A DNA stretch of 64,000 nt from Candidatus Delongbacteria bacterium. GTDB taxonomy: Bacteria; UBA4055. The notes beneath the pieces were generated by a model, which was given only the letters and a program-made list of their open reading frames with translations, was not told the origin of the DNA and did not search any database. Below, piece by piece: positions 1 to 64,000 of this stretch. Where the stretch lies: the NCBI GenBank assembly GCA_016937995.1, contig JAFGVM010000057.1, positions 17,526-81,525 on the forward strand, given 5' to 3'. Each line of letters begins with the position of its first letter. Position 1 is the stretch's first letter. Both the position numbers and the translations under genes were made by a program.

Positions 1-284
1 ATTTCTATTTCACCTGTTGCAAGATTACGGTTAGCATCAGGTTTTACTTTTACGACTCCATCAATAGACACAACAAATTCATTTCTGCATTTGGATGCAA
101 GTTCAATAATATCCTGCGAAACTTTAGCCGGGTCAAAAATAACCTGTGTTATACCATACCTGTCTCGAAGATCAAAAAATAATAAACCACCAAGATTTCT
201 ATATTTATGTACCCATCCGGATAAAGTGACATTTTTATTTTCATCATTTTTTCTCAGTTCACCACAATTGTGTGTTCTCTTCAT
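1..284 (-). CDS. aspS: Aspartyl-tRNA synthetase, N-terminal fragment
   Basis: Only the first 94 codons lie in the window; the gene runs off the left edge. The translation begins MKRTHNCGELR and continues with GWVHKYRNLGGLLFFDLRD and then GITQVIF, which is the N-terminal OB-fold anticodon-binding domain of bacterial AspRS. The enzyme charges tRNA-Asp (or tRNA-Asp/Asn) in the cytoplasm. The ATG at 284 is preceded by a good GGAGAAAATAATTT ribosome site. The gene is divergent from the lipoprotein gene at 436. The catalytic class II domain is not visible, so the discriminating or non-discriminating type cannot be judged. Confidence 0.93.
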   Translation of the reverse strand, partial: MKRTHNCGELRKNDENKNVTLSGWVHKYRNLGGLLFFDLRDRYGITQVIFDPAKVSQDIIELASKCRNEFVVSIDGVVKVKPDANRNLATGEIE

Positions 285-379
285 AAATTATTTTCTCCAA
301 AATATCGTGTTTTATCAGCACCTGAAAAATAAAGTGATTATAACATAAAATCAATATATATAAAATTCATTTATTTAAG

Positions 380-408
380 TTGCACCTGAGCAGACATTTG
401 ATTAAATT
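380..408 (+). promoter_or_regulatory. Sigma-70-type promoter for the lipoprotein gene
   Basis: TTGCAC (380-385) and TAAATT (403-408) are separated by 17 bases, 27 bases upstream of the ATG at 436. It sits in the divergent gap between aspS and the lipoprotein gene. Pattern match only. Confidence 0.45.
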
Positions 409-435
409 AAAAAGATAGAAAATTGGGGATCGAAT

Positions 436-948
436 ATGAGGATCATAAATTTAACACTTTTACTGGCACTTATCGTTCTCACCGGTTGCAAAATTACAGG
501 CCAGTATATTATAGATCAAAGCGGTGAAGGTACAGGTAAGATCATAGTTGAGAATTTCAACAAAAATATCTTTTTAGCAAGATTACGTGAAGACGAAAAG
601 TATAAAAAAATTGAGATCACGTCTATTGATTCGATCGATCCGGACCTTTTTCATGTAAACATCAAGTGGGAAAAATTTGAAGATGTCTTCAAGAGCATGA
701 AGAAACTTGAGGACGGGAATATAGAATTGAATCTGGGGACTTATGAATTTCCTATAACTGTCAAGATCGATGGAGTGATAGATCCAAAAAAATCTACCGG
801 TGAATTATTAGAACCTGATAAAATGGAATTCAAGTACAGTAAAGCGATCCTCACATATCTACCTGAGGAAAATTTCAGCTTTATGACCTTTTTACTGATT
901 ACTCTTGCTGTCCTGATCATTTATTTTTTGTTGTTCAGAAGAAAGTAA
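436..948 (+). CDS. Lipoprotein with a C-terminal membrane helix, unknown function
   Basis: The 170-aa product has a lipoprotein signal peptide with lipobox LTGC (Cys18) and a hydrophobic helix near residues 148-166 ending in FRRK. It is therefore tethered at both ends to the inner membrane, with a soluble domain of about 130 residues between. That domain is beta-rich and acidic with no catalytic motif that I recognise. The arrangement (lipidated N-terminus, one C-terminal helix, short basic tail) recalls LppM-like proteins, but the resemblance is weak. It has its own promoter and stands alone before the exbB operon. Confidence 0.7.
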   Translation: MRIINLTLLLALIVLTGCKITGQYIIDQSGEGTGKIIVENFNKNIFLARLREDEKYKKIEITSIDSIDPDLFHVNIKWEKFEDVFKSMKKLEDGNIELNLGTYEFPITVKIDGVIDPKKSTGELLEPDKMEFKYSKAILTYLPEENFSFMTFLLITLAVLIIYFLLFRRK

Positions 949-998
949 TGAAGATGGGGAATGTGCTATTTATTTAGATAAAAAAAACAAATATTGTC

Positions 999-1027
999 TT
1001 GACAAATAACAAAAAGCAAAGTAACTT
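999..1027 (+). promoter_or_regulatory. Promoter of the exbB-exbD-exbD-tonB operon
   Basis: A perfect TTGACA (999-1004) is followed 17 bases later by TAACTT (1022-1027). The exbB start codon is at 1112, giving a leader of about 75 bases. No obvious operator palindrome overlaps it. Confidence 0.6.
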
Positions 1028-1111
1028 AATGGCTCGAATTCAGGCTTCTATAAGCAGGGATTAAAATGGGAAAATTATAACTAAATGAAATAAAAAAAAA
1101 CGGAGGAAAAA

Positions 1112-1720
1112 ATGACTGAATATTTTGTTAAAGGTGGACCTTTTATGTGGCCGATCCTGATTATCTTTATTATTGGAATAGTAATCAGCCTTTACAAACT
1201 TTTCTCTCTACTAGGAACTGGAAAAAATGCCGGTGAATTAATGAAGGAAGTAAAGAAAGCATTAGCTTCACAGGGAACTGAAGGAGCATTAAGATTAGTT
1301 CAAGGCGGAAAACCTGTGGAAGAACTTATCAACGCAGGACTTAAGAATGTTAAGAACGGTATTGATAACGTAGAAAAAGCAATTGTAAACGAAGGTGGAA
1401 TTCAGTCAACTTATCTATATAGCGGTATGATATGGATGTCTTCAGTAGTAGGTCTTGCACCGATGCTTGGTTTCCTTGGAACTGTTTGGGGAATGGTTGG
1501 AGCAATGGATGCGATCGCTGCTGCGAACGATATTTCTCCATCGATCGTTGCTGGTGGTATTTCAGAAGCACTTTTAACTACTGCATTCGGTCTTGTAGTT
1601 GCTATTATTATTCAGACTGTTCAAGGTGTGTTCCAGTCGATCATTGATAGCAGAGTTCTTGACATGGAAGAGACAAGTGTTGCTTTGATCGAAACATTAG
1701 TTGAAAACGAATCTAACTAA
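1112..1720 (+). CDS. exbB: ExbB/MotA/TolQ family proton channel subunit
   Basis: The 202-aa inner-membrane protein has the three-helix layout of ExbB: helix 1 near residues 12-32, then a cytoplasmic domain, then two helices in the C-terminal half (about 106-135 and 146-170). These contain the conserved APMLGFLGTVWGMV and ISEALLTTAFGLVVAI segments. ExbB pentamers form the proton-driven motor that energises TonB. A strong GGAGGA ribosome site precedes the ATG. It is the first gene of an operon followed at 19-50 base gaps by two exbD genes and tonB, so the complete energy-transduction complex is encoded here. Confidence 0.93.
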   Translation: MTEYFVKGGPFMWPILIIFIIGIVISLYKLFSLLGTGKNAGELMKEVKKALASQGTEGALRLVQGGKPVEELINAGLKNVKNGIDNVEKAIVNEGGIQSTYLYSGMIWMSSVVGLAPMLGFLGTVWGMVGAMDAIAAANDISPSIVAGGISEALLTTAFGLVVAIIIQTVQGVFQSIIDSRVLDMEETSVALIETLVENESN

Positions 1721-1739
1721 AAAATAAGAGAGAATACCA

Positions 1740-2156
1740 ATGCTTAAAAAACCTGAAAGAAAGGTTGGGGAATTCAATGCATCTTCGATGGCGGATATTA
1801 CTTTCTTGTTGCTTATATTCTTTCTAGTTACGACTACTATATCATCGGATAAAGGAATAAAATTTGTTCTGCCTCAAAAAGCGGATCAAACTGAGGGTGT
1901 TAAGGTTAAAGGGGTTGTGAATATCCTTTTAAACGACGATGATGATGTTCTTCTTGGAAAGAAAGGAAAAGAAGAAGAGGTCAATATTCAGCAGGTAAGA
2001 GACAGATTACAAGTTCTAAGCAGGGAAATTGCGGCAAATGGAGATTCCATTATTGTTTCAATAAAGGTTACTCCGGGATCGACTTACAAGAATTATATAG
2101 AGATCCTTGACCAGGTAAAAAGTGCCAATATAAATAGAATATCCCTAGCACAATAA
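1740..2156 (+). CDS. exbD: ExbD/TolR family biopolymer transport protein (copy 1)
   Basis: The 138-aa protein has one N-terminal membrane helix starting MADITFLLLIFFLV, carrying the proton-channel Asp (D19), and a periplasmic domain. It partners ExbB to couple proton flow to TonB. The start is 19 bases after the exbB stop, with a GAGAG ribosome site. It is the first of two tandem exbD genes. The two proteins are divergent except around the helix, so they are probably non-equivalent subunits rather than a recent duplication. Confidence 0.9.
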   Translation: MLKKPERKVGEFNASSMADITFLLLIFFLVTTTISSDKGIKFVLPQKADQTEGVKVKGVVNILLNDDDDVLLGKKGKEEEVNIQQVRDRLQVLSREIAANGDSIIVSIKVTPGSTYKNYIEILDQVKSANINRISLAQ

Positions 2157-2175
2157 AATTCAAAATGGAAGAATT

Positions 2176-2580
2176 ATGATAGGTAGTAAAAAGAAAACAG
2201 AGTCAGGACAAATATCGACTGCATCTATGCCTGATATTATCTTCATGCTTTTGATCTTTTTCATGGTGAGTACTGTGTTCCGTGAGTTTAGGGGGATTCC
2301 TGTAAAAATACCTTCTGCAGTAAATGCGAATAAGATCGAGGGAAAGAGAAATATTACTTATTGTTATATAGATGTGAACAAAAGGATAAGTGTTGATGAT
2401 AAATTGGTGACAACTAAAGAGTTAACACCGATGATGTATCTTAAACGTACTCAAAATCCAAGAGTGATAGTTTCTCTTAAGATTGATGAGAATGCGAAAA
2501 ATTCAATACTTGATCAAGTTCAAAAATCTTTACAGGAAGCTGATGCAAGAAGAATTGTATATGCATCTACATCCAAATAA
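2176..2580 (+). CDS. exbD: ExbD/TolR family biopolymer transport protein (copy 2)
   Basis: The 134-aa ExbD paralogue has a helix beginning SMPDIIFMLLIFFMV with the channel Asp at D20, then REFRGIPVKIPSA at the membrane exit and a periplasmic domain. It lies 19 bases behind the first exbD. Two ExbD proteins per ExbB operon are common in the FCB group, where heterodimers are assumed. Both copies keep the Asp, so both could conduct protons. Confidence 0.9.
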   Translation: MIGSKKKTESGQISTASMPDIIFMLLIFFMVSTVFREFRGIPVKIPSAVNANKIEGKRNITYCYIDVNKRISVDDKLVTTKELTPMMYLKRTQNPRVIVSLKIDENAKNSILDQVQKSLQEADARRIVYASTSK

Positions 2581-2632
2581 TTGGGAAGAGAAATCATATA
2601 GTTAATGTATTGAAAATGAATCAGGAGTAATA

Positions 2633-3301
2633 ATGGCTCATAAAGTAGGAAAGTTACACGATAAGGCTTTGAAATTGGAAGAGATTTCGACCATTGTTGT
2701 GTTCGTTCTTCTGACATTTGTATTCGCGATTTTTCATAAATTTGAGACCAAAGTGATTGAAGAGGGTATCAGAGAAATTGATATTGTGGTTGAAAAGGTT
2801 GAAATAACAGAGCAGGTCAAGAAAACTATCAAGCCGGCTGCTGTTAAAATACCTATAGCAGTAGAAGATGAGGATGAAATTGATGAGGATAATGAAATTG
2901 AGATCGAAACAACAGATTTTGAATTCAACGATCCACCTCCACCACCTCCACCACCTCCTTCTGTAGATGAAGAAGAAATATTTGATTTTTTTGCGATACA
3001 GGAAAAACCGGAAATGATGCCGGGTGAAGCACAAAAAATATCAAGCTATATTTACAAAAATTATCCACCTCTTGCTAAACGAAGCGGAGTGTCAGGTAAA
3101 GTGAGATTGAAATGGGTTGTAAATAAAGACGGTATTCCAACTGATATCACAATTGTTAAAGAAAAACCAAAAGATATGGGATTCGGTCAAGTGGCGGAAA
3201 AGGCTATCCAGGCCGCAAGATTTAAACCTGGTATGCAAAGGGATAAACCGGTCGCTGTCCGAATGAGTCAGTGGATAAGTTTTAAAACGAGCACAAAATA
3301 G
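2633..3301 (+). CDS. tonB: TonB family energy transducer (copy 1)
   Basis: The 222-aa protein has a single N-terminal membrane helix (about residues 20-37) ending FAIFHKFET. An acidic linker of Glu/Asp runs (about 80-100) leads into a nine-proline run near 103-111. A conserved segment IFDFFAIQEKPEM follows, and then the C-terminal TonB fold with YPPLAKRSGVSGKVRLKWVV and AIQAARFKPGMQRDKPV. TonB spans the periplasm to energise outer-membrane receptors such as the one at 50835. It is the last gene of the exb operon. The acidic linker is unusual, since proteobacterial TonB linkers are Pro/Lys/Glu repeats. Confidence 0.92.
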   Translation: MAHKVGKLHDKALKLEEISTIVVFVLLTFVFAIFHKFETKVIEEGIREIDIVVEKVEITEQVKKTIKPAAVKIPIAVEDEDEIDEDNEIEIETTDFEFNDPPPPPPPPPSVDEEEIFDFFAIQEKPEMMPGEAQKISSYIYKNYPPLAKRSGVSGKVRLKWVVNKDGIPTDITIVKEKPKDMGFGQVAEKAIQAARFKPGMQRDKPVAVRMSQWISFKTSTK

Positions 3302-3310
3302 CTAATGTAA

Positions 3311-3340
3311 AGGTCTGAAATATTCAGACCTTTATTTTTT
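3311..3340 (+). terminator. Intrinsic terminator after tonB
   Basis: Inverted repeat AGGTCTGAA / TTCAGACCT (3311-3331) followed by TTATTTTTT. It closes the exbB-tonB operon and separates it from purD. Confidence 0.85.
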
Positions 3341-3370
3341 GATTACGTTATTATTAAGAGGGAAATATTC

Positions 3371-4651
3371 ATGAATATTTTAGTAATAGGTTCAGGCGGG
3401 AGAGAACATTCTATACTAAAAAAACTATCAGAGAGCAAAAAAGTAAGCAGGTTATATTGTTTGCCGGGTAATGCCGGGACATCAGAACTGGCTGAAAATA
3501 TTGGATCACAGTTTATGGCTCAGGATAAGTTAATTGAATTTGTAAAGAACAATTCAATTGATCTGACCGTGATAGGACCGGAACAACCATTGATAGAAGG
3601 TTATGCAGACCGGTTCATAAAAGAGGGGCTCAATGTATTCGGTCCGGAAAGTAAAGCAGCTGTTATAGAAGGCAGTAAAGCATTCTCTAAAGATCTGATG
3701 CACAAATATAATATACCTACAGCAAATTATAAAAATTTTACAGATTACGATCAAGCAAAAGAATATCTGTCTAAACAAACTGTTCCTATTGTGATCAAGG
3801 TAAGCGGAATAGCAGCAGGAAAGGGTGCGATAGTGTGTTTGACCAGAGAAGAAGCTGAAAAGACATTAAAAAGTATGATGGTGGACAAAGAATTCGGAGA
3901 AGCAGGTGATGAGGTAGTTATCGAAGAGTTCTTAACCGGAGAAGAGGCATCAATTTTTGCAGTATCTGACGGGAATTATTATAAAATACTTCCAACAGCA
4001 CAGGACCATAAAGCTATCTTTGATGGGGATAAAGGGCCTAATACAGGGGGAATGGGAAGTTACTCACCTGCTCCTATTATAAATGATGAATTAATGGAAG
4101 ATATACAAAAAAGTATTATTGCCCCTACATTTGATGCTATGAAAAGCGAAAACAGAACCTACAAGGGAGTTCTGTTTGTTGGATTAATGATCACCGGGGA
4201 AGGTCCAAAAGTGATAGAATATAACTGCCGTTTCGGTGATCCGGAAACACAGGTCATATTACCGAAGTATGACGGTGATCTTGCAGAGCTGTTAATGGAA
4301 GCAGCAACATCCAAATTTACAGGCAATGAGATATTGCCTGCAAAAAATGAGCATTATTTATGTCTGGTCTTAGCATCAGGTGGATATCCGTCTTCATATG
4401 TTAAAGGTTATACAATAGATGGTTTGGATCGTAGAGATGAAAATACAAGTGTTATCCATGCAGGAACAAAAGTAGAAAATGAAAAAATTGTGACTTCCGG
4501 AGGAAGAGTTCTGGGTATTGTATCAAGAGGAAATACTTTGAAGGAAGCTAAGGAAAGATCATACAATTTTGCTGATCAAATAAAATTTAAAGATAAATAC
4601 TGCAGAAATGATATCGGGGATAAAGGTATTAACAGGTATGATAATAAATAG
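3371..4651 (+). CDS. purD: Phosphoribosylamine--glycine ligase (GAR synthetase)
   Basis: The 426-aa ATP-grasp enzyme of purine synthesis joins glycine to phosphoribosylamine. Seen: the N-terminal GSGGREHSI motif, GPEQPLIEGY, the ATP-grasp core with KVSGIAAGKGAIVC, and the family signature EYNCRFGDPETQVILP near residue 280. A C-terminal domain with ASGGYPSSY follows. Length is normal. It is apparently transcribed alone between the two tonB genes; no other pur gene lies nearby. Confidence 0.97.
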   Translation: MNILVIGSGGREHSILKKLSESKKVSRLYCLPGNAGTSELAENIGSQFMAQDKLIEFVKNNSIDLTVIGPEQPLIEGYADRFIKEGLNVFGPESKAAVIEGSKAFSKDLMHKYNIPTANYKNFTDYDQAKEYLSKQTVPIVIKVSGIAAGKGAIVCLTREEAEKTLKSMMVDKEFGEAGDEVVIEEFLTGEEASIFAVSDGNYYKILPTAQDHKAIFDGDKGPNTGGMGSYSPAPIINDELMEDIQKSIIAPTFDAMKSENRTYKGVLFVGLMITGEGPKVIEYNCRFGDPETQVILPKYDGDLAELLMEAATSKFTGNEILPAKNEHYLCLVLASGGYPSSYVKGYTIDGLDRRDENTSVIHAGTKVENEKIVTSGGRVLGIVSRGNTLKEAKERSYNFADQIKFKDKYCRNDIGDKGINRYDNK

Positions 4652-4715
4652 ATAGATCTGTTCTGTTCTTGTTAAACATATTTCAAAATCCAGTTGAATA
4701 TATGATACTATAAAT

Positions 4716-4743
4716 TTGCTTTTTGCTAATAAATTGTTATATT
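4716..4743 (+). promoter_or_regulatory. Possible promoter of the second tonB
   Basis: TTGCTT (4716-4721) and TATATT (4738-4743) with a 16-base spacer lie 69 bases upstream of the ATG at 4812. Weak -35, good -10. Confidence 0.35.
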
Positions 4744-4811
4744 AATAGTAAGATGCTTTCCTTGATGCCATGATCCGAAATGATTTTCTAATTCTTAATT
4801 CGGAGGTCAAA

Positions 4812-5483
4812 ATGAGCTGGAATGTAGGCCATATCGCAGAAAAGAACAACAAATTAGCACAAATATCGGTATTGATAGTATTTGCAATTTTAACATTTGT
4901 TTTTGCCATATTTCATAAATTTGAAACGGGTGTCATAAATACGGATATAAAGATCTCTGATATAGACATTATTGACGTTGATATAACAGTACAGCCAGAC
5001 GTAAAGCAAAGGGTTGAACCGGTCTCCTCAAAGATCCCGATCGCAGCAGAGGATGATGAAGAAGTTGAGGATGATCCTCTTTTAGATATTCCGGACACTG
5101 AATTCGATGCCAGCAGTTTACCACCGCCACCTCCAGATTTTGCCGGGGGTGATGAGGAGATATTTGATTTTTTTGCAATTCAGGAAAAACCTGAGATGAA
5201 TGACAGATCAAGAAAGAAATTATCTGAATTTATTTTTAAAAATTATCCACCGTTGGCAAAAATTAGTGGCGTATCCGGTAATGTTCTTCTAAGTTTTATT
5301 TGTTCCAAGGAAGGTATACCGACAAAAATTGAAATTGTCAGAGAAAAACCAAAGGATATGGGTTTTGGTGAAGTAGCTATTAAAGCTTTACAACAAGCAG
5401 TATTTTCTCCGGGAATGCAGAGAGATAAACCCGTAGCAGTCAGAATGAAATTCCCAATTAAATTTACAACTAAGAAAAATTAA
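4812..5483 (+). CDS. TonB family energy transducer (copy 2)
   Basis: The 223-aa paralogue of the TonB at 2633 has the same layout: an N-terminal helix ending FAIFHKFET, an acidic linker, a short proline stretch (LPPPPPD), the shared segment IFDFFAIQEKPEM and the C-terminal TonB domain (YPPLAKISGVSGNVLLSF, FSPGMQRDKPVAVRM). The start was chosen at 4812 because CGGAGG lies just upstream and the paralogue begins equivalently; an in-frame ATG at 4770 has no ribosome site. It is transcribed alone, with no exbB/exbD of its own, so it presumably shares the ExbB/ExbD motor encoded upstream. Confidence 0.9.
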   Translation: MSWNVGHIAEKNNKLAQISVLIVFAILTFVFAIFHKFETGVINTDIKISDIDIIDVDITVQPDVKQRVEPVSSKIPIAAEDDEEVEDDPLLDIPDTEFDASSLPPPPPDFAGGDEEIFDFFAIQEKPEMNDRSRKKLSEFIFKNYPPLAKISGVSGNVLLSFICSKEGIPTKIEIVREKPKDMGFGEVAIKALQQAVFSPGMQRDKPVAVRMKFPIKFTTKKN

Positions 5484-5559
5484 GGAAAAGCAATATTCAA
5501 TTTTCAATAAAATTGTCTACAAAATAGATTTTCCAACAAGTTCACTAAGTTATATTTTA

Positions 5560-5582
5560 GGTAGCCGATGCTACCGTTTTTA
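5560..5582 (+). terminator. Intrinsic terminator after the second tonB
   Basis: GGTAGC-CGAT-GCTACC (5560-5575) followed by GTTTTTAT. Confidence 0.75.
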
Positions 5583-5710
5583 TTTGTAAAACTTAATTGC
5601 ATAATTCTGTTTACGTATTTATATTCTATTACAAAAATGAAGTAACGTATCAGGGTACATTGATAAATAAAGACCTGATCGTATTAAATATCAGGAATAT
5701 TGGAGGAAAA

Positions 5711-6616
5711 ATGAGAAGATTATTAGCGTTATTTATGATCATAATGTCTTTCAGTTTGTTTTCACAAAGTGATCTGTCCGCTGAAGAAATGGCAATGTTC
5801 AAAAGTAATGTTGTTGTTCCGTTGCCCTCAGAAATAATAATGGCATTGGACAGACTTTCCGAAGTAAATTGGAAAGAGATCGTTAGTTATGATTATACAG
5901 CTAACTATGCTGAAAATTATAAGATCGCATTAAACCTGGGTGTAAGGGTGGCTCAGGGATTTATAGCGATCCAGGCGGAAGATCGTAAAAACACGGGTGA
6001 AATGTTCAGTGTCAGTAGAGATCTTGCTGAAAATTTTGGAGCTAACAGCGAGATGTTCATAGATAAAGACCAGATATCTAACCTTCTGAATGAAGGTAAG
6101 TGGATGGATCTAAGAGGGATACTTGACGGTATTCATTTAGAGATAAAAGTGGAAATGAAAAAATATGATCCTGATTATGTTGCTTTAGCTAGTGTTGGTG
6201 GTTGGATCGAAGGTTTGGAAGTTGTTTCAAAAGCATTATTATCGAACTATTCAGAAGATGCATCCACAATATTGTATCAACCTGAATTGATAGAGCATCT
6301 TGCTTCAGAGATCCTTAGTATAAAGGATATTAATAAAAATAACCCTGAAGTAAAACTTATCAACGAAGAAATGCCTAAGATACAAAAATTATGCGATATG
6401 GGTTATGGTAATCCTATACCTGTTGAGAACATTAAACAGCTATCAGATATAAGCAGTAATCTGATAAAGGTTATTATTACCGAGACAAAAAAAGAAGAGA
6501 AAATTGACAAAGAAAAGGAAGAGAGTAAAATAGCAGGGTTTCCTGTAGCGGTATTTGTTGCATTATTAGTTGTTTTCTTTGTTATCCTGAAAAAGAAAAA
6601 GAAAGGAGGAAAATAA
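5711..6616 (+). CDS. Exported protein with C-terminal membrane anchor, unknown function
   Basis: The 301-aa product starts at 5711, where a perfect TGGAGGAAAA ribosome site precedes an ATG followed by a signal peptide (RRLLALFMIIMSFSLFS). The mature part is mainly alpha-helical. A hydrophobic helix near residues 275-293 is followed by a lysine-rich tail, so the protein is held in the inner membrane by its C-terminus, facing the periplasm. No catalytic or ligand motif is recognised. It overlaps the next gene by one base (TAATG), so the two are translationally coupled and probably function together. Confidence 0.7.
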   Translation: MRRLLALFMIIMSFSLFSQSDLSAEEMAMFKSNVVVPLPSEIIMALDRLSEVNWKEIVSYDYTANYAENYKIALNLGVRVAQGFIAIQAEDRKNTGEMFSVSRDLAENFGANSEMFIDKDQISNLLNEGKWMDLRGILDGIHLEIKVEMKKYDPDYVALASVGGWIEGLEVVSKALLSNYSEDASTILYQPELIEHLASEILSIKDINKNNPEVKLINEEMPKIQKLCDMGYGNPIPVENIKQLSDISSNLIKVIITETKKEEKIDKEKEESKIAGFPVAVFVALLVVFFVILKKKKKGGK

Positions 6617-7104
6617 TGAAATTTGATCGATTGAGATTAGAAAGATACTTTTTAATTCTCTTATCAGTTTTATTGATAAATACTTCTTCTTACGTTTACT
6701 GCCAGGATGATGATTGGGAGGATGAGAGTGAGACAGATATAGAATATTTATCGGGTGAGTCAAAAAAGGAAATGATGGTTAAAGAATATTACACTAACGG
6801 TGATGTAAAATCAGGATACTTCAGTGAAAATAAAAATGTTTATGCAACCTTTACTTTATACAAAGGTAACTCATATGCATTCTCAATAGGAGCTGCCGAT
6901 AATGCTGAACCTCTTAAAGCTTCTTTATACGGAAATAATTTCGTAGATAAAATATTTTCTGAAAATATTGAGACAAACAATTATAAGGTATTTTATTTCA
7001 CTCCGGACAAAAGTGGTACCTACTATATGAAGGTTGAATCCAAAGAAGAAAAAGACAGTGATTCGGAATGGATGTATTTCTACGGTTTTAAACAGGTTAA
7101 GTAA
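6616..7104 (+). CDS. Exported beta-sandwich protein, PPC-like
   Basis: The 162-aa protein has an N-terminal signal peptide (LILLSVLLINTSSYVYC, about residues 12-29) and a very acidic start to the mature chain (DDDWEDESETD). The remainder reads like a bacterial pre-peptidase C-terminal (PPC) beta-sandwich: a GYFSENKNVYATFTLYKG strand pair, and YFTPDKSGTYYMKVES near residues 131-146. PPC domains are secreted accessory modules. The assignment is by pattern only. Its start codon overlaps the stop of the upstream gene, and a terminator follows. Confidence 0.65.
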   Translation: MKFDRLRLERYFLILLSVLLINTSSYVYCQDDDWEDESETDIEYLSGESKKEMMVKEYYTNGDVKSGYFSENKNVYATFTLYKGNSYAFSIGAADNAEPLKASLYGNNFVDKIFSENIETNNYKVFYFTPDKSGTYYMKVESKEEKDSDSEWMYFYGFKQVK

Positions 7105-7117
7105 AGTGTTTTATACA

Positions 7118-7139
7118 GGCAGGCTTGACCTGCCTTTTT
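7118..7139 (+). terminator. Intrinsic terminator
   Basis: GGCAGG-CTTGA-CCTGCC followed by five T. Ends the two-gene unit 5711-7104. Confidence 0.85.
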
Positions 7140-7155
7140 AATTTAGATTATAAAT

Positions 7156-8454
7156 ATGAATAAGATTAAACGATATATTAACAGAGAATCTCTCAGCTGG
7201 GCTTTGTATGACTGGGCAAATTCTGCATTTGCCACAACGGTAATGGCAGTATTTTTCCCATTATTTTTTAATGATTACTGGAGTAAAGGAGTTGATACGG
7301 TAGATACAACTGCCAGATTAGGATTTGCAAATTCAGCAGTAGGTGTATTGATTATGTTCTCTGCTCCTATACTGGGGTTCATCTCTGATAACAGCTCTCT
7401 TAAGAAAAGGTTTCTTCTTATCATGACACTCTTGGGATCTCTATCAACATTTTTCCTGTTCTTTGTGGGGCAGGGGGTGTGGTTGGTTGCACTGATCCTC
7501 TATATCCTGGCGGCTATAGGATTCAGCGGAGGAAATATATTTTATGATGCACTGCTGACCTCTGTTGCCAACAAAAACAGATATAATTTTGTTTCAAGTC
7601 TTGGATATTCGCTCGGATATTTAGGCGGGGGGATTTTATTGGCCTTAAATATCTTCATGTCTTTGAATCCGGGTAAATTCGGAATAGAAAGCAGCGCATA
7701 TGCTGTCAGATATTCCTTCATTACTGTAGGGCTTTGGTGGCTATTATTCTCTATCCCACTGTTCAGTCTTGTGATCGAGAAAAAAAATAAACGGAACAGA
7801 GTATTTGATTCTTTCAAACAGAGTTTTACAAGTGTTCTTAAAACGTTCAAAGAGATTAAAAATTATAAACCCATTCTATATTTCCTGATAGCTTACTGGT
7901 TATACATTGATGGTGTGGATACAATAGTAAGAATGGCCATGGACTTTGGAATATCATTAGATCTTCAAAGGGACAGTATGATCAAAGCATTCCTTCTTAC
8001 TCAATTCATCGGTTTTCCTGCTGCACTCCTTTTCGGAGTATTTGCAAAAGGAAAAAAAGGTGCAAGGAATGGTATATATCTGACATTGGTAATATATTTG
8101 ACAGTATCTATTTTTGGTGCATTATTGGATACAGAGACTGAATTTTTTATTCTTGCAGGTGTTATAGGTCTTGTCCAGGGAGGGATTCAAGCTTTAAGCA
8201 GGTCATATTTCGCAGAGATAATTCCAAAGGAAAGAGCAGGAGAGTTCTTTGGTTTTTATAACATGATAGGAAAATTCGCAGTAGTGCTTGGTCCTTTGTT
8301 GATCGGTACTACAGGTTTGATGCTTAGAAAATTCGGATTTAACAGTGAAATGGCAACAAGAGGCGGTATATTTTCGGTATCACTGTTCTTTATCGCAGGC
8401 GGAATTATGTATCATCATGCTGTCAGGGTTGAAAAAAGGGATTCACAATATTAA
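7156..8454 (+). CDS. MFS transporter, UMF1/Atg22-like family
   Basis: The 432-aa polytopic inner-membrane protein begins SWALYDWANSAFATTVMAVFFPLFF, the signature of the UMF1 (vacuole effluxer Atg22-like) branch of the major facilitator superfamily. About twelve hydrophobic segments are seen. QGGIQALSRSYFAEIIPKERAGEFFGFYN near residue 340 is also typical. The family probably exports small metabolites such as amino acids, but the substrate is not readable from sequence. The ribosome site is weak. The gene is downstream of a terminator and ends before the metG promoter, so it appears monocistronic. Confidence 0.88.
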   Translation: MNKIKRYINRESLSWALYDWANSAFATTVMAVFFPLFFNDYWSKGVDTVDTTARLGFANSAVGVLIMFSAPILGFISDNSSLKKRFLLIMTLLGSLSTFFLFFVGQGVWLVALILYILAAIGFSGGNIFYDALLTSVANKNRYNFVSSLGYSLGYLGGGILLALNIFMSLNPGKFGIESSAYAVRYSFITVGLWWLLFSIPLFSLVIEKKNKRNRVFDSFKQSFTSVLKTFKEIKNYKPILYFLIAYWLYIDGVDTIVRMAMDFGISLDLQRDSMIKAFLLTQFIGFPAALLFGVFAKGKKGARNGIYLTLVIYLTVSIFGALLDTETEFFILAGVIGLVQGGIQALSRSYFAEIIPKERAGEFFGFYNMIGKFAVVLGPLLIGTTGLMLRKFGFNSEMATRGGIFSVSLFFIAGGIMYHHAVRVEKRDSQY

Positions 8455-8464
8455 TACTCAAAGC

Positions 8465-8493
8465 TTGACAAATATTCATCAGTTAGTTATTAT
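8465..8493 (+). promoter_or_regulatory. metG promoter
   Basis: TTGACA (8465-8470), 17-base spacer, TATTAT (8488-8493); 34 bases before the metG ATG at 8528. One of the best matches in the window. Confidence 0.7.
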
Positions 8494-8527
8494 AGTGCAA
8501 CTTTAATGATAAATTACAGGTAAAAAA

Positions 8528-10402
8528 ATGAAAAAATATTTTACAACACCAATATATTATGTAAATGGAAAACCTCATCTCGGACATGCATATACAACAA
8601 TTCTGACGGATGCTTTTACAAAATATTATAAGCTTTTTGGATATGATACAAAATTCATCACAGGAGTTGATGAACACGGTCAGAAAGTTTATGAAGCTGC
8701 AGTCAAAATGGGAATGACCCCAAAAGAATATGTTGATGGTCTTATACCTGCCTTCACACAATTATTTGAAAAATGTGATATTGACTATGATATTTTCTAT
8801 AGAACTACGAATGAAAAACATTACAAAAAAGTACAGACTATCCTTCAAGGTTTGTACGATAAAGGTGATATTTATAAGGATCATTACGAAGGTCAGTATT
8901 GTACTACCTGTGAAACATTCGTGACTGATAAAGACCTTATTGACGAAAAATGTCCGGAATGCGGAAAGGAGACTACCTTATTAAAGGAGGAGAATTATTT
9001 CTTTAATATGGCTAAATATGCTGAGGAGTATGAAAAATATATTAATGAAAGGGATGATTTTATCTATCCGAAATTCCGAAAGAATGAGGTACTCGGAATA
9101 TTAAAAAAGGGTCTGAATCCACTCTGTATTTCAAGAAAAAAAGAAAAAATGCCATGGGGTATACCATTACCTTTCGATGATCAATTTGTAACCTACGTTT
9201 GGTTCGATGCGCTTACGAACTACACGAATGGTATTGGATATCTGGAGGATGAAGATAAATTCAATGCCTATTGGCCTACTACAACGCATATGATGGCAAA
9301 GGATATACTTCTTCAACATACGATCTATTGGCCTACAATGCTGCTGGCAATGGGTGTAGAACTTCCCAAGAGTATGCTTATTCACGGATGGTGGATGGGA
9401 GAGGGTGGTAAAAAGATGAGTAAATCACTCGGAAATGTGATCGATCCGACAGAACTTATTGATACTTACGGTTCGTCATCTTTCAGATTCTATGTTCTCA
9501 GAGAGATGTCCTTAGGGCATGATGGAGTATTTACAAAAGAATTCTTCATCAACAGACATAATACTGAACTTGCAAATGACTTCGGAAATCTTTTAAACAG
9601 AGCAAGTCATATGATAGCAAAGAATTTTGAAAGTAAGATCCCTGAGTGTAATAAAAAAACTGAATTCTGCGGCCCATTTATTAATGAATTCAATGATTTG
9701 ATGAAAACGGTAGAACCGCTTATATATGACTTTGAGCTTAACAAGGCTCTTGATAACATCATGAGAATGATCAGGAATACAAATAAATACATGGAAGATA
9801 CAGCACCATGGAAACTGATCAAAGAAGATAAAGAGCTTTGCGGTTCGGTTCTGTATAATGCTCTTGAATCAGTGAGAATTACAAGTTTATTGCTTTCTCC
9901 GGTAATACCTAAGAAATTTGAAGAGATAAAAGATATTTTTAAAGGTGATCTGGATATGACTTTGGAATATGGGAAACTTGAACCAGGTAAGAAGATCAAT
10001 AAAGCTGTTTCTCTGTTCCCTAAGATAGACAAAGAAAAGGAAGAGAAAAAGGAACCGGTAAAAGTTGTAGATGATAATCTGATCGGAATAGAAGATTTCG
10101 GTAAAGTTGAGATAAAGACAGGTAAGATCATTAAATCTGATAATGTTGAAGGCAGTGATAGATTGTTATTGACCGAAGTTGATCTTGGGAATGGTGATAT
10201 CAGGCAGATCGTTGCAGGGATAGCAAAATTTTATCACCCTGAAGATATTTTGAATAAACATATTCTGGTTGCTTCAAATCTTAAACCTGTTACTATTATG
10301 GGTTTTGAGAGTCAGGGAATGTTACTTTCTGTTAAGTCAGGGAAAAATCTTAGACTGGTTGAGGTTGATCCGGAGTTGTCGCTCGGCAAGAAATTAGTTT
10401 AA
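8528..10402 (+). CDS. metG: Methionyl-tRNA synthetase with C-terminal tRNA-binding domain
   Basis: The 624-aa class I synthetase charges tRNA-Met. Seen: the HIGH-type motif PHLGHAY near residue 17, a zinc knuckle CTTC...CPECG near 124-142, and KMSKS in GGKKMSKSLGN near 295. The alpha-helical anticodon domain follows. After a charged linker (about 495-520) there is a C-terminal EMAP/Trbp111-type OB domain (IEDFGKVEIKTGKI, QIVAGIA, ESQGMLLS) that aids dimerisation and tRNA binding. Length and architecture are normal for the long bacterial form. It has its own promoter and terminator. Confidence 0.97.
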   Translation: MKKYFTTPIYYVNGKPHLGHAYTTILTDAFTKYYKLFGYDTKFITGVDEHGQKVYEAAVKMGMTPKEYVDGLIPAFTQLFEKCDIDYDIFYRTTNEKHYKKVQTILQGLYDKGDIYKDHYEGQYCTTCETFVTDKDLIDEKCPECGKETTLLKEENYFFNMAKYAEEYEKYINERDDFIYPKFRKNEVLGILKKGLNPLCISRKKEKMPWGIPLPFDDQFVTYVWFDALTNYTNGIGYLEDEDKFNAYWPTTTHMMAKDILLQHTIYWPTMLLAMGVELPKSMLIHGWWMGEGGKKMSKSLGNVIDPTELIDTYGSSSFRFYVLREMSLGHDGVFTKEFFINRHNTELANDFGNLLNRASHMIAKNFESKIPECNKKTEFCGPFINEFNDLMKTVEPLIYDFELNKALDNIMRMIRNTNKYMEDTAPWKLIKEDKELCGSVLYNALESVRITSLLLSPVIPKKFEEIKDIFKGDLDMTLEYGKLEPGKKINKAVSLFPKIDKEKEEKKEPVKVVDDNLIGIEDFGKVEIKTGKIIKSDNVEGSDRLLLTEVDLGNGDIRQIVAGIAKFYHPEDILNKHILVASNLKPVTIMGFESQGMLLSVKSGKNLRLVEVDPELSLGKKLV

Positions 10403-10413
10403 CAACTTTATGG

Positions 10414-10440
10414 GCGTATCGATATACGCTCTTTTTTTAT
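10414..10440 (+). terminator. metG terminator
   Basis: GCGTAT-CGAT-ATACGC (10414-10429) followed by TCTTTTTTT. Confidence 0.85.
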
Positions 10441-10462
10441 AACCAAAATAAATAATTCGTTG

Positions 10463-10584
10463 GGGAGACCTCTTGCGGTCTCCCACATAATGTTTTAATT
10501 CGCCAAGCGGGAAGGCGTGGAAGCCTTCCCATACGAAATTATAAAACATTTGACATTCCGTGTTGGTTATTGAATATTGTGAAA
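10463..10584. repeat. Hairpin-rich intergenic repeat cluster with CAACACGGAAT core
   Basis: This stretch holds two perfect 8-bp hairpins, GGGAGACC/GGTCTCCC (10463-10484) and GGGAAGGC/GCCTTCCC (10509-10530). They are followed by a minus-strand copy of a motif that also occurs near 41.15, 44.22 and 56.96 kb; read on the minus strand from about 10584 it is AATATTCAATAACC then AACACGGAATGTCAAATG. The hairpins have no T-tract, so they are not simple terminators. The gap 10403-10742 also contains the metG terminator, two palindromes (10577-10622) and a short tandem repeat. No gene is seen in it. Confidence 0.65.
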
Positions 10585-10622
10585 TATTTCAGAAAAATAT
10601 TTCACAAGGTCACTATTTGACC
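10577..10622. repeat. Two adjacent perfect palindromes upstream of YraN
   Basis: A 13-bp perfect inverted repeat with a 5-nt loop (TTGTGAAATATTT / AAATATTTCACAA, 10577-10607) is directly followed by GGTCA-CTATT-TGACC (10608-10622). Both are AT-rich and could be operators or a foldback. They lie about 120 bases upstream of the YraN gene. Confidence 0.55.
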
Positions 10623-10682
10623 GGATGTCTTTTGTATATTGCAATAAAGTAGGTCGTTTATGCACTAATGAATACCGCACAG

Positions 10683-10712
10683 ACTTCTGACTTCTGACTT
10701 CTGACTTCTAAA
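10683..10712. repeat. Short tandem repeat (ACTTCTG units)
   Basis: Three to four consecutive copies of a 7-base ACTTCTG-like unit followed by degenerate copies (ACTTCTAAATTCTAACTT). Non-coding, just upstream of the YraN ribosome site. Confidence 0.6.
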
Positions 10713-10742
10713 TTCTAACTTAAAAAGTGAGGACTTTTTCAA

Positions 10743-11117
10743 ATGTGTGAATATAATAACAGGAATACAGGCACTATCGGGGAGGATATTGCGGCTGGTT
10801 ATCTTTCAACTCTGGGATATGAGATAATTAAAAGAAATTTTCAATATTCTAATTTTGGTGAAATAGATATAATTGCAAAAGATAAAAACGTTCTCGTTTT
10901 TGTAGAGGTGAAAGCGAATAGAACATCCCAATTCGGAAATCCTGTTCTGCGTGTAGGAATATCTAAGCAGAGACAGATATATAAAGTTGCACAAATTTAC
11001 ATGTTATATAATAATATTAGAAATACAGACTGCCGCTTTGATGTAATAGCTATAGAAATGGGTTATGAAAAGAATGAGATCACGCATATTGAGAACGCTT
11101 TCAGTATTGTTCTATAG
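10743..11117 (+). CDS. YraN/UPF0102 family nuclease-fold protein
   Basis: The 124-aa protein matches the YraN family: GEDIAAGYLSTLGYEIIKRNF, then the restriction-endonuclease-like core GEIDIIAKD...VLVFVEVKAN, in which Asp and the E-V-K triad form the putative metal site. Length is typical. The family's physiological role is unsettled; links to DNA repair or uptake are suggested by the fold. The ribosome site is GTGAGGAC. It is monocistronic, after a long repeat-rich gap. Confidence 0.9.
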   Translation: MCEYNNRNTGTIGEDIAAGYLSTLGYEIIKRNFQYSNFGEIDIIAKDKNVLVFVEVKANRTSQFGNPVLRVGISKQRQIYKVAQIYMLYNNIRNTDCRFDVIAIEMGYEKNEITHIENAFSIVL

Positions 11118-11213
11118 TATGATCAATTCAGACTAAAAAAAAGACCGGCTATGATGGGAGCTGTGTTCGATATTTATGAAAGAAATTCATATAATAAAAC
11201 ATTTTAACTTTTC

Positions 11214-11242
11214 TTGACATTACCTATGTCATTGCGTATTTT
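11214..11242 (+). promoter_or_regulatory. Promoter of the aminotransferase operon
   Basis: TTGACA (11214-11219), 17-base spacer, TATTTT (11237-11242), 35 bases upstream of the ATG at 11278. Confidence 0.65.
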
Positions 11243-11277
11243 TTCTTTCCTGAAAATAAAACAATGGAGATATACAA

Positions 11278-12474
11278 ATGGGAAGATTATCACTGTCAAA
11301 CCGTAATGAGATCATGCAGGAAAGTCCTATCAGAAAACTTGCACCTTATGCGGAAGCTGCTAAATTAAAAAGGATCAATGTTTATCACCTAAACATTGGG
11401 CAACCAGATATTAAAACCCCTGACGAAATGATAAATGCATATCATACGATCCCTCCTGTTATAAAGTACGGACCTAGTGAAGGAACTTTGAGTTATAGAA
11501 AAAAACTGGCTGAATATTACAATAGAGTCGGAATAAAAGTAGATGAAACAAATATCTTTGTGACAACAGGTGGAAGTGAAGCTATAATTTTTACTCTATT
11601 ATCAGCTTTATCACCTGGTGATGAAGTCATTATACCGGAGCCTTTCTACACGAACTATAACGGTTTTGCTGTGATGGCAGGTGTTAATGTTGTACCTATT
11701 ACTACAAGTATTGATACAGGATTTGATCTTCCTGAAATCTCTGAATTTAAAAGCAAGTTGACTGATAAGACCAAAGCGATAGTTATCTGTAATCCGGGTA
11801 ATCCGACCGGTGCTGTATTTTGTAAAGATAAATTACAAAAATTAGTTGATTTTGCCAGGGATAATGACCTTTATGTTATCTCTGATGAAGTTTATAGAGA
11901 GTTCACATATGATTGTAAGGCTACTTCGATACTTGAATTTGAGAATTTTGAGGAGAATGCAATTTTAATAGATTCAACTTCAAAACGTTATTCTGCTTGC
12001 GGTTCCAGGATCGGAAACATTGTAACAAGGAATAAAGAACTTCTTAAACTCGTACTTAAATTTGGACAGGCAAGACTTTGTCCTCCAAGTATTGATCAGA
12101 CTGCAGCAGAAGCAGCAGTTGATGTTCCCCAGTCATATTTCGATGAAGTATTGGTAGAATATAAAAAAAGAAGAGATCTTGCATTTCAAGAATTATCAAA
12201 AATACCTGATGTAACTGTTTCAATGCCGAAAGGAGCTTTCTATATGATAGTGGGCTTACCTGTGGAAGACGCCGATGAATTTGCAAAGTGGTTACTGTCT
12301 GAATTTAATGTAAATAATGAAACGACTATGGTGGCTCCTGTATCAGGTTTCTATGCAACTCCTGGTTTGGGAAAAAATCAGATAAGAATTGCATATATTC
12401 TAAACACTGAAGATCTAAAAAAGGCTATCAATATACTTAAACTTGGGCTTGAAGAGTATAGAAGGAAACAATAA
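11278..12474 (+). CDS. Class I/II PLP-dependent aminotransferase (aspartate aminotransferase-like)
   Basis: The 398-aa fold-type I PLP enzyme shows NIGQPDIKTP near residue 39, TTGGSEAI near 96, and YGPSEGTLSYR. CNPGNPTGAVF is at 171-181, ISDEVY at 201-206 with the PLP-binding Asp203, and the Schiff-base Lys is probably K236 in STSKRYSACGSRIG, with Arg244. It most resembles the aspartate/aromatic aminotransferase branch of the I-gamma type. The exact amino donor is not decided by sequence. Its stop overlaps the start of the next small gene (TAATG). Confidence 0.9.
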   Translation: MGRLSLSNRNEIMQESPIRKLAPYAEAAKLKRINVYHLNIGQPDIKTPDEMINAYHTIPPVIKYGPSEGTLSYRKKLAEYYNRVGIKVDETNIFVTTGGSEAIIFTLLSALSPGDEVIIPEPFYTNYNGFAVMAGVNVVPITTSIDTGFDLPEISEFKSKLTDKTKAIVICNPGNPTGAVFCKDKLQKLVDFARDNDLYVISDEVYREFTYDCKATSILEFENFEENAILIDSTSKRYSACGSRIGNIVTRNKELLKLVLKFGQARLCPPSIDQTAAEAAVDVPQSYFDEVLVEYKKRRDLAFQELSKIPDVTVSMPKGAFYMIVGLPVEDADEFAKWLLSEFNVNNETTMVAPVSGFYATPGLGKNQIRIAYILNTEDLKKAINILKLGLEEYRRKQ

Positions 12475-12737
12475 TGTTCGGTAAGAAGGTTCAGAAGAGA
12501 GAGTTCGGTTATAGACCGGTTCATTCTGACATGACAAAGAATGACACACCTTTAAGAGAGAGGATAAAGTTCACAACTTTCTCCTCTCAGGATAAAAGAA
12601 GCTCTAAAAGAAGGACCATAATACTGATCCTGTTTTTAATTTTGATTATTGCTGTGATCGTTAATTTCGGGATATCAACCCTGTCGATAGAAGAAATAAA
12701 GATCAAGGAAACAGAATTTGAGAAGATTACCCCCTAA
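12474..12737 (+). CDS. Small single-pass membrane protein, unknown
   Basis: The 87-aa protein has a basic N-terminal half, one membrane helix (about residues 48-68, IILILFLILIIAVIVNFGI) and a short charged tail. Its ATG overlaps the stop of the aminotransferase gene, and its end overlaps the TTG start of the next gene by 20 bases. It is thus locked into a three-gene operon. No family is recognised. Confidence 0.7.
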   Translation: MFGKKVQKREFGYRPVHSDMTKNDTPLRERIKFTTFSSQDKRSSKRRTIILILFLILIIAVIVNFGISTLSIEEIKIKETEFEKITP

Positions 12738-13251
12738 TACACTTAGCATAATTGATGAATATTTTACTTTTTTCGATTCAACAAATGCCAAGATAGATAA
12801 GATTGTTAAAAAGCACGAAAAAAATCTGTCATGCAAAAAGGGATGTACTTATTGCTGCATGAATATTTCTGTTCTGCCGATAGAGTTTTATGCAATTGGA
12901 AAAATGATCCTGAAGGCGAAAAAACAAATAACTGTGAACAGGCATAAAAGGTGTGCATTTCTGCAGGATAATCTTTGTATGATATATAAATACAGACCTA
13001 TCATATGCAGAACCCACGGACTACCTTTATCACATAGGGACAGCCATGATCCAGGAAGGGTAAATGTTTCAATTTGTGAAATGAACTTTGTTGATAAAAT
13101 ACCGAAATTTAATCTGGATAATACTCTTGACATGGATGAAATAAATTTAAAACTGTATAGATTAAATGAGAAGTTCATATCGAAATTTAAGACCAGAATG
13201 TCAGCAAGGATACCTCTGGTTAAAGTTGCTGCTTACGTAAAAGGTAGATGA
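12718..13251 (+). CDS. YkgJ-family cysteine-cluster protein (putative Zn/Fe-S binding)
   Basis: The 177-aa product has the cysteine pattern of the YkgJ/UPF0153 family: CKKGCTYCC near residues 39-47 and CAFL...CMIYKYRPIICRTHGLPL near 80-103, which coordinate zinc or an Fe-S cluster. The best start is TTG at 12718, with AAGGA seven bases before it; there is no closer ATG. It overlaps the preceding membrane-protein gene by 20 bases. The function of the family is unknown. Confidence 0.82.
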   Translation: MRRLPPNTLSIIDEYFTFFDSTNAKIDKIVKKHEKNLSCKKGCTYCCMNISVLPIEFYAIGKMILKAKKQITVNRHKRCAFLQDNLCMIYKYRPIICRTHGLPLSHRDSHDPGRVNVSICEMNFVDKIPKFNLDNTLDMDEINLKLYRLNEKFISKFKTRMSARIPLVKVAAYVKGR

Positions 13252-13284
13252 TCAATTTCCAATTATAAGGCAGGATCAGGCCCA

Positions 13285-13312
13285 AATTCCGTCAGGAAGG
13301 TTTTGTTTTTTA
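13285..13312 (+). terminator. Weak terminator-like hairpin at the convergent junction
   Basis: TTCC-GTCA-GGAA followed by GGTTTTGTTTTTT, between the YkgJ-like gene (plus) and the glycosyltransferase gene (minus). The stem is only 4 bp, so the call is tentative. Confidence 0.35.
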
Positions 13313-14341
13313 ACAAAAGTAGAAATAATGTTTGTTTTGTAAAAAATTGTTTTCATCAAAGAAAACGGCGATATTTTTCAGATCATCCGGACCCGAAACA
13401 GTTACAATTATCTGTAATTTGTCAATATTTTTGATAGTACGGTAGTCTTCTATACAGGTACCATAAATAGTCTCACCGATCTTTTTTAAATTATTACTTA
13501 CCCATCTAAAAGGGATATCAAATTTATCATGAAGTATTTTAACCAGTTTTTTTCCTTTTGATCCGGTCCCCCATACAACTAGAGTCTTTTCCCTGTTATG
13601 ATCAAGTTCAAAAAAATACTTAAGCTTCAGGTCAAAGAACTGCTGATCCTTATATCTCGGATCATTTCTGGAAATTCTTGCGGGATGATCTCTCCAATAA
13701 TGTAATAATTCATTATATGAACGTACTTTTAAACCGTATTTATAAAACCGGAATGCAAGATCATAATCTTCAGGATAGATATTTGTATTGAAAGCTTTAC
13801 ATCTGATTAGATCATCTCTATGAACAAGCCAGCAGGATGATTGAATAACACATTCCCTGTATATTTCATTATAACAATCTTCATTCAAAATAAGATGATT
13901 AAGCCATTTTTCATATTTCTTATAACCATCTCCAATTTCAGTATCAGAAAAACATTTTACCGGTCCCGTAATTACATGACCTTTCCCTGATGCGAGATAC
14001 AACTTCTTCATTTTTTCCAATTTATACTCGGTCATAAGGTCATCAGAATCCATTCTGGTAATAAGATCACCTCTGCTATGAATAAAGGCTGTTTTTAAAG
14101 CAGTAATAATGCCATCTCCTTCTTCATTTTGAAGAACAGTGATCCTGCGGTCTTTATTTGAAAAATCTTCTAAAATCTGTTGGCTAGAATCTTCTGAATG
14201 GTCATTTACTACGATCAATTCCCAATTATTCTCTGTTTGATCCAGTATTGAGTTTATGGTCATAGTAAGAAATTGTTCAGAGTTTCTTACAGGCATTAAT
14301 ATTGAGATAAGTGGTTTTATTTTTGATGAGTTATCAGTCAT
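13310..14341 (-). CDS. Family 2 glycosyltransferase with a C-terminal Rossmann-like domain
   Basis: The protein is about 343 aa. The GT-A domain begins ISILMPVRNSEQFLTMTINS, followed by ELIVVNDHSEDS and the DXD-type RMDSDDL near residue 105. After about residue 245, a second segment VVWGTGSKGKKLVKIL reads like a Gly-rich nucleotide/SAM-binding loop of a Rossmann fold. This domain is not part of a minimal GT2. The start was set at ATG 14341, which overlaps the stop of the upstream gene; a TTG at 14365 would add eight residues. It is the last gene of a five-gene minus-strand operon. The acceptor is unknown. Confidence 0.85.
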   Translation of the reverse strand: MTDNSSKIKPLISILMPVRNSEQFLTMTINSILDQTENNWELIVVNDHSEDSSQQILEDFSNKDRRITVLQNEEGDGIITALKTAFIHSRGDLITRMDSDDLMTEYKLEKMKKLYLASGKGHVITGPVKCFSDTEIGDGYKKYEKWLNHLILNEDCYNEIYRECVIQSSCWLVHRDDLIRCKAFNTNIYPEDYDLAFRFYKYGLKVRSYNELLHYWRDHPARISRNDPRYKDQQFFDLKLKYFFELDHNREKTLVVWGTGSKGKKLVKILHDKFDIPFRWVSNNLKKIGETIYGTCIEDYRTIKNIDKLQIIVTVSGPDDLKNIAVFFDENNFLQNKHYFYFC

Positions 14342-14783
14342 TTGCGTAAAGATTTTCAGGTTCAACCTTTACCTGTACAGAGGTGATTTCCGAGATTGCC
14401 AGGTCCAGTTGAAGAGAATCAAGAGTTCCGTTTAAGGACTGCAGTATTTCACCATTTTTTATAAATTTATATGTTGGGACGCACTTTATTTTGTTTTCTT
14501 TTGCGAATTTGTAATTTTTATCTACATCAATATGTGCAAAAGTTATACTGTCTTTAAAAGTTTCAGCTGTTTTGTTGAGAATACTTTTATAGTGGTTATT
14601 TACTTTGTCACTATCTCTGAAATAACCCACTATAATAAGTTCATCATTATTTTTGATCATTTTATTGTAACTTTTCCTGTTAAGGTCAAGAAGGTAATTT
14701 TTTATCTTTTTATCAGTAGTATCTTCCCTGCATGAAAACAAGGTTAAAAATAAAATGATATATGTTATTTTAAAAAGTCTCAT
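14334..14783 (-). CDS. Thioredoxin-fold lipoprotein lacking the CxxC motif
   Basis: The 149-aa protein has a lipoprotein signal (ILFLTLFSC, Cys18). The body follows the thioredoxin fold: ELIIVGYFRDSDK, FAHIDVDKNYKFAKENKIKCVPTYKFIKNGEIL, with the cis-proline-type VPTYKF. The active-site CxxC is replaced by a run with no cysteines (YFRDSDKVNN). It is therefore not a dithiol oxidoreductase and may be a binding or chaperone module at the periplasmic face. It is coupled to the upstream ArsR regulator (ATG overlaps its stop) and to the downstream glycosyltransferase. Confidence 0.72.
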   Translation of the reverse strand: MRLFKITYIILFLTLFSCREDTTDKKIKNYLLDLNRKSYNKMIKNNDELIIVGYFRDSDKVNNHYKSILNKTAETFKDSITFAHIDVDKNYKFAKENKIKCVPTYKFIKNGEILQSLNGTLDSLQLDLAISEITSVQVKVEPENLYAND

Positions 14784-15094
14784 TATCGATCAACTAACAT
14801 TCTTATTATGTTGTGAGTAATAGGTTCAATGATCTTATAATTTATCTTATTCCCATTCTTAACACCTTCGATTATACCATGTTTTCTAAGAACAGCCAGT
14901 TGTTGAGAAACAATTGGTTGAGGCTCAGCTACACAATTTACTAAACTTTTTACAATTCCTTTTTTTTCATAAATTGCAATGAGCAGTTTAAGTCTAACAG
15001 AATGTCCGATTGCTTTTACGATCTCAGCTTCTCTTTCTAGACAGGAACTAAGAATAAAATGAAAATTTCCACATTTATCTTTTTTCGAGTTCAT
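14783..15094 (-). CDS. ArsR-family winged-helix transcriptional regulator
   Basis: The 103-aa protein has a winged helix-turn-helix: EAEIVKAIGHSVRLKLLIAI, then PQPIVSQQLAVLRKHGII as the recognition helix and the wing NGNKINYKI. Cysteines at positions 8, 18 and about 53 (VNCVAEPQ) could be metal or redox ligands, the last lying where the ELCVC metal box sits in ArsR/SmtB. It overlaps the end of the acyltransferase gene by 20 bases and is inside the operon, so it may regulate that operon. No operator was identified. Confidence 0.88.
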   Translation of the reverse strand: MNSKKDKCGNFHFILSSCLEREAEIVKAIGHSVRLKLLIAIYEKKGIVKSLVNCVAEPQPIVSQQLAVLRKHGIIEGVKNGNKINYKIIEPITHNIIRMLVDR

Positions 15095-15824
15095 GTAATT
15101 CTCCCTTTAAATTTTTGATCTCCTCCATTATCCTCTCCGAAATGAGTTTCCAGGTTTCTGGTTTATTCTCCATTTTAAAAAATTCGTCAAAGAAAATAGG
15201 TTCTCCGATAATCACTCTAACTTTCTTACCTACTCTTGGCATAGATTTCCCGACAGGTAATATGTCTCTTATACCCTCATGATAACATGGTATAGCCTTA
15301 ACTTTTGATTCATAAATCCTTTTTCCAACACCACCTTTTCCAGGTAAAAGATCTCCAGATCTACTTCTGGTCCCTTCAGGAAATATATGTACAATTCCAC
15401 CATTTATGAGTTTTTGAGTAACTAATTTTTGGGCAAATTGATCAATACCTTTTCCCCTTTCCAGAGGAATGCATTTTACAAAATTCATATACATGGACAT
15501 GAACCAGTTTTTGTAGAAATTACCATATTCTGGAGTGTGGTATGGGAGGTATTTATAATTCAACATACCTTTTTTGAGAAAAACTATACAATCGATAAAT
15601 CCTGAATCGAACATAGTTGTATGGTTAGATGCAAAAACGTAAGGTGCTTTTTCTCTCTGGATAATATCCTTTCCATAGAATCTGCTGCTGTTCAAGATAT
15701 ACATCCAGATCCAGATGAAAATACTTGTAAGAAAAGTAAATATCTTCGACATGATCCTGAAGATCAAATTTTCTTTAGGCACCTTCCATTTTTCAACAAC
15801 TCTATTTGAAGTTTTTTCTGTCAT
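15075..15824 (-). CDS. 1-acyl-sn-glycerol-3-phosphate acyltransferase (PlsC family)
   Basis: The 249-aa membrane-associated acyltransferase has the catalytic H-x4-D in NHTTMFDSGF near residue 68, the substrate motif FPEGTRSRSGDLLPGKGGVG near 150, and a hydrophobic N-terminal region (about 25-45). It transfers acyl chains to lysophosphatidic acid in phospholipid synthesis, or a related lipid. Its ATG overlaps the stop of the leuD-like gene. Confidence 0.88.
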   Translation of the reverse strand: MTEKTSNRVVEKWKVPKENLIFRIMSKIFTFLTSIFIWIWMYILNSSRFYGKDIIQREKAPYVFASNHTTMFDSGFIDCIVFLKKGMLNYKYLPYHTPEYGNFYKNWFMSMYMNFVKCIPLERGKGIDQFAQKLVTQKLINGGIVHIFPEGTRSRSGDLLPGKGGVGKRIYESKVKAIPCYHEGIRDILPVGKSMPRVGKKVRVIIGEPIFFDEFFKMENKPETWKLISERIMEEIKNLKGELHELEKR

Positions 15825-16345
15825 TAATTAACACTTTTTCCATATTTGAACAGATCTCCTGCCTGATAGATATCCATCTGAACCTGTGAGAAAGGTGTTG
15901 CCTGCAATACTGTTGTAGCATTAACTGTGATAATTCCTTTTTCAAGATCGATCTCCAGATCATCACCCATTTTTATCTTTTCAGCTTCTTCACCTGCCCA
16001 TAATATCGGCATTCCTGAGTTTATTGCATTTCTTTCGTATATTGCACCAAAAGATTTTCCGATGATCAATTGAATCCCGTTAGCTCTAAAGCAATCTACA
16101 GCCTGTTGTCTTGAAGATCCCGAACCGAAATTTTCTCCGATGATCAAAATTTCGTTATTATGATCATCTTCTGCAAATCTTTCATAACCTTCCAGGTTAT
16201 CGAAAGAATATTTTCCCATTTCGTTTATATCTGTAATGGTAAGATACCTGTTATGAAAGATCATATCGGTATCAACATCAGGTATAAGCATACCATCTTT
16301 ACCTTTTACAACATAAGCCTTGCCCTTAATAACAGTCGGTTTCAT
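15824..16345 (-). CDS. leuD: 3-isopropylmalate dehydratase small subunit (LeuD/aconitase swivel family)
   Basis: The protein is about 173 aa and forms the swivel domain of the aconitase superfamily. Seen: DMIFHNRYL, then ENFGSGSSRQQAVDCFRANGI and GKSFGAIYERNAINSGMPILW, which are diagnostic for LeuD/DmdB-type small subunits. It needs a large Fe-S subunit, which is not in this window. The start at 16345 is preferred because GGGGAAA precedes it at the right distance; an ATG at 16357 has no ribosome site. It is first in the minus-strand operon ending in the glycosyltransferase. Homoaconitase or another hydro-lyase is possible. Confidence 0.87.
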   Translation of the reverse strand: MKPTVIKGKAYVVKGKDGMLIPDVDTDMIFHNRYLTITDINEMGKYSFDNLEGYERFAEDDHNNEILIIGENFGSGSSRQQAVDCFRANGIQLIIGKSFGAIYERNAINSGMPILWAGEEAEKIKMGDDLEIDLEKGIITVNATTVLQATPFSQVQMDIYQAGDLFKYGKSVN

Positions 16346-16400
16346 ATGTTTCCCCATTTAAATTTATTGCTATATAGATTTTTTCCACATTTATGTGAAT

Positions 16401-16429
16401 AATATATCTCTATATTTAATGCTTGTCAA
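16401..16429 (-). promoter_or_regulatory. Promoter of the leuD-plsC-arsR operon
   Basis: On the minus strand: TTGACA (16429-16424), 17-base spacer, TATATT (16406-16401), about 55 bases upstream of the start codon. A near-consensus sigma-70-type promoter. Confidence 0.72.
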
Positions 16430-16566
16430 GAAAATATTCTTAAAGTAAAACAGTAAGAAAAATAAATTGCATGAGCTGTGTTAAATAAAAGAATATTTAG
16501 ATTTGCAAATATCATGCTTTAAAGTTACAATTAACATGTTGAAGAATTTAGTTGCATGGTAAAGTT

Positions 16567-17334
16567 ATGAAATACAAAATAATATTGATAATAGTTCTGA
16601 ATTTGTTCCTGTCAGCCAGAGAATTACAGAGTCTGAATCTCTTTAATAAAGAATTTTATTTTTTTGATGGTTTTGAAAATAATTTGCAAATATACACTGA
16701 CAATGGAAAGTTGATCAAAGAAGTGGATATGTCCAATATAAACAAAAATTCAATTTCAGATTTCTTTATCAGATACAACAGCATAAACAGTTATTTGTTC
16801 GATTCAATTTCAGGAGTATTATATTTTCTGGATGAAAATTATAATTTGAGTTATTCTTTTGATCTGACTGAGATATTTAAGCTAAAGTTGAATGCCGAGA
16901 TATATCCTGCAAATTACAACTCATTGATATTAGCCTCAGAAGATCTTGAAAAGTATTACATACTTGAGAATAAGGAAATGAGTGAGATAATATTTCTGTC
17001 AGATGATCCTGTTGATTATTCTTATTCATCGAACAGTCTCTTTATTTTGTTTTCAGATAAAGTGGAGGTGTATTCCTATGAAGGGATATACCAAAGATCG
17101 TTTCCATTGAAAGAATTAATTGAACCGTCCAAAATATTTATTTCTGGTAAAAATCTGTTTGTGAAGCATAAAGATGGAATAGACAGGATCAATTGCTCAA
17201 TAAATTTTAAAATTACAGGCGAAGATTATCAAACCCGAATAATAAATGAGAGCAATATTCAGGACTTCGCTATTGTTTCAAACAATGCAGCATTATTGAT
17301 AAATAATAAAATTATTTTCAGGACATTAGAGTGA
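16567..17334 (+). CDS. Exported protein, possible beta-propeller, unknown function
   Basis: The protein is about 255 aa with an N-terminal signal peptide (YKIILIIVLNLFLSA). The mature chain consists of repeated beta-strand-like blocks of about 40 residues, such as LYFLDENYNLSYSFDL, LFSDKVEVYSYEGIYQRSF and LFVKHKDGIDRI. This pattern suggests an NHL/WD-type propeller, though not confidently. The ATG at 16567 was chosen for the signal peptide; a TTG at 16552 is in frame. The last codon overlaps the GTG start of rsgA (GTGA), so the two are coupled. Confidence 0.62.
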   Translation: MKYKIILIIVLNLFLSARELQSLNLFNKEFYFFDGFENNLQIYTDNGKLIKEVDMSNINKNSISDFFIRYNSINSYLFDSISGVLYFLDENYNLSYSFDLTEIFKLKLNAEIYPANYNSLILASEDLEKYYILENKEMSEIIFLSDDPVDYSYSSNSLFILFSDKVEVYSYEGIYQRSFPLKELIEPSKIFISGKNLFVKHKDGIDRINCSINFKITGEDYQTRIINESNIQDFAIVSNNAALLINNKIIFRTLE

Positions 17335-18263
17335 CGGAAAAAGGCTTAGTTCTATATGGTAACGGAGTAGATTACACAGTTATTGTTGATGATAAGGAAA
17401 TTATCGCAAGGTTGCGCGGTAAGCTATTGCATACAACAAAAAGATCACATCATCCGGTCTGTTCCGGTGATTATGTTAAACTGATAAAAGAAAAAGATGA
17501 CTACCAAATATCAGAGATCCTTCCAAGAAAGAATAAAATTTCAAGACCTTCCAATTATCAGATCAGAAAAGAACAGGTCATAGCTGCCAATATTGATTAT
17601 CTTTTCCTGATAGTATCAGTATACTCTCCCAGGTTCAATACCGGATTTATTGACAGGATATTAACTTATAGTAATATGCAGCAGATCGAAACCATTATCG
17701 TGGTAAATAAAGTCGATCTCGGAGTTTCAGATTATGAGCTTGAATGTATTGAAGGATATAAAAAGATAGGTTATAAAGTGATAGGAACATCAACAAAAGA
17801 AAATACAAATATTGACAAGATAGAAGAGTTAACTTCAGGAAACATAACTGCATTCATTGGCAATTCAGGAGTTGGGAAATCATCAATTTTAAATTCTATA
17901 GATCCAACGGTAATGCAGAAGGTTAATGAAACATCTACATATTCTCTGAAAGGGAAACATACAACCAAACAAAGCAGATTATTTCCAATAAGGAACGGAG
18001 GGTATATAATGGATACTCCAGGGATCAGGGAATTTGGGCTTTGGAACATAGAATGGGATGAGCTGAAGAATTATTTTCCAGAGATACATGCTCTCAGCAG
18101 TAAATGCAAATTTCATAACTGCTTACACAAAAATGAACCCGGATGTGCTGTAAGAAATGCTGCAGAAAATGAAAGTATCCCTGATTTTAGGTATGAAAAT
18201 TATCTTAGAATTCTTGATACTCTTTATGAGAACAGGAATATATATTTCAAAAAAGATGAATAA
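17331..18263 (+). CDS. rsgA: Small-subunit-dependent ribosome biogenesis GTPase RsgA
   Basis: The 310-aa circularly permuted GTPase helps late maturation of the 30S subunit. Order of motifs: N-terminal OB domain (about 1-70), G4 NKVDLG, then G1 GNSGVGKSSILN, G2 region GKHTTKQ, G3 DTPGIREFGLWN, and a C-terminal zinc finger CKFHNCLHKNEPGCAV. The start is GTG at 17331, overlapping the upstream stop. A second ribosome-related gene, thx, lies convergently just downstream. Confidence 0.96.
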   Translation: MTEKGLVLYGNGVDYTVIVDDKEIIARLRGKLLHTTKRSHHPVCSGDYVKLIKEKDDYQISEILPRKNKISRPSNYQIRKEQVIAANIDYLFLIVSVYSPRFNTGFIDRILTYSNMQQIETIIVVNKVDLGVSDYELECIEGYKKIGYKVIGTSTKENTNIDKIEELTSGNITAFIGNSGVGKSSILNSIDPTVMQKVNETSTYSLKGKHTTKQSRLFPIRNGGYIMDTPGIREFGLWNIEWDELKNYFPEIHALSSKCKFHNCLHKNEPGCAVRNAAENESIPDFRYENYLRILDTLYENRNIYFKKDE

Positions 18264-18287
18264 AAAAAGACAGGTTTGACCTGTCTT
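18261..18287 (-). terminator. Terminator between rsgA and thx, T-tract on the minus strand
   Basis: AAGACAGG-TTTGA-CCTGTCTT (18267-18287) with a seven-A run at 18261-18267, i.e. a U-tract for minus-strand transcripts. It best serves thx; for rsgA on the plus strand the following tract is poor (AAATTATTG). Confidence 0.7.
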
Positions 18288-18346
18288 AAATTATTGTGTT
18301 AATAAAAACTCCGGAAATACTTAAGAATCATTGCACCTCTTAATTT

Positions 18347-18454
18347 TTACTTTTTTACCTTTTTTACAACAGCTTTTTTTCTCTTTTGTCTTGTTTTTCC
18401 GGCAGTACCTCTATTGATCTTGCCTTTTCTGCTGCTTAGATCTCCTTTACCCAT
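18347..18454 (-). CDS. thx: 30S ribosomal protein THX (bTHX)
   Basis: A 35-codon gene encodes a lysine/arginine-rich peptide starting MGKGDLSSRKGKINRGTAGK and followed by TRQKRKK and a VVKKVKK tail. The start MGKGD..SRKGKI.RG.AGK..QKR is the hallmark of ribosomal protein THX (S31), which fills a gap in the head of the 30S subunit in Thermus and many FCB bacteria. Ribosome site GAGAGG lies nine bases before the ATG. The gene faces rsgA tail to tail with a terminator between them. Confidence 0.88.
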   Translation of the reverse strand: MGKGDLSSRKGKINRGTAGKTRQKRKKAVVKKVKK

Positions 18455-18602
18455 TGTAAACCTCTCTAAAGTATTATTTTGATTTGCCTTAAACATAAAG
18501 TATTATGGTGATTAATTCCACTTAAAAAATAATTTTTTCCATTTGTTTAATTAACTGATTTTATTATCTTGAAAGTAATAAATTTTTCATCGGGAGATAG
18601 AA

Positions 18603-18782
18603 ATGGAACTGTATGACCTTGTAATGCCGCTGGGGATTATAACATATGTGCTGATAATTCTGGCTATTTTAACCGGAAGAAGAATCATAAAACTTCATCC
18701 CAAATGGCATAAGATCATTGCTGTATTAGCACTTGTATTTGCAACTTTACATGCTGCAATTGTCATTTCTTATAACATATAA
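18603..18782 (+). CDS. 59-aa two-helix membrane protein with conserved-type histidines
   Basis: The 60-codon ORF has a GGGAG ribosome site eight bases upstream. It encodes two membrane helices (about residues 9-24 and 38-56) joined by GRRIIKLHPKWHK. Histidines at positions 32, 36 (loop/helix start) and 50 (second helix) recall the paired-His heme sites of cytochrome b/ferric-reductase-like membrane domains (compare HKxxGxxxxxxAxxHA), but with only two helices this is speculative. It ends 16 bases before the desulfoferrodoxin-like gene, so the pair is likely an operon. Confidence 0.7.
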   Translation: MELYDLVMPLGIITYVLIILAILTGRRIIKLHPKWHKIIAVLALVFATLHAAIVISYNI

Positions 18783-18798
18783 ACCAAATGGAGACATC

Positions 18799-19164
18799 AT
18801 GAAAAAGATATTCATTTTAATGATCATTACAGGGTTTTTAATGGTCATTTCGGCACATTCTGCATCAAAAGTAGAAGCCAAATACAATTTCGAGAACAAA
18901 TTACTCACAGTTAATTTTACACATTCTGTAAAAGACAACACAAAACATTTTATTGAAGAAGTGAAAATTGATCTGAACGGAAAAGAGATCATCTCTCAAA
19001 TGTTAAGTTCTCAGGATGATAATGTGAAGGGTGAACTCCTTTTTAAGATCAATGATACGAAGTTAGGAGATGTGATCAATATTAGCGCTAAGTGTAACAA
19101 AGGTGGAACCAGGAAATTTGAACTTGTTTTGAAAAAAGAGAATGAAGTGAAAGAAATAAAATAA
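18799..19164 (+). CDS. Exported desulfoferrodoxin/superoxide-reductase-like protein with incomplete iron site
   Basis: The 121-aa protein starts at 18799 (ribosome site TGGAGA) with a signal peptide (about 1-22). The rest aligns by eye to the Ig-like iron-binding domain of superoxide reductase: THSVKDNTKHFIEEVKIDLNGKEI corresponds to the H-P-M...E-H-Y-I-E-W-I region, giving His42 and His50. SAKCNKGGTRKFEL corresponds to the C-N-x-H-G-x-W region, with Cys99 kept but the following His replaced by Gly. At least one histidine ligand is missing, so normal superoxide reduction is doubtful. It could bind another metal or be a structural relative (SoxZ-like). Confidence 0.6.
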   Translation: MKKIFILMIITGFLMVISAHSASKVEAKYNFENKLLTVNFTHSVKDNTKHFIEEVKIDLNGKEIISQMLSSQDDNVKGELLFKINDTKLGDVINISAKCNKGGTRKFELVLKKENEVKEIK

Positions 19165-19191
19165 TAATACATCAAAGTTTTACATATTATT

Positions 19192-19686
19192 CTACCCAAT
19201 TATACCTTTGAGATGTTTTACATATTTTGCAGCTCCACCTTTTTGATATCCGGTTTTACCTAGAAGTTTTTCGTTATTATCCAGTAAAATTATAGTTGGA
19301 TAACCTCTGATATCAAATTTTCTGGCAAGTGACTTATTTTGTTTTTTTAATTCATTTGATTGTTTGATCGATCTTGGGAAATCTAACTTAACAAGGATCA
19401 GATTTTTATCTGCGTAATTCTGAAAATCTTTTTTGCTGAAAACTTCATTATCTAATTTGATACACCAACCACACCAATCTGATCCCGTAAAATCCAATAA
19501 AAGTTTTTTCCCTGACTTCTTTGCTTTGGATACAGCAGCTGAATAACTTGTTTCCCAATTACCCATGGCAGGAGAGTATAATGCCTGTATTTTTTCGGAA
19601 GTGCTGCTCCTATTGATATAATTCTCGTATGCATAGTATACACCGATCAAAACGATACCGACCAGTAAAATATGTTGAATTTTCAT
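19192..19686 (-). CDS. Membrane-anchored thioredoxin-family protein
   Basis: The 164-aa protein has one N-terminal membrane helix (about residues 5-20) and a thioredoxin domain. KLLLDFTGSDWCGWCIKLD near 66-84 gives the active-site C-G-W-C, and GYPTIILLD gives the cis-proline. It resembles the thioredoxin_7/DsbD-gamma type and likely reduces periplasmic disulfides or handles peroxide. It is convergent with the desulfoferrodoxin-like gene, last of a minus-strand run of small genes. Confidence 0.88.
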   Translation of the reverse strand: MKIQHILLVGIVLIGVYYAYENYINRSSTSEKIQALYSPAMGNWETSYSAAVSKAKKSGKKLLLDFTGSDWCGWCIKLDNEVFSKKDFQNYADKNLILVKLDFPRSIKQSNELKKQNKSLARKFDIRGYPTIILLDNNEKLLGKTGYQKGGAAKYVKHLKGIIG

Positions 19687-19700
19687 GTATTATCCACTTG

Positions 19701-20051
19701 CTATATTTTTAAACTTTTATCTAAGAAATACTGAAATTCCAAAGTTCTGCCTTCAGGGTCTTTACCCCAGAAATGATAGATGTTGAACTTAGGATTTAGA
19801 ACCGGTTCGGTTGTTGATATATCTTTCAGTCTGGTGTATGCTTCATCTACTTTAGGCTGCGATTCATAAAAAAATGTAATACACGGATCCACTTCTTCTT
19901 TTTCTCCCTGACAGAATCCAAGAAGAAAATTTTCATGTTTCAGAATAATGCATTGTCCCTGATCATACCATAATTCCATTCCGATACGATCAATATAGAA
20001 ATTTCTTATCATCTCAAGATCATTAGTTCTAAAAAATATTAAACCAGCCAT
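19701..20051 (-). CDS. VOC (glyoxalase/bleomycin-resistance fold) protein
   Basis: The 116-aa protein contains a single vicinal-oxygen-chelate unit pair: IFFRTNDLEMIRNFYIDRIGMELWYDQGQCIILKHENFLLGF in the first half and YHFWGKDPEGRTLEFQYF near the C-terminus. The latter is the DPxGN/RxLEFxxF motif with the metal-site Glu. The substrate cannot be read from sequence. It lies in a minus-strand string with thioredoxins. Confidence 0.83.
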   Translation of the reverse strand: MAGLIFFRTNDLEMIRNFYIDRIGMELWYDQGQCIILKHENFLLGFCQGEKEEVDPCITFFYESQPKVDEAYTRLKDISTTEPVLNPKFNIYHFWGKDPEGRTLEFQYFLDKSLKI

Positions 20052-20067
20052 TTAACACCATCCAAAA

Positions 20068-20316
20068 TTATAGTTCGAGCTCAACAAGTTTTGCAGTTAC
20101 TTTCTCAATTGCAGTCAGTTCATTAATTATCTCATTTTTACCTTCACCGACAAATTCTATCATGATAAATCCAACTTCAGAACACTGATCAAGAACTCCA
20201 TCGTGAATGCCGAGCCTGGTTTTGATACTGCAACCGTATTTTGTAAGAATTTCCTGCACGCTTACTGCAGAAGCATGCCTTTTACCGATAAGAATAAGAA
20301 TTATTGATTTTTTCAT
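20068..20316 (-). CDS. ACT-like domain protein, similar to the TM1266 hydrogenase-associated family
   Basis: The 82-aa single-domain protein has a beta-alpha-beta-beta-alpha-beta ACT/ferredoxin-like pattern (IILILIGKRHASAVSVQEILTKYGCSIKTRLGIHD, then VGFIMIEFVG). The pattern of VQEILTKYG..I..RLGIHD resembles the TM1266 family (iron-only hydrogenase system regulators). No hydrogenase genes are nearby, so the functional link is not supported by context. The ribosome site is GGAGGTAAC. Confidence 0.68.
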   Translation of the reverse strand: MKKSIILILIGKRHASAVSVQEILTKYGCSIKTRLGIHDGVLDQCSEVGFIMIEFVGEGKNEIINELTAIEKVTAKLVELEL

Positions 20317-20337
20317 GTGTTACCTCCGTAATACAAT

Positions 20338-20649
20338 TTAGTTTATCAGGTTGAAGTATCTTTCAAGTAACTCTTCCAACTCTGTCATTGCAAAATTCCT
20401 ACTGAATCTCTTGCTTTCTTTTCCCTCTACGAAAACGATTACAGACGGGACAGTAAAAACTGTGTATTGTCCGCAAATCTCTTCAGATTCTTTTGTATTA
20501 ACAAATACGAACTTGAAATCATTGTATTTTTCAACAAGCTCTTTCACTTTAGGTTTCAACACCTTACAGACATTGCACTCATCATGTGAGAAGTAAGCTA
20601 CAGTTACGATTTTATCTGAAACGATATTGTTAAAATCATTAATTTTCAA
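20338..20649 (-). CDS. Thioredoxin-like protein with CNVC active site
   Basis: The 103-aa cytoplasmic thioredoxin fold has VAYFSHDECNVCKVLKPKVKEL near residues 18-40, with active site C-N-V-C, and VFTVPSVIVFVEG as the cis-proline strand. It starts at TTG 20649; the only upstream in-frame codon before that is a stop, so TTG is the best start. It overlaps the end of the SGNH hydrolase gene by 11 bases, in a region of AATTTTC repeats. Confidence 0.85.
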   Translation of the reverse strand: MKINDFNNIVSDKIVTVAYFSHDECNVCKVLKPKVKELVEKYNDFKFVFVNTKESEEICGQYTVFTVPSVIVFVEGKESKRFSRNFAMTELEELLERYFNLIN

Positions 20650-21367
20650 TTTTCAATTTTCCACTTTCAATTGTTTCTTGAACCAGCTTTCCCCAAACAA
20701 CATATCCTTCAGCATTTAAATGTAGTCCATCATGTGTGTACTCAGGTTTCAGCAGATTGTTTTCTGAAAGAACCTTGTTCAGGTCTAAAAAAAGTATTTC
20801 CTTTTCCTCGGCATATTTCTTTAATTCTGCATTTATTTTTGTGACCAGAGGATTATTATGCTCATGGCTGTAGTACATTCCATTATTGTAAATTACAGAT
20901 TGAAGAACAGGTTTTATCTCATTCTTCAATAAAATATTCATGATCTCTTTTATATTTGCTATTATTTCCTCAGTTGGTAACCGTCTGGTAAGATCATTGA
21001 TACCCCCAAGAAAAAAACATGCTTTAGGTTTAACTTTAAGAACGCTTTCCATTCTGCTCAGCATTCCTTCAGTTATATCTCCGTTAATACCTCTGTTGAC
21101 AATATCTTTTCTTTCAAGTAATTCGTTCCAATCGATCCCTGCAGTGATCGAATTTCCCAGCATTACTATATCGGCTTGTTTATTGAAAAGCATAAAATTT
21201 TCTACTCCGGGTTTATATTTTGGATTGTCTGTATAGTGATATTCCGTCTGAATATTAAGTTTTCCTGCCAAATACTGTATTGTTCTTTTCCATAGACCTC
21301 CTTCTAATATCAGGATCACTGTTATCAGGAGCAAAAAGATATTTGTAATTAACAAGAATTTTTTCAT
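20639..21367 (-). CDS. SGNH/GDSL-family lipase/esterase
   Basis: The 242-aa protein has a signal or anchor helix at the N-terminus (about 4-24). It has the SGNH blocks: I, VMLGNSITAGIDW near 69-81 with the nucleophile Ser; III, FLGGINDLTRR; V, DGLHLNAEGYVVWG near 215 with the Asp/His pair. It hydrolyses esters of lipids or sugar acetyl groups, probably outside the cytoplasm. Its C-terminal codons (GKLKIEN) are written in a short AATTTTC tandem array. Confidence 0.88.
   Translation of the reverse strand: MKKFLLITNIFLLLITVILILEGGLWKRTIQYLAGKLNIQTEYHYTDNPKYKPGVENFMLFNKQADIVMLGNSITAGIDWNELLERKDIVNRGINGDITEGMLSRMESVLKVKPKACFFLGGINDLTRRLPTEEIIANIKEIMNILLKNEIKPVLQSVIYNNGMYYSHEHNNPLVTKINAELKKYAEEKEILFLDLNKVLSENNLLKPEYTHDGLHLNAEGYVVWGKLVQETIESGKLKIEN
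20640..20672. repeat. AATTTTC short tandem repeat across a gene junction
   Basis: Tandem AATTTTC-type units at the overlap of the SGNH hydrolase stop and the thioredoxin start. They supply both the C-terminal residues of one gene and the TTG start of the next. Confidence 0.5.
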
Positions 21368-21382
21368 ACGTACAATATAAAC

Positions 21383-21414
21383 AAAAAAGAAGTCATTTAG
21401 CAGACTTCTTTTTT
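21383..21414 (-). terminator. ppdK terminator
   Basis: AGAAGTC (21388-21394) / GACTTCT (21403-21409) flanked by A and T runs on both sides; functional for minus-strand ppdK. Confidence 0.8.
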
Positions 21415-21434
21415 GTTTATTGATAACTTAACCA

Positions 21435-24116
21435 TTAATGGGAATGTTCATGGTCGTGGTCATGTCCGCAATCACAACCTTCATCTTCGCAGTCACAGTC
21501 ATGATCATGTGGCGGATACATTATAGCAGCATGAGCAGCGGCAAGTCTTGCGATAGGTACTCTGTAAGGAGAACAACTAACTTCATCAAGTCCTATAACA
21601 TGACAGAATACAACAGAATCAGGGTCACCACCGTGTTCACCGCAGATACCTATATGAATGTCCGGATTAGCTTCTTTTGCTGTTATTACACAATGCTCCA
21701 TGAGTTTACCAACTCCTTCCTGATCTATAGTCTGGAACGGATCTTTTTCATAAATTCCAAGCTCGACATATTTAGTTAGGAATGAAGCAGCATCATCTCT
21801 ACTGAATCCGCAAGTCATCTGAGTAAGGTCATTTGTACCAAAACTCATAAATTCACAGTGCGGTGCGAACTCATCAGCGGTCAAAGCTGCCCTAGGAACC
21901 TCGATCATAGTTCCAATTTTATAATCAACCTTATTACCAACCTGTAATTCTTCAGCCACTTTTTCAATAACTTTTTTAACATTTAAATATTCTTCAACTT
22001 TACCTGTCAGTGGTATTTCGATCCATGGTTTTGCACCCGGAACGGTTAGAGCAGCTTTGAAAATAGCCCTTGCCTGCATAGCAGGGATCTCAGGATATTT
22101 AACAGCCAATCTGCAACCTCTGAATCCAAGCATAGGATTGAATTCATGAAGACTTTCAATAGTGGATCTCAGTTCTTCAACAGATACATTGATCTCAGCT
22201 GCAACATCCTCTATATCTTTTTCTTCCTTTGGTAAGAACTCGTGCAAAGGAGGATCAAGTAGTCTGATTATCATAGGTTTGCCTTCAAGTACTTTGAAGA
22301 TATCTTCAAAATCTTTCTGCTGGAAAGGTTCGATCTTAGCTAATGCTTTTTCTCTTTCAACCTGTTCTTTTGCAACTATCATTTCTCTTACAGCCTTAAT
22401 TCTGGAAGCTTCAAAGAACATATGTTCTGTACGGCAGAGGCCAATTCCCTCAGCTCCAAATTTTACAGCAACTTTTGTATCTTCAGGAGTATCCGAATTA
22501 GCTTTTATCAGCATTACTCTAAATTTATCGGCCATTTCCATCAAAGCACCAAAATCACCGGATAATTCAGGTTCAGTGACCGGCACACTACCTTCGTAAA
22601 CAGCTCCGGTTGACCCATCTAAAGTTATTACATCGCCATGATTAAAAACTTTTCCATTGAATTCCAATGTTCTCGCATGCTCATCGATCTTAGCAGTTGA
22701 ACATCCTGCAACACAACATTTACCCATTCCTCTTGCAACTACGGCTGCGTGAGAGGTCATTCCACCCCTGGCGGTAAGAATACCGTTAGAAGCATTCATA
22801 CCAATAAGGTCCTCAGGAGAAGTTTCATTTCTAACAAGGATAACATCTTCACCGGATTCATTTAATTCGTGAGCAAGATGTGCATCGAACACAACCTTAC
22901 CAACAGCAGCACCAGGTGATGCAGGTAATCCAATTGCAAGCGGGGTTAATTCTTTTACAGCTACAGGATCCAGATGAGGGTGTAACAACTGATCCAACTG
23001 GGCTGGTTCAACTCTCATTACAGCCTGTTCTTCATCGATCAATCCCTCTTTTACCATTTCAACTGCCATTCTGACAGCAGCAGCAGCAGTTCTTTTACCA
23101 TTACGGGTTTGAAGCATCCATAATTTACCTTCTTCAATAGTAAATTCCATGTCCTGCATATCTGTATAATGTTTTTCAAGGTTATCTCTGTATGATACCA
23201 ATTCGTTGTAAATAGCTTCATTCTGATCTTTTAGTGCCTGAATTTCCAAAGGTGTTCTAATACCTGCAACAACATCTTCTCCCTGGGCATTCATCAGATA
23301 CTCACCATAGAATTTATTTTCTCCGGTACTAGGATTTCTGGTAAAACATACTCCTGTTCCACTGGTATTACCTTTATTTCCAAAGACCATAACCTGAACA
23401 TTTACAGCAGTTCCGGCCAAACCCTTTAGATCGTTCAATTTTCTATATAAGATCGCTCTGTCGTTATTCCATGATCCGAATACGGCTTCAACAGACATTT
23501 TTAACTGCTCAAACGGGTCCTGAGGGAATAATTTACCTGCTGTTTTTTGTATTGCGGCTTTGTATCTTTCAATAACTTTTTGAAGGTCGTCAGCAGACAG
23601 GTCAGTGTCAAATTCAACCCCTTTTTCATTTTTTACTGTATGAAGTTCCTTCTCAAAGATTTCACCATCAATACCCATTACAACATTTCCGAACATTTGA
23701 ATAAATCTTCTATATGAGTCGTATCCAAATCTAGGATTGTTTGTTTTATTGATCAAACCTTTAACAGAAATATCATTCATTCCTAAATTTAAAACAGTAT
23801 CCATCATACCCGGCATTGATACGGCAGCACCGGATCTTACTGACAGTAATAATGGGTCTTCATCATCGCCAAGTTTTTTACCAAGGCTATCTTCAAGTTG
23901 CTTGACATGGATTTTATATTCTTCAATTATTCCGTCAGCGATCTTATTTTGACCGTCTTTATAAAAATCCTGACATGCTTCAGTAGTTAAAGTAAATCCG
24001 GGAGGAACCGGGATCCCAAGTTTTGTCATTTCAGCCAGGTTTGCTCCCTTACCACCAAGAAGCTCTTTCATTTTAGCTTCTCCTTCACTGAAGCTATATA
24101 CAAATTTTTTAACCAT
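21435..24116 (-). CDS. ppdK: Pyruvate, phosphate dikinase with His/Cys/Asp-rich C-terminal tail
   Basis: The 893-aa enzyme interconverts pyruvate + ATP + Pi with PEP + AMP + PPi, central in many anaerobes. Seen: the N-terminal nucleotide domain with GGKGANLAEM, the phosphohistidine domain GGMTSHAAVVARGMGKCCVAG (His456), and the C-terminal TIM barrel ending GICGEHGGDP with the catalytic Cys. The domain ends near residue 868. About 24 further residues contain seven His, four Cys, seven Asp and three Glu (HDHDCDCEDEG, CDCGHDHDHEHSH), absent from ordinary PPDK. The tail looks like a metal-binding appendage. The gene has its own promoter and terminator. Confidence 0.96.
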   Translation of the reverse strand: MVKKFVYSFSEGEAKMKELLGGKGANLAEMTKLGIPVPPGFTLTTEACQDFYKDGQNKIADGIIEEYKIHVKQLEDSLGKKLGDDEDPLLLSVRSGAAVSMPGMMDTVLNLGMNDISVKGLINKTNNPRFGYDSYRRFIQMFGNVVMGIDGEIFEKELHTVKNEKGVEFDTDLSADDLQKVIERYKAAIQKTAGKLFPQDPFEQLKMSVEAVFGSWNNDRAILYRKLNDLKGLAGTAVNVQVMVFGNKGNTSGTGVCFTRNPSTGENKFYGEYLMNAQGEDVVAGIRTPLEIQALKDQNEAIYNELVSYRDNLEKHYTDMQDMEFTIEEGKLWMLQTRNGKRTAAAAVRMAVEMVKEGLIDEEQAVMRVEPAQLDQLLHPHLDPVAVKELTPLAIGLPASPGAAVGKVVFDAHLAHELNESGEDVILVRNETSPEDLIGMNASNGILTARGGMTSHAAVVARGMGKCCVAGCSTAKIDEHARTLEFNGKVFNHGDVITLDGSTGAVYEGSVPVTEPELSGDFGALMEMADKFRVMLIKANSDTPEDTKVAVKFGAEGIGLCRTEHMFFEASRIKAVREMIVAKEQVEREKALAKIEPFQQKDFEDIFKVLEGKPMIIRLLDPPLHEFLPKEEKDIEDVAAEINVSVEELRSTIESLHEFNPMLGFRGCRLAVKYPEIPAMQARAIFKAALTVPGAKPWIEIPLTGKVEEYLNVKKVIEKVAEELQVGNKVDYKIGTMIEVPRAALTADEFAPHCEFMSFGTNDLTQMTCGFSRDDAASFLTKYVELGIYEKDPFQTIDQEGVGKLMEHCVITAKEANPDIHIGICGEHGGDPDSVVFCHVIGLDEVSCSPYRVPIARLAAAHAAIMYPPHDHDCDCEDEGCDCGHDHDHEHSH

Positions 24117-24186
24117 TTTATTCTCCTTTTAATTTATAAAACATACAGAGTTGAACCTGTTCATTATTTCACAGTAAAGCATACTA

Positions 24187-24215
24187 AAAATAAAAACTTA
24201 TGCCTCTTAAGTCAA
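24187..24215 (-). promoter_or_regulatory. ppdK promoter
   Basis: Minus strand TTGACT (24215-24210), 17-base spacer, TATTTT (24192-24187), about 70 bases upstream of the ATG at 24116. Confidence 0.62.
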
Positions 24216-24540
24216 TAATATTCTGACGAAAATACGATAGTAGTTGCTAAAAATATTGATATTTTTTATGGGCATCGACCATATTGGAATTTTTTTAGAT
24301 GCACTATTAAGTATAAATAGCGGCAGTTCTATACTTTATACGCTTCATAAAAAAGAAAACATTCCATCAATATTTTTAAAATAAATTCGACTGATATTAT
24401 GAAATAAATTTGATCAAAATTGTAGGATCATACCTGAAAGTCAAATTGAGTTATGTTTTTTTATCAAAAATCTCAGCATTTGGAACTACTTTCTATAAAA
24501 CATGCAATAAAAAAATAAATAAATATAAATGATTTTTTTC
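24216..24540. other. AT-rich divergent spacer, no gene seen
   Basis: Between the ppdK and sigma-factor promoters lies very AT-rich sequence with no ORF above 30 codons having a ribosome site, no strong hairpin and no copy of the dispersed repeats. The length (about 325 bases) is unusual for this compact window. Confidence 0.5.
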
Positions 24541-24569
24541 TTGCCAAAACGACTTTTTTATGTTACCTT
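24541..24569 (+). promoter_or_regulatory. Promoter of the primary sigma factor gene
   Basis: TTGCCA (24541-24546), 17-base spacer, TACCTT (24564-24569), 62 bases before the ATG at 24631. Confidence 0.5.
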
Positions 24570-24630
24570 TGAAGACCTTGTCAGTTAGGCACAGGCGTAA
24601 TTTAATTTATATAAAAGAGGGTAATGCTAT

Positions 24631-25491
24631 ATGATGTACGTGGGATACCGCTCAAACAAATCACTGAACGAATATTTAAAAGAGATAAGCAGGGAGAATC
24701 TATTAACTGCTGCTCAGGAAGTTGAACTTACCAAGATAATGCGTAATAATAAGGGTATTAAATCCCAGAGAGCAAAAGACAAAATGGTAAAATGTAACCT
24801 GAGATTCGTTGTATCTGTTGCAAAGCAATATAAAAATCAGGGTTTAAGTTTCAATGACCTGATCAATGAGGGAAATTTAGGATTAATAAAAGCAGCTTCA
24901 AGATTTGATGAGACTAAAGGTTATAAATTTATTTCTTATGCAGTATGGTGGATCAGGCAATCAATACTTCAGGCCCTTGCAGAACAGTCCAGAGTTGTAA
25001 GACTTCCATCAAATAAAATTTCAGTCCTTAATAAAATTCATAAGACACGCTCCAGATTACAGAATAAATATGAGAGAGAACCGACAGTTGAAGAAATTGC
25101 GGGTATAATGGATGTTTCTGAAGAAGAAGTTTATAATACTTTAAAAATATCAGGCCAGCATCTGTCGATTGATTCACCTATTAAAGACGGAGAAGATAAC
25201 AGACTTATTGATGTTCTTAAAAGTGATCAGAGCCCAATGCCGGATTCAGATCTAACTGACTTTTCATTGAGTGTTGAGATCGAGAGAGCTTTAGAAACTT
25301 TATCACCTAGGGAGAAGGAAGTTATCACAATGTATTTTGGTATTGAAAGATATGAACCGCTTACTCTTGAGGAGATCGGACAGGAGCTTAATCTTACGAG
25401 AGAGAGGATCCGTCAGATCAAGGAAAAAGCACTTCATAGATTGAGACATAAATCCAGATCTAAGACACTGAAGATGTACTTAGACAGATAA
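24631..25491 (+). CDS. rpoD: RNA polymerase primary sigma factor (RpoD/SigA type, short)
   Basis: The 286-aa sigma-70 factor lacks region 1.1. Region 1.2 NKSLNEYLKEISRENLL; region 2 CNLRFVVSVAKQYKNQGLSFNDLINEGNLGLIKAASRFDETKGYKFISYAVWWIRQSI; region 3 near residues 140-200; region 4 LSPREKEVITMYFG...LTLEEIGQELNLTRERIRQIKEKALHRLR. The intact region 2.4 and 4.2 residues agree with the TTGACA/TATAAT-like promoters found throughout the window. The short form is typical of FCB-group housekeeping sigma factors. Confidence 0.93.
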   Translation: MMYVGYRSNKSLNEYLKEISRENLLTAAQEVELTKIMRNNKGIKSQRAKDKMVKCNLRFVVSVAKQYKNQGLSFNDLINEGNLGLIKAASRFDETKGYKFISYAVWWIRQSILQALAEQSRVVRLPSNKISVLNKIHKTRSRLQNKYEREPTVEEIAGIMDVSEEEVYNTLKISGQHLSIDSPIKDGEDNRLIDVLKSDQSPMPDSDLTDFSLSVEIERALETLSPREKEVITMYFGIERYEPLTLEEIGQELNLTRERIRQIKEKALHRLRHKSRSKTLKMYLDR

Positions 25492-25515
25492 AGTTCATAA
25501 GTTATAAAAATATAA

Positions 25516-25547
25516 AAAGCCGATCAATTTGATCGGCTTTTTTTATA
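25516..25547. terminator. Bidirectional terminator between rpoD and valS
   Basis: AAAAGCCGATC-AATTT-GATCGGCTTTT followed by T5 on the plus strand; A run on the other side serves minus-strand valS. Confidence 0.88.
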
Positions 25548-25560
25548 TGTCTACGAAAAC

Positions 25561-28197
25561 TTAACCCAGATTCTCTAAACTATTTTTCAATTTCTCTATA
25601 GCATCAAGGTTATTTGCAAGTTTGTCTTTTTCTTTAGAAATAACCTGCTCAGGTGCATTTGAAACGAACTGATCGTTAGCCAACTTCTTATTGATACCAA
25701 AATTGATACCATCAAGTCTTTTGATCTCTTTTTCGATCTTCTCTTTCTCAGCATCTATATCAATAATATCCTCCAGTGGAATAAATATCTCTGTTCCACT
25801 TACTACAAAACTGGAAGCTAATTTAGGAGCTTCAACATTTGCATCAAAAATGATCTCACCGATCTTTCCTAGGAATTTGATGATCGCACTGAAGTGACTA
25901 AGTGAAGTATCGTCAGATTTTAAAACGATATTCAATTCCTTAGAAGGCGCAATATTATTTTCAGCCCTGACATTTCTAACTTTGCTGATGATCTCTTTAA
26001 TTATTTCCATTAACTCTTCATCCTTTAATGATACCAGATCTTTATTAAAATCAGGTAATGATGAAAGCATAATTGAATCATTCACATCTCTATTTTCAAT
26101 ACCCATCCATAGCTCCTCAGTTATGAACGGCATGAATGGATGAAGCAGTTTTAAAGCAATATCGAATACGTAGAAAGCATTTTCGAGAACTGATCTTTTT
26201 GCTTCAGCATCATCTGATTGAAGTCTTGATTTCGCCATTTCAATATACCAGTCACAAAGATCGTTCCAAAGGAATTCATAAACCGCTTTTACAGCCTCAT
26301 TCGGATGAAATTCTTTTATTTTATTCTCAGTTATTTCAAGTGTCTGCTGTAATCTTGAATTTATCCATCTGTCCTCAGGTGAGTCAAGGTGGATCTTTGG
26401 TTCAAGCTTTCCATCAAACTTTTCTCTGTGCATCATCAGAAACCTTGAAGCGTTCCATACTTTATTTGCAAAATTCCTTCCAAGGTCACATTTTTCTTTA
26501 GAGAAAAGAACATCATTTCCGGTTGGAGTTAATCTTATTAATGTGAATCTGAAAGCATCAGATCCATATTCATCAATGATCTCAAGTGGATCAGGAGAAT
26601 TTCCAAGAGACTTACTCATTTTACGACCCTGCTCATCTCTTACAACTCCATGAAAATAAACATCATGGAAAGGGATATCATTCTTATATTCCATACCGGC
26701 TATTATCATTCTGGCAACCCAGAAGAAAATAATATCAGGTGCAGTAACTAATAAGTTGGTAGGGTAGAAGTAATCCTCTTCCTCTTTGTTGGTATGAACT
26801 CCGAAAGGCCATAACCAGCTAGAAGCCCAGGTGTCGAGAACATCATTGTCCTGATATATACCATCACTTTTACCGCAGTTTGAGCAAGTTGAAGGTTTTT
26901 CTTTTTCAACCATGATAACATCATTACAACCGGGTTTTGAACAATAATATGCCGGGATCCTGTGTCCCCACCATAATTGTCTGGAGATACACCAGTCCTG
27001 AATATTATCCAGCCAGTGATAATAAGTTTTTTCCCACCTTTCCGGGTGAAATTTTATCTTACCCTGTTTAACTATTTCAATAGCGGGTTTGACAAGCTCA
27101 TCCATCCCAAGATACCACTGTTCACTCATAAGATATTCTATCGGAACTTTTCCTCTTTCACTGATACTTACCTGATGAACGTGATCTTTGATCTGCTCTA
27201 CAAGACCCATCTCGGTAAGTTTTTCAACTACCTTTTTTCTTGCTACGTATCTGTCAAGTCCTATGAATCCCTCAGGGACCTGATTATTCATAGTCGCATC
27301 TTTATTGATGACAGTGATCATCTTAAGATCATGTTTTTTGCCGAGAATATAATCATTTGGATCGTGAGCAGGAGTGATTTTTACTGCACCTGTACCTTTT
27401 TCCGGATCTGCATATTCATCTGCTATAATTGGCAATTCTCTGTCCATGAAAGGTAATATTGCAGTTTTACCGATCAGATGCTTAAGCTTCTCATTTTCCG
27501 GATGGATAGCTATTGCAGTATCACCGAACATAGTCTCCGGTCTTGTAGTTGCGATAGTTACAAACTCATCACTGTCCTTAACAGGATACTTGAAGTACCA
27601 AAGTTTTCCATTTTTCTCCTCAAAAAGAACTTCTTCATCAGAGATAACTGATTGTGATACAGGACACCAGTTTACAAGTCTGTAACCTTTGTAAATATGA
27701 CCTTTTTTGTATAAATCTATGAACGTATCGATAACTCTCTCGTAATACATATCATCCATAGTAAATCTTTCTCTTTCCCAGTCACATGCACAACCGATCT
27801 TTTTCAGCTGCTGAATGATAATTCCACCATGTTCATCTTTCCACTTCTGAGCTTCTTCAAGGAATTTTTCTCTACCGAGTTCTTCTTTTTTGATACCCTG
27901 ATCAGCCAGTTTTGCGACAACTTTATTTTCTGTTGCAATAGATGCATGGTCTGTTCCGGGGATCCAGATAGTCTCAAAGCCTTTAAGCTTGTGCCATCTG
28001 ATATAAATATCCTGGATAGTATTATTTAAAACATGACCAACGTGTAATATTCCGGTAACATTCGGCGGTGGGATCACTATTGTGTAAGGTGTTTTATTTT
28101 TATTGATCTTTCCTTTAAATAATCCTTTCTTGATCCAGCTGTTATATAATCTTGCCTCAATATTTTTCGGATCATATGTTTTATTTATTTCTGACAT
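25561..28197 (-). CDS. valS: Valyl-tRNA synthetase
   Basis: The 878-aa class I synthetase charges tRNA-Val. Motifs: PPPNVTGILHVGHVLNNT (HIGH type) near residue 43, the editing domain around 190-330 with TTRPETMFGDTAIAIHP, zinc-type pairs CSKPGC...CSNC near 430-450, and GRKMSKSLGNSPDPLEI (KMSKS) near 530. The C-terminal arm (about 810-878) is a charged coiled coil (IDAEKEKIEKEIKRLDG). Length is normal. The gene is monocistronic with its own near-consensus promoter. Confidence 0.97.
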   Translation of the reverse strand: MSEINKTYDPKNIEARLYNSWIKKGLFKGKINKNKTPYTIVIPPPNVTGILHVGHVLNNTIQDIYIRWHKLKGFETIWIPGTDHASIATENKVVAKLADQGIKKEELGREKFLEEAQKWKDEHGGIIIQQLKKIGCACDWERERFTMDDMYYERVIDTFIDLYKKGHIYKGYRLVNWCPVSQSVISDEEVLFEEKNGKLWYFKYPVKDSDEFVTIATTRPETMFGDTAIAIHPENEKLKHLIGKTAILPFMDRELPIIADEYADPEKGTGAVKITPAHDPNDYILGKKHDLKMITVINKDATMNNQVPEGFIGLDRYVARKKVVEKLTEMGLVEQIKDHVHQVSISERGKVPIEYLMSEQWYLGMDELVKPAIEIVKQGKIKFHPERWEKTYYHWLDNIQDWCISRQLWWGHRIPAYYCSKPGCNDVIMVEKEKPSTCSNCGKSDGIYQDNDVLDTWASSWLWPFGVHTNKEEEDYFYPTNLLVTAPDIIFFWVARMIIAGMEYKNDIPFHDVYFHGVVRDEQGRKMSKSLGNSPDPLEIIDEYGSDAFRFTLIRLTPTGNDVLFSKEKCDLGRNFANKVWNASRFLMMHREKFDGKLEPKIHLDSPEDRWINSRLQQTLEITENKIKEFHPNEAVKAVYEFLWNDLCDWYIEMAKSRLQSDDAEAKRSVLENAFYVFDIALKLLHPFMPFITEELWMGIENRDVNDSIMLSSLPDFNKDLVSLKDEELMEIIKEIISKVRNVRAENNIAPSKELNIVLKSDDTSLSHFSAIIKFLGKIGEIIFDANVEAPKLASSFVVSGTEIFIPLEDIIDIDAEKEKIEKEIKRLDGINFGINKKLANDQFVSNAPEQVISKEKDKLANNLDAIEKLKNSLENLG

Positions 28198-28225
28198 TAT
28201 TTTGCTCCTTGCATTAATGAGTTAA

Positions 28226-28254
28226 AATATAATTATTGTTCAAATTATTATCAA
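28226..28254 (-). promoter_or_regulatory. valS promoter
   Basis: Minus strand TTGATA (28254-28249), 17-base spacer, TATATT (28231-28226), 29 bases before the start codon at 28197. Confidence 0.65.
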
Positions 28255-28439
28255 GGCTTATTGAAACGAAGTATGAATTAGATTTTTAAAAGATTTTTAG
28301 AAATACTCCATTAGCAATAAGCCTTACGGACGGCTACTGCTTGATAAAAATGATCTTTGGAATAGTTCTGCATGTTCTCTTCTCTTTTTTAACTACGAGA
28401 ATATAACATAAGAATTCTGTTTTGGACAAAATTTTTTAC

Positions 28440-28474
28440 AAAAAAAATCCTGCAAGTGTTTAATTCGCAGGATC
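28440..28474 (-). terminator. ssb terminator
   Basis: On the minus strand ATCCTGC (28473-28467) pairs with GCAGGAT (28453-28447), followed by a run of eight T (28447-28440). Confidence 0.8.
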
Positions 28475-28498
28475 TTATGATATTATTTATTAGGAAAT

Positions 28499-28930
28499 TT
28501 AGAACGGCAGATCATCGATTGGTTCATTATCAGATTCTTTTGAGTTGGTTTCCTGATGATCATCACTATCAGAATGTCCGGAATAATTATCTGAGTTATC
28601 TTTTCTAGGAGAGAGATTTTTTACTGCATTACCAACTATCTCAGTAATATATTTTCTAACTCCGCTTTCATCATCCCACGTACGTGTTGATATTTTTCCT
28701 TCCAAAAATACTGTCATACCCTTTTTAAGGTACTCACCTGCATATTCAGCCTGTCTGCCAAATAGAACGATATTATGCCAGTCAGTTTTCTCTTCCCAGT
28801 TATCACCTCTTTTGAATCTCTCACTTGTTGCAATTGAGAATTTACATATTTGAACTCCACTAGGCGTAAATTTTACATCAGGGTCTTTACCAAGATTCCC
28901 AATTAAAAAAACTTTATTTACACTCGCCAT
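28499..28930 (-). CDS. ssb: Single-stranded DNA-binding protein
   Basis: The 143-aa SSB has an N-terminal OB fold (NKVFLIGNLGKDPDVKFTPSG, FKRGDNWEEKTDWHNIVLFGRQAEYAGEYLKKGMTVFLEGKI) through residue 105. A low-complexity Ser/Asp/His linker follows, then the conserved acidic tip EPIDDLPF, which recruits repair and replication partners. The start was chosen at ATG 28930 rather than GTG 28933, with GAGGAGAG upstream. The PorV-like gene lies just upstream in the same direction (11-base gap). Confidence 0.96.
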   Translation of the reverse strand: MASVNKVFLIGNLGKDPDVKFTPSGVQICKFSIATSERFKRGDNWEEKTDWHNIVLFGRQAEYAGEYLKKGMTVFLEGKISTRTWDDESGVRKYITEIVGNAVKNLSPRKDNSDNYSGHSDSDDHQETNSKESDNEPIDDLPF

Positions 28931-28940
28931 CACACTCTCC

Positions 28941-29864
28941 TCATTTTTTCTTTATGTCTAAAATATTATCTAAATTTATTCCGGCAGTTAAGTTGAATTC
29001 AGTATCGAGCTCACCGTTTATCAGGTAAGTAAAATCAAAATAATAAGCATTGAACGGTATGGACAGCCCAAGTGATGTCCCTGCAAATTTTTCTATTTTT
29101 TCATTAGAACCGATTTCTTTATCAGCAAAACTAAAATCATATCCTGCTCTGATCAAAAAATGTTCTTTAGGCTGAAATTCCAAACCTGCACCGTAAGTGT
29201 AGTAATCAGCAAAATAATAACTTGCCTGAAGTCCGACTTCCAGAGGTAGTTTAGTAAGTTTATTTGCGATCCCGAATTTTAACGAAGTAGGCAGATCTTC
29301 CTTGGTCTCGTTAAATGCATCAAATTGAAATCCCAGATTGTATACCCCTGCACCGATATTGACCTTTCCGCCAAAAAAATCATTAAGGAAAGTAATATCC
29401 ACTGCCATACCGGAAGATGAGTAATCTTCGATAGAGCTGTAGAAATATTTTATGTTCAAACCTGTTGCCAGACCATCAATAATTTTTGCTGTTGAAGCCA
29501 TTAGCATCAGATCGTAGGGATGGTATTCAGTATTATTTTCAATATCTAAGAACTTTCCATAATCCAGATAGGCTACTGAGAACGCTACAGGAATGTTCTT
29601 ATAAACTTCTGGATAAACAAAAGTGGTATTGGTAAGATTGATATCGGAAAAATAATTGCTGTACGACAGGTTTGCAAGCATATCATCAGAATACAATAAT
29701 CCTGCAGGATTGGAATATACTGAGAATGAACTTTTATTCATGGCAATATCGCTTTTTCTGAGTGCACTGCTTCTGGAGTCAATGTTCGATTCTGAAATTA
29801 AAAAAATTTCAGCAAATGTAAACTTGGCTGAAAGTAATATTAAAATAAATAAGATCCTATTCAT
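28941..29864 (-). CDS. PorV/PorQ-like (UPF0164) outer-membrane beta-barrel protein
   Basis: The protein is about 307 aa with a signal peptide (MNRILFILILLSAKFTFA). The start was set at 29864 on that basis; in-frame upstream codons add 26 residues without a ribosome site. The mature N-terminus SNIDSRSSALRKSDIAMNKSSFSVYSNPAGL matches the PorV/PorQ pattern (SRSSALG.A..A......NPAGL). Many alternating beta strands follow, such as FSVAYLDYGKFLD and LEVGLQASYYFADYYTYGAGLEF. PorV family barrels shuttle type IX secretion cargo, but no T9SS core gene is in the window. It could be a general FadL-like barrel. Confidence 0.75.
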   Translation of the reverse strand: MNRILFILILLSAKFTFAEIFLISESNIDSRSSALRKSDIAMNKSSFSVYSNPAGLLYSDDMLANLSYSNYFSDINLTNTTFVYPEVYKNIPVAFSVAYLDYGKFLDIENNTEYHPYDLMLMASTAKIIDGLATGLNIKYFYSSIEDYSSSGMAVDITFLNDFFGGKVNIGAGVYNLGFQFDAFNETKEDLPTSLKFGIANKLTKLPLEVGLQASYYFADYYTYGAGLEFQPKEHFLIRAGYDFSFADKEIGSNEKIEKFAGTSLGLSIPFNAYYFDFTYLINGELDTEFNLTAGINLDNILDIKKK

Positions 29865-30103
29865 TTCTGTTCTTGTAATTAACCGTATGTAGTTCAAATT
29901 AATCTCCATATCAATATATTGTTTAAGTACATAATAAGTCAAGCAGTTTATTTTGACTGATTACAGGTTAATAGGTTAAACATTGTTTGACACGATACTG
30001 TTTCATTAATAAACCTCAAGGAATGATCAGATAAATAAAATCTTGGAATATGAGGACTAATTAATTATGTTTACTGGTGAGTTTAACAAAGAAGAAAAGT
30101 GCT

Positions 30104-30814
30104 ATGAATATCGCAATTGAAATAAAAGATCTGGTAAAAAAATATAAAAAATTAGCTGCACTTGATAAATTAGATATCAACATTAAAGAGAATTCTATCA
30201 CTGCTTTCATTGGTCCTAACGGTAGCGGTAAGACCACTTTGCTTAAATTACTTCTTAATATCGTGAATACTTCTGGTGGAGAAGTAAGATTTGTTAAACA
30301 GTACAAGACAGGTTTTTTATCGGATGAATTTACTCCATATGAGCATCTGACTGTCAGAGATAACCTTAAAGCATTTGCAAAATTAAAAAAAATACCAAAG
30401 AGAGTAATTTCAGAAGAGGTTGAAAGGGTCTTGCTGATCACATTTTTAACAGATGAAAAGAATAAACTATTCAAAGATCTCTCTTCAGGAATGAAAAAGA
30501 AATTTCATTTTGGATTAGCTTTACTAGGAAAACCTGAGCTATTGATCCTTGATGAACCTTTCAGTGCCCTTGACCTTGTCGGCAGAAAAGATTTTATTGC
30601 TATTTTGAAATATCTTAAAGAGAAAAGAGATACAACGATCATTTTAAGCTCACACGATCTGACTAGCATAAGTGACTTTTGTGATGAGATAATTTTTATG
30701 AAAAAAGGTAAGATAATTTTAGAAACAGACAGTTCGGAATCTTTATCATCATTGAATGAAAAATATATGGAGTTTTTTCAAGATGATATAGATCAGGCCC
30801 TCTCAAATCTTTAG
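30104..30814 (+). CDS. ABC transporter ATP-binding protein, orphan
   Basis: The protein is about 236 aa. Walker A GPNGSGKTTLLKL, Q-loop replaced by the short form TGFLSDEF, signature LSSGMKKKFHFG, Walker B LLILDEPFSALD and H-loop ILSSHDLTS are all visible, so the ATPase should be active. The LSSGM signature and compact size fit the ABC-2-type (CcmA/NatA-like) export class. No permease gene is adjacent on either side. A GTG at 30077 is in frame; ATG 30104 has only a weak AAGAAGAAAAG site. A small out-of-frame ORF (30067-30120) overlaps the start. Confidence 0.88.
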   Translation: MNIAIEIKDLVKKYKKLAALDKLDINIKENSITAFIGPNGSGKTTLLKLLLNIVNTSGGEVRFVKQYKTGFLSDEFTPYEHLTVRDNLKAFAKLKKIPKRVISEEVERVLLITFLTDEKNKLFKDLSSGMKKKFHFGLALLGKPELLILDEPFSALDLVGRKDFIAILKYLKEKRDTTIILSSHDLTSISDFCDEIIFMKKGKIILETDSSESLSSLNEKYMEFFQDDIDQALSNL

Positions 30815-31010
30815 TCACTTGATCTATTTTACAAAGATCCTCATCTTGAAAAATCAATTTTCCCTGAACTATCTTGTTCGCTACATTTTGATAGTAATAA
30901 TTTTTTTTTCTTGTGCAAATAGCATAATTACTTTATTTTAAAGTGAATATTGATTCAGTCTTGATAAATGATACTTAAAATTATAAATATTTCTATAGAT
31001 AGGATGCGAT

Positions 31011-34000
31011 ATGAAAAGTTTAATATCAATAATACTGGTACTGTGTGTCTCTCTTTCTGCTGCTTTTGTAGATAAGGATAGAGCACAAAAAGTTGCAGTA
31101 AATTTCTATAAGAACCGCTGTCCTGAAGTGACTGCTAAATCAGGTGCAAATGTTGTGAAAGTCATTGAAAATGTGTATATGGGAGAAGTGACCAGATACA
31201 CTGTTAAATTCGAACAAGGTTTTGTGATCATTACTTCAAATGATCAACTAAAACCTATTTTAGCATATTCAGACCACGGAACTGTTCCAGACCCTGATAA
31301 ATTGGGTGGTCAGAATTTTAAAGAATGGATCGAAAACTATGACAGACAGCTTTATTGTGGAAAATCCAGTAAATATGTTGATGAAGCTGCCGTTCAACAG
31401 TGGATAGATATTGAGAACAATGTTTTTCCAAAGTCTTACAATATAGTTGTTGATAGACTCGTAGAGAGTAAGTGGGATCAAATATATCCCTGGAACGATC
31501 AATGTCCTGAAAAGGACAACACATGGACTTATGTTGGTTGCATAGCTACTACAATGGCACAAATGCTAAATTATCATCAATGGCCTGTTACCGGAGAAGG
31601 AACAGTTTCATATGATTGGAATGGAACAACTTTATCTGCAGATTTTTCAACTTTAAATTTTGATTATTCAATGATGAAAGATGAAATTGTGATCGAATGG
31701 GGATTATATCCTGAATATTGGGAATCCATGAATATGAACCAATCTGAATTGGATATGCTGGCAAGTCTTTCTTATAATATGGGACTTTCGGTTGAAATGG
31801 ATTATGGTACAACTGCCGATGGTGGTTCGGGACAAACCGCATTAGGTGTTGCAGATGCTTTCATGGATCATTGGAAAGCAGCTTCTTCTGTTTTTTATAG
31901 TTTAGGTACACCATTATTACCAGAAGAAGACGCTGCACTAATACGATCTGAACTTGACGCAAAAAGACCCTGGTTCTGGGCAGGTGGTCTTCATGCATTC
32001 TTACTCGACGGTTATACCAGTGATTACTGGTATCATTTTAACTTCGGCTGGGGTGGAGATTATGACGGTTGGTTCCAGAGAACTTTTATAATTCCAGGAG
32101 GAGTTGGTTCCTGTGATACTGGCGGGGGAGATTTCACTGCAAGTCAGATAGGTATAACATATGTGCCTTTGAACGATCCTTTTACAGCATGGCCTGCACC
32201 GGAAAATTTTACGGGACAATTATTGAACGATTCAGATGTTCAGCTAACCTGGACAAAACCTTCTACAGGTAACCCACTTAGTTACAATATTTATAGATCT
32301 GTGGATCACACTGAGCAAAAATTGATCAACAATACAATATCTCTATCCTACAGTGATCTAAATTTGTCAGCTGAAGACTATGCTTATTCTGTTAAGGCAG
32401 TTTATTCTGACGGAGAATCACATTTTACCGATACATACTATGTTCAGATTACCGAGCAAGAAGAATACCCAATAGCTGAAAATCTGTCTGCGACACCTGT
32501 CGGAAGGACCAGTATTGATATAGAATGGACAAAACCATATACCGGTATTATTTTCTTTGAAGAGGATTTTGAAACCGGTATGACAGGATGGGTTCAAAAA
32601 CAATCTGTAGCTGCCGGTGTTAAATCACCTTCTAGAGATTATTTCAAAGATAATATTGATGGCTGGATGTTAGTTGACTATAGCACATTCAACTCAGATG
32701 AATACATTCATAGTGGATATAACGCAACAGGACTTTCTTATTCTGCAGGTTCAAATGGGAATGGTCCATGGAGTTGGAACTTCACACCGGAATTTACTTT
32801 ATCTTCCAACGGATTTATCAGTTTTTGGATATGGTATAAGAATAACGAAACAGAAGGATGGCTTACTAACATTAGAGGTTATTTGTATACGGGCGATTTT
32901 ACTGAGGCAAACACAATTCAAGCTGAAGCTAATTTGACAAATATATTCTCTTGGGATGGTTCAGTTCTTGGCGAAGCTGGGAATAATCTCTATGATTCGG
33001 AAGTATTTTTCGATATTTCTGCTTACACAGGCACATATAGATTCGGTTGGGCTTATGAGTATACTAATGGTTATCAGTTAGCTATAGATGATGTCATTTG
33101 TGGAAGTAATCAGGGTGGAACTGATGAACCAACAGGATATGAAATTTACAGAAATAACACTTTGGAAGCTACAATAAATGATCCAGAAGCAATTTTCTGG
33201 TCGGATACTAATTTTGCTGACGGAGATAATGAATATTTTATAAGAGTGCTTTATCCTACAGGACAATCGATCCCATCAGACAGGGTAACAGCTTTTATCG
33301 ACGCAAATCCCAAACCTGATTTTCTAACAGGTGTTTTTAATGATCTAAGCAATGATGTTGAATTGAACTGGTATATGCCATACGGAACACCTCCTCACTG
33401 GTCAGCATATATTGCTCCAGAAAATTGTACTACGACAGTTGATTATTTAGATGATACTGATTGTGCAAGAAGAAGAGTTGAATTCAGAGCAGAGGAGTTA
33501 GGGCTCTATTATCCAGTTACAATTGATTCTTTAGCAGCGGGATTTTATGAATGGGAAGATGAACCGTGGAATGGTAATACCTTTGTTATCAGACTATGGG
33601 AAGGTCATCCTATTGATGGAGGTGTACTGCAATATGAATCCGGTACACTTACTGCAATTTCCGGAGAAATATACAAAATAGGTTTACCGATGCAGGTTGT
33701 GGTAAACGGGGAATGGAATGTTGAAGTAGAGGCATTGGACGTAACGACCGGTCACCCATCAACTCTTGCTGGTCCTTCGACTTCTGGAATAAACAGTTAT
33801 TTTTACTATACTCAAGAGAGTTCGTACAATTATTATGTTTCATCCGGTGGAGAACCTTTGACATACTGTATGATAGCTCATGTTACAAGTGGAGACCCCG
33901 ATCCAATTGTTAAATCTGGTTGGACAGCAGAAAAAGAACTCGTTGAAAAATTACCAATGATCGACAATAGGGTTAGAAAAATTGCAGACCTGAAAATTTC

Positions 34001-34454
34001 AGGAAAAGGATTGGACTATTATAAAATTTATAGAAATGATGTGATAATCGGTACTTCTACAACTACAAGCTATACAGATAACTCTCTTGTATACGGAACT
34101 TATACATATTATGTAACAGCCTGCTATTTAAATCCGGTAGGTGAGTCAGATGGAAGTAATACTGTTGAAGTAATTGGTGGAATTGATCCTCCGGGACCTT
34201 TTCTTAATCCGGTTCCAAGTGTTTTAGGGAATACATTAACAATATCATGGGATCCCTTAGCCGAAGCAACAGGATATAATATCTATTCGTCAACAGATCC
34301 CTATGGAACATTCACTTTGGAAGATTCAGTAGTTGGTACGACATGGGAATCAACAATAATGCTGGATAAGAAATTCTTTTGCATAACAGCAACAAATGAA
34401 ATGAAAGAACCTATGAAAGAAATTAGGGTGAAACAACCGGGTCTAGTTAAGTAA
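31011..34454 (+). CDS. Secreted C10-family (streptopain-like) cysteine peptidase, multidomain
   Basis: The 1147-aa exported protein has a signal peptide (1-19), then an inhibitory propeptide of the Spi/C10 type (about 20-95, GFVIITSNDQLKPILAYSD). The peptidase domain (about 145-390) carries catalytic Cys177 in VGCIATTMAQMLNYHQWP, His328 in GGLHAFLLDGY, and HFNFGWGGDYDGWF. Then come Fn3/Ig-like modules (about 395-490, repeated near the C-terminus as YKIYRNDVIIGTSTTTSYTD) and a jelly-roll adhesin-type segment (EEDFETGMTGW, 520-700). No recognisable T9SS sorting tail is seen at the end (VKQPGLVK). It probably degrades extracellular protein. Its promoter is weak (TTGATA at 30961). Confidence 0.88.
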   Translation: MKSLISIILVLCVSLSAAFVDKDRAQKVAVNFYKNRCPEVTAKSGANVVKVIENVYMGEVTRYTVKFEQGFVIITSNDQLKPILAYSDHGTVPDPDKLGGQNFKEWIENYDRQLYCGKSSKYVDEAAVQQWIDIENNVFPKSYNIVVDRLVESKWDQIYPWNDQCPEKDNTWTYVGCIATTMAQMLNYHQWPVTGEGTVSYDWNGTTLSADFSTLNFDYSMMKDEIVIEWGLYPEYWESMNMNQSELDMLASLSYNMGLSVEMDYGTTADGGSGQTALGVADAFMDHWKAASSVFYSLGTPLLPEEDAALIRSELDAKRPWFWAGGLHAFLLDGYTSDYWYHFNFGWGGDYDGWFQRTFIIPGGVGSCDTGGGDFTASQIGITYVPLNDPFTAWPAPENFTGQLLNDSDVQLTWTKPSTGNPLSYNIYRSVDHTEQKLINNTISLSYSDLNLSAEDYAYSVKAVYSDGESHFTDTYYVQITEQEEYPIAENLSATPVGRTSIDIEWTKPYTGIIFFEEDFETGMTGWVQKQSVAAGVKSPSRDYFKDNIDGWMLVDYSTFNSDEYIHSGYNATGLSYSAGSNGNGPWSWNFTPEFTLSSNGFISFWIWYKNNETEGWLTNIRGYLYTGDFTEANTIQAEANLTNIFSWDGSVLGEAGNNLYDSEVFFDISAYTGTYRFGWAYEYTNGYQLAIDDVICGSNQGGTDEPTGYEIYRNNTLEATINDPEAIFWSDTNFADGDNEYFIRVLYPTGQSIPSDRVTAFIDANPKPDFLTGVFNDLSNDVELNWYMPYGTPPHWSAYIAPENCTTTVDYLDDTDCARRRVEFRAEELGLYYPVTIDSLAAGFYEWEDEPWNGNTFVIRLWEGHPIDGGVLQYESGTLTAISGEIYKIGLPMQVVVNGEWNVEVEALDVTTGHPSTLAGPSTSGINSYFYYTQESSYNYYVSSGGEPLTYCMIAHVTSGDPDPIVKSGWTAEKELVEKLPMIDNRVRKIADLKISGKGLDYYKIYRNDVIIGTSTTTSYTDNSLVYGTYTYYVTACYLNPVGESDGSNTVEVIGGIDPPGPFLNPVPSVLGNTLTISWDPLAEATGYNIYSSTDPYGTFTLEDSVVGTTWESTIMLDKKFFCITATNEMKEPMKEIRVKQPGLVK

Positions 34455-34504
34455 AGTAACAGTTTGATTTGGTCGAGATCAAATATATCCAACTTTATTT
34501 TATC

Positions 34505-34534
34505 TTGACTTTTGAGTTAAAATATTTATATTTT
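34505..34534 (+). promoter_or_regulatory. Promoter of the coiled-coil protein gene
   Basis: TTGACT (34505-34510), 18-base spacer, TATTTT (34529-34534), 40 bases before the ATG at 34574. Confidence 0.5.
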
Positions 34535-34573
34535 GGCTACTGATAATAAAAAAAAGCTTCAAAGGAGCACAAA

Positions 34574-34843
34574 ATGAAAAGAATATTGGCAATAATTTTT
34601 ATCATGGCATTATCACTTAATGTTTACGCACAAGTTGACTATGACAAAGAGATAAAAGCGCAAGAAGAGAAGATAGCTAAGATCGAAACAGATATTACAG
34701 ATATCGAAGCTAAGATAAAAGCGTCAAAAGAGAAGATTAAGACTACAGAAGAAAAGATCGAAAAATTAAAAAATGACAAAAAAGAAATAGAGAATAACAT
34801 TAAAAAATTAGAACAAGAGATCGAAACACTAAAGAACAAATAA
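34574..34843 (+). CDS. Small exported coiled-coil protein
   Basis: The 89-aa protein has a signal peptide (MKRILAIIFIMALSLNVYA, cleavage about residue 19). The remaining 70 residues form one uninterrupted heptad-type coiled coil rich in Lys, Glu and Ile (EEKIAKIETDITDIEAKI). It resembles Lpp-like or periplasmic spacer proteins, but has no lipobox and no C-terminal Lys for peptidoglycan linkage beyond the final NK. It has a strong AAAGGAG ribosome site, its own promoter and a strong terminator, which suggests abundant monocistronic expression. Confidence 0.78.
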   Translation: MKRILAIIFIMALSLNVYAQVDYDKEIKAQEEKIAKIETDITDIEAKIKASKEKIKTTEEKIEKLKNDKKEIENNIKKLEQEIETLKNK

Positions 34844-34863
34844 ACTTACTATTCTCTCTTTAT

Positions 34864-34906
34864 GACTTGAGTTCGATCAATATGGTCAAACTCAAGTTTT
34901 TTTTTA
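34864..34906 (+). terminator. Strong terminator after the coiled-coil gene
   Basis: ACTTGAGTT (34865-34873) / AACTCAAGT (34889-34897) followed by nine T. Confidence 0.88.
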
Positions 34907-34943
34907 TCAGGCTGTTAATAATTGAAATAATAACGGACTAATC

Positions 34944-35795
34944 ATGGAAGTAGTTAGTTTAAGTAAGATACTTGAATTGATCGATAAATTACCTAACTAT
35001 CCAAAAGATATTCACCAGATAAATAAAAATCTCAAAACTGACAACGATGATTTCACTCCCGTAATTAATTACGTTAATTCAAATAAAATATTCTCAAAAA
35101 TATTTAATAATTTTATTCCTGAATCAAAAAGAGAGCTGGGCTTATCTGAGAACCTGCCTAGCATAATTAATAAACTTGGCGTAACTAATCTAAGAAATGT
35201 TTTGTATACATGCTCGGTATTAGCATTAAATGAAAATGAACAAACCGCTCTTGTCCTAAAAAAAATCATAATAGCAGCACATATCAGCAGAGATATTATC
35301 GAGAAGATAAATCTGTTCAGAAAAACAAAACATAATCCTGAAAATTTTTATCTTTATGCATTATTCCATGATGTTGGAGAATTATTCGCAACAATGTACT
35401 TTCAGGAAGAGCTGGTTCAGACAGTGTTTGATTCAAATGAATCAATAGACCTTGATGACATTAATGATGTTGTGCATCACAACGAGATCGGGTATATGAT
35501 GATAAACAAGTGGGAGCTGCCTTCAATTTTTTCATATATTTGTCTGAATCACACTAAACTGGAATACCGTAAATTTACAGCTGATTTTATTTTTATCATA
35601 AATGTTCTGGCTGTTGCAGATGCTTTAGCTATGGAGATATTTGATTTTAAGAAACCGCTTATTAATAACTGGGATGTTGGTCATTCAATATATAAGGTAG
35701 GACTTAGAGAGGATGATGTTTATACTGAGGCCGGTATTATTGGAGCTGTAAATAATAAGATCCCGAAGATTTTATCGTTATACAATCTAAAATAA
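34944..35795 (+). CDS. HDOD-domain protein
   Basis: The 283-aa protein belongs to the HDOD class of the HD superfamily: LPSIINKLGVTNLRNVLYTCSVLAL, IAAHISRDIIEKI, LYALFHDVGELFATMYFQEE and the later VVHHNEIGYMMINKWELPSIFSYICLNHTKLE. HDOD proteins usually lack a full metal site and act as regulatory or scaffolding modules in signalling. No second domain is attached. It is monocistronic and convergent with the Fe-S protein gene. Confidence 0.82.
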   Translation: MEVVSLSKILELIDKLPNYPKDIHQINKNLKTDNDDFTPVINYVNSNKIFSKIFNNFIPESKRELGLSENLPSIINKLGVTNLRNVLYTCSVLALNENEQTALVLKKIIIAAHISRDIIEKINLFRKTKHNPENFYLYALFHDVGELFATMYFQEELVQTVFDSNESIDLDDINDVVHHNEIGYMMINKWELPSIFSYICLNHTKLEYRKFTADFIFIINVLAVADALAMEIFDFKKPLINNWDVGHSIYKVGLREDDVYTEAGIIGAVNNKIPKILSLYNLK

Positions 35796-35854
35796 AACAC
35801 TCGTTTTTAGATAAGGAAGACCGTATGAAACTCAGAAAAAATAATTTAAATGTA

Positions 35855-37093
35855 TTATTCAAAGATGTCGGTTATCCCGACTGCTTTTATATAGGATTTA
35901 AGATGAGATGCAGCTTCATTGATTTTTTGTATACAGGCAAATGAATTACATGCAATATATTTTACACCTTGCTGAGTATAGTTACCTAGAAATTTATCAG
36001 TGATATTTTTACGCGTATCGTAATTTTCAATGTTATACAACTCGGAAGCTCCGCAACATTTATCATCATTAAAGTGAATGATATTATCCTTATGAAAAAC
36101 AGAATCCACAGTAGAAACGATCAGATCTTTTATATTCTGCTCCTTATAAGTTCTGAGCATTGCATGTGTTGAAATTTTCTCAGAGAATCTGGGACTCAGA
36201 GGAATATTTTCTTTTCTTATAAACTCGATGGAATTCATCACAGGGATCTTAAAATTTCCGACTTCAAGAAAATTACGGTATTGATTGTTAAGCATTTCCG
36301 TACAATTTGAGCATTGGGTTATTATAGCCGAAACATCTTTTAAATTGTTGAAAATATTCAAATTTTTAAGAGCATTATTTTTAGCCAGTTTTATTGATCC
36401 ATTATCCAGCAAAGGTGAACCGCAACAAACCTGATTTTCAGGGATTAGAACTTCAATTCCATTTCTCCTCAGGATACCGATCAAATGATCTGAAGTCTCG
36501 GGATAATTAAAATTTCCACCACATCCAAGGAACAAAGCAACTCTTTTTTTCTGTTCTCCTACAAGCTCATGTCTATTATTCATATTGAAAAAGAACCTTT
36601 CAGGTAAAGGTGGTAGAATTGCGGAATTAGGTAACTTTAGAATGTTGTATACAAATTTTCCAATAAAATTACGTGTGTTCAAATCATTTTTATTTATAAC
36701 TTTTCTAAAATATCTTAAAATCTTATGGGATAAATTACTCAATGGTATGCTTGAGTTAAACAGATACTTCAGAAATGTTACCCTGAAGTATCTTGTTTTA
36801 CTTAGATTAATGTCAACTTTAGCAGCTGTTATCAGATCAGCATAATTAACATTTGCAGGACAGATTTCTACACATTTCCTGCAATTTAAACAGGCATACA
36901 TTTTACCGGAGAGATTTTTAGTGAAATTAAGTTCTTCCGAGATAAGTCCATGGATCAAACTTATTCTGCCTCTCGTCGAAGATGATTCTGTACCTTCTTC
37001 AAGAAAAACAGGGCAAACCGTCCTGCAGGTTCCGCAAAGAGTACAGATATCGGTCTCAGCAGAATACTTTTTTAAATATTTTAAATCCGCCAT
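35855..37093 (-). CDS. (Fe-S)-binding oxidoreductase subunit, GlcF/LutA-like
   Basis: The 412-aa protein has two N-terminal 4Fe-4S ferredoxin motifs, CTLCGTCRTVC (C17, 20, 23, 27) and CLNCRKCVEIC (C68, 71, 74, 78). Two CCG heterodisulfide-reductase-type motifs follow (VCCGSPL near 225, CCGASEL near 350). This matches the iron-sulfur subunit of glycolate/lactate oxidases and related electron carriers. The flavin subunit is not adjacent. It overlaps lpxK by 13 bases and is the last gene of the hprK-lpxK operon. Confidence 0.88.
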   Translation of the reverse strand: MADLKYLKKYSAETDICTLCGTCRTVCPVFLEEGTESSSTRGRISLIHGLISEELNFTKNLSGKMYACLNCRKCVEICPANVNYADLITAAKVDINLSKTRYFRVTFLKYLFNSSIPLSNLSHKILRYFRKVINKNDLNTRNFIGKFVYNILKLPNSAILPPLPERFFFNMNNRHELVGEQKKRVALFLGCGGNFNYPETSDHLIGILRRNGIEVLIPENQVCCGSPLLDNGSIKLAKNNALKNLNIFNNLKDVSAIITQCSNCTEMLNNQYRNFLEVGNFKIPVMNSIEFIRKENIPLSPRFSEKISTHAMLRTYKEQNIKDLIVSTVDSVFHKDNIIHFNDDKCCGASELYNIENYDTRKNITDKFLGNYTQQGVKYIACNSFACIQKINEAASHLKSYIKAVGITDIFE

Positions 37094-38136
37094 TCAGGTT
37101 TTTCCAGGTAAATATTTTCTAATATTGAAGTCTTATCAAGGGTTTCTGAATACAAATCTAGACTGATATCCAGATAAAATAACCTTTCGTTAGTTTGAAA
37201 TTCCTCAGGCAACTTAACAAAGTCCTTCAGAGTAGTTATAATATAATCAGCTCCAGTTTCCAGAATAGCATTAATGTCGTTTATTGAGTAATAGTGATGG
37301 TCTGAGAATGATCTTTTACCGGAAACTTTCATATTCTCGAAGGAAGAATAGAAATTATCAGGGTCACCTATGCCACAAAACAGATAAATATTTTTATCAT
37401 GAATGCTATCCAAAAGAATTTCTTGCTGATTATTTTTTATTCTATCAGCATTGACATAAGAGATCAAAACTTTTTTCCCGTACTTTTTCAGGTATTTCAA
37501 TTTCGGAATTAACTTTTTATCAAGAGAATTAACTTTTGAAAGAATTAAAATATCCGCGGAATTAAGTCTGAAAATAAAATCCCGTAAAATACCAAAGGGG
37601 AGAAGAAACTTATTGCCAAGAAACCTTCTTTCATCCACAAGAACTATATCGATGTCCTTCTTGATCTTCCTATGCTGGAATGCATCATCAAGAACAATAA
37701 ATTCCGGATCGAAATTCTCTATGGCAAAGTTTGATGCTGATACTCTGTCAGGATCACAAATTGTTGGAACACCGGTCGAAGAAGCTATAATTAAAGGTTC
37801 ATCTCCAGAATTAACTACATTTCCCAGAAGAGTTTTACCGTCATGAACAACGATCTGATCGCTGCTTTTCCTTTTATAACCCCTAGATACTACAACTGTC
37901 CTTTTACCAGCTTTTAACAACTCATGCACAAGACTGATAACAGTTGGGGTTTTCCCTGTACCTCCGACAGTAATATTTCCAACAGATATGATCTTTCCGG
38001 GAACTTTGTATGATCTGAATATTTTCAGTTCGTAAAGTGAGTGCCTTAAATAAACTGCGATAGAATACAACGTTGTAAATATCAAAAGTAAAGGAGATAG
38101 TAAAAAAAAGTATATTTTGTTTTTAAAAAGTCCCAT
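37081..38136 (-). CDS. lpxK: Tetraacyldisaccharide 4'-kinase
   Basis: The 351-aa inner-membrane kinase of lipid A synthesis phosphorylates the 4' position of the disaccharide precursor. An N-terminal membrane helix (about 8-28) precedes the P-loop GNITVGGTGKT (53-63), VVSRGYKRK, the VLDDAFQHRKIKKDIDIVLVD signature near 155, and GIGDPDNFY. Its presence shows that the cell makes LPS or lipid A. It sits between a DUF3108 protein and the GlcF-like gene in one operon. Confidence 0.95.
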   Translation of the reverse strand: MGLFKNKIYFFLLSPLLLIFTTLYSIAVYLRHSLYELKIFRSYKVPGKIISVGNITVGGTGKTPTVISLVHELLKAGKRTVVVSRGYKRKSSDQIVVHDGKTLLGNVVNSGDEPLIIASSTGVPTICDPDRVSASNFAIENFDPEFIVLDDAFQHRKIKKDIDIVLVDERRFLGNKFLLPFGILRDFIFRLNSADILILSKVNSLDKKLIPKLKYLKKYGKKVLISYVNADRIKNNQQEILLDSIHDKNIYLFCGIGDPDNFYSSFENMKVSGKRSFSDHHYYSINDINAILETGADYIITTLKDFVKLPEEFQTNERLFYLDISLDLYSETLDKTSILENIYLEKPEWRI

Positions 38137-38148
38137 AAGCTGTTAAAA

Positions 38149-38922
38149 TTATTTCAAAGTGTACCAGTCCAATTCTGCTACTATTGATCCAAAGAAAAGT
38201 TTTGTCTCCATTTTAGCAGGCATTTTTTTATCATCATCGGTCAACCATACCTGAACTTTTCCATCCTTTTTAAAAACACCGCCATCGGCCATTATAGGCT
38301 CTACCACTATACATTCGAATTTGCCTGCCTTTGTCTTGATCTTTTCCTTCCTCAGGACAAGAACTTTTATGTTATAGATCTTAGTATTATCAGTTGCAGG
38401 TATTAATATTTCCTGCCCAAGTTTCAGATCCTGCATTCTTACAAAGAATAGAGATGAAAGTGCATCTATTACATTTGGAGGGATCTTAATTTCTTTTCTT
38501 TTATTTTTTTTCCCTTTTCGAACTCTGAAATAATTCGCAGTGTGATTTTCCTGATCATAATCAATTTCAATGTCAACGTGGTAAGATCCTTCCCTTAGGT
38601 GTTTTTCGAAACGCACTGATCTAAGTGAGTCTTTATCGAAGTATGATCTTGTCCAGTCTCGGACCTTGTATATCCAGTTGAACGCATCTCTTGATTTTGC
38701 AGTTGTTTTAAAAATGAAACAATCGTTACCTTTGTAATGTTTATTTTCTCTTACTTCAATGGTCGCATAACCTGCAAGCATGAAACCGTAATTTACCTCA
38801 AAATGAAGATATTCACCATTTTGAAAAGGAAAGGTTCTCACCTTTAAAGAATCATCTTTTACCTGAGAATAAGCCCCGGTAAGATAAATAATAAGAAATA
38901 TGTAGATTGATTTTTTTATCAT
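38149..38922 (-). CDS. DUF3108 exported protein
   Basis: The 257-aa protein has a signal peptide (KKSIYIFLIIYLTGAYS). The DUF3108 pattern follows: FPFQNGEYLHFEVNYGFMLAGYATIEV, KSRDAFNWIYKVRDWTRSYFDKDSLRSVRFEKHLREG, and a C-terminal region ending KMETKLFFGSIVAEL. The fold is an antiparallel beta shell facing the periplasm, thought to carry envelope lipids, but the function is not established. It lies 12 bases upstream of lpxK, which supports an envelope role. Confidence 0.83.
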   Translation of the reverse strand: MIKKSIYIFLIIYLTGAYSQVKDDSLKVRTFPFQNGEYLHFEVNYGFMLAGYATIEVRENKHYKGNDCFIFKTTAKSRDAFNWIYKVRDWTRSYFDKDSLRSVRFEKHLREGSYHVDIEIDYDQENHTANYFRVRKGKKNKRKEIKIPPNVIDALSSLFFVRMQDLKLGQEILIPATDNTKIYNIKVLVLRKEKIKTKAGKFECIVVEPIMADGGVFKKDGKVQVWLTDDDKKMPAKMETKLFFGSIVAELDWYTLK

Positions 38923-38927
38923 AGGTT

Positions 38928-39308
38928 TTATGAGATAATGGCCCTATTCCCGTCAGTTTTGATTACTTCAGCAAGTTCTTTTCCTGAATAATTGTTTCTT
39001 TTAGTCAGGAATGAAAGGATCATGGAAATATTAATACCTGAAACTGTAACGATCCTGTCACTGGATGAAGAAACCTTTCTTGATGCAATAAAACAACTTC
39101 CTCCAGGAAAATCAGTTGCGAGAATGTAAAAACTGTCAGGATCAGATTTTGTTATATCCTCGATCATCTTAATTATATCTTGAAGGGAGAGGTCCTTATT
39201 AGATATTGTGGAAATAAATTCAGGTGAAAAATTCCCGACGATCTTTTTTGCAATATTTAACAATTCTTTCCCGAGTTCACCGTGGGATATTATGATCATT
39301 TTATTCAT
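38928..39308 (-). CDS. PTS EIIA component, mannose/fructose-type
   Basis: The protein is about 126 aa. The start MNKMIIISHGELGKELLNIA carries the phosphoacceptor His of EIIA-Man (SHG); later segments LATDFPGGSCFIASRKV and VSGINISMILSFL fit the family. ATGs at 39314, 39308 and 39299 are in frame and none has a clear ribosome site. It overlaps the end of hprK by 8 bases. With no EIIB or EIIC nearby, it is more likely regulatory than a sugar-transport subunit. Confidence 0.87.
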   Translation of the reverse strand: MNKMIIISHGELGKELLNIAKKIVGNFSPEFISTISNKDLSLQDIIKMIEDITKSDPDSFYILATDFPGGSCFIASRKVSSSSDRIVTVSGINISMILSFLTKRNNYSGKELAEVIKTDGNRAIIS

Positions 39309-40275
39309 AATCATTACTTAAGTAAGAGTTTAATTTTTTCTGTTTTTTCATTTTATTGATAAGAAGTTTATTGAATTCTTTAGCAGCATTGTAACCATAT
39401 ACTTTCAGGTGAAGGTTCAAAGCTATGGTTTCAGCAATAACAGTTATGTTCTTACCTGGATAAATAGGTAATTTGATCCTTGGTATATCAACACCGAGTA
39501 TTTTTATGCTGTTGTCATTTTCTCCGACCCTTTCATAATTTTCATTTGCTTTCCAGTCTTCAAGAAGTATCACCATCTCGACTCTTTTTTGTATCCTGAT
39601 CGCTCTTGTTCCGAAAATCTCTTTAACATTCAGTATACCAATTCCACGGATCTCCATGAACGGGGTGTAATCTCCATGATTTCTGCCGATCAGTACCTGC
39701 TCACCCCGTTTTGTTATAGTTACGACGTCATCCGCTACAAGTCTGTGTCCTCTCTCTACAAGGTCAAGGGCTATCTCACTTTTTCCTATACTGCTTCGAC
39801 CCATGATAAGCAGACCGGTACCGTACACATCGACAAGAGTGCCATGAATTTGTGTTGAAGGAGCAAATCTATTATCTAAAAATTCGATGGTTTTGTGGTA
39901 AAGGGAGTGAAAATATATTGCTGTTTTGAAAAGAGGGATATTATTTTTTTCACACATTTTTACGAATTCAGGATGTATCCTTTTTTTCCCCTGACAGATT
40001 ATTCCCGGAATATCAAACGTACAGAACTTTTCTATATTTTTTGTATCGTTCTTTTTAATTCTTTCATTGATGTAATTTACCTCTGTCGGGGCAAAGACCT
40101 GTAAATATTCAAATTTGAATCCTTTGAAGTATCCTGTTAAAGCAAGACCAGGTTTGTTCAATCCGCTTTTAGTGATCTTTTTATCAGTCCCGAGAATATT
40201 TTTTATCATCGGGATCAGTTTTAGAGTGGTCTTAGTATTTTCATAAAAACATTTTACAGATATGGATTTTTGCAT
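39301..40275 (-). CDS. hprK: HPr kinase/phosphorylase
   Basis: The 324-aa bifunctional enzyme phosphorylates or dephosphorylates HPr on Ser46. The N-terminal domain spans about 1-130. The C-terminal kinase domain has HGTLVDVYGTGLLIMGRSSIGKSEIAL with Walker A at 159-167, RLVADDVV, and the family signature MEIRGIGILNVKEIFG near 210. HPr itself is not in the window. It is first in the operon hprK-EIIA-DUF3108-lpxK-glcF-like, which joins PTS-type regulation to lipid A synthesis. Confidence 0.95.
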   Translation of the reverse strand: MQKSISVKCFYENTKTTLKLIPMIKNILGTDKKITKSGLNKPGLALTGYFKGFKFEYLQVFAPTEVNYINERIKKNDTKNIEKFCTFDIPGIICQGKKRIHPEFVKMCEKNNIPLFKTAIYFHSLYHKTIEFLDNRFAPSTQIHGTLVDVYGTGLLIMGRSSIGKSEIALDLVERGHRLVADDVVTITKRGEQVLIGRNHGDYTPFMEIRGIGILNVKEIFGTRAIRIQKRVEMVILLEDWKANENYERVGENDNSIKILGVDIPRIKLPIYPGKNITVIAETIALNLHLKVYGYNAAKEFNKLLINKMKKQKKLNSYLSNDYE

Positions 40276-40300
40276 AATAAACCTCAGAATTTATTATTTC

Positions 40301-40423
40301 CAGACTGTTGAAAAGCTTCGCATATCTTCATCCCAATCATATTTCTTTTCATGTCGCTTGGGTCATACAAGCTCAATTAAGAAATAAATTTGCTCTTTGA
40401 TCTGCTTGTTTTTGAACAGTCTG
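40301..40423 (+). repeat. Structured intergenic element, copy C
   Basis: This 123-nt foldback is bounded by a perfect 9-bp inverted repeat CAGACTGTT / AACAGTCTG. A middle stem (CAATCATATTT with AAATAAATTTG, imperfect) and an inner hairpin GCTTG-GGTCATA-CAAGC lie inside. It is the divergent copy of the elements at 49552 and 59848, sharing GTCGCTTGGGTC with the GTCACTTAGGTC of copy A. It occupies half of the divergent gap between hprK and folE (40276-40582), in which no other gene is seen. Confidence 0.65.
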
Positions 40424-40582
40424 TGCTCATTTTGACAAACTCGATGCAATATGTCGAACACTGTCCTTATAAATTTAAGTAACATTCAGTAGTATAACAA
40501 TAAAAATATATTGGGTAAACGGATCATTTTGTATTATCTTACGGGTTGTATTTGGTTTAATAATGAATGTGAGAAATATATC

Positions 40583-41146
40583 ATGCCTGAAACGACTAAT
40601 AAACTTAAAGATCATTTTAAAGGAATTCTTTCTGATATCGGTGAAGATCTGAACAGGGACGGATTACGGACAACTCCAGAGAGAGCGGCCAAAGCTTTCA
40701 GATTCCTTACGAAAGGATACTCTGAAGATATTGATAAAGTTGTAAATGGAGCTATTTTTGAAACTTCAAACGATGATATGGTGATCGTAAAGGATATTGA
40801 ACTTTATTCTCTTTGCGAACATCATTTGCTCCCGTTCATAGGTAAATGTCATGTCGCATACATACCGAATGGTAAAGTCCTTGGATTATCTAAAGTCGCA
40901 AGGATCGTTGACGTATTTTCAAGAAGGCTTCAAATACAGGAAAATCTTGTAAGGCAGATCGCTGAAACTATCCTGAAATATACAGATGCAGAGGGTGTAG
41001 GTGTTGTAATTGAAGCTCAACATTTATGCATGATGATGAGAGGTGTTGAGAAGCAAAATTCTGTCATGACAACTTCGTGTATGCTGGGTTCGTTCAGGGA
41101 CGAAAATGCTACACGATCAGAGTTTCTAAGCCTGATAGGAAAATGA
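40583..41146 (+). CDS. folE: GTP cyclohydrolase I
   Basis: The 187-aa type IA enzyme converts GTP to 7,8-dihydroneopterin triphosphate. Zinc ligands Cys78 and His81 lie in [19 protein letters not shown] and Cys149 in [15 protein letters not shown]. The substrate motif is [22 protein letters not shown]. The start at 40583 gives the normal family length; an upstream TTG (40511) would add 24 unrelated residues. It is followed, after a repeat-rich gap, by a FolM-like SDR and folB. Confidence 0.95.
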
Positions 41147-41148
41147 TG

Positions 41149-41303
41149 AATATTCAATAATCAACACGGAATGTTCAATATCCAAGGGAAACTGTAGGGG
41201 ACGATTTCTTTTCGTCCCCAAACATCCCGTAAAGACGTGATTTATCACGTCTCGTATAAAAAAAATAGATTGCCACGGATTATAAATAATCCTCGCAATG
41301 ACA
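41149..41303. repeat. Hairpin-rich repeat cluster with CAACACGGAAT core
   Basis: The leading motif AATATTCAATAATCAACA (41149 on, then CGGAATGTTCAATATCC) is followed by three hairpins: GGGGACGA/TCGTCCCC (41197-41219), AGACGTGAT/ATCACGTCT (41233-41252), and a nested one, ATTGC..GGATTAT/ATAATCC..GCAAT (41269-41299). The order and the leading motif match the clusters at 10.5, 44.2 and 57.0 kb. None has a U-tract. The last hairpin ends 14 bases before the next start codon. Confidence 0.65.
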
Positions 41304-41313
41304 AAGGAAAGTA

Positions 41314-42030
41314 ATGAATAAAGCAGCGTTAATAACCGGTGCAGCAAAAAGAATCGGAGCACAAATTGCTATTGAACTGGCAAGATCTGGATATGATATT
41401 GCTCTGCATTATAATTCATCCGAGCAAGATGCTCTACAAACCCAGAAAACAATTCTTGAAAATGGAGTTCAATGCAGTCTGTTCAAAGGTGACTTAGGAG
41501 ATAAAATCTACTTGTCAGAGTTGATCAAAGTTGCCTATTCTACTTTCCCTAATTTATCAGTATTGGTAAATAACGCATCCATATTCAAAAGAGCATCTAT
41601 TACGGATACTAAATTTGAAATGTTTGAAGAACTTATAGATGTTAATCTCAAAGCACCTTATTTTCTGATCAAAGAATTTTCATCAATGTGCGGTTCAGGC
41701 AATGTTGTAAATATCCTGGACACAAAGATAACAAAGAGTCAAAATGTTTATGCTGCGTATATCTTGTCAAGAAAATCTTTGGCATATCTGACAGAAATGG
41801 CAGCTGTTGAATTTGCACCCGGTATAAGAGTAAACGGAATTTGTCCCGGCCTTATCCTGCCGGCTGTTAACGAAAGTAAAGAGTATGTTGAACGACTATC
41901 ACAAAAGAACCTGCTTAAGAGAAAAGGATCTCCTGAAAATATTACTTCTACAGTGAAATTTATTCTCGAGAATGATTTTCTGACCGGAGAGATCATTAAG
42001 GTAGATGGAGGAGAGAACTTGATATGGTAA
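41314..42030 (+). CDS. Short-chain dehydrogenase, pteridine-reductase (FolM)-like
   Basis: The 238-aa Rossmann SDR has the N-terminal TGAAKRIGAQIA motif, in which the Arg of TGxxKRxG is the mark of pteridine reductases, VNNASIFKRASI, and PGIRVNGICPGLILP. At the active site the catalytic Tyr is Y149 in AAYILSRKSL, but the Lys expected four residues on is Arg153, with Lys154 beside it. Genomic context between folE and folB supports reduction of dihydropterins (dihydromonapterin or dihydrofolate). The ribosome site is AAAGGAAAG. Confidence 0.85.
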   Translation: MNKAALITGAAKRIGAQIAIELARSGYDIALHYNSSEQDALQTQKTILENGVQCSLFKGDLGDKIYLSELIKVAYSTFPNLSVLVNNASIFKRASITDTKFEMFEELIDVNLKAPYFLIKEFSSMCGSGNVVNILDTKITKSQNVYAAYILSRKSLAYLTEMAAVEFAPGIRVNGICPGLILPAVNESKEYVERLSQKNLLKRKGSPENITSTVKFILENDFLTGEIIKVDGGENLIW

Positions 42031-42365
42031 TATCAATCAAGAATATCAAAGCTGATGTAATTGTTGGAACTTTGGATCAGGAGAGAATGTACCCTCAAAC
42101 GATCGAATTGGATATTGAATTTGAATATGATGCAGGTAAGGCAGCAGAAACAGATGATTTTAATTATGCCGTAGATTATAAGGAATTAACAGATGAAATC
42201 CTTGAATATCTTAAAGGAACTAAGTTTTATCTGATAGAAACTTTAGTGAGCAGGATCACAGAAAAGCTGAAGAACAAAGAACATATTACTTCAGGAAAAG
42301 TAATCTTACGAAAACCTAAAGCATTGAATTGTGCTGAATATGTAAGTGTTGAAGGAACATTTTAG
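42024..42365 (+). CDS. folB: Dihydroneopterin aldolase/epimerase (FolB/FolX family)
   Basis: The 113-aa T-fold protein has ADVIVGTLDQERMYPQTIELDIEFEYD at the N-terminus (with the active Glu), TDDFNYAVDYKELTDEI, then LIETLVSRITEKL and the C-terminal ILRKPKALNCAEYVSVE with the conserved Lys. It overlaps the SDR gene by 7 bases. FolB cleaves dihydroneopterin; FolX epimerises its triphosphate. Context with a FolM-like SDR leaves both possible. Confidence 0.9.
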   Translation: MVISIKNIKADVIVGTLDQERMYPQTIELDIEFEYDAGKAAETDDFNYAVDYKELTDEILEYLKGTKFYLIETLVSRITEKLKNKEHITSGKVILRKPKALNCAEYVSVEGTF

Positions 42366-42433
42366 TGTTTGTTAGTTATAAGTAAATAGCTTATATTGTC
42401 GCAAATTTAGAATTAAGTAAAAGGAGATAAAAA

Positions 42434-43063
42434 ATGAAGAAATTAACTATGATGATATTTCTGTTGGCAATGGTGTCAATGTATTCTCAGGGTAAAATTG
42501 GAGCAATAAAAGCGGGAATGTTCTTTCCGGGAGCTTGTGAAGGTGGATTTGATCTAGGTATTGAATATGGATTACATATAGATACAAATCTGGATGTGTC
42601 AGTTGAAATGGACTGGTTTAAAAAAGATTTCGAAGATAAAGAGATCAAGGATGAATATGAAAATGTTCCGGGTTTAACAGCAACCGATCTAAGGACCCTA
42701 AGTGAAACAACGATTTATGATTTCCCTGTCCTGGTTATGGTTACTGCGAAATTTCCAATTAATTTTAACTATAAATGGTTTGCAACAGGTGGATTAGGAG
42801 CTGAAATGCTCTACGCTTCTTATACAACTTTTGATGATGATGATAAATCAGAGCTTGCTTTCGATTTTAACTGGCGACTGGGTGGTGGTATGATTTATAA
42901 CCTTGGTGAAAGATCTGAAGTTTTGGCAGAAGTTGGATACCATTATTCAAAACCAAGCTATGAGTATGAAGATGATTATGCCGGTACTACATATACTTTT
43001 AAAAGAGAATATGACATGAGTGGTATCTTCGGCAGAATGGGTGTAAGGTTTTTCTTTAACTAA
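42434..43063 (+). CDS. Outer-membrane beta-barrel protein, small
   Basis: The 209-aa protein has a signal peptide (KKLTMMIFLLAMVSMYS) and about eight amphipathic strands (FDLGIEYGLHIDTNLDVSVEMDWF, ELAFDFNWRLGGGMIYNL, SEVLAEVGYHYSKPSYEY). It ends in an aromatic barrel-closing strand (FGRMGVRFFFN). It resembles the OmpW/OmpA-barrel type of small porin-like proteins. Specific role unknown. A strong AAAAGGAG ribosome site is present, and metK lies 25 bases downstream. Confidence 0.78.
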   Translation: MKKLTMMIFLLAMVSMYSQGKIGAIKAGMFFPGACEGGFDLGIEYGLHIDTNLDVSVEMDWFKKDFEDKEIKDEYENVPGLTATDLRTLSETTIYDFPVLVMVTAKFPINFNYKWFATGGLGAEMLYASYTTFDDDDKSELAFDFNWRLGGGMIYNLGERSEVLAEVGYHYSKPSYEYEDDYAGTTYTFKREYDMSGIFGRMGVRFFFN

Positions 43064-43088
43064 CGAAGAATAATAAGGATGTGATTTT

Positions 43089-44216
43089 ATGAAATATGGT
43101 AATTTTTTGTTTTCAAGTGAATCGGTAACAGAAGGTCATCCTGATAAGATAGCTGACCAGATTTCTGATGCTATTCTTGATGCAGCATTAAGAGATGACC
43201 CTATGAGCAGGGTCGCGATAGAAACTTTCGTAACTACCGGACTGGTTGTAGTAGGTGGGGAAATGACTACTAAAACATATATAGATATACCTACAACAGT
43301 CAGAAATACGATCAAAGAGATCGGTTACGATGATTCCAGAATGGGTTTTGATTATAATACTTGCGGTGTAATTTCCACAATAGATCAGCAAAGTCCGGAT
43401 ATTGCTCTCGGAGTTGACAGGGATGGAGCAGGTGATCAGGGTTTAATGTTCGGGTTCGCTTGTAACGAAACCCCGGAGTATATGCCACTACCGATCGTTC
43501 TTGCTCACAAACTTACTAAGAAGCTGTCTCAATGCAGAAAAGAAGGTAATCTGGAATTCTTAAGGCCTGATGGAAAGTCTCAGGTATCAGTTGACTATAA
43601 AGACTGGAAACCTGAATCAATAAATACAGTTGTAGTATCAACTCAACATTCAGATACGATCAGTCATTCAGATCTTAGCTCAAAGGTAAAAAAACACGTT
43701 ATCGAACCGGTTATTTCAGAGATGTTCGAAACACATGACTATAAAACCTATATCAATCCAACAGGACATTTTGTTATTGGTGGTCCTATGGGTGATGCCG
43801 GACTTACCGGTAGAAAGATCATTGTCGATACATACGGAGGTTATGCAAGACACGGTGGAGGTGCTTTTAGCGGAAAAGATGCTACAAAGGTTGACAGATC
43901 AGCTGCTTATATGGCACGATATATTGCAAAAAATATTGTAGCGTCAGGACTCGCAGAAAAACTTGAGATACAACTTGCTTATGCAATTGGTGTAGCAGAA
44001 CCAGTTTCAATAATGGCTGAAACTTTCAGGACAGGAAAGGTTAGCGGTGAGGATATCGTAAAGCTGATCAGAAAGCATTTTGACCTTACACCGAAAGGTA
44101 TTATTAAGAAATTAGACTTAAGAAAACCTGTGTTCAAAGAAACAGCTGCTTATGGTCATTTTGGAAGGGATCAGTTCAGTTGGGAAAAACTTGATATGGT
44201 GGATAAACTGGCATAG
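43089..44216 (+). CDS. metK: S-adenosylmethionine synthetase
   Basis: The 375-aa enzyme makes SAM from methionine and ATP. Motifs: [23 protein letters not shown] at the N-terminus, [16 protein letters not shown] near 115, and [26 protein letters not shown] near 257, plus [26 protein letters not shown]. Length is normal. It lies 25 bases behind the small barrel gene, possibly cotranscribed. A dispersed repeat copy follows its stop. Confidence 0.97.
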
Positions 44217-44290
44217 CAATAATCAATGTCCAACACGGAATATCCAATTATGAAGGGATTTGTAAGGGCACAACAATTTGTGACCGATAC
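44217..44290. repeat. Dispersed repeat, CAACACGGAAT core, copy after metK
   Basis: CAATAATCAATGTCCAACA followed by CGGAATATCCAATTATG, then an imperfect hairpin GGGCACAA-CAA-TTTGTGACC. Same family as the 10.5, 41.2 and 57.0 kb clusters. Starts directly at the metK stop codon. Confidence 0.6.
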
Positions 44291-44302
44291 ACATAAAAGA
44301 AC

Positions 44303-44845
44303 ATGAAAAAACTTTTTATAATAATATTACTTCTCAACTTTATAGCCTTATTTTCAGGTGAGTTCGACCTGTTCAAAGAAAAAAAGGCGCAGGATCAAAG
44401 TTTGTACAAGGACCTGAAACACAATAAAATAAGATTGTCCTATACTCTGTTCCCTGCAAGCTACAATAAAATTGGTTTTGCAGTAGAAGAATACATAACG
44501 AAAAGACTTGGTTTTATGATCGAAGCTGATTTTTCAGATGAAGGATCAACCATGAAGGAAAAAGCTGAGATAATAATTGCAGGATCTTACCGTCTTACAA
44601 AAAGAGTTAGAACTTGGGTCTTTCAGGGAAATTTAGGTCTTTCGTTCAATGATGATGTTGCTTATGATAATGGTATGAGCAAAGGATTCAGGACTAATCA
44701 TATGTACGGCAGATTTACAGTTGAATACTTATTCAAGAACGGATTAGGATTTGACTTTTCCATGGTTGGAAGAATGCCAATAGAATTTGATATTAATGAG
44801 GATATGTCACCTCAACATTCCATAGGAATACTTTTTAATTTCTAA
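44303..44845 (+). CDS. Exported protein, probable small outer-membrane barrel
   Basis: The 180-aa protein has a signal peptide (KKLFIIILLLNFIALFSG). The mature part has alternating strands (IGFAVEEYITKRLGFMIEADF, VRTWVFQGNLGLSFNDDVAYD, MYGRFTVEYLFKNGLGFDFSMVGRMPIEF) and a terminal aromatic strand ending GILFNF. That ending fits an outer-membrane barrel recognised by BamA. The ribosome site is poor. It lies 23 bases before the sulfatase-fold gene, so the two may form an operon. Confidence 0.7.
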   Translation: MKKLFIIILLLNFIALFSGEFDLFKEKKAQDQSLYKDLKHNKIRLSYTLFPASYNKIGFAVEEYITKRLGFMIEADFSDEGSTMKEKAEIIIAGSYRLTKRVRTWVFQGNLGLSFNDDVAYDNGMSKGFRTNHMYGRFTVEYLFKNGLGFDFSMVGRMPIEFDINEDMSPQHSIGILFNF

Positions 44846-44868
44846 ATAACAAAACCGGCTGAACTAAA

Positions 44869-46743
44869 TTGAAATATTTTACGATACTCATACTGATATT
44901 AGCATTATCATTTTTTTATGTTCTTACGATAAAAAACAGTGATTCAGAACCTGAAATTTCGAAAATTAAATTGATCTCTGAAATTGACACAAGTTTGATC
45001 GCAGAGGTTCCATACAATGATTTTTTAAAAAATATAGACATTGATGTTAAAAATTCATATTTTACAAAGAGTAATATTTTGATCGACAGTATGGAATATT
45101 TTGCTGAAGTTTTAGTAGCAAATGAAGATTCTTTGATATTCGAAATACCAAAAGAATTTAAAAATAGTGATATATATGTTGAGTTTAATTCATTTTCAAC
45201 GGTCAACTCAGGTTCTGTTTCGATAAAGCATGATCAGAAGCTAAAAAAGGTGGTCTTAGAAGAAACTACTTTTACAAAACATAGAATTTTTCTTGGCAAG
45301 GTGAAGTCAAGCATAGTTGTGCAGCAAAGTAGATCTACTTACATTTTTAATTTTAGATTATTAAGATCAGTTAAACCCCGATGGGACAGAAAAAAGAAGA
45401 AAAGCATTGTTATATTTGATATTGCTGGTCTAAAAGACAGTCTCATAAGTGATACTACAGCTTTTCCATTACTTTCAAAAATACGATCCAGATCAAAATA
45501 TTTTCCAAAAACTTTTTTGCAATCTTTAAATAGATATGAATCAAAAGTTTCATTCTTAAAATGCCTTGATACCTATTTAAATCTTGATAATTTTCCACCA
45601 TATAAGGATGAAAAAACAATAATAATGGATAGTTTGAGATATTCATCTTTGCCTGAGATCTATGATCTGTCAGGATATAATACACATTTTTACGGTAGCA
45701 GATCTGAAAATGATAACGGGATCATCACAATGTTCAATAACTCTTCTGTTTTCTTTCACGATCCCGGAAGCAACAGTCATATGATCAAAAAATTTTATAA
45801 CGATATAAACGAAAATAAAAATGCTGAAAATTTTTACTTTTTAGATCTTAATTGCGAAACAGATGACCATAATTTATACTTGAGAAATATTGATTATTTC
45901 CTGCGGGAATATTTTTTCTACGTTAAAACCAAAGTGAATCTGAATGACTACATTTTCATATTTATATCAAGTTCCTCGGATAAAATTTATGAACCTCTTA
46001 TAACTATGTTCTATTCTGAGGGTAACATTGAGCCTGTAAGAATAACAGCAAGAATAAATTTAACTGATGTTGCCAAAACGATCCTTAATTATTCAAAATT
46101 AAGATCCCCTGATCATTTTAACGGTAATGATCTAAGTTCTACATCAGAAATTGAAAGCAGAATGAGTATTTTAGGATCAGAACTCGATACACTGATATTT
46201 TATGACGAAAAGTTCATTTACAAAAAACAAAAGTACTCAGAGAATTTTAAATTAGAAACGATAGCTGAAGAAACTTATATTGTTAGAAAAAAACAGGATA
46301 TTGAACATGATTACAAAGAAGCTGTTTTACGGGAATACGAAGGTGACTATGTAAAATATTTTATATTCAGAAACAACAGTGAAAAGGTGAAGAATTATAA
46401 TATAAAAATAAATTCGAAAAGCAGATTCGTTCCATTTAATAATATTGAGGATTATTATTCTCAGAAAAAGAAACGGGGACAGTATGATCATACTTTGTCA
46501 GTGGAAGTAAAACCTTTTACCAATGATACGATCAAGCTGTTTTACAGACAGGAAGATCAGATTTTTAAAATGAAATTCGATACAAAGTTAAGATTGTCCT
46601 ATGGGGCTTTAAGCATTTTTGCAGGGGAATTGAAAGAGTTCTATGAAGAATCTGGATTTGGTAGAGATCGTACTGTTTACAATAAACAGGAAGTTTTTCA
46701 GGATTATGATGTTAAAATATTCAATAGAAGAATAAATTTTTGA
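44869..46743 (+). CDS. Membrane-anchored sulfatase/alkaline-phosphatase-fold pseudoenzyme
   Basis: The 624-aa protein starts at a TTG (44869) that gives an N-terminal membrane anchor (about 5-20). A beta-rich domain (30-170) precedes a region that follows the sulfatase fold: KSIVIFDIAGLKDSLISDTTAFPLLSKIRSRSKYFPK (179-214), FYFLDLNCETDDHNLYLRNIDYFLREYFFYVK, NDYIFIFISSSSDK, then VRITARINLTDVAKTILNYSKL. These match the D-T-L-R, P-H-x-P-Y, T-S-D-H-G and V-S-L-V-D-L-A-P-T-L stretches of true sulfatases. The metal Asp pairs, the Cys/Ser nucleophile motif (C/S-x-P-x-R) and the SDHG motif are gone. It is therefore probably a binding protein of unknown role. Confidence 0.6.
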   Translation: MKYFTILILILALSFFYVLTIKNSDSEPEISKIKLISEIDTSLIAEVPYNDFLKNIDIDVKNSYFTKSNILIDSMEYFAEVLVANEDSLIFEIPKEFKNSDIYVEFNSFSTVNSGSVSIKHDQKLKKVVLEETTFTKHRIFLGKVKSSIVVQQSRSTYIFNFRLLRSVKPRWDRKKKKSIVIFDIAGLKDSLISDTTAFPLLSKIRSRSKYFPKTFLQSLNRYESKVSFLKCLDTYLNLDNFPPYKDEKTIIMDSLRYSSLPEIYDLSGYNTHFYGSRSENDNGIITMFNNSSVFFHDPGSNSHMIKKFYNDINENKNAENFYFLDLNCETDDHNLYLRNIDYFLREYFFYVKTKVNLNDYIFIFISSSSDKIYEPLITMFYSEGNIEPVRITARINLTDVAKTILNYSKLRSPDHFNGNDLSSTSEIESRMSILGSELDTLIFYDEKFIYKKQKYSENFKLETIAEETYIVRKKQDIEHDYKEAVLREYEGDYVKYFIFRNNSEKVKNYNIKINSKSRFVPFNNIEDYYSQKKKRGQYDHTLSVEVKPFTNDTIKLFYRQEDQIFKMKFDTKLRLSYGALSIFAGELKEFYEESGFGRDRTVYNKQEVFQDYDVKIFNRRINF

Positions 46744-46857
46744 ACAAGGCAACATTCCTTATTACTTTTTATATTGCCAATAGCCTTAGTTTTAGTTATA
46801 ATAGTAAATTATTGGATAATGTATGATAAATATAAATTTGTTTGTTCGGAGGAGAGA

Positions 46858-48414
46858 ATGAAAAAAATAATCACACTGGTATTGGTCCTTACGACTTTTG
46901 TTTTGACCGCTGCAATGGAAGAATATGACAGGAAATCAATATCTATTTTTAAAATGGATGTAACTCCTGCAGCTATCACTGCTACTCAGTCAGATGTCCA
47001 AATGATCTACGACGCGGTATTTCAAAAATTTACGAACATGGGAAGATTTGACTATAATCCCATACCAGCTGGAGTTACTAACGCTTCAGAACTTTTTGAG
47101 ATCGTAAAGGAATACACTGCAACAAAGATCGAAGAAAGAGCTGCAAAACAGTGGGATATAAAGAATGAGTATTACGGAACTAATTTTGTAACAGGAGAGA
47201 ACGTTGATAAGATAATGAACGGTGCATACATTCTCTTTCCTAGATTAAACGCATTCGCTGTTACAAAGAAAAAGAAAGGTGACGACTTTACAGCTTCGGT
47301 TTCTGTTTCAGTTGATGTCTATGCGGGAAAAAATACCGGTACAGTGGAAAATCCACAATGGACACCTGAATTGGTTAAGACTATAAATGCATCAGGTTCA
47401 AATGCTCTTGGAAGTTTATTTGATATTAACCTGAATCCAAAAAAGAAAGATAAGAGGAGCGAAGCGATAAAATCAGCTACGAATGGAATGCTTTTGTTTT
47501 TGGAAAAGGAGCTGAAGAAAATTGATGCTTTTAAAATAAAAGCTCTTGTAACTAAAGCTGAACCAAAGAAAGATAAAATAGCTTTTAATTTTGGAAAGAA
47601 CGTTGGTGTTAACGTTGACGATGCTTACACAGTTGGATATTTTATGAACAAAGGCGGTAAGCAGGAGTTCGTAGAAACAGGTTATATGAAAGTAAGAAAA
47701 GTCGACGACAAAGAATCAACTTCACAGCTTCTTATAGTTACAAATCCAAAGAATGAAAAAGAAGATGACCTTTTTAATGAGTACGATCAATGTTATGAAT
47801 ATCCTTTGGTTGGATTGAATATTTTTGTTCAGGGAGGTATGAACAGTTTTAAATTTTGGTCAGAAGATGCAGATTTTACTTCAACTCCTATAGTGGATTT
47901 AGAGGAAGAATCTATAACTGCTTTTGGTGGTTTAAATTTAGAATACGATATAGCAAAATTTGTTAAGATCCCTGAGTTGTATATTAATGCTACGTATGAT
48001 TTTTTGCCTGTTGAATTAGGTAATATAACTGAAATTGTAAATAGTGTATTGTACACTTATGAATATAGTGTAACTACTGGTATTGCTGAACTTGGATTTA
48101 CTAAGAAATTTTTTAGTAGAAGACTCGGATGGTATTTTGGAGCGGATGTAGGTTATATGATGATGAGTTTTGATCAAGGTGATGATACTACAAATGATTA
48201 TTATTCGGTAGGTGGTAAAGCAAAAGTAGGTATAAACTATATGCTTGATAAGCAATTACTTTTTGACTTAGGAGCAGGATATAGATTCTATGGTGAGTTA
48301 ACTGACGAAGATGGAAATGAAGTATTTGAAGCATGGGGTCCAGATTATGAAGGTGAAGGATGGTTAACACCTTCTGGATTTGTTGTTAGAGCAGGTTTAG
48401 GATTTACATTATAA
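46858..48414 (+). CDS. CsgG/FlgT-like envelope protein with C-terminal beta-barrel
   Basis: The 518-aa protein starts at 46858, after a perfect GGAGGAGAG. It has a signal peptide (1-20), then a CsgG/FlgO-like N-terminal domain (KSISIFKMDVTPAAITATQSDVQMIYDAVFQKF). A segment with the FlgT C-terminal pattern follows (IAFNFGKNVGVNVDDAYTVGYFM...ETGYMKVRKV, about 240-290). The last 200 residues are beta-barrel-like (ITAFGGLNLEYDIAKF, WYFGADVGYMMMSF, KQLLFDLGAGYRFYGE), ending with the strand FVVRAGLGFTL. It is followed 26 bases later by a FlgT N-domain protein. The role is not known. Confidence 0.65.
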   Translation: MKKIITLVLVLTTFVLTAAMEEYDRKSISIFKMDVTPAAITATQSDVQMIYDAVFQKFTNMGRFDYNPIPAGVTNASELFEIVKEYTATKIEERAAKQWDIKNEYYGTNFVTGENVDKIMNGAYILFPRLNAFAVTKKKKGDDFTASVSVSVDVYAGKNTGTVENPQWTPELVKTINASGSNALGSLFDINLNPKKKDKRSEAIKSATNGMLLFLEKELKKIDAFKIKALVTKAEPKKDKIAFNFGKNVGVNVDDAYTVGYFMNKGGKQEFVETGYMKVRKVDDKESTSQLLIVTNPKNEKEDDLFNEYDQCYEYPLVGLNIFVQGGMNSFKFWSEDADFTSTPIVDLEEESITAFGGLNLEYDIAKFVKIPELYINATYDFLPVELGNITEIVNSVLYTYEYSVTTGIAELGFTKKFFSRRLGWYFGADVGYMMMSFDQGDDTTNDYYSVGGKAKVGINYMLDKQLLFDLGAGYRFYGELTDEDGNEVFEAWGPDYEGEGWLTPSGFVVRAGLGFTL

Positions 48415-48440
48415 TATTTTTTAATAAAACAGGGGTTCTT

Positions 48441-49556
48441 ATGAAACTCAGAAAAATTATTATCATGCTGGTAGTTTTCAGCATTACAATGATCTACGCA
48501 CAGGCAAGTCAATATTCACATGACCACAATGTAACTGAAGTTGAAGTCAGTGGATACGGCTCATCCGTTCAGGTTGCTATTCAGGCAGCACAAAGAGAAG
48601 CTATATCAACTGCAATAGGTACATTTTTGACATCTGAGACAGAAATGCAGAATTACATGACAGTCAAAGACAAGATCCTTTCAAAAAGTGAAGGATTTGT
48701 AAAGTCCTTTGATGTGATCGACAGAGTAAAAGAAGCTGACGGTGGATGGACAGTAACAATAAAAGCAGCAGTTGCTAAAGATATGATCCTGACGGACCTT
48801 GAAGCACTGGGTGTTCTTTTATCTCAGCTGGATAATCCTTCAATAGTAGTTTTCTACGCACCGAAAGGAGAGCAGTATCATCCAAGATATACTGAACAGG
48901 CTATCAATCAGATCAATCAGTATTTTACAACATTCAGGTATGATGTGTATGATCTTGATCAATTGAACGCTATGATAGAAGATGATATCTCTATGAAAGA
49001 AGTCGGGTTGAACGAAGAAGTATCGATGGCTGAAATTTTGGCAAAGAAATTGAAATCAGATATTTATGTAACTGTAGCACTTATGCTGGAAGACCTAGGT
49101 AACGGTAAAAAGAAAGCTAAAGCTACTGCTAAGATATTCAATGCTTCAACAGCAAAATTACTGGGTGTACAGAACGGATACAGTGACGAGATCTATGGAA
49201 ATAACACTGCTCAGGATGCAAATATTGATCAGGCTGTTAAAAAACTTATGCCGCTTATTATGAACCAGGTTAAAGGTTACTGGAAACTTCAGCTGGATAA
49301 AGGTAAGCAGTACGTAATCATGTTCAGTAAACTTCCTAAAGGGAGAAAAGTTAAGAAGGCAATTACTGACGTTCTGTCTTCAGAGGCAAAAGAAATAAAG
49401 AAAGTTTCGACTACTGAATATCAGGTTTGGATCAGCGGTTCTATCGACGATTATATTGATGCAATCGGTGACGGAGTTCAAAATCAGATCTATGAAGGTA
49501 AGGATTTTGATTATGAGAATAGGGGAGACAGGATAAACATTTTCCCAGTGGAATAA
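48441..49556 (+). CDS. FlgT/LPP20-like exported protein (copy 1)
   Basis: The 371-aa protein has a signal peptide (about 1-20). The first domain, VTEVEVSGYGSSVQVAIQAAQREAISTAIGTFLTSETEMQNYMTVKDKILSKSEGFVKSFDVI (about 30-90), is the FlgT N-terminal/LPP20 pattern. A second domain (about 125-260) reads LDNPSIVVFYAPKGEQYHPRYTEQAINQINQYF and KSDIYVTVALMLEDLGNGKKKAKATAKIF. There is no lipobox. A close paralogue lies at 55734. No flagellar genes are in the window, so an envelope role unrelated to flagella is likely. Confidence 0.75.
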   Translation: MKLRKIIIMLVVFSITMIYAQASQYSHDHNVTEVEVSGYGSSVQVAIQAAQREAISTAIGTFLTSETEMQNYMTVKDKILSKSEGFVKSFDVIDRVKEADGGWTVTIKAAVAKDMILTDLEALGVLLSQLDNPSIVVFYAPKGEQYHPRYTEQAINQINQYFTTFRYDVYDLDQLNAMIEDDISMKEVGLNEEVSMAEILAKKLKSDIYVTVALMLEDLGNGKKKAKATAKIFNASTAKLLGVQNGYSDEIYGNNTAQDANIDQAVKKLMPLIMNQVKGYWKLQLDKGKQYVIMFSKLPKGRKVKKAITDVLSSEAKEIKKVSTTEYQVWISGSIDDYIDAIGDGVQNQIYEGKDFDYENRGDRINIFPVE

Positions 49557-49676
49557 TGTTAAAATCTTTGAATTTCTGCGTCAGATAGCTTTCCTTTTCG
49601 AAGTCACTTAGGTCTGACTAAGTTCCTTCTTAATTTAAGCCATCTTCCTTGAACTTCTTTGCTTTTAAACATTATT
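49552..49676 (+). repeat. Structured intergenic element, copy A
   Basis: This roughly 125-nt foldback starts at the stop codon of the FlgT-like gene. Outer arms: AATAATGTT-AAAA against TTTTAAACATTATT. Middle arms: AGATAGCTT against AAGCCATCT. Inner hairpin: ACTTAG-GTCTGA-CTAAGT. It is strongly similar to copy B at 59848 (shared CGAAGT.ACTTAG and TTCCTTGAA blocks) and more distantly to copy C at 40301. A conventional terminator follows it at 49692, so the element is probably in the 3' part of the transcript. Confidence 0.7.
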
Positions 49677-49691
49677 GTGTTTTTTGGAATG

Positions 49692-49718
49692 AGGGTGTAA
49701 TTTATTACGCCCTTTTTT
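49692..49718 (+). terminator. Terminator after the FlgT-like gene
   Basis: GGGTGTAA-TTTA-TTACGCCC followed by TTTTTT (one G-U pair). Confidence 0.85.
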
Positions 49719-49732
49719 CATTAATTCATTTC

Positions 49733-49761
49733 TTGACTATTCATACCAGATTTGTTAAAAT
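49733..49761 (+). promoter_or_regulatory. Promoter of the structured leader / lipoprotein / TonB-receptor operon
   Basis: TTGACT (49733-49738), 17-base spacer, TAAAAT (49756-49761). Transcription from about 49768 would give a leader of roughly 120 bases before the small ORF and 260 before the lipoprotein gene. Confidence 0.6.
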
Positions 49762-49767
49762 TCCGAT

Positions 49768-49889
49768 CGTAGTTAAATTGAAATAAATAAAAGTTCTGAA
49801 GTCCGAAATCCTAAGGTCGTTACTATGGATCAGGACCGATGGGTCGCTCTCGAAAGGGAACGGTCTCCCGTGCTTGGAAAGGAGCTGAA
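49768..49889 (+). ncRNA. Candidate structured RNA leader (riboswitch-like), unassigned class
   Basis: Between promoter and ribosome site lies a compact, unusually GC-rich stretch in an AT-rich gap. Stem 1: GTCC..ATCC with GGAT..GGAC (about 49800-49850). Stem 2: GACCG closed by CGGTC, with an inner hairpin TCTC-GAAA-GGGA. The 3' part GCTTGGAAAGGAGC contains the ribosome site of the next ORF, and GCTCT in stem 2 could alternatively pair with GGAGC, covering the AAAGGAG. This arrangement is typical of a translational switch. I could not match it to a known riboswitch consensus (cobalamin, TPP, SAM, c-di-GMP, Moco and others considered). Confidence 0.5.
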
Positions 49890-50012
49890 ATGAAAAATAT
49901 CAATACCTACTGTTTTATATTTGCAGTTACAACCCCCAATACATATTTTAATTCGGAAATTTTTCCAAGCATGAACTTTTATTTCCCTGAGTTTAAAATT
50001 TCTAAATTATAA
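49890..50012 (+). CDS. 40-aa leader ORF, unknown
   Basis: The ORF begins MKNINTYCFIFAV and ends FKISKL, with an excellent GGAAAGGAG ribosome site seven bases upstream of its ATG. It ends 17 bases before the lipoprotein gene. It has no signal peptide or membrane helix of usual type and is rich in Phe, Tyr, Asn and Thr. It may be a genuine small protein or a regulatory leader peptide coupled to the structured RNA before it. No homologue is recognised. Confidence 0.45.
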   Translation: MKNINTYCFIFAVTTPNTYFNSEIFPSMNFYFPEFKISKL

Positions 50013-50029
50013 AACAAAAGGAGAGAAAA

Positions 50030-50845
50030 ATGTTAAAGAAAATGACTGTTGCACTTTTTAGTGTGCTAATGATTATGTCCATCTTCACTGCTTGCACAGA
50101 TGAAAGTGATCCGGTAGCACCCGTAATTACGCCTGATGATACAATAATGTTAACTGTTGATGAAACTATTGATTCAACTTCTGCGTTTGAGTTCAAAGTA
50201 TCGACTGAAGATGTTACAAGAATCAAGATCTATTGGACGGAACTAGGAAGTGTTAATAATTCAGGTGAGACCGGAGATATTCAGGTATCAGTTTTAAAAA
50301 TGGATGGAGTTTCTCCGTATAAAATAATTGCAAATAGTAAAGATTTCATTAGAAAAGATAACAGTGAGATAGATGATCCTAAAGAAGTTTATGTTGATGC
50401 TGTCGAGGATACCCTGATAGTCAAAGTAGAACAAAAAACCGTACCTGGTACCTTCAAGCTCGTTGTCCAGAAAAATCCTGTTATTTTCTCTGTAAATGAT
50501 TCACTGATCGTTGATTCAGATATAAAAGATTATGAAGTATTCGTGAAAAATGCGGATAAAGCAATAATATACTGGCAGGAATTAGGTACATCTGAAGTGG
50601 GAAATGATAAAACTGCAAATGTTCAGGGGTCAGTTTACCAAATGGATTGGTTGACAGCTTACAAGCAGATCGAGAATGGTAAGGACTTTGAAGATAAAGA
50701 TAACAGCTCATGGGATAATCCTAAAGAAATCCTATTGGACAAAGGTGAGAATTTTATAAATGTAAGAATTGAAATGCTTGAGGATACAGGTGGTGTAATC
50801 GGTACATTCGGTCTGTTCGTTGTGGATACAAGTGATGAGGATTAG
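50030..50845 (+). CDS. Lipoprotein with two internal repeats, probable TonB-receptor partner
   Basis: The 271-aa protein has a lipoprotein signal with Cys22 (IMSIFTAC). Two homologous units follow: one with KIYWTELGS...VLKMDGVSPYKIIANSKDFIRKDNSEIDDPKEVYVDAVEDTLIVKVE (about 67-133), the second with IIYWQELGT...VYQMDWLTAYKQIENGKDFEDKDNSSWDNPKEILLDKGENFINVRIE (about 180-252). The family is not recognised. It overlaps the TonB-dependent receptor gene by 11 bases, so it is likely a surface ligand-binding lipoprotein for that receptor, as in SusD- or HmuY-type pairs. That is inference. Confidence 0.72.
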   Translation: MLKKMTVALFSVLMIMSIFTACTDESDPVAPVITPDDTIMLTVDETIDSTSAFEFKVSTEDVTRIKIYWTELGSVNNSGETGDIQVSVLKMDGVSPYKIIANSKDFIRKDNSEIDDPKEVYVDAVEDTLIVKVEQKTVPGTFKLVVQKNPVIFSVNDSLIVDSDIKDYEVFVKNADKAIIYWQELGTSEVGNDKTANVQGSVYQMDWLTAYKQIENGKDFEDKDNSSWDNPKEILLDKGENFINVRIEMLEDTGGVIGTFGLFVVDTSDED

Positions 50846-52958
50846 TTTCGATCTAATATTAGTTATAACTGCGATAATTTTTGCACAATTCGAAGAAGTC
50901 GTTCTTCCCGAATTGAATGTAACTGTTGAGCAGGAAAGCATAGATATCAGGAAACTTGCGGCCAGCAGAAAGATAGTTATTAATCAGAAAGATTTTGAGA
51001 GTCTGGGGGATATTACTGCAGGTGATATTATTAAAAGGTATCCCGGTCTCTGGGTACAGGGACCGGGCGGTTCGAACAGGAACGTGATGCTTTGTGGACT
51101 CGATAAAGTATTTCAATCTATAATGATAGATGGAAACAGACCTTGCGGTGGTGAATCTGACAGAGAGTTCAAGCTGGACAGAATACCACTAGACATTATT
51201 GAGAAAATTGAAATAATAAATATCCCTACTGTAGATTATTGCTCTGATGCTGTTGCAGGTGTCGTAAATATTATAACGAAAAAAAATTCTTTAAGGAACT
51301 TTCTTACACTGGATATTGCTGCAATAACAAATTCGACAAACTACGATTATGCTAACGGAGAGTCATATCTTTCACTGCAGAAAAATAAATTTTTCTTGAG
51401 TGGAAGTTACAATAGAGAGACAAGGATTAATCTCGAAGAACTGAAAGATTCCTCAACAGGTATAACTGGTGAAGTGGAAGAAGATTGTGAAATTGATATA
51501 ATATCATTCAACTTAAATTACGATCTGTTTCTTAACAAGGATACCAAGATAGCACTCAAAGGACTATTTTCAAACTTTGATGAAATAAGAGATGTTGTTC
51601 AGGATGTTAAATTCAGAACTCAGGGTGGTTTGAACTACAGAGATATCATAACAGATCAGACAATACTGAGAAGAGTTAGTCAGTTAGGAGTTATTTTTAA
51701 CCATAGGTTTGATGATTACCACGATATCTCATCAGAAATTAGTGTAAGCAGAGCTGATGATGAGAAAGAAAAATATGTCACTGAGGATAAGATCGATAGT
51801 TTTGTTTACACGGATGAGAATGAAGATCAACTGAATCATGAATATATGTTCTCTACAGATTATAAAAATCTGAATTCTTCAATATTCTCTTATTCAAACA
51901 CGGTTAAAACAGGATTAAAATTTAACTATTTGACCAGAGATTATAACAGATTTGTTAAAACCACAGAAATAGTTGATCCTGATACTGTGTTAATAGATGA
52001 AGATGGTTCATTTGATTATTCTGAATTGCAGGCAGGATTGTATTTGAGAGATGAGATCTACATCGAGTCAATTATTTTTTCTCTTGGATTAAGATCGGAA
52101 TATGCATACTATGAATATAAAGTGATCGACTCGGTCCAAACAGGTAATAATGATTATTTCTACTTGAATCCATCTTTGCTCATCAATTATAAAGTTAAGG
52201 ACAATTATATTGTTAAAGCCGGTTTTTCTAAGCAGATAGCCAGACCCCCTTTTGCCTCGGTAGTTCCAATTGATAAGATCAAAACTAAAAAAAATATCAT
52301 TGAAAGAGGTAATCCGGACTTAAAACCAGCAAATGCTTTGGTTTATAACCTGGGTTTTGAATTCTACAGTAAAAAAGAGTTTTATTCTATTTTCGGTTAT
52401 TTCAAAGATGTAAAAGATATTATTGAGATAAAGGACGTGGGTATAGATACAGCTACTGGCTATAATATCCAGCAGTATGTCAATATTTCAAAAGCACTTG
52501 TATTCGGTGTGGACTTTGAGTTCAATACTGAGCTTGATAGAATCGGGATGAAGGGATTTTCATTCTCAGGAAATTATTCATGGTTGGGATCACAGGTAAA
52601 AGATGAGAATATAGATGTTATGCGGCGTTTGAACGAACAGCCTAAGCATATCGCAAATGCCAGCTTAAGTTATAGGATTGATCCGTGGGTGGCAACAGTA
52701 GGTGGGACCTTCAGTGATGAGAAAGTGATCTGGGGTACTATTGTTGACGGTGTAGTTATTGACAAAACAGTTACAGACAGTTATCTTCAGTTCGACGGAT
52801 CAGTAAAATATTTTATGAGTGAAAATACAATTATTTATATAAATGTAAGCAATATTTTCGGAGAAGATATTACTGTTACTCAGGGGAATGTTACCGGTGT
52901 TGAAGAAGTGGGTACAAAATTTACGCTTGGTTTTAAATATGGTATGAAAGGGTCATAG
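50835..52958 (+). CDS. TonB-dependent outer-membrane receptor
   Basis: The protein is about 707 aa. A signal peptide (RISFDLILVITAIIFA) precedes the plug domain (about 40-150: GDIIKRYPGLWVQGPGGSNRNVMLCGLDKVFQSIMIDGNRPCGGES, and IIEKIEIINIPTVDYCSDAVAGVVNIITKK). A 22-strand barrel then ends LGFKYGMKGS. Cysteines in the plug (about three) are unusual. The substrate is unknown; no carboxypeptidase-like N-domain as in SusC is present. The start at 50835 overlaps the lipoprotein gene. It depends on TonB/ExbB/ExbD encoded at 1-5 kb. Confidence 0.92.
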   Translation: MRISFDLILVITAIIFAQFEEVVLPELNVTVEQESIDIRKLAASRKIVINQKDFESLGDITAGDIIKRYPGLWVQGPGGSNRNVMLCGLDKVFQSIMIDGNRPCGGESDREFKLDRIPLDIIEKIEIINIPTVDYCSDAVAGVVNIITKKNSLRNFLTLDIAAITNSTNYDYANGESYLSLQKNKFFLSGSYNRETRINLEELKDSSTGITGEVEEDCEIDIISFNLNYDLFLNKDTKIALKGLFSNFDEIRDVVQDVKFRTQGGLNYRDIITDQTILRRVSQLGVIFNHRFDDYHDISSEISVSRADDEKEKYVTEDKIDSFVYTDENEDQLNHEYMFSTDYKNLNSSIFSYSNTVKTGLKFNYLTRDYNRFVKTTEIVDPDTVLIDEDGSFDYSELQAGLYLRDEIYIESIIFSLGLRSEYAYYEYKVIDSVQTGNNDYFYLNPSLLINYKVKDNYIVKAGFSKQIARPPFASVVPIDKIKTKKNIIERGNPDLKPANALVYNLGFEFYSKKEFYSIFGYFKDVKDIIEIKDVGIDTATGYNIQQYVNISKALVFGVDFEFNTELDRIGMKGFSFSGNYSWLGSQVKDENIDVMRRLNEQPKHIANASLSYRIDPWVATVGGTFSDEKVIWGTIVDGVVIDKTVTDSYLQFDGSVKYFMSENTIIYINVSNIFGEDITVTQGNVTGVEEVGTKFTLGFKYGMKGS

Positions 52959-53696
52959 ATGAATTTTTATATTGCTATAGATGATACAGATAATATTGGT
53001 ACTGCAGGAACTGGAGAGATCCTTGAAAATTTAATAGTTGAGCTATCAGATAAGTTTGAGACTTCATTTTCCAGAGTTACAAGACATCAGCTTCTTGTTC
53101 ACAAAGATATAAAATATACTTCACATAACAGTTCAATGTGTTCATCAGCATTTGTTGATACCTCAATTATTCCTTTTATTATCGATCACTCGATAGAATT
53201 TCTAACAAAAAATTGTGCAGAAGGTTCTGATCCCGGACTATGCATTGTTGATATAGATAAAGTGAATGATAATGGAGTTGAAAAGATCAAAAAGTGGGGA
53301 TCGGACGCTAAAAGAAATGTTCTCTGTAAAAAGGATGCATATTTATTGGCTAAGGAAACCGGAATTCACTTGTCTGAGCATGGTGGGACCGGAGATGGTA
53401 TCATTGGTGCTTTAGCCGGGATAGGGCTGAGACTTTCAGGGAATGATGGTAGATTCAAAGGTAAATTTGATCTAGATGTTAAGAACGGTTTTATCAAAGT
53501 TAGAGACATCCTTCTATCTCCGTCAATTGATATTGTAACAACAGAATGTGGTTCAAAGTTATCTCCGGATGATGAAGTATTTATCACCGACAAATTAAAA
53601 ACTATACTGAAAGATCACAAGTCTGTCCTGATGATCAGGAAGAATAAAGAAGGTCACTGGGAAAATCTTTCAAGAAAAGAGCTGAAGGTATATTAA
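52959..53696 (+). CDS. TiaS-like protein (tRNA-Ile2 agmatinylcytidine synthetase family), bacterial
   Basis: The 245-aa protein begins MNFYIAIDDTDNIGTAGTGEI, followed by FSRVTRHQLLVHKDIKYTSHNSSMCSSAF and then LSEHGGTGDGIIGALAGIGLRLSGNDGRF. This resembles the core of archaeal TiaS, which modifies C34 of tRNA-Ile2 with agmatine. It is much shorter than archaeal TiaS (about 420 aa) and lacks the OB and zinc-ribbon C-terminal parts, so tRNA modification is unproven. It starts one base after the TonB-receptor stop and overlaps a Cys-rich small gene, forming an operon with an ABC exporter. Confidence 0.72.
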   Translation: MNFYIAIDDTDNIGTAGTGEILENLIVELSDKFETSFSRVTRHQLLVHKDIKYTSHNSSMCSSAFVDTSIIPFIIDHSIEFLTKNCAEGSDPGLCIVDIDKVNDNGVEKIKKWGSDAKRNVLCKKDAYLLAKETGIHLSEHGGTGDGIIGALAGIGLRLSGNDGRFKGKFDLDVKNGFIKVRDILLSPSIDIVTTECGSKLSPDDEVFITDKLKTILKDHKSVLMIRKNKEGHWENLSRKELKVY

Positions 53697-53893
53697 TGTG
53701 GGAAAAAGTAGACGGAAATAAAGTGTTCAGGTATTCAGTTGAAGATCATATAAAATTATCCTTAGCAGCGGAAGAGTGTCAAAATTTTTTAGTTGATGAT
53801 GAGGATGAGATAATTGATGATTCTGTTTCATGTCAGAACTGTGCTTACCGGAGATGGGGTGAGAATACTATTTATTGTATGAGGACTGAATGA
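53696..53893 (+). CDS. Small cysteine-rich protein, putative metal site
   Basis: The 65-aa protein has four Cys spaced as C28, then CQNC (46 and 49) and C61 near the C-terminus, in an acidic context (DDEDEIIDDSVSCQNCAYRRWGENTIYCMRTE). The pattern suits a zinc ribbon or Fe-S knuckle. It starts at the last base of the TiaS-like gene and overlaps the next by 4 bases (ATGA). It may supply the metal-binding part missing from the short TiaS-like protein; that is inference. Confidence 0.65.
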   Translation: MWEKVDGNKVFRYSVEDHIKLSLAAEECQNFLVDDEDEIIDDSVSCQNCAYRRWGENTIYCMRTE

Positions 53894-55602
53894 AGTCTGT
53901 AAAATTTCTGCTAAAATATTTATTGAAAACGAAAAAGTATATTGGACTCGGTATACTTTTTACTTTATTGATGAGTATTTTCGAGATATTTCCGGGGATG
54001 ATTTACAAAGTAATTGCTGATTCTCTATCAAATTTAAGTACGAATTCAAAATTTCTAAATATCAAGATACCGGTGAAAATACTTGATATGAAGTATGAAA
54101 CTTACAAGTTCAATATAAAAGACAGCGACCAGATATTTAATGTTTTCCTATTGATCTGTGCTTCTTTTTTAACGATCTATATTTTAAGTGGATTATTCAG
54201 ATACTTCAGAGATATTTATTTCAATTTTGCTGTTCAGAGGATACTCAAGGATATAAAAGATGTTATTTGCAGGAAGATACTTAATCTGCCTTTCCCTCAT
54301 TTCAATAAAAATAAGACCGGTGACCTGATGTCAAGGATCACGTATGATGTTACGATATTACATAACATAATTGATGTATTCATAGAGCTTTCTAGGTCAA
54401 TGATAGCTCTTTTGATATTTCTTCCGATACTTTTCTATATAGATTGGAAGATATCTTTCTTTGCAATACTTTTTTTTCCTGTATCTCTTTATCTGGTGAA
54501 ATATTTATCCAGAAAGATGAAAAAGCTGAGTAAAGGTATCTCTGATACAACTGCGGACTATACTGAATTTATCAAAGATAAGGTTGAGCGTATTCAGTCA
54601 ATTAAAATCGCAGGAGAAGAATCGAACGAACTAGATGATTTTAAATCTCTGACAAAGAGGAATTATGATCTTGCGGTTAGAAATATAAAGATAAAATTCT
54701 TCCTTAAACCTTCGAATGAAATAATCGGTATATTTGGTATCGTTATCATTGCAATTTATTTCTGCTATTTGTTGATAAATAAAGAAATGGGTGCCGGTAA
54801 TATTGTACTTTATCTATCGATCCTGAAATCAGCCTATAAACCGTTTAAAAAAGCAGCTGAATCATTTGGAGACTTACACTTCTCTTTAGCCGGAGCTGAT
54901 AAAATAACAACTCTTTTGGACAATGACGAAGAAAGCGCAGCGGATCTTGAACCAATATCGTCGATCGATTCCATAATCTGCAACAACGTTTGTTATAAAA
55001 TTGAGGATAAAGTAATACTTAAAGATATTTCTCTGAAGTTAATAAAAGGTTCAAAAGTAGGAGTGACAGGCATCTCAGGAAGCGGAAAGACCAGTTTTGT
55101 AAATCTTCTTCCACGGTTGAATATCCTTACTGATGGTGAGATATTATTCAATGAAAAATCTCTGAACGATTTGGATATTTCAAGTGTCAGAAGCAGGATA
55201 TCTTTTGTAAATAACGGCTTTACTCCGATCAACGGTTCTATCTTCGACAATCTTACTTACGGTATCCCTGAACCTGAAAAAGCAATGAAAGAATTTACTT
55301 CAAATTTCGATATGAAGACATTTTTAAATATAGCTGATTACGAACCTGAAATTGTGATCGGCAAGACCGGTATGAATTTATCAACAGGTCAGCTGCAGAA
55401 GATCGCGTTGATAAATGCAGTTCTCAGAAAACCTGAACTTTTTATCATCGATGAAGGATTTGATCTTTTGAGCAGTGACGATATCGAACAATTTTTATCA
55501 CTGGTCATGGAAGATTCAATTTTATTAGTAGTTTCAAGGCAGAAATTTATCCTTGATAGGATGGATAAGGTCTATAAAATGGTCGAAGGTACAATTCAAT
55601 AA
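53890..55602 (+). CDS. ABC exporter (fused permease and ATPase) with altered Q- and H-loops
   Basis: The 570-aa half-transporter has six membrane helices within 1-330, then an ATPase domain with Walker A GISGSGKTS (394-402), signature LSTGQ (497-501) and Walker B LFIIDE (517-522). The Q-loop glutamine is replaced (SFVNNGF near 439-444) and the H-loop histidine is replaced by Ser549-Arg550 (LLVVSRQKF). It may hydrolyse ATP poorly or pair with another subunit. It closes the operon begun at the lipoprotein gene. Substrate unknown. Confidence 0.87.
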   Translation: MKSVKFLLKYLLKTKKYIGLGILFTLLMSIFEIFPGMIYKVIADSLSNLSTNSKFLNIKIPVKILDMKYETYKFNIKDSDQIFNVFLLICASFLTIYILSGLFRYFRDIYFNFAVQRILKDIKDVICRKILNLPFPHFNKNKTGDLMSRITYDVTILHNIIDVFIELSRSMIALLIFLPILFYIDWKISFFAILFFPVSLYLVKYLSRKMKKLSKGISDTTADYTEFIKDKVERIQSIKIAGEESNELDDFKSLTKRNYDLAVRNIKIKFFLKPSNEIIGIFGIVIIAIYFCYLLINKEMGAGNIVLYLSILKSAYKPFKKAAESFGDLHFSLAGADKITTLLDNDEESAADLEPISSIDSIICNNVCYKIEDKVILKDISLKLIKGSKVGVTGISGSGKTSFVNLLPRLNILTDGEILFNEKSLNDLDISSVRSRISFVNNGFTPINGSIFDNLTYGIPEPEKAMKEFTSNFDMKTFLNIADYEPEIVIGKTGMNLSTGQLQKIALINAVLRKPELFIIDEGFDLLSSDDIEQFLSLVMEDSILLVVSRQKFILDRMDKVYKMVEGTIQ

Positions 55603-55733
55603 TTAATAGCCAATATTCTAGTTGCTGTAGGAGATGCCCCTATAACTTCCATATGTGTATAATATTTTTCTTTTGTCTAAATCATTTTATTTTAGCATAT
55701 TATATCCTGTATTACAATTAAAAGGAGTAAACT

Positions 55734-56948
55734 ATGAAGCTAAAAATGATATTTATTTTGATAACAATGTTACTTATATCTTCCTGTGTAACAGTAAAGC
55801 ATGTTTCACCAATGGAAAGGGATAAGGATAAACTTGAAGAATCACCTGTTGAAGAAGTGAAGGTCGAAGAGCAGAATCTTACCACCGGAAACAAGATCAG
55901 TCAGTATTCTCATGATCATAATATAACGGAAGTGGAAGCTCAGGGGATCGGAGTTGACAGAGAATCTGCGATCAAAGATGCTCAGAGAAATGCAATTACA
56001 ACTGCAATCGGTACATACCTTGTATCAGAGCAGGAAATGCAGAATTATATGACCGTTAAAGATGATATCCTTTCAAAGAGTGAAGGTTTTGTGAAAGCTT
56101 ATGATGTTATCGATCAGATGAGAGAAGCTGACGGGAGCTGGACTGTGACTATAAAAGCAGCTGTCACAAAAGATATCGTGATGAGCGATCTTGAGTCGTT
56201 GGGAATCCTTTTAGCACAGCTTGACAATCCATCTCTGGTTGTTTTCTACGCTCCAAAAGGAGTAAATTACGACAAAAGATATACTGAGCAGGCAATAAAT
56301 AATATTAATCAGTATTTTACTATCAACAGATACGATGTTTACGATCTTGAGCAATTGAATAAAATGATCGAAGATGACATTGCATTAAAAGAGATCGGTC
56401 TTGATGAAAATGTTACAATGGCTGAACTTCTGTCAAAGAAATTGAAAGCTGATATCTATGTTACAGTAGCAATAATGCTTGAAGACCTTGGGAACGGTAA
56501 AAAGAAAGCTAAAGCCACAGCTAAAATATTCAATTCTTCCACAGCTAAGCTTCTAGGTGTTCAGAACGGTTACAGTGATGAGATATGGGGGAATAATACA
56601 GCTTACGATGCAAATATAGACCAGGCTATCAAGAAACTTATGCCGATGATAATGAATCAGGTTAAAGGTTACTGGGTAGAACAGCTTGATAAGGGAAAGC
56701 AGTATATTCTAATGTTCAGTGATCTTCCTCAGGGAAGAGAGTACAAAAAGGCTCTATTCGATATCTTAGATACAACTGCAAGAGAAGTGAAGAAAGTTTC
56801 TTACGAAGAATATGTTATCTGGATCAGAAAGAATATTGATGAATATATCGATTCTATCGGTGATGCAATTCAAAAGCAGATATATGATGGTAAGGAATTC
56901 GATTATGAGAATAGGGGTGAGCGGATAAATATTTATTTGACGAAATAA
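55734..56948 (+). CDS. FlgT/LPP20-like lipoprotein (copy 2)
   Basis: The 404-aa paralogue of the protein at 48441 differs at the N-terminus: a lipoprotein signal ending ISSC (Cys17), then an acidic linker of about 40 residues before SQYSHDHNITEVEAQG. From there the two are largely identical: AQRNAITTAIGTYLVSEQEMQNYMTVKDDILSKSEGFVKAYDVID, LDNPSLVVFYAPKGVNYDKRYTEQAI and AKATAKIFNSSTAKLLGVQNGYSDEIWGNNTA. The only major change is that one copy is periplasmic and the other lipidated. It has a good AAAAGGAG site. A repeat copy follows its stop. Confidence 0.78.
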   Translation: MKLKMIFILITMLLISSCVTVKHVSPMERDKDKLEESPVEEVKVEEQNLTTGNKISQYSHDHNITEVEAQGIGVDRESAIKDAQRNAITTAIGTYLVSEQEMQNYMTVKDDILSKSEGFVKAYDVIDQMREADGSWTVTIKAAVTKDIVMSDLESLGILLAQLDNPSLVVFYAPKGVNYDKRYTEQAINNINQYFTINRYDVYDLEQLNKMIEDDIALKEIGLDENVTMAELLSKKLKADIYVTVAIMLEDLGNGKKKAKATAKIFNSSTAKLLGVQNGYSDEIWGNNTAYDANIDQAIKKLMPMIMNQVKGYWVEQLDKGKQYILMFSDLPQGREYKKALFDILDTTAREVKKVSYEEYVIWIRKNIDEYIDSIGDAIQKQIYDGKEFDYENRGERINIYLTK

Positions 56949-56954
56949 ATATTT

Positions 56955-57037
56955 ATCAATATCCAATATTCAACACGGAATATCCAAATACGAATACCCC
57001 TGGATTCCCGGATCTAGTCCGAGAATGACAGATGATG
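56955..57037. repeat. Dispersed repeat, CAACACGGAAT core, copy before uvrD 3' end
   Basis: TCAATATCCAATATTCAACA then CGGAATATCCAAATACG is followed by an imperfect hairpin ATTCCCGGAT-CTA-GTCCGAGAAT (about 57003-57025). Same family as the 10.5, 41.2 and 44.2 kb copies. The hairpin has no U-tract. Confidence 0.6.
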
Positions 57038-57040
57038 CGA

Positions 57041-57069
57041 AAAAAAAGAGACGTTGCAGTGCAACGTCT
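57041..57069 (-). terminator. uvrD terminator
   Basis: AGACGTTGC / GCAACGTCT (57049-57069) with an A-run 57041-57047 that is a U-tract for the minus-strand helicase transcript; it abuts the helicase stop codon. Confidence 0.85.
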
Positions 57070-59046
57070 TTACTTTTTTGCATATTTTTCTTTGATCTTA
57101 TCCATCATTTCCTGAATCTTGTTCTTTGCATTCTCAACATTTTTTTCACCTGCCTGAGAATGAGGGTAAAGAAAAAGTTCTTCAGGAATCTCTTTTAAAA
57201 ATCTTGACGGTTCAGATTTGACTTCCTGTCCGTACTGCATTCTTGATGCTGCCGACGTGATATACAATTTCCTCTTAGCTCTTGTTACACCAACATAACA
57301 TAGTCTTCTCTCTTCCTCCTCATTATTCTCTTCGAGAGATCTTTTATGAGGTAAAATACCTTCCTCGAACCCACAGATGAAAACGTTCTCGAACTCAAGT
57401 CCTTTTGAACTGTGAAGAGTCAGAACAAGAACCTGATTACCATGGTTCGTGTCATCTGATTCCTGAAGAAGAGAAACTTTCTCCAGAAATCCATTTATTG
57501 AAGGGTTCTTAACTTCTTTTTCATATCGCTTAACAGAGTTGATCAATTCCTCAACGTTAGCAACTCTTGAGATGGATGCTTTAGTCTTCTCTTTGTTCAG
57601 ATATTCAAAGTAATCAACATCGTATATGATCGATAGTAATGTGTCTGAGACTGAATGATCCTTGGAGTATTCTATATTCTTAACGATAATATCAAGAAAT
57701 TGAGAAATGTTAAAATGTTTTGTAGAAGCAATTGTATCGATCTTCTTGTAAGATCTTAATGCTGTATAGAAATTGATATTCTCCTGTTCAGCATAATTTG
57801 AGATCTTGAAAACAGTATCTTCTCCGATACCTCTTTTGGGAGTATTAATGATCCTGAGAGTGGAAACTTCATCTGACGGATTGGCAATAACAGCAAGATA
57901 TGCCAGAATATCCTTGATCTCTTTTCTGTCATAGAATTTATAATCTCCGACAATCTTGTAAGGAATATTATTCTCTCTGAAAACCTCCTCAATGTTCCTG
58001 CTGAGGTAGTTCGTTCTCATAAGTACAGCGTAATCGAAGAAATTCTTATTGTTATCATCTTTGATTCTCTCAGCTATAAGTTTAGACTCATGTATAGCAT
58101 CAGTACCCTGAAAATATTCAAGTGGAACATTCACCTGGTGATAAGCTTTAACATTTTTGATCTTTCTTTCCTTATTATTTCCGATAATACTGTCTGCAGC
58201 TTTTAGGATCGTTGAAGTACATCTGTAATTCACATCAAGTACAATGGTCTTACAACCTTTCCAATTTTTCTCAAAGTCCAGAATATTCCTGAAATCTGCA
58301 CCCCGGAATGCATAGATAGACTGATCATCATCACCTACTACGAATAAGTTACCGTGACTTCCGGCAAGATGGTTGATTATTGAATTCTGAATTGGATTTG
58401 TATCCTGAAACTCATCCACCATGATATATTTAAAAGTTCTCTGGTATTTTTCCCTCACTTCAGGGAACCGGGTAAGTAATTCAAGCATTACCAATAAAAG
58501 ATCATCAAAATCGAAGGCATTATTTACCTTAAGTATCCTCTTATATTCAGGAAGTATTCTCACTGCAAGTGTTGATATAGGATCGACTGTGGGTATAGTG
58601 GAGAAATTTGTATAAGTGTTTTTTATTCCGGATAATTTATAGTGTACCATCTTAGGATCGAACATATCAGTACTTATGTTCAAATTATGCATGGCTTTTT
58701 TTATCACAGAATGCTGAGCAGCAGAATCGTAGATGGTGAAATTTTTCTGATAACCCAGTATTTCAACATTTTCTCTGATTATTTTTACACCAAGTGCATG
58801 AAAAGTACTGCAGGTAATTTCATTAAAATCTTTTACAGAACCTTTCAATCTCTCTGTCATTTCCTCTGCTGCTTTATTTGTAAATGTCACTGCCAATATG
58901 TTTTTTGGATCGACCCTGTGTTTATTTACGAGGTTCTTTATTCTTCCGATGATAACTCGTGTTTTGCCACTACCGGCTCCTGCAAGCACTAAACATGGTC
59001 CATTCAGGTGATTAATAGCCATTTTCTGACTGTCGTTAAAATCCAT
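57070..59046 (-). CDS. uvrD: UvrD/PcrA/Rep family ATP-dependent DNA helicase
   Basis: The 658-aa SF1A 3'-5' helicase shows Q motif LNDSQKMAINHLNGP, Walker A AGAGSGKTRV near residue 24, and TFTNKAAEEMTER. Walker B VDEFQDTN is near 218, VGDDDQSIYAFRGAD near 245, and LTLHSSKGLEFENVFICGFEEGILPH near 550, then RRLCYVGVTRAKRKLY. The protein ends at about the minimal helicase core with a short Lys-rich tail, so it lacks the longer C-terminus of PcrA that binds RNA polymerase. It acts in nucleotide excision or mismatch repair and replication restart. Confidence 0.95.
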   Translation of the reverse strand: MDFNDSQKMAINHLNGPCLVLAGAGSGKTRVIIGRIKNLVNKHRVDPKNILAVTFTNKAAEEMTERLKGSVKDFNEITCSTFHALGVKIIRENVEILGYQKNFTIYDSAAQHSVIKKAMHNLNISTDMFDPKMVHYKLSGIKNTYTNFSTIPTVDPISTLAVRILPEYKRILKVNNAFDFDDLLLVMLELLTRFPEVREKYQRTFKYIMVDEFQDTNPIQNSIINHLAGSHGNLFVVGDDDQSIYAFRGADFRNILDFEKNWKGCKTIVLDVNYRCTSTILKAADSIIGNNKERKIKNVKAYHQVNVPLEYFQGTDAIHESKLIAERIKDDNNKNFFDYAVLMRTNYLSRNIEEVFRENNIPYKIVGDYKFYDRKEIKDILAYLAVIANPSDEVSTLRIINTPKRGIGEDTVFKISNYAEQENINFYTALRSYKKIDTIASTKHFNISQFLDIIVKNIEYSKDHSVSDTLLSIIYDVDYFEYLNKEKTKASISRVANVEELINSVKRYEKEVKNPSINGFLEKVSLLQESDDTNHGNQVLVLTLHSSKGLEFENVFICGFEEGILPHKRSLEENNEEEERRLCYVGVTRAKRKLYITSAASRMQYGQEVKSEPSRFLKEIPEELFLYPHSQAGEKNVENAKNKIQEMMDKIKEKYAKK

Positions 59047-59185
59047 TCAGCATCCTTTTCTGTTGAGAGATTAAATTTAAGTTATAAGGATAATATCAAC
59101 AAATAAAAACTTATAAATAATTTCAATATTGAGAATGTAGATATTTTAGCAGAATTCAGTTCTTAAATTTTTCTTTATTTTTTTG

Positions 59186-59215
59186 TTGACATTGATTAGG
59201 TAAGTAAGATATATT
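59186..59215 (+). promoter_or_regulatory. Promoter of the UPF0158-like gene
   Basis: TTGACA (59186-59191), 18-base spacer, TATATT (59210-59215), about 95 bases before the ATG at 59311. Confidence 0.55.
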
Positions 59216-59310
59216 CGTCAAAATATAATGGGCGTAAAAAAATTGTTGTTCATTTATTAAAATGACCGGGTGAGAACCGGAAAAATGGTAAACTTATTAG
59301 AGGATACAAA

Positions 59311-59847
59311 ATGGTTGATTTTTATATCGATGAAATTATTCGGGTTATGCATGAGAAAGCTGAGGATATGACGTATTATCTGCACAAAGAAACAGGTGAC
59401 ATTATATATATAGATGAAAACATCGCATCAGGGGTTGAAAAGGAGTATGATCAAACAACAACAGTCATTGAAGAATGGAGTTCAGATGTTGAGGATGATG
59501 ATATGTACCACGAAAAAATTTACTCACCTACTGATGAACTTGATGAGAAGGAATTAATCAAGAGAGTAAGATTTACCAAGCAGGACGATTATGAACCTAT
59601 TCCTACGGTTACAACAAGCGAAATGAAAAAGATCGTGGAAGAATATCTTGAGACTCAAACTGATTATGATGAAGATCTGAAAATGGCGATAATGACATCT
59701 ATAAAAAATATTCCATCTTTTGAAGAAATAGAAGAAACGTTACTAAAACATATTTCAGACAAAGAAAAGTGGAACAATTTTTATCAGGAAACCATTAAGA
59801 ACAGAGTTGTGAGCTGGTTGAAAGGATTAGGTTTCGAAGTTATGTAA
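59311..59847 (+). CDS. UPF0158-like protein
   Basis: The 178-aa acidic protein fits the UPF0158 pattern: an N-terminal IDEIIRVMHEKAEDMTYYLHKETGDIIYID, PIPTVTTSEMKKIVEEYLE, and the C-terminal KEKWNNFYQETIKNRVVSWLKGLGFE corresponding to EEWYAFRDEALREIAIEWC of the family. The function of UPF0158 is unknown. It has its own promoter. The structured element copy B starts at its stop codon. Confidence 0.72.
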   Translation: MVDFYIDEIIRVMHEKAEDMTYYLHKETGDIIYIDENIASGVEKEYDQTTTVIEEWSSDVEDDDMYHEKIYSPTDELDEKELIKRVRFTKQDDYEPIPTVTTSEMKKIVEEYLETQTDYDEDLKMAIMTSIKNIPSFEEIEETLLKHISDKEKWNNFYQETIKNRVVSWLKGLGFEVM

Positions 59848-59970
59848 TAATTTGTTGAACTTTGAACTTCTACACAAGATCGGTTTTCTCTCGAAGTAAC
59901 TTAGTGTTCCTAAGCTCTTTCTTGATAAAGTCCGATTTTCCTTGAATATTTTTGTTTATTAGCATTTTTT
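59848..59970 (+). repeat. Structured intergenic element, copy B
   Basis: It directly follows the stop codon of the UPF0158-like gene. Central part: CTCGAAGTAACTTAGTGTT then CCTAAGCTCTTTCTTG, homologous to copy A (TTCGAAGTCACTTAGGTC...CTAAGTTCCTTCTTA). Stems: ATCGG with CCGAT (middle) and CTTAG-TGTTC-CTAAG (inner). As in copy A, a conventional terminator follows at 59995. Confidence 0.7.
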
Positions 59971-59994
59971 AAATAGATATTAAATAGTGAATAT

Positions 59995-60020
59995 AAAAGG
60001 GAGTGGTCCCTTTTTTTTTT
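59995..60020 (+). terminator. Terminator after copy B
   Basis: AAAGGGA-GTGG-TCCCTTT followed by a long T run (about ten). Confidence 0.85.
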
Positions 60021-60075
60021 TAAAATCAAAAAGTTATTTATTGCTCTATTTAAACCGATATTGTAAATTCTATAC

Positions 60076-60711
60076 ATGAGATGTAATAATGACATAAATG
60101 AATTTGTTAAGGTAATTGCCAGTCAAGGTCTGGTAATATTACCGACAGACACTATCTATGGGTTTTCCTGTCTTCCGACATCGATCCATGCTATTGATCG
60201 GATTAAAAGTATCAAGAAAAGGTCAGATAAACCATTTATTATCCTTGATACCGATATGAAAAGGATGAGATCATATTTTAAATATGCTTTTGCTGACAAG
60301 GTGGTCAGAGAGATGATAAATGATAAAGTATGGCCGGGCAAAGTGACAGTCATAGCAGAAAAGTGTGCTAAAATAGACTATCCGTTTTTATCAGACATTA
60401 ATACGATAGCTGTAAGATGGCCGGATAACGATCTGATAAATGAATTGAATACGAAACTGAATTCTGGAATCATCAGCACGAGTATTAATAATTCTGGAGA
60501 GAAGGAGATAAATTCTTTATCCGAGATCAAGCATAATTATCACGACAAGGTCGATCATATTTGGGAAGATAATTCAGAATGTAATATACCATCGTTAATA
60601 ATCAGGATAGACAGTGAGTACAAAAAATTAGTGGTTGTAAGAGATCCCGGTACAACTGAATCCAAAGAAATATTGTTTAAACTGGATAATATAATAAATA
60701 GATGCCGATAA
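60076..60711 (+). CDS. L-threonylcarbamoyladenylate synthase (YrdC/Sua5 core)
   Basis: The 211-aa YrdC-fold protein has LVILPTDTIYGFSCLPT near residue 19 and the SIKKRSDKPFIIL motif near 48 with the K-x-R and S binding residues. The family signature VWPGKVTVIAEK near 92 and GIISTSINNSGEKEI near 138 follow. It makes threonylcarbamoyl-AMP for t6A37 of ANN-decoding tRNAs. Only the YrdC core is present (no Sua5 C-domain). The ribosome site is poor. It overlaps the DnaE-like gene by 10 bases, so the two are coupled. Confidence 0.9.
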   Translation: MRCNNDINEFVKVIASQGLVILPTDTIYGFSCLPTSIHAIDRIKSIKKRSDKPFIILDTDMKRMRSYFKYAFADKVVREMINDKVWPGKVTVIAEKCAKIDYPFLSDINTIAVRWPDNDLINELNTKLNSGIISTSINNSGEKEINSLSEIKHNYHDKVDHIWEDNSECNIPSLIIRIDSEYKKLVVVRDPGTTESKEILFKLDNIINRCR

Positions 60712-63700
60712 ATATTTATACTCAATATACAAAACCGGAAGGTTCGATCAAATTTGATGATCTTGTGGCTGAGGCTAAAAAACTGGGTATAGATGCACTG
60801 GCATTGACCGATCATGGTAATTTTTCGGGTATTGAAGAGTTTTATAATGCCGCATTAACGGCAGGGATCAAGCCGATAATAGGAATAGATGTTTTTTGTA
60901 AACTTGAAAATGAACATTTCATCAGATCAATATTCTATATAAAAAATGAAACCGGTTACCGTTCAATACTGGACCTGATAAGCAACTTCAAACTGGCTGA
61001 GGAAGGATTTTACTATTTTTCTGTAGACTATCTTAAAGGTCTTCATGATATAATTATGATGGTAAACCTTTTTAAAACAGATCATCTGTCATCTCTTGTC
61101 AAAATAGATACCGACATTGAAGAGATCCATACACGGTTAAAATATTCTGACCTCAGGATAAAATATTACTTTCAGGTAATAAAAGATGATTCACCCGGAA
61201 ATTCTCTCATAACTTCTAATATTTTAGAATATGCCAAGGATAATGAAATTGAGCTTATTGCTCAGAATCCGGTTTATTATCTTAAAAAGGGTGAAGAAGA
61301 TGTTGCAGAATTTATGTTGAAGATGGGAGGGATCTTGCAGGAAGGTAAAAAAGATAAAAATCAGTATCTGGGAAGCCTGGAAGATCTTGCACATTTTTTT
61401 CCGAAGGGATCAATAGAAAATAAACAGAAGATAATTAAAGAATGCAATTTCCTGATAAGTAAATTGCCGATCAGATATCCTGATTTTGAACTTAAAACAA
61501 AAATTGACTATTCTTTTAACGAAACTTTAAAAGATATGGTCTGGCAGCGTCTTGAGTTCACTAAAAATGAAGAGGACAGGGAGAAATTAAAAGATATAAT
61601 ATTTGCTGAATTAGCTTATATAAGAAAATTTAATATTGCAGATTATATAATTTTTCTAAAGGAGTTTAAGGAAGAGTATAAACAAAAGTTCAATGGTGGA
61701 ATATTTTTCACTGGATTTGTAAGTGATCTTTTCATTGCTCATGCACTTGGACTTACCTGGTCTTCACCACTTTATATCACTCAAGCTTATCACAGATCTA
61801 TGCTGAAAAGTAAAAAATTACATCCTGTAATAAACATTATAATAGCATCAGATAAAAGGGATGAGTTCATTGAATATGTAAGCGGGAAATTCGGGAAGGA
61901 TAAAGTATGTTATTTGAGTGAATATGTCCGCTGGCATTCATTATCTCTGATAAATACACTGGTCAAGGAGTTCAAAGTTGACAATTCCAGTAAGGATGTT
62001 TTTATCAAGCATTTGAGCACTTTGAGCAAATACGGTTCGATAAAAGATATTATGGCGCAGGAGGATGTGAAAAAACTTCTGGTACGTCATCCTGAATATA
62101 AAGATATTTTTGCAAAAGCGGTAAAAACTGACGGGTGCTTTAAAAATTATAGTACTAATTCCAGTCAGATCGTTATAGGGAGTAAACCTATTAAAGAATT
62201 ATTACCAGTAAGTAAGACTTCTAATCTGGAATCAGGCGTTCTAAGATCTTTTTATGATATAAACACAGCAAAGTATTTTGGAGTTTGGAATATTAACATA
62301 GAGTCTCATACATATTTATCAATACTTGCAGAAGCCACTTCTCTGATCGAATCCGATAAGACAAAGATAAATGAACTCGCTAAAAAATTAACTGAGAGAA
62401 TAAAAAATGAGGATACGGATCTGATTCCGTTCTTCTCTTATGATGTGAACCGGGTCAGGTATCTGGATTTTACAAAAAATTATTTATTGAATTTAGCATT
62501 ATATTTTGAAGCGGGAAGGTCAAAACTGGATATTATTTTCAAAGATGAAAAAGAAACTCCTCCTCTGAAGAAATTTGAAAATGACCTTAAGATCACTGGT
62601 GGATATGTAGTTTTCAGAGAGCAATTGTTCTATGTTTGTGAAAAATTATTCCCATCGCAAGAATTTTTAAGTCTTAAGCATGGTATTTACAATAGTTCAA
62701 TTTATAACCAGTTCCAGTTCATACTCGATAGGCATCATGATGATAAGAAGAATGCTCAAAAGATAACCTGGTTAAAGAAAAAGGTTATAAATTCCGTGTT
62801 CTATGCCTCTTTATCCGAAATATCACTGAAGATATTCACTTCTTTAAAAATTCTTGACCTGAAATTATCTAAACCTAAAAAGTTTTATGAGATATTTTTT
62901 GTCAAAGAGGTAGAGAAAGAGGGGAACTGGAGAAAATTATTGATTGATATCCTGCAGATAGGATATAAGATATCAAAATACAATTCGCAGACCATTGTTA
63001 AAAATATTCAACTGGATAAGCAAAATTTAGAATTCAAATTACCTTTGTACACTGTGAAAGGAATTTCCCATAAAGTTTCAGATGTGCTTTATGAATATTT
63101 CAGTTCATCAGGTTTTTTGAATTTCAAGGGTTTTCTGGAGACAATAGATAAAGAAGTGATCAAGCACAATATTGTTAGTTTATTGATCAAAGTAGGTTTC
63201 TTCGATGATTATGATTCAAACCGCAAACAATTATTGCAGATAAATGATATTTACTTCAGGGAATTGAAGAACGAAGCTGTTCAGGATGAATTATTCTCAG
63301 AGGGATATGTGGAGCTTCAGGACGATGAAGTGGACGATTATTCCATTTTTGAGAAGATAGAACTGGAAAAGGAGCTGGTCGGTTTTGCTATCAGTGAACT
63401 GTCTCATACCAAAGAGGAATTTCTAAGTTATATTAAGTTTGAAAATAATATTTTGATCAGCAATATTCTAAAATTCGATGCAGTGAGAAAAGAGATATAT
63501 TTTTTTAAGGATAATCAACCGATCGCTCTGAATTTTAATGATGAGTTTATTTTAGAAGAATCAGCATTTTATAAAGTGTGGTACAGTGAAGAGAACGATA
63601 TTACGCGGTATGAGGTTTTAGAGAATATTTATAAAGATTCTGCTTATGTTCTTTATGTATCTATTCCTTCCACCAATAAGGATATCCTGACCGGATTACT

Positions 63701-63863
63701 GGAAATGACAAGGGATGAGGGTAATTGTGAGATTGAGATATTGTTTTCAGATTCTTTTGAGATCGTGAAACCTGGAAAAAGTATTTTATTGACAAAAACT
63801 AATTTTGAAAAGATCAAAAAATTGCTGAAAGACCTACCGTTTTATTTCCAACCAAAGGAATAA
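60702..63863 (+). CDS. DNA polymerase III alpha-subunit homologue lacking catalytic residues
   Basis: The 1053-aa protein is homologous to DnaE along its length. The PHP domain (1-~260) retains ALALTDHGNFSGIEEFYNAA and GIKPIIGIDVF, but the first HxH is IYTQYT. In the polymerase region, IADYIIFLKEF...GGIFFTGFVSDLFIAHALG (about 312-350) is the counterpart of the GRGSAAGSLVAYALG palm motif. HPVINIIIASDKRDEFIEYV (374-393) stands where PDIDIDFCDERRDEVIEYV should be, so both catalytic Asp are absent. FGVWNINIES (526-535) replaces the third (K-F-D-F-L-G). The C-terminal HhH-like region (KGISHKVSDVLYEYF) and a QDELF clamp motif (861-865) remain. It is about 100 residues shorter than E. coli DnaE. It probably cannot polymerise DNA. 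Confidence 0.85.
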   Translation: MPINIYTQYTKPEGSIKFDDLVAEAKKLGIDALALTDHGNFSGIEEFYNAALTAGIKPIIGIDVFCKLENEHFIRSIFYIKNETGYRSILDLISNFKLAEEGFYYFSVDYLKGLHDIIMMVNLFKTDHLSSLVKIDTDIEEIHTRLKYSDLRIKYYFQVIKDDSPGNSLITSNILEYAKDNEIELIAQNPVYYLKKGEEDVAEFMLKMGGILQEGKKDKNQYLGSLEDLAHFFPKGSIENKQKIIKECNFLISKLPIRYPDFELKTKIDYSFNETLKDMVWQRLEFTKNEEDREKLKDIIFAELAYIRKFNIADYIIFLKEFKEEYKQKFNGGIFFTGFVSDLFIAHALGLTWSSPLYITQAYHRSMLKSKKLHPVINIIIASDKRDEFIEYVSGKFGKDKVCYLSEYVRWHSLSLINTLVKEFKVDNSSKDVFIKHLSTLSKYGSIKDIMAQEDVKKLLVRHPEYKDIFAKAVKTDGCFKNYSTNSSQIVIGSKPIKELLPVSKTSNLESGVLRSFYDINTAKYFGVWNINIESHTYLSILAEATSLIESDKTKINELAKKLTERIKNEDTDLIPFFSYDVNRVRYLDFTKNYLLNLALYFEAGRSKLDIIFKDEKETPPLKKFENDLKITGGYVVFREQLFYVCEKLFPSQEFLSLKHGIYNSSIYNQFQFILDRHHDDKKNAQKITWLKKKVINSVFYASLSEISLKIFTSLKILDLKLSKPKKFYEIFFVKEVEKEGNWRKLLIDILQIGYKISKYNSQTIVKNIQLDKQNLEFKLPLYTVKGISHKVSDVLYEYFSSSGFLNFKGFLETIDKEVIKHNIVSLLIKVGFFDDYDSNRKQLLQINDIYFRELKNEAVQDELFSEGYVELQDDEVDDYSIFEKIELEKELVGFAISELSHTKEEFLSYIKFENNILISNILKFDAVRKEIYFFKDNQPIALNFNDEFILEESAFYKVWYSEENDITRYEVLENIYKDSAYVLYVSIPSTNKDILTGLLEMTRDEGNCEIEILFSDSFEIVKPGKSILLTKTNFEKIKKLLKDLPFYFQPKE

Positions 63864-63975
63864 AAATTATAATATCTTTCAAACTTTCTTTTGCTTGTAC
63901 GAAATATAGTGTTCCCCTGTTTTTAGGCACAAAATTTTCTTAAATTGTGTTAAAGAAACAGAGGAGAATCAAAAA

Positions 63976-64000
63976 ATGAACAAAAAGTCTCACTCATCAG
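63976..64000 (+). CDS. Start of an unidentified gene, cut by the window edge
   Basis: An ATG at 63976 follows AGAGGAGAATC, a strong ribosome site. Only eight codons are visible (MNKKSHSS), so identity cannot be given. The gap 63864-63975 separates it from the DnaE-like gene. Confidence 0.6.

Follow-up and report, generated by a model that had tools for sequence, protein, structure and literature searches.

Three elements in the analysed window (the whole stretch of 64,000 nt) belonged to a family of covarying imperfect palindromes of about 113 nt (a 113-position model plus outer arms). Judged from sequence comparison, this Delongbacteria family is a divergent branch of ERIC (RU-1/IRU). We consider it somewhat probable that its members are ERIC-type dispersed palindromes which are non-autonomous and mobile, and which act via one DNA strand.

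Structure of the family and copies in the window

BLAST of the home genome (the one containing the window) with copy A alone gave ten more clear copies. Three covariance models were built: R1 from 14 aligned home-genome copies, with the paired layout on the strand read in the first-pass annotation (hereafter the annotated strand); R2 from a diverse set of 44 copies, read on the complement; and R3, an ERIC-only model, from nine ERIC-type copies. Copies A, B and C, at the places where the first-pass annotation had located them, were the sole good matches of R1 in the 64-kb window and were each matched at full length, and the covariance-model search of the home genome added about 30 further full-length copies to this trio. 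The nested layout with compensatory base changes, described at first from three copies, was borne out by the larger alignments. In the R1 alignment (14 copies), 83.9% of cells were paired versus 64.7% in shuffles, 86 cells carried double changes versus 29.5, and 0 of 500 shuffles were as high on any measure, double changes being found in 29 of the 36 pairs. The R2 alignment (44 copies) contained 344 double-change cells versus 124 in shuffles.

Copy A (49552-49676, better-folding strand -, covariance-model core 49557-49670) adjoined the stop codon of the gene directly upstream (48441-49556, +; 371 aa, without Pfam match), which is taken in by the outer arms AATAATGTT/AACATTATT of the element. 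Close relatives of this gene in named records were from Candidatus Delongbacteria. Copy B (59848-59970, core 59851-59963, with - as the better-folding strand of the family) followed a gene encoding a 178-aa UPF0158 protein (59311-59847, +), and an element was also found 3' of the orthologue of this gene in relative G002 (L098). Both copies had been annotated as beginning at a stop codon, which was exact for A, while B started 3 nt after the stop; the separate intrinsic terminators reported downstream were both present (49691-49714 for A and 59995-60014 for B, both +). Copy C (40301-40430, core 40307-40418, likewise - as the better-folding strand of the family), of the subtype CAGACTGTT...AACAGTCTG, was located between divergent genes, 3' of neither, and had no terminator. 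The suggested 3'-UTR position applied to A, B and the many copies whose start is no more than about 8 nt from a stop codon; it failed for C and wherever an element is bordered by two genes of opposite direction.

Paralogous genes were found in the window at 48441-49556 and 55734-56948, with an element after the first only. After position 3609 of locus L163, a paralogue of the copy-A gene was followed by a cut-off left arm (AATAATGCTAAAATCTATG) fused to a terminator, probably the remnant of an element. A Molybdenum/tungsten cofactor riboswitch (RF01055; 49782-49900, +; 58 bits, E 2e-11) was encoded between the copy-A terminator and the gene starting at 50030.

The folding strand

The constrained molecule is the strand that complements the gene usually lying upstream. 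Paired columns read on the annotated strand contained 205 A.C versus 70 G.U, with A.C exceeding G.U in 79 sequences and G.U exceeding A.C in 11; these A.C turn into G.U on the complement, which also folded better. The better fold was on the complement in 106 of 111 copies and, outside Delongbacteria, in 18 of 18, while the consensus energy was -13.4 kcal/mol on the complement versus -2.2 kcal/mol on the annotated strand. Compared with dinucleotide shuffles, the + strand gave z-scores of -4.1 for copy A and -5.6 for copy C, and a weaker one (-0.95) for copy B; copy C taken singly had its lower energy on the + strand, unlike the family. Covariance-model bit scores cannot alone decide the strand, R1 on the + strand scoring A and B above R2 on the - strand.

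The structured multi-stem family with conserved pairing described in the first-pass annotation was supported. A plain sense-strand 3'-UTR RNA was disfavoured, as it is the complement that folds and covaries. An alternative is a non-coding RNA on the complement strand, whose internal loops (tandem G.A beside a conserved G.U) would be an RNA- or protein-binding motif. It would account for the G.U tolerance of the covariation on that strand, including the closing pair of the apical stem (G.U in 30, G-C in 10 and A-U in 4 of 44 copies), but appears improbable: inspection revealed no conserved promoter beside the copies, transcription would oppose the replication fork at all 29 of the 29 home-genome copies, and none of the family copies tested matched Rfam at gathering score, for which reason a known Rfam RNA was also rejected.

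The CGTC tag of REPs lies on the non-folding strand and was discarded as a coincidence. In the G000 groEL copy (L075, 1501-1614), the central hairpin was inverted relative to the remaining element, so that the model matched both strands; the arrangement resembles an inversion produced by template switching in a palindrome.

Relationship to ERIC and other palindromic repeats

ERIC copies in enterobacterial provirus contigs were weakly matched by R2 (E 2e-4 to 0.03), at loci chosen beforehand by means of DNA patterns taken from the Delongbacteria family. The matched loci contained the published ERIC1R/ERIC2 primer sequences, and matched plasmid or chromosome records of Citrobacter, Klebsiella, Escherichia, Salmonella and Rahnella. 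Reciprocally, R3 yielded 17 matches at E<=1 over 500 kb of sequence that contained the Delongbacteria-type family, 16 of them coinciding with known copies in matching strand orientation and the seventeenth 11 nt beside a G307 copy. E-values tying the two models were modest (best 3e-6), and at E<=1 R3 did not reach copies A, B and C, which are linked through other members of the same genome (e.g., L048, L055, L052). It is from these reciprocal matches, and from the ERIC primers, that the family is assigned to a divergent ERIC branch.

ERIC is about 127 bp long, with 7-bp terminal repeats and a short TA-type target duplication. Both groups are dispersed, intergenic imperfect palindromes (~113-127 bp) sharing three blocks on the model strand: the flanking AAGGMGG and CAACGCA, whose spacing is the same in both groups, and the central core GGAGCNTAN..NTANGTGAC, which carries the ERIC1R/ERIC2 region. 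The complement-equivalent strand folded better in 9 of 9 ERIC copies, which is the same strand as in the Delongbacteria family. In contrast, the stems of the latter were almost wholly different in sequence, with other paired bases in place of the ERIC CCCC/GGGG arm, and direct repeats of a terminator hairpin occurred in one Delongbacteria genome. The family also departed from the ERIC host range (enterobacteria, Vibrio), being found in Delongbacteria, four unrelated genomes and phage contigs, a difference in distribution and not in structure.

Other known palindromes share some of these features. YPAL elements are placed after stop codons and at terminators. Like the present family, these RU-2 repeats of Yersinia are palindromic, mobile insertions for which both occupied and empty sites are described, and they may affect transcripts from upstream (PMC2229807), but they are set apart by description (168 bp, other sequence), and the ERIC primer sequences overturned YPAL as the identity of the enterobacterial matches. 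REPs and REPINs are also extragenic, dispersed and non-autonomous palindromes, whereas they are RAYT-linked and REPs measure 20-40 bp, against about 113 bp and several stems here, which supports the first-pass view that the elements are not ordinary REPs. A Y1/RAYT-driven REP was rejected on the length of 113 and on G004, which had 79 copies and no Y1_Tnp.

Distribution among genomes and phages

Copies were counted with R2 in 386 genomes, 373 of them outside this family. The home genome harbored about 35 copies, its two congeners 7 and 19, G004 79 and G007 10, while six more relatives had 1-3 (3 in G005, 1 in G008) and two had none; 10 of the 12 Delongbacteria relatives thus carried between 1 and 79 copies each. 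Full-length copies were present in 4 of the 373 unrelated genomes (G259, nine scored; G143, 2; G307, 2; G190, 1). IMG/VR phage contigs also carried the family: L327 displayed copies at 5929-6041 and 9980-10092, one directly after the protease/major capsid gene and one after the tail sheath gene, and L338 a copy (4277-4385) directly after the major capsid gene. At four G259 loci (L312, L314, L317, L310), the element was followed by another repeat (CGTCACTGCGAGG...), and L312 contained two copies 14 nt apart.

Orientation relative to replication

The direction of replication was deduced from the skew of draft contigs, after dividing third-position GC skew into a coding component and a replication component. 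The annotated strand was, in the home genome, the leading-strand sense in 17 of 17 contigs and 29 of 29 copies, although just 58% of coding bases were co-directional with replication; such a polarity has a chance of about 2e-7 if orientation merely tracked genes. Copies between two opposite genes kept the same replication orientation. Agreement in a first set of contigs was 12 of 12, and with more contigs it reached the 17 of 17 of the home genome and weakened in G004, where the orientation was weakly kept (14 of 25 contigs, 28 of 43 copies). The G004 copies, which are younger, were the most alike, and the polarity looks like selection, a filter acting after insertion and not a rule of insertion. 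In the four unrelated genomes, the sign of whole-window GC skew agreed in 13 of 14 windows, but gene strand confounds this measure, and the replication component, once separated out, was less clear.

A host replication or repair signal could also be envisaged, in which hairpins of fixed polarity, carried by the leading-strand template and kept near highly transcribed genes, would aid restart or repriming of stalled forks. The home genome's strict polarity, together with the conserved positions beside groEL, 5S and tRNA genes, would suit such a role; the range from 0 to 79 copies among close relatives, the weak polarity in G004 and the lack of a known protein partner would not, and it is given a low probability.

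The geometry recalls the attC sites of chromosomal integrons, in which the recombining strand lies on the leading-strand template, keeping that strand unfolded (PMC11023631). Like attC sites, which follow ORFs and have a folding bottom strand on the leading-strand template (PMC11023631), the elements are ORF-adjacent and fold on the complement strand in the same replication geometry. Membership in integron-type attC sites or in a cassette system is however very improbable: attC boxes (RYYYAAC / GTTRRRY) were found in 0 of 112 copies, and these missing R boxes refute attC membership, most carriers lacked an integrase, copies came and went independently of their ORFs, and their neighbours were core genes whose synteny is stable. 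Integrases of integrons scored above the curated cut-off in G005 (C68) and G008 (C155) only, two element-poor Delongbacteria (3 and 1 copies).

Neighbouring genes and conserved positions

Favoured sites were directly after stop codons, terminators, and tRNA or 5S genes. In the home genome and its close relatives, many copies started between -8 and +6 nt from the upstream stop codon, which makes the stop codon itself a pairing partner of the outer arm. The core genes lying upstream included citF, dksA, rpoN, a gyrB-type gene, dnaB and the genes for ribosomal protein S9, OAD beta and ATP synthase c, among others. Copies followed 5S rRNA in G007, G012 (read from the flank) and G259, and tRNA genes in several genomes.

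A copy was located 3' of groEL in six genomes (G000, G002, G005, G006, G008 and G011); at this position G003 had a remnant, G007, G010 and G012 had none, and G004 had one reversed copy only, about 200 nt downstream. The groEL copies shared an apical CYTGC stem, while their outer stems differed yet stayed paired. The common apical stem makes descent from one ancestral copy more likely than repeated insertion. As they have been kept for so long, some of the old copies (groEL, 5S, tRNA) probably serve the host as well. To our knowledge, neither strict replication polarity nor groEL conservation has been described for any ERIC.

The position of many copies at -8 to +6 nt from stop codons, and neighbours such as the genes for groEL, ribosomal protein S9, 5S rRNA and tRNA or, in phages, for capsid and tail sheath, would also suit a sense-strand 3'-UTR RNA whose hairpin protects or destabilises the upstream mRNA, mobility being secondary. 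ERICs are reported to be co-transcribed, with an orientation-dependent effect on upstream mRNA, and in Yersinia to affect mRNA stability (PMC2229807), and a role of the present family in mRNA stability is, by analogy, possible. As an explanation of the whole family, a sense-strand RNA is nonetheless unlikely, because the sense strand folds poorly and the complement covaries with G.U tolerance, because orientation in the home genome tracks replication and not transcription, even between two opposite genes, and because copy C and several more are not 3' of a gene.

Mobility and proposed mechanism

The clearest recent spread was observed in G004. About 10 of its 41 copies examined had the local terminator hairpin repeated directly on both sides (17-30 nt), among them L136, L140, L142, L145, L151 and L152, as well as L090, where the repeats were longer. 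In most of these copies the left repeat ended 6 nt before the model. The pattern suggests that elements insert at terminators and duplicate the hairpin, possibly as an unusual target duplication; outer arms were variable, and the hairpin repeats differ from a short TA duplication. In a relative, the copy-A site was empty (L156; upstream protein 88% identical), with an ambiguous junction. Copies appeared and vanished without their ORFs.

The non-autonomous mobile foldback, one of the options left by the first-pass annotation, is supported by the ERIC homology, the copy numbers of 0-79 among relatives, the empty A site, and the recent expansion and hairpin-flanked copies of G004, whose weak polarity among most-alike copies also fits selection after insertion. 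Against mobility, no mobilising enzyme was found in G004 among those sought (neither Y1 transposase nor integron integrase above cut-off, in the genome with most copies), and terminator-hairpin repeats flanked just a quarter of the copies of this one genome. A purely selfish element would not easily account for the compensated groEL structure across genera. An autonomous parent with ORFs between half-elements was also considered in G004, where the six half-matches were truncated remnants.

For a mobile, single-strand DNA element of this type, the following course may be proposed. The element would be moved in trans by a putative enzyme acting on the hairpin of one DNA strand. Copies with the hairpin strand on the lagging-strand template would be lost or excised, and the element would survive where its reactive strand is kept quiet. 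Some copies could later have been kept by the host, the benefit being, most simply, to set the stability or the 3' end of the adjoining transcript.

More tentatively, and at less than even chances, ERIC itself might belong, as a single branch, to an old family of strand-specific hairpins that crosses phyla, with a reactive strand that complements the usual upstream gene and an orientation set by replication. Its long-kept groEL, 5S and tRNA copies would then serve the host where replication and transcription meet. Genotyping and fingerprinting of gut bacteria have relied on ERIC for decades, while its origin, mobility and function are unsettled. The strand call, the replication-linked orientation and the conserved groEL copy were unexpected. 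A deep cross-phylum family with strong covariation provides a comparative handle on the constrained parts (three internal-loop blocks), the strand and the replication orientation, and makes two old questions directly testable, namely whether ERIC acts as RNA or as single-stranded DNA, and by what it is moved.

At loci L102 and L103 (G007 and G002), elements were gained or lost after single genes within a conserved row encoding a PLP aminotransferase, an Asp racemase, a branched-chain aminotransferase and an acetyltransferase.

Follow-up and report, generated by a model that had tools for sequence, protein, structure and literature searches.

iDnaE, a full-length DnaE paralogue of Delongbacteria that lacks the catalytic motifs of a polymerase

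Genes and features at the iDnaE locus

The window, i.e. the whole stretch of 64,000 nucleotides that was analysed, stems from a genome of Candidatus Delongbacteria. It contains a gene for a full-length DnaE paralogue, named iDnaE here, which is dead by motif. A Sua5/YrdC-type gene and a gene of the UPF0158 family lie upstream. The features of the locus are:

59311..59847, + strand: UPF0158-family gene (Pfam), located ahead of iDnaE in 9 of 11 genomes
59995..60014, + strand: terminator-like hairpin, downstream of the UPF0158 gene and ahead of the Sua5-iDnaE pair (by consensus match alone)
60076..60711, + strand: second Sua5/YrdC paralogue (Pfam), overlapping iDnaE by 10 bases
60702..63863, + strand: iDnaE, full-length DnaE paralogue of 1053 aa, dead by motif (Pfam, PDB, alignment, predicted fold)
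60702..61451, + strand: PHP domain, residues about 1-250, metal site lost (Pfam 1.4e-21; 8 of 9 ligands replaced; 4gx8, Z 24.3)
61707..61733, + strand: FTGFVSDLF, residues 336-344, replacing the palm motif GRGSAAGS (alignment)
61821..61850, + strand: HPVINIIIAS, residues 374-383, replacing the PDIDID strand with D401/D403 (alignment; predicted strand 377-381)
62277..62306, + strand: FGVWNINIES, residues 526-535, replacing the KMDFLG strand with D555 (alignment; predicted strand 529-535)
63033..63233, + strand: helix-hairpin-helix (HhH) region, residues 778-844 (HHH_6 5.4e-5, under the Pfam cut-off)
63282..63296, + strand: QDELF, residues 861-865, clamp-binding-like motif at the DnaE position (alignment)
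63636..63860, + strand: C-terminal domain, residues 979-1053 (sequence alignment to the DnaE C-terminal domain)

The reading frame of iDnaE begins with ATG and comprises 1053 codons without an internal stop. Pfam identified PHP (1.4e-21) and DNA_pol3_alpha (6.6e-19), the NCBIfam comparison yielded polc (2e-57), and residues 3-550 match E. coli Pol III alpha (4jom, 1.3e-27). The score against TIGR00594 is 195 bits, which misses the curated NCBI cut-off of 434 by far. The Pfam and PDB matches show that iDnaE is a genuine DnaE homologue and rule out a chance frame. A first-pass annotation, made from the letters of the DNA without database searches, had described a full-length DnaE homologue with an intact frame. 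This description held, and the residues it had quoted (HPVINIIIAS, FTGFVSDLF, INIES at 531-535, and QDELF) were all found in their places.

An AlphaFold2 model of iDnaE, based on a 30-row alignment, has a mean pLDDT of 81. When it was submitted to Foldseek, the first 23 matches were entries of Pol III alpha, PolC or an alpha-epsilon chimera. VIA-align superposed 810 residues of the model on E. coli alpha (2hnh) with a Z of 32.6 and an rmsd of 5.3. According to this model the DnaE fold is predicted to be retained, which agrees with the first-pass annotation. Strands are still predicted for residues 377-381 and 529-535, which correspond to the old D401/D403 and D555 segments. The stretch 860-870, including the clamp motif, is a linker of low confidence.

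The order UPF0158, Sua5-like gene, iDnaE was found in eight genomes; in G012, a contig break lies inside iDnaE. The Sua5-like neighbour is a second copy, the other Sua5 gene being located elsewhere in the genome. The claimed coupling of iDnaE to a YrdC-type gene by a 10-base overlap held (ORF 60076-60711), with the refinement that a Sua5-like gene is directly upstream in only 8 of 11 genomes. The exceptions are G008, where UPF0158 and iDnaE occur without an adjacent Sua5, and G004 and G007, where neither gene stands alongside. Reading of the ORFs revealed no imuA or imuB neighbour at any iDnaE locus, and Y-family genes were likewise not found as neighbours at these loci.

Active sites and the retained DnaE body

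The active-site columns were read from an L-INS-i alignment with active DnaEs, including the genome's own intact DnaE. At the columns of D401, D403 and D405, iDnaE contains V376, N378 and I380, and the column of D555 is occupied by N532. The claim that the three catalytic Asp are lost (V376, N378, N532) thus held. The Lys of KMDF is replaced by N530, the Arg of GRGS by T337, with the GRGSAAGS motif gone, and the Arg of YRPGP by F602. The same columns are intact in the genome's second DnaE (G000:C22). The nine PHP ligands of active DnaEs, H,H,D,H,E,H,C,D,H, correspond to N,Y,E,H,D,R,F,P,Y in iDnaE. Only H38 is unchanged; of the eight replacements, one D-to-E and one E-to-D change are conservative. 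The reported loss of the PHP HxH motif was therefore confirmed as well. Note that the active PHP exonuclease site (HHDHEH[C/H]DH) is also absent from many true DnaEs (PMC12926913).

The Asp triad is complete in none of the 11 orthologues in the alignment. As judged by alignment and predicted strands, the palm of iDnaE contains no conserved acidic triad, in support of the first-pass annotation. The replacement residues Y6, E13, R75 and P190 are fixed across the clade, which is a mark of selection rather than erosion. FGVWNINIES, on the old D555 strand, is nearly invariant among seven close orthologues and is absent from G004 and G007. In the most divergent member, that of G007, an Asp is located near D401 and the D555 column is occupied by Glu, but D403 is lost. 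Going by these motifs, i.e. by inference from sequence alone, iDnaE should be incapable of DNA synthesis and of PHP proofreading.

Among the seven close orthologues, the proportion of invariant columns is 21% in the PHP domain, 21% in palm/thumb, 16% in the fingers-equivalent region, 25% in HhH, 10% in the linker, 3% in the OB region and 7% in the C-terminal domain. In the linker, 5 of 50 columns are invariant, and L864 and F865 are two of these five. The invariance of L864 extends to nine orthologues and that of F865 to eight. The claim of a retained clamp motif held for QDELF, for which there are no binding data; in the family only L-F is nearly constant and the Gln is variable. The Gln is replaced by R in G005 and G009, and the motif of G007 is reduced to QDDL, without the Phe. 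The Gln is mostly missing from the active DnaEs of Delongbacteria too (DNSLF, ENNLF).

The persistence of an HhH-like region, as annotated, was confirmed: HHH_6 is weak in iDnaE and above the Pfam cut-off in three orthologues (L035, L036, L038). The Pfam fingers model PF17657 is undetectable in the iDnaE family; despite this, the predicted fold aligns across the fingers region up to residue 856. Most sister genera have a deletion of the OB region, which is poorly predicted in the iDnaE of the window. Since the OB is mostly deleted and the fingers family undetectable, the DNA contacts of iDnaE may be reduced.

Distribution, descent and selection

Orthologues of iDnaE were found in 11 of 13 Delongbacteria genomes, covering 7 of 7 genera examined. 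The relatives are mostly labelled Candidatus Delongbacteria; the two other labels are bacterium UBP11_UBA4055 and uncultured bacterium. A search of 386 genomes gave at least 1137 bits for full-length members of the clade and at most 222 for everything outside it. Truncated clade members reached 776 and 929 bits, and a fragment of one of them 462 bits. No iDnaE was found in G001 (88% complete) and G006 (91%). Both genomes also lack the UPF0158 neighbour and have one Sua5 gene, not two. The whole locus is therefore missing, which is most simply explained by assembly gaps.

The genome of the window contains an intact dnaE (G000:C22), which encodes 1172 aa with PDIDID, GRGSAAGS and KMDFLG. The first-pass annotation had proposed to look for such a gene, and its presence supports that annotation. 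Reading of the DnaE sequences showed an intact copy in 12 of the 13 Delongbacteria genomes; the thirteenth, G009, yielded only a fragment at a contig edge. Except for G009, iDnaE and a confirmed intact DnaE occur together (10 of 11 genomes). Contamination was rejected, as the contig that carries the locus is 81.5 kb long and nine genomes share the synteny. A phage origin was also considered; a pattern scan of viral contigs (IMG/VR) revealed no relative of iDnaE.

In the Delongbacteria genomes searched, no second clamp dedicated to iDnaE was seen. There is one DnaN locus per genome where found, plus an extra weaker match in G012; no DnaN was found in G002 (79% complete). Y-family genes are patchy (8 of 13 genomes). 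An obligate partnership of iDnaE with the Y-family is unsupported because the iDnaE-bearing genomes G004 (94% complete) and G011 (95%) are without a Y-family match. The searches of genome context show no sign of a mutasome or a private clamp for iDnaE.

All iDnaEs fall into one clade (SH-aLRT 100), and its deep split between G004/G007 and the rest mirrors the tree of the active DnaEs. This suggests that iDnaE has been inherited vertically from the common ancestor of the sampled phylum onwards. The stem branch is long, with 2.97 compared to 0.65 for active Delongbacteria DnaE in one data set. A sister position to the phylum's own DnaE was not rejected in one set (p-AU 0.66) and borderline in the other (0.07). 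The placement is tentative, and iDnaE may have arisen by duplication of the DnaE native to the phylum. In the trees iDnaE forms its own long-stem clade, and a grouping with DnaE2 (ImuC) is unresolved.

The dN/dS values of iDnaE (Nei-Gojobori) are 0.05 for G000/G002, where dS is near saturation, and 0.12 for G005/G009. Between G000 and G002 the identity of iDnaE is 79.9%, compared to 83.4% for DnaE, 83.0% for UvrD and 67.3% for the Sua5 paralogue. Within the genus, conservation of iDnaE is consequently close to that of active DnaE; across genera, iDnaE evolves clearly faster. The copy of G003 has a TAG stop shortly before the contig end. The frames of ten other genomes are open, that of G012 being split over two contigs. 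Since the relatives' orthologues are without the Asp triad and form one clade, iDnaE is more than a single decaying copy. The results show that it is a selected pseudopolymerase and not a product of decay, its inactivity being judged by motif. Both the tree and the dN/dS values support the selected, non-catalytic paralogue put forward in the first-pass annotation.

A second family of dead DnaEs, represented by L112 of genome G024, was met during outgroup checks. Orthologues of L112 exist in 7 of 8 genomes of G024's order, and 38 of 39 genomes of the class match the family profile at 1e-80. The latter count includes G391, G405 and G413, which match only through a DnaE1-sized protein. The proteins are full-length and DnaE-like and co-occur with DnaE1. 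In 20 of 20 sequences read, the Asp set and GRGSAAG are lost; most contain the L-F motif and many the PHP HxH. This family differs from iDnaE in that it often keeps PHP HxH and in its replacement residues. A mixture tree joined the two families (SH-aLRT 99); however, both are long branches, and profile scores put iDnaE nearer to active DnaE1 (449) than to the G024-class family (274), which leaves a close kinship unsupported. Whether there were one or two inactivations is unresolved between trees and profiles; either way, pseudo-DnaEs are no one-off.

Possible role and relation to known systems

Since all seven genera examined have retained a dead copy, iDnaE probably has a job other than DNA synthesis. 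The first-pass annotation had suggested a clamp or replisome scaffold, a regulator or a partner of DnaE; this role is unproven and rests on retained domains only. In our proposal, iDnaE is a vertically inherited DnaE paralogue that keeps the PHP fold, the palm/thumb scaffold, HhH, the linker with the clamp motif and the C-terminal domain. It would be tethered to the beta clamp through the L-F motif and contact DNA through the HhH region, both without binding data, and may provide forks or repair sites with a seat or scaffold that does not synthesise DNA. There it might partner, pace or swap with active DnaE, by analogy to the dead Y-family protein ImuB that serves DnaE2 (PMC11791113). We regard this clamp-tethered, DnaE-fold scaffold or regulator as the most likely role, albeit only about as probable as not, its binding to clamp, DNA and partner being inferred. 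The inconstant Gln of the clamp motif and the Phe missing in G007 weaken the clamp model, and the neighbouring Sua5 paralogue and UPF0158 gene give no pointer to replication. The mostly deleted OB region and the undetectable fingers family, the faster evolution across genera, and the Asp near D401 and Glu at the D555 column of G007 (where D403 is lost) also speak against this proposal.

An adaptor for damage tolerance would be a dead subunit in the manner of ImuB, recruiting DnaE or a Y-family polymerase to lesions. It has the precedent of ImuB (PMC11791113), the retained clamp-like motif and the Y-family genes of 8 of 13 genomes in its favour. We consider it unlikely, since G004 and G011 carry iDnaE without a Y-family match, no imuA/imuB or Y-family neighbour exists, and iDnaE is kin to DnaE and not to Y-family proteins. 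It is equally doubtful that iDnaE works outside replication, with its DnaE fold co-opted for another ligand or partner and the old pocket remodelled (FGVWNINIES). This function might be tied to the second Sua5 paralogue or to UPF0158. The near-invariance of the old D555 strand in the close clade and the adjacent genes (Sua5-like in 8 and UPF0158 in 9 of 11 genomes) are compatible with such a function, and so is the Sua5-like gene being an additional copy whose count tracks iDnaE in G001 and G006. However, G008 lacks the adjacent Sua5, G004 and G007 lack both neighbours beside iDnaE as well as the pocket sequence, and the L-F motif and HhH region are retained.

A polymerase that is still active by means of relocated acidic residues is very improbable. 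E534 on the old D555 strand is invariant in seven close orthologues, and G007 has its Asp and Glu near D401 and at the D555 column. In contrast, the D401/D403 strand bears no acidic residue in the close clade, E534 is lost in G004 and G007, and the GRGS Arg, the KMDF Lys and the YRPGP Arg are gone as well. A decaying duplicate or an assembly artefact would fit the long stem (2.97 versus 0.65) and the TAG just short of the contig end in G003. It can practically be dismissed, given the open frames in ten other genomes, the local gene order conserved in nine and dN/dS values far under 1.

The catalytic Asp of C-family polymerases are reported to be absolutely conserved. One survey of the family demanded an intact active site (PMC3919608). 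A later one covered 3070 complete genomes with four C-family groups and reported inactive X- and Y-family members; the sections consulted report no inactive C-family polymerase (PMC12926913). As it used complete genomes, Delongbacteria, known here only from metagenome bins, were left out. The open-licence literature searched contained nothing further on DNA polymerase III in Delongbacteria or on dead DnaE paralogues. Dead polymerases turned into structural parts are already known from the B and Y families.

C-family enzymes copy bacterial chromosomes. A selected pseudo-DnaE throughout a phylum and another in a second class suggest an extra non-synthesising, DnaE-shaped part in some bacterial replication or repair systems. 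A bolder reading, on which we would not decide either way, is that dead DnaEs are standing, selected parts of replication or repair in at least two deep lineages (a phylum and a class). If true, a type of non-catalytic C-family subunit is missing from current surveys.

Compared with DnaE1 (Pol III alpha), iDnaE is homologous over the PHP domain, palm/thumb, HhH and the C-terminal domain, and its clamp-like motif is in the same position. It differs by the lack of the Asp triad, GRGSAAGS, the KMDF Lys, the YRPGP Arg and the PHP metal site, and by a fingers family that is undetectable. ImuB, the dead Y-family polymerase of the DnaE2 mutasome, resembles iDnaE in concept: its polymerase fold lacks catalysis, it bears a clamp-binding motif, and it accompanies an active polymerase of the C-family (PMC11791113). 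Unlike this Y-family protein, iDnaE belongs to the C-family by homology and predicted fold, and it has neither the imuA/dnaE2 neighbours of the mutasome nor an obligate Y-family co-occurrence. Eukaryotic Pol epsilon likewise keeps a dead polymerase, an inactivated B-family module, as a structural part (PMC2669801). There the dead B-family module is fused within one chain, whereas iDnaE is a separate C-family gene.

A second family of inactivated DnaE-like proteins

Most of one bacterial class, that of genome G024, carries a second DnaE-like family, whose full-length members lack the three active-site Asp residues of DnaE polymerases (PDIDID and KMDFLG strands). The catalytic residues were missing in all 20 of the sequences read from this class. 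DnaE1 co-occurs with the family, and G024 additionally possesses a DnaE2.

Members of the second family (full-length, DnaE-like)
L162:6353-9508 (G024), full-length, without the catalytic Asp set
loci L156-L161 and L174-L186

The Delongbacteria bin G003 includes a contig that encodes, close to a Y-family gene, a DnaE2-like protein with an intact PDFDID motif (L047:2954-6010). This protein appears Bacteroidetes-like and is likely a contaminant of the bin.

The Sua5/YrdC paralogue

Window 60076-60711 encodes a second Sua5/YrdC paralogue, which in most genera is linked to the locus of iDnaE, the catalytically dead DnaE paralogue. It diverges from the canonical copy, which sits elsewhere in each genome.

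Other features of the window

31011-34454, Peptidase_C10 (streptopain family) protein, 1147 aa, secreted-type
48441-49556 and 55734-56948, DUF6175 proteins (domain uncharacterised)
49782-49900, molybdenum/tungsten cofactor riboswitch (Rfam RF01055, 58.3 bits)

Besides its Peptidase_C10 domain, the streptopain-family protein has a fibronectin type III domain and the Spi-like inhibitor propeptide; its host is an uncultured environmental bacterium. Both DUF6175 proteins fall within one 9-kb stretch. Downstream of the riboswitch, positions 50030-50845 hold an ORF without an assignment, and 50820-52958 hold the gene for a TonB-dependent receptor.
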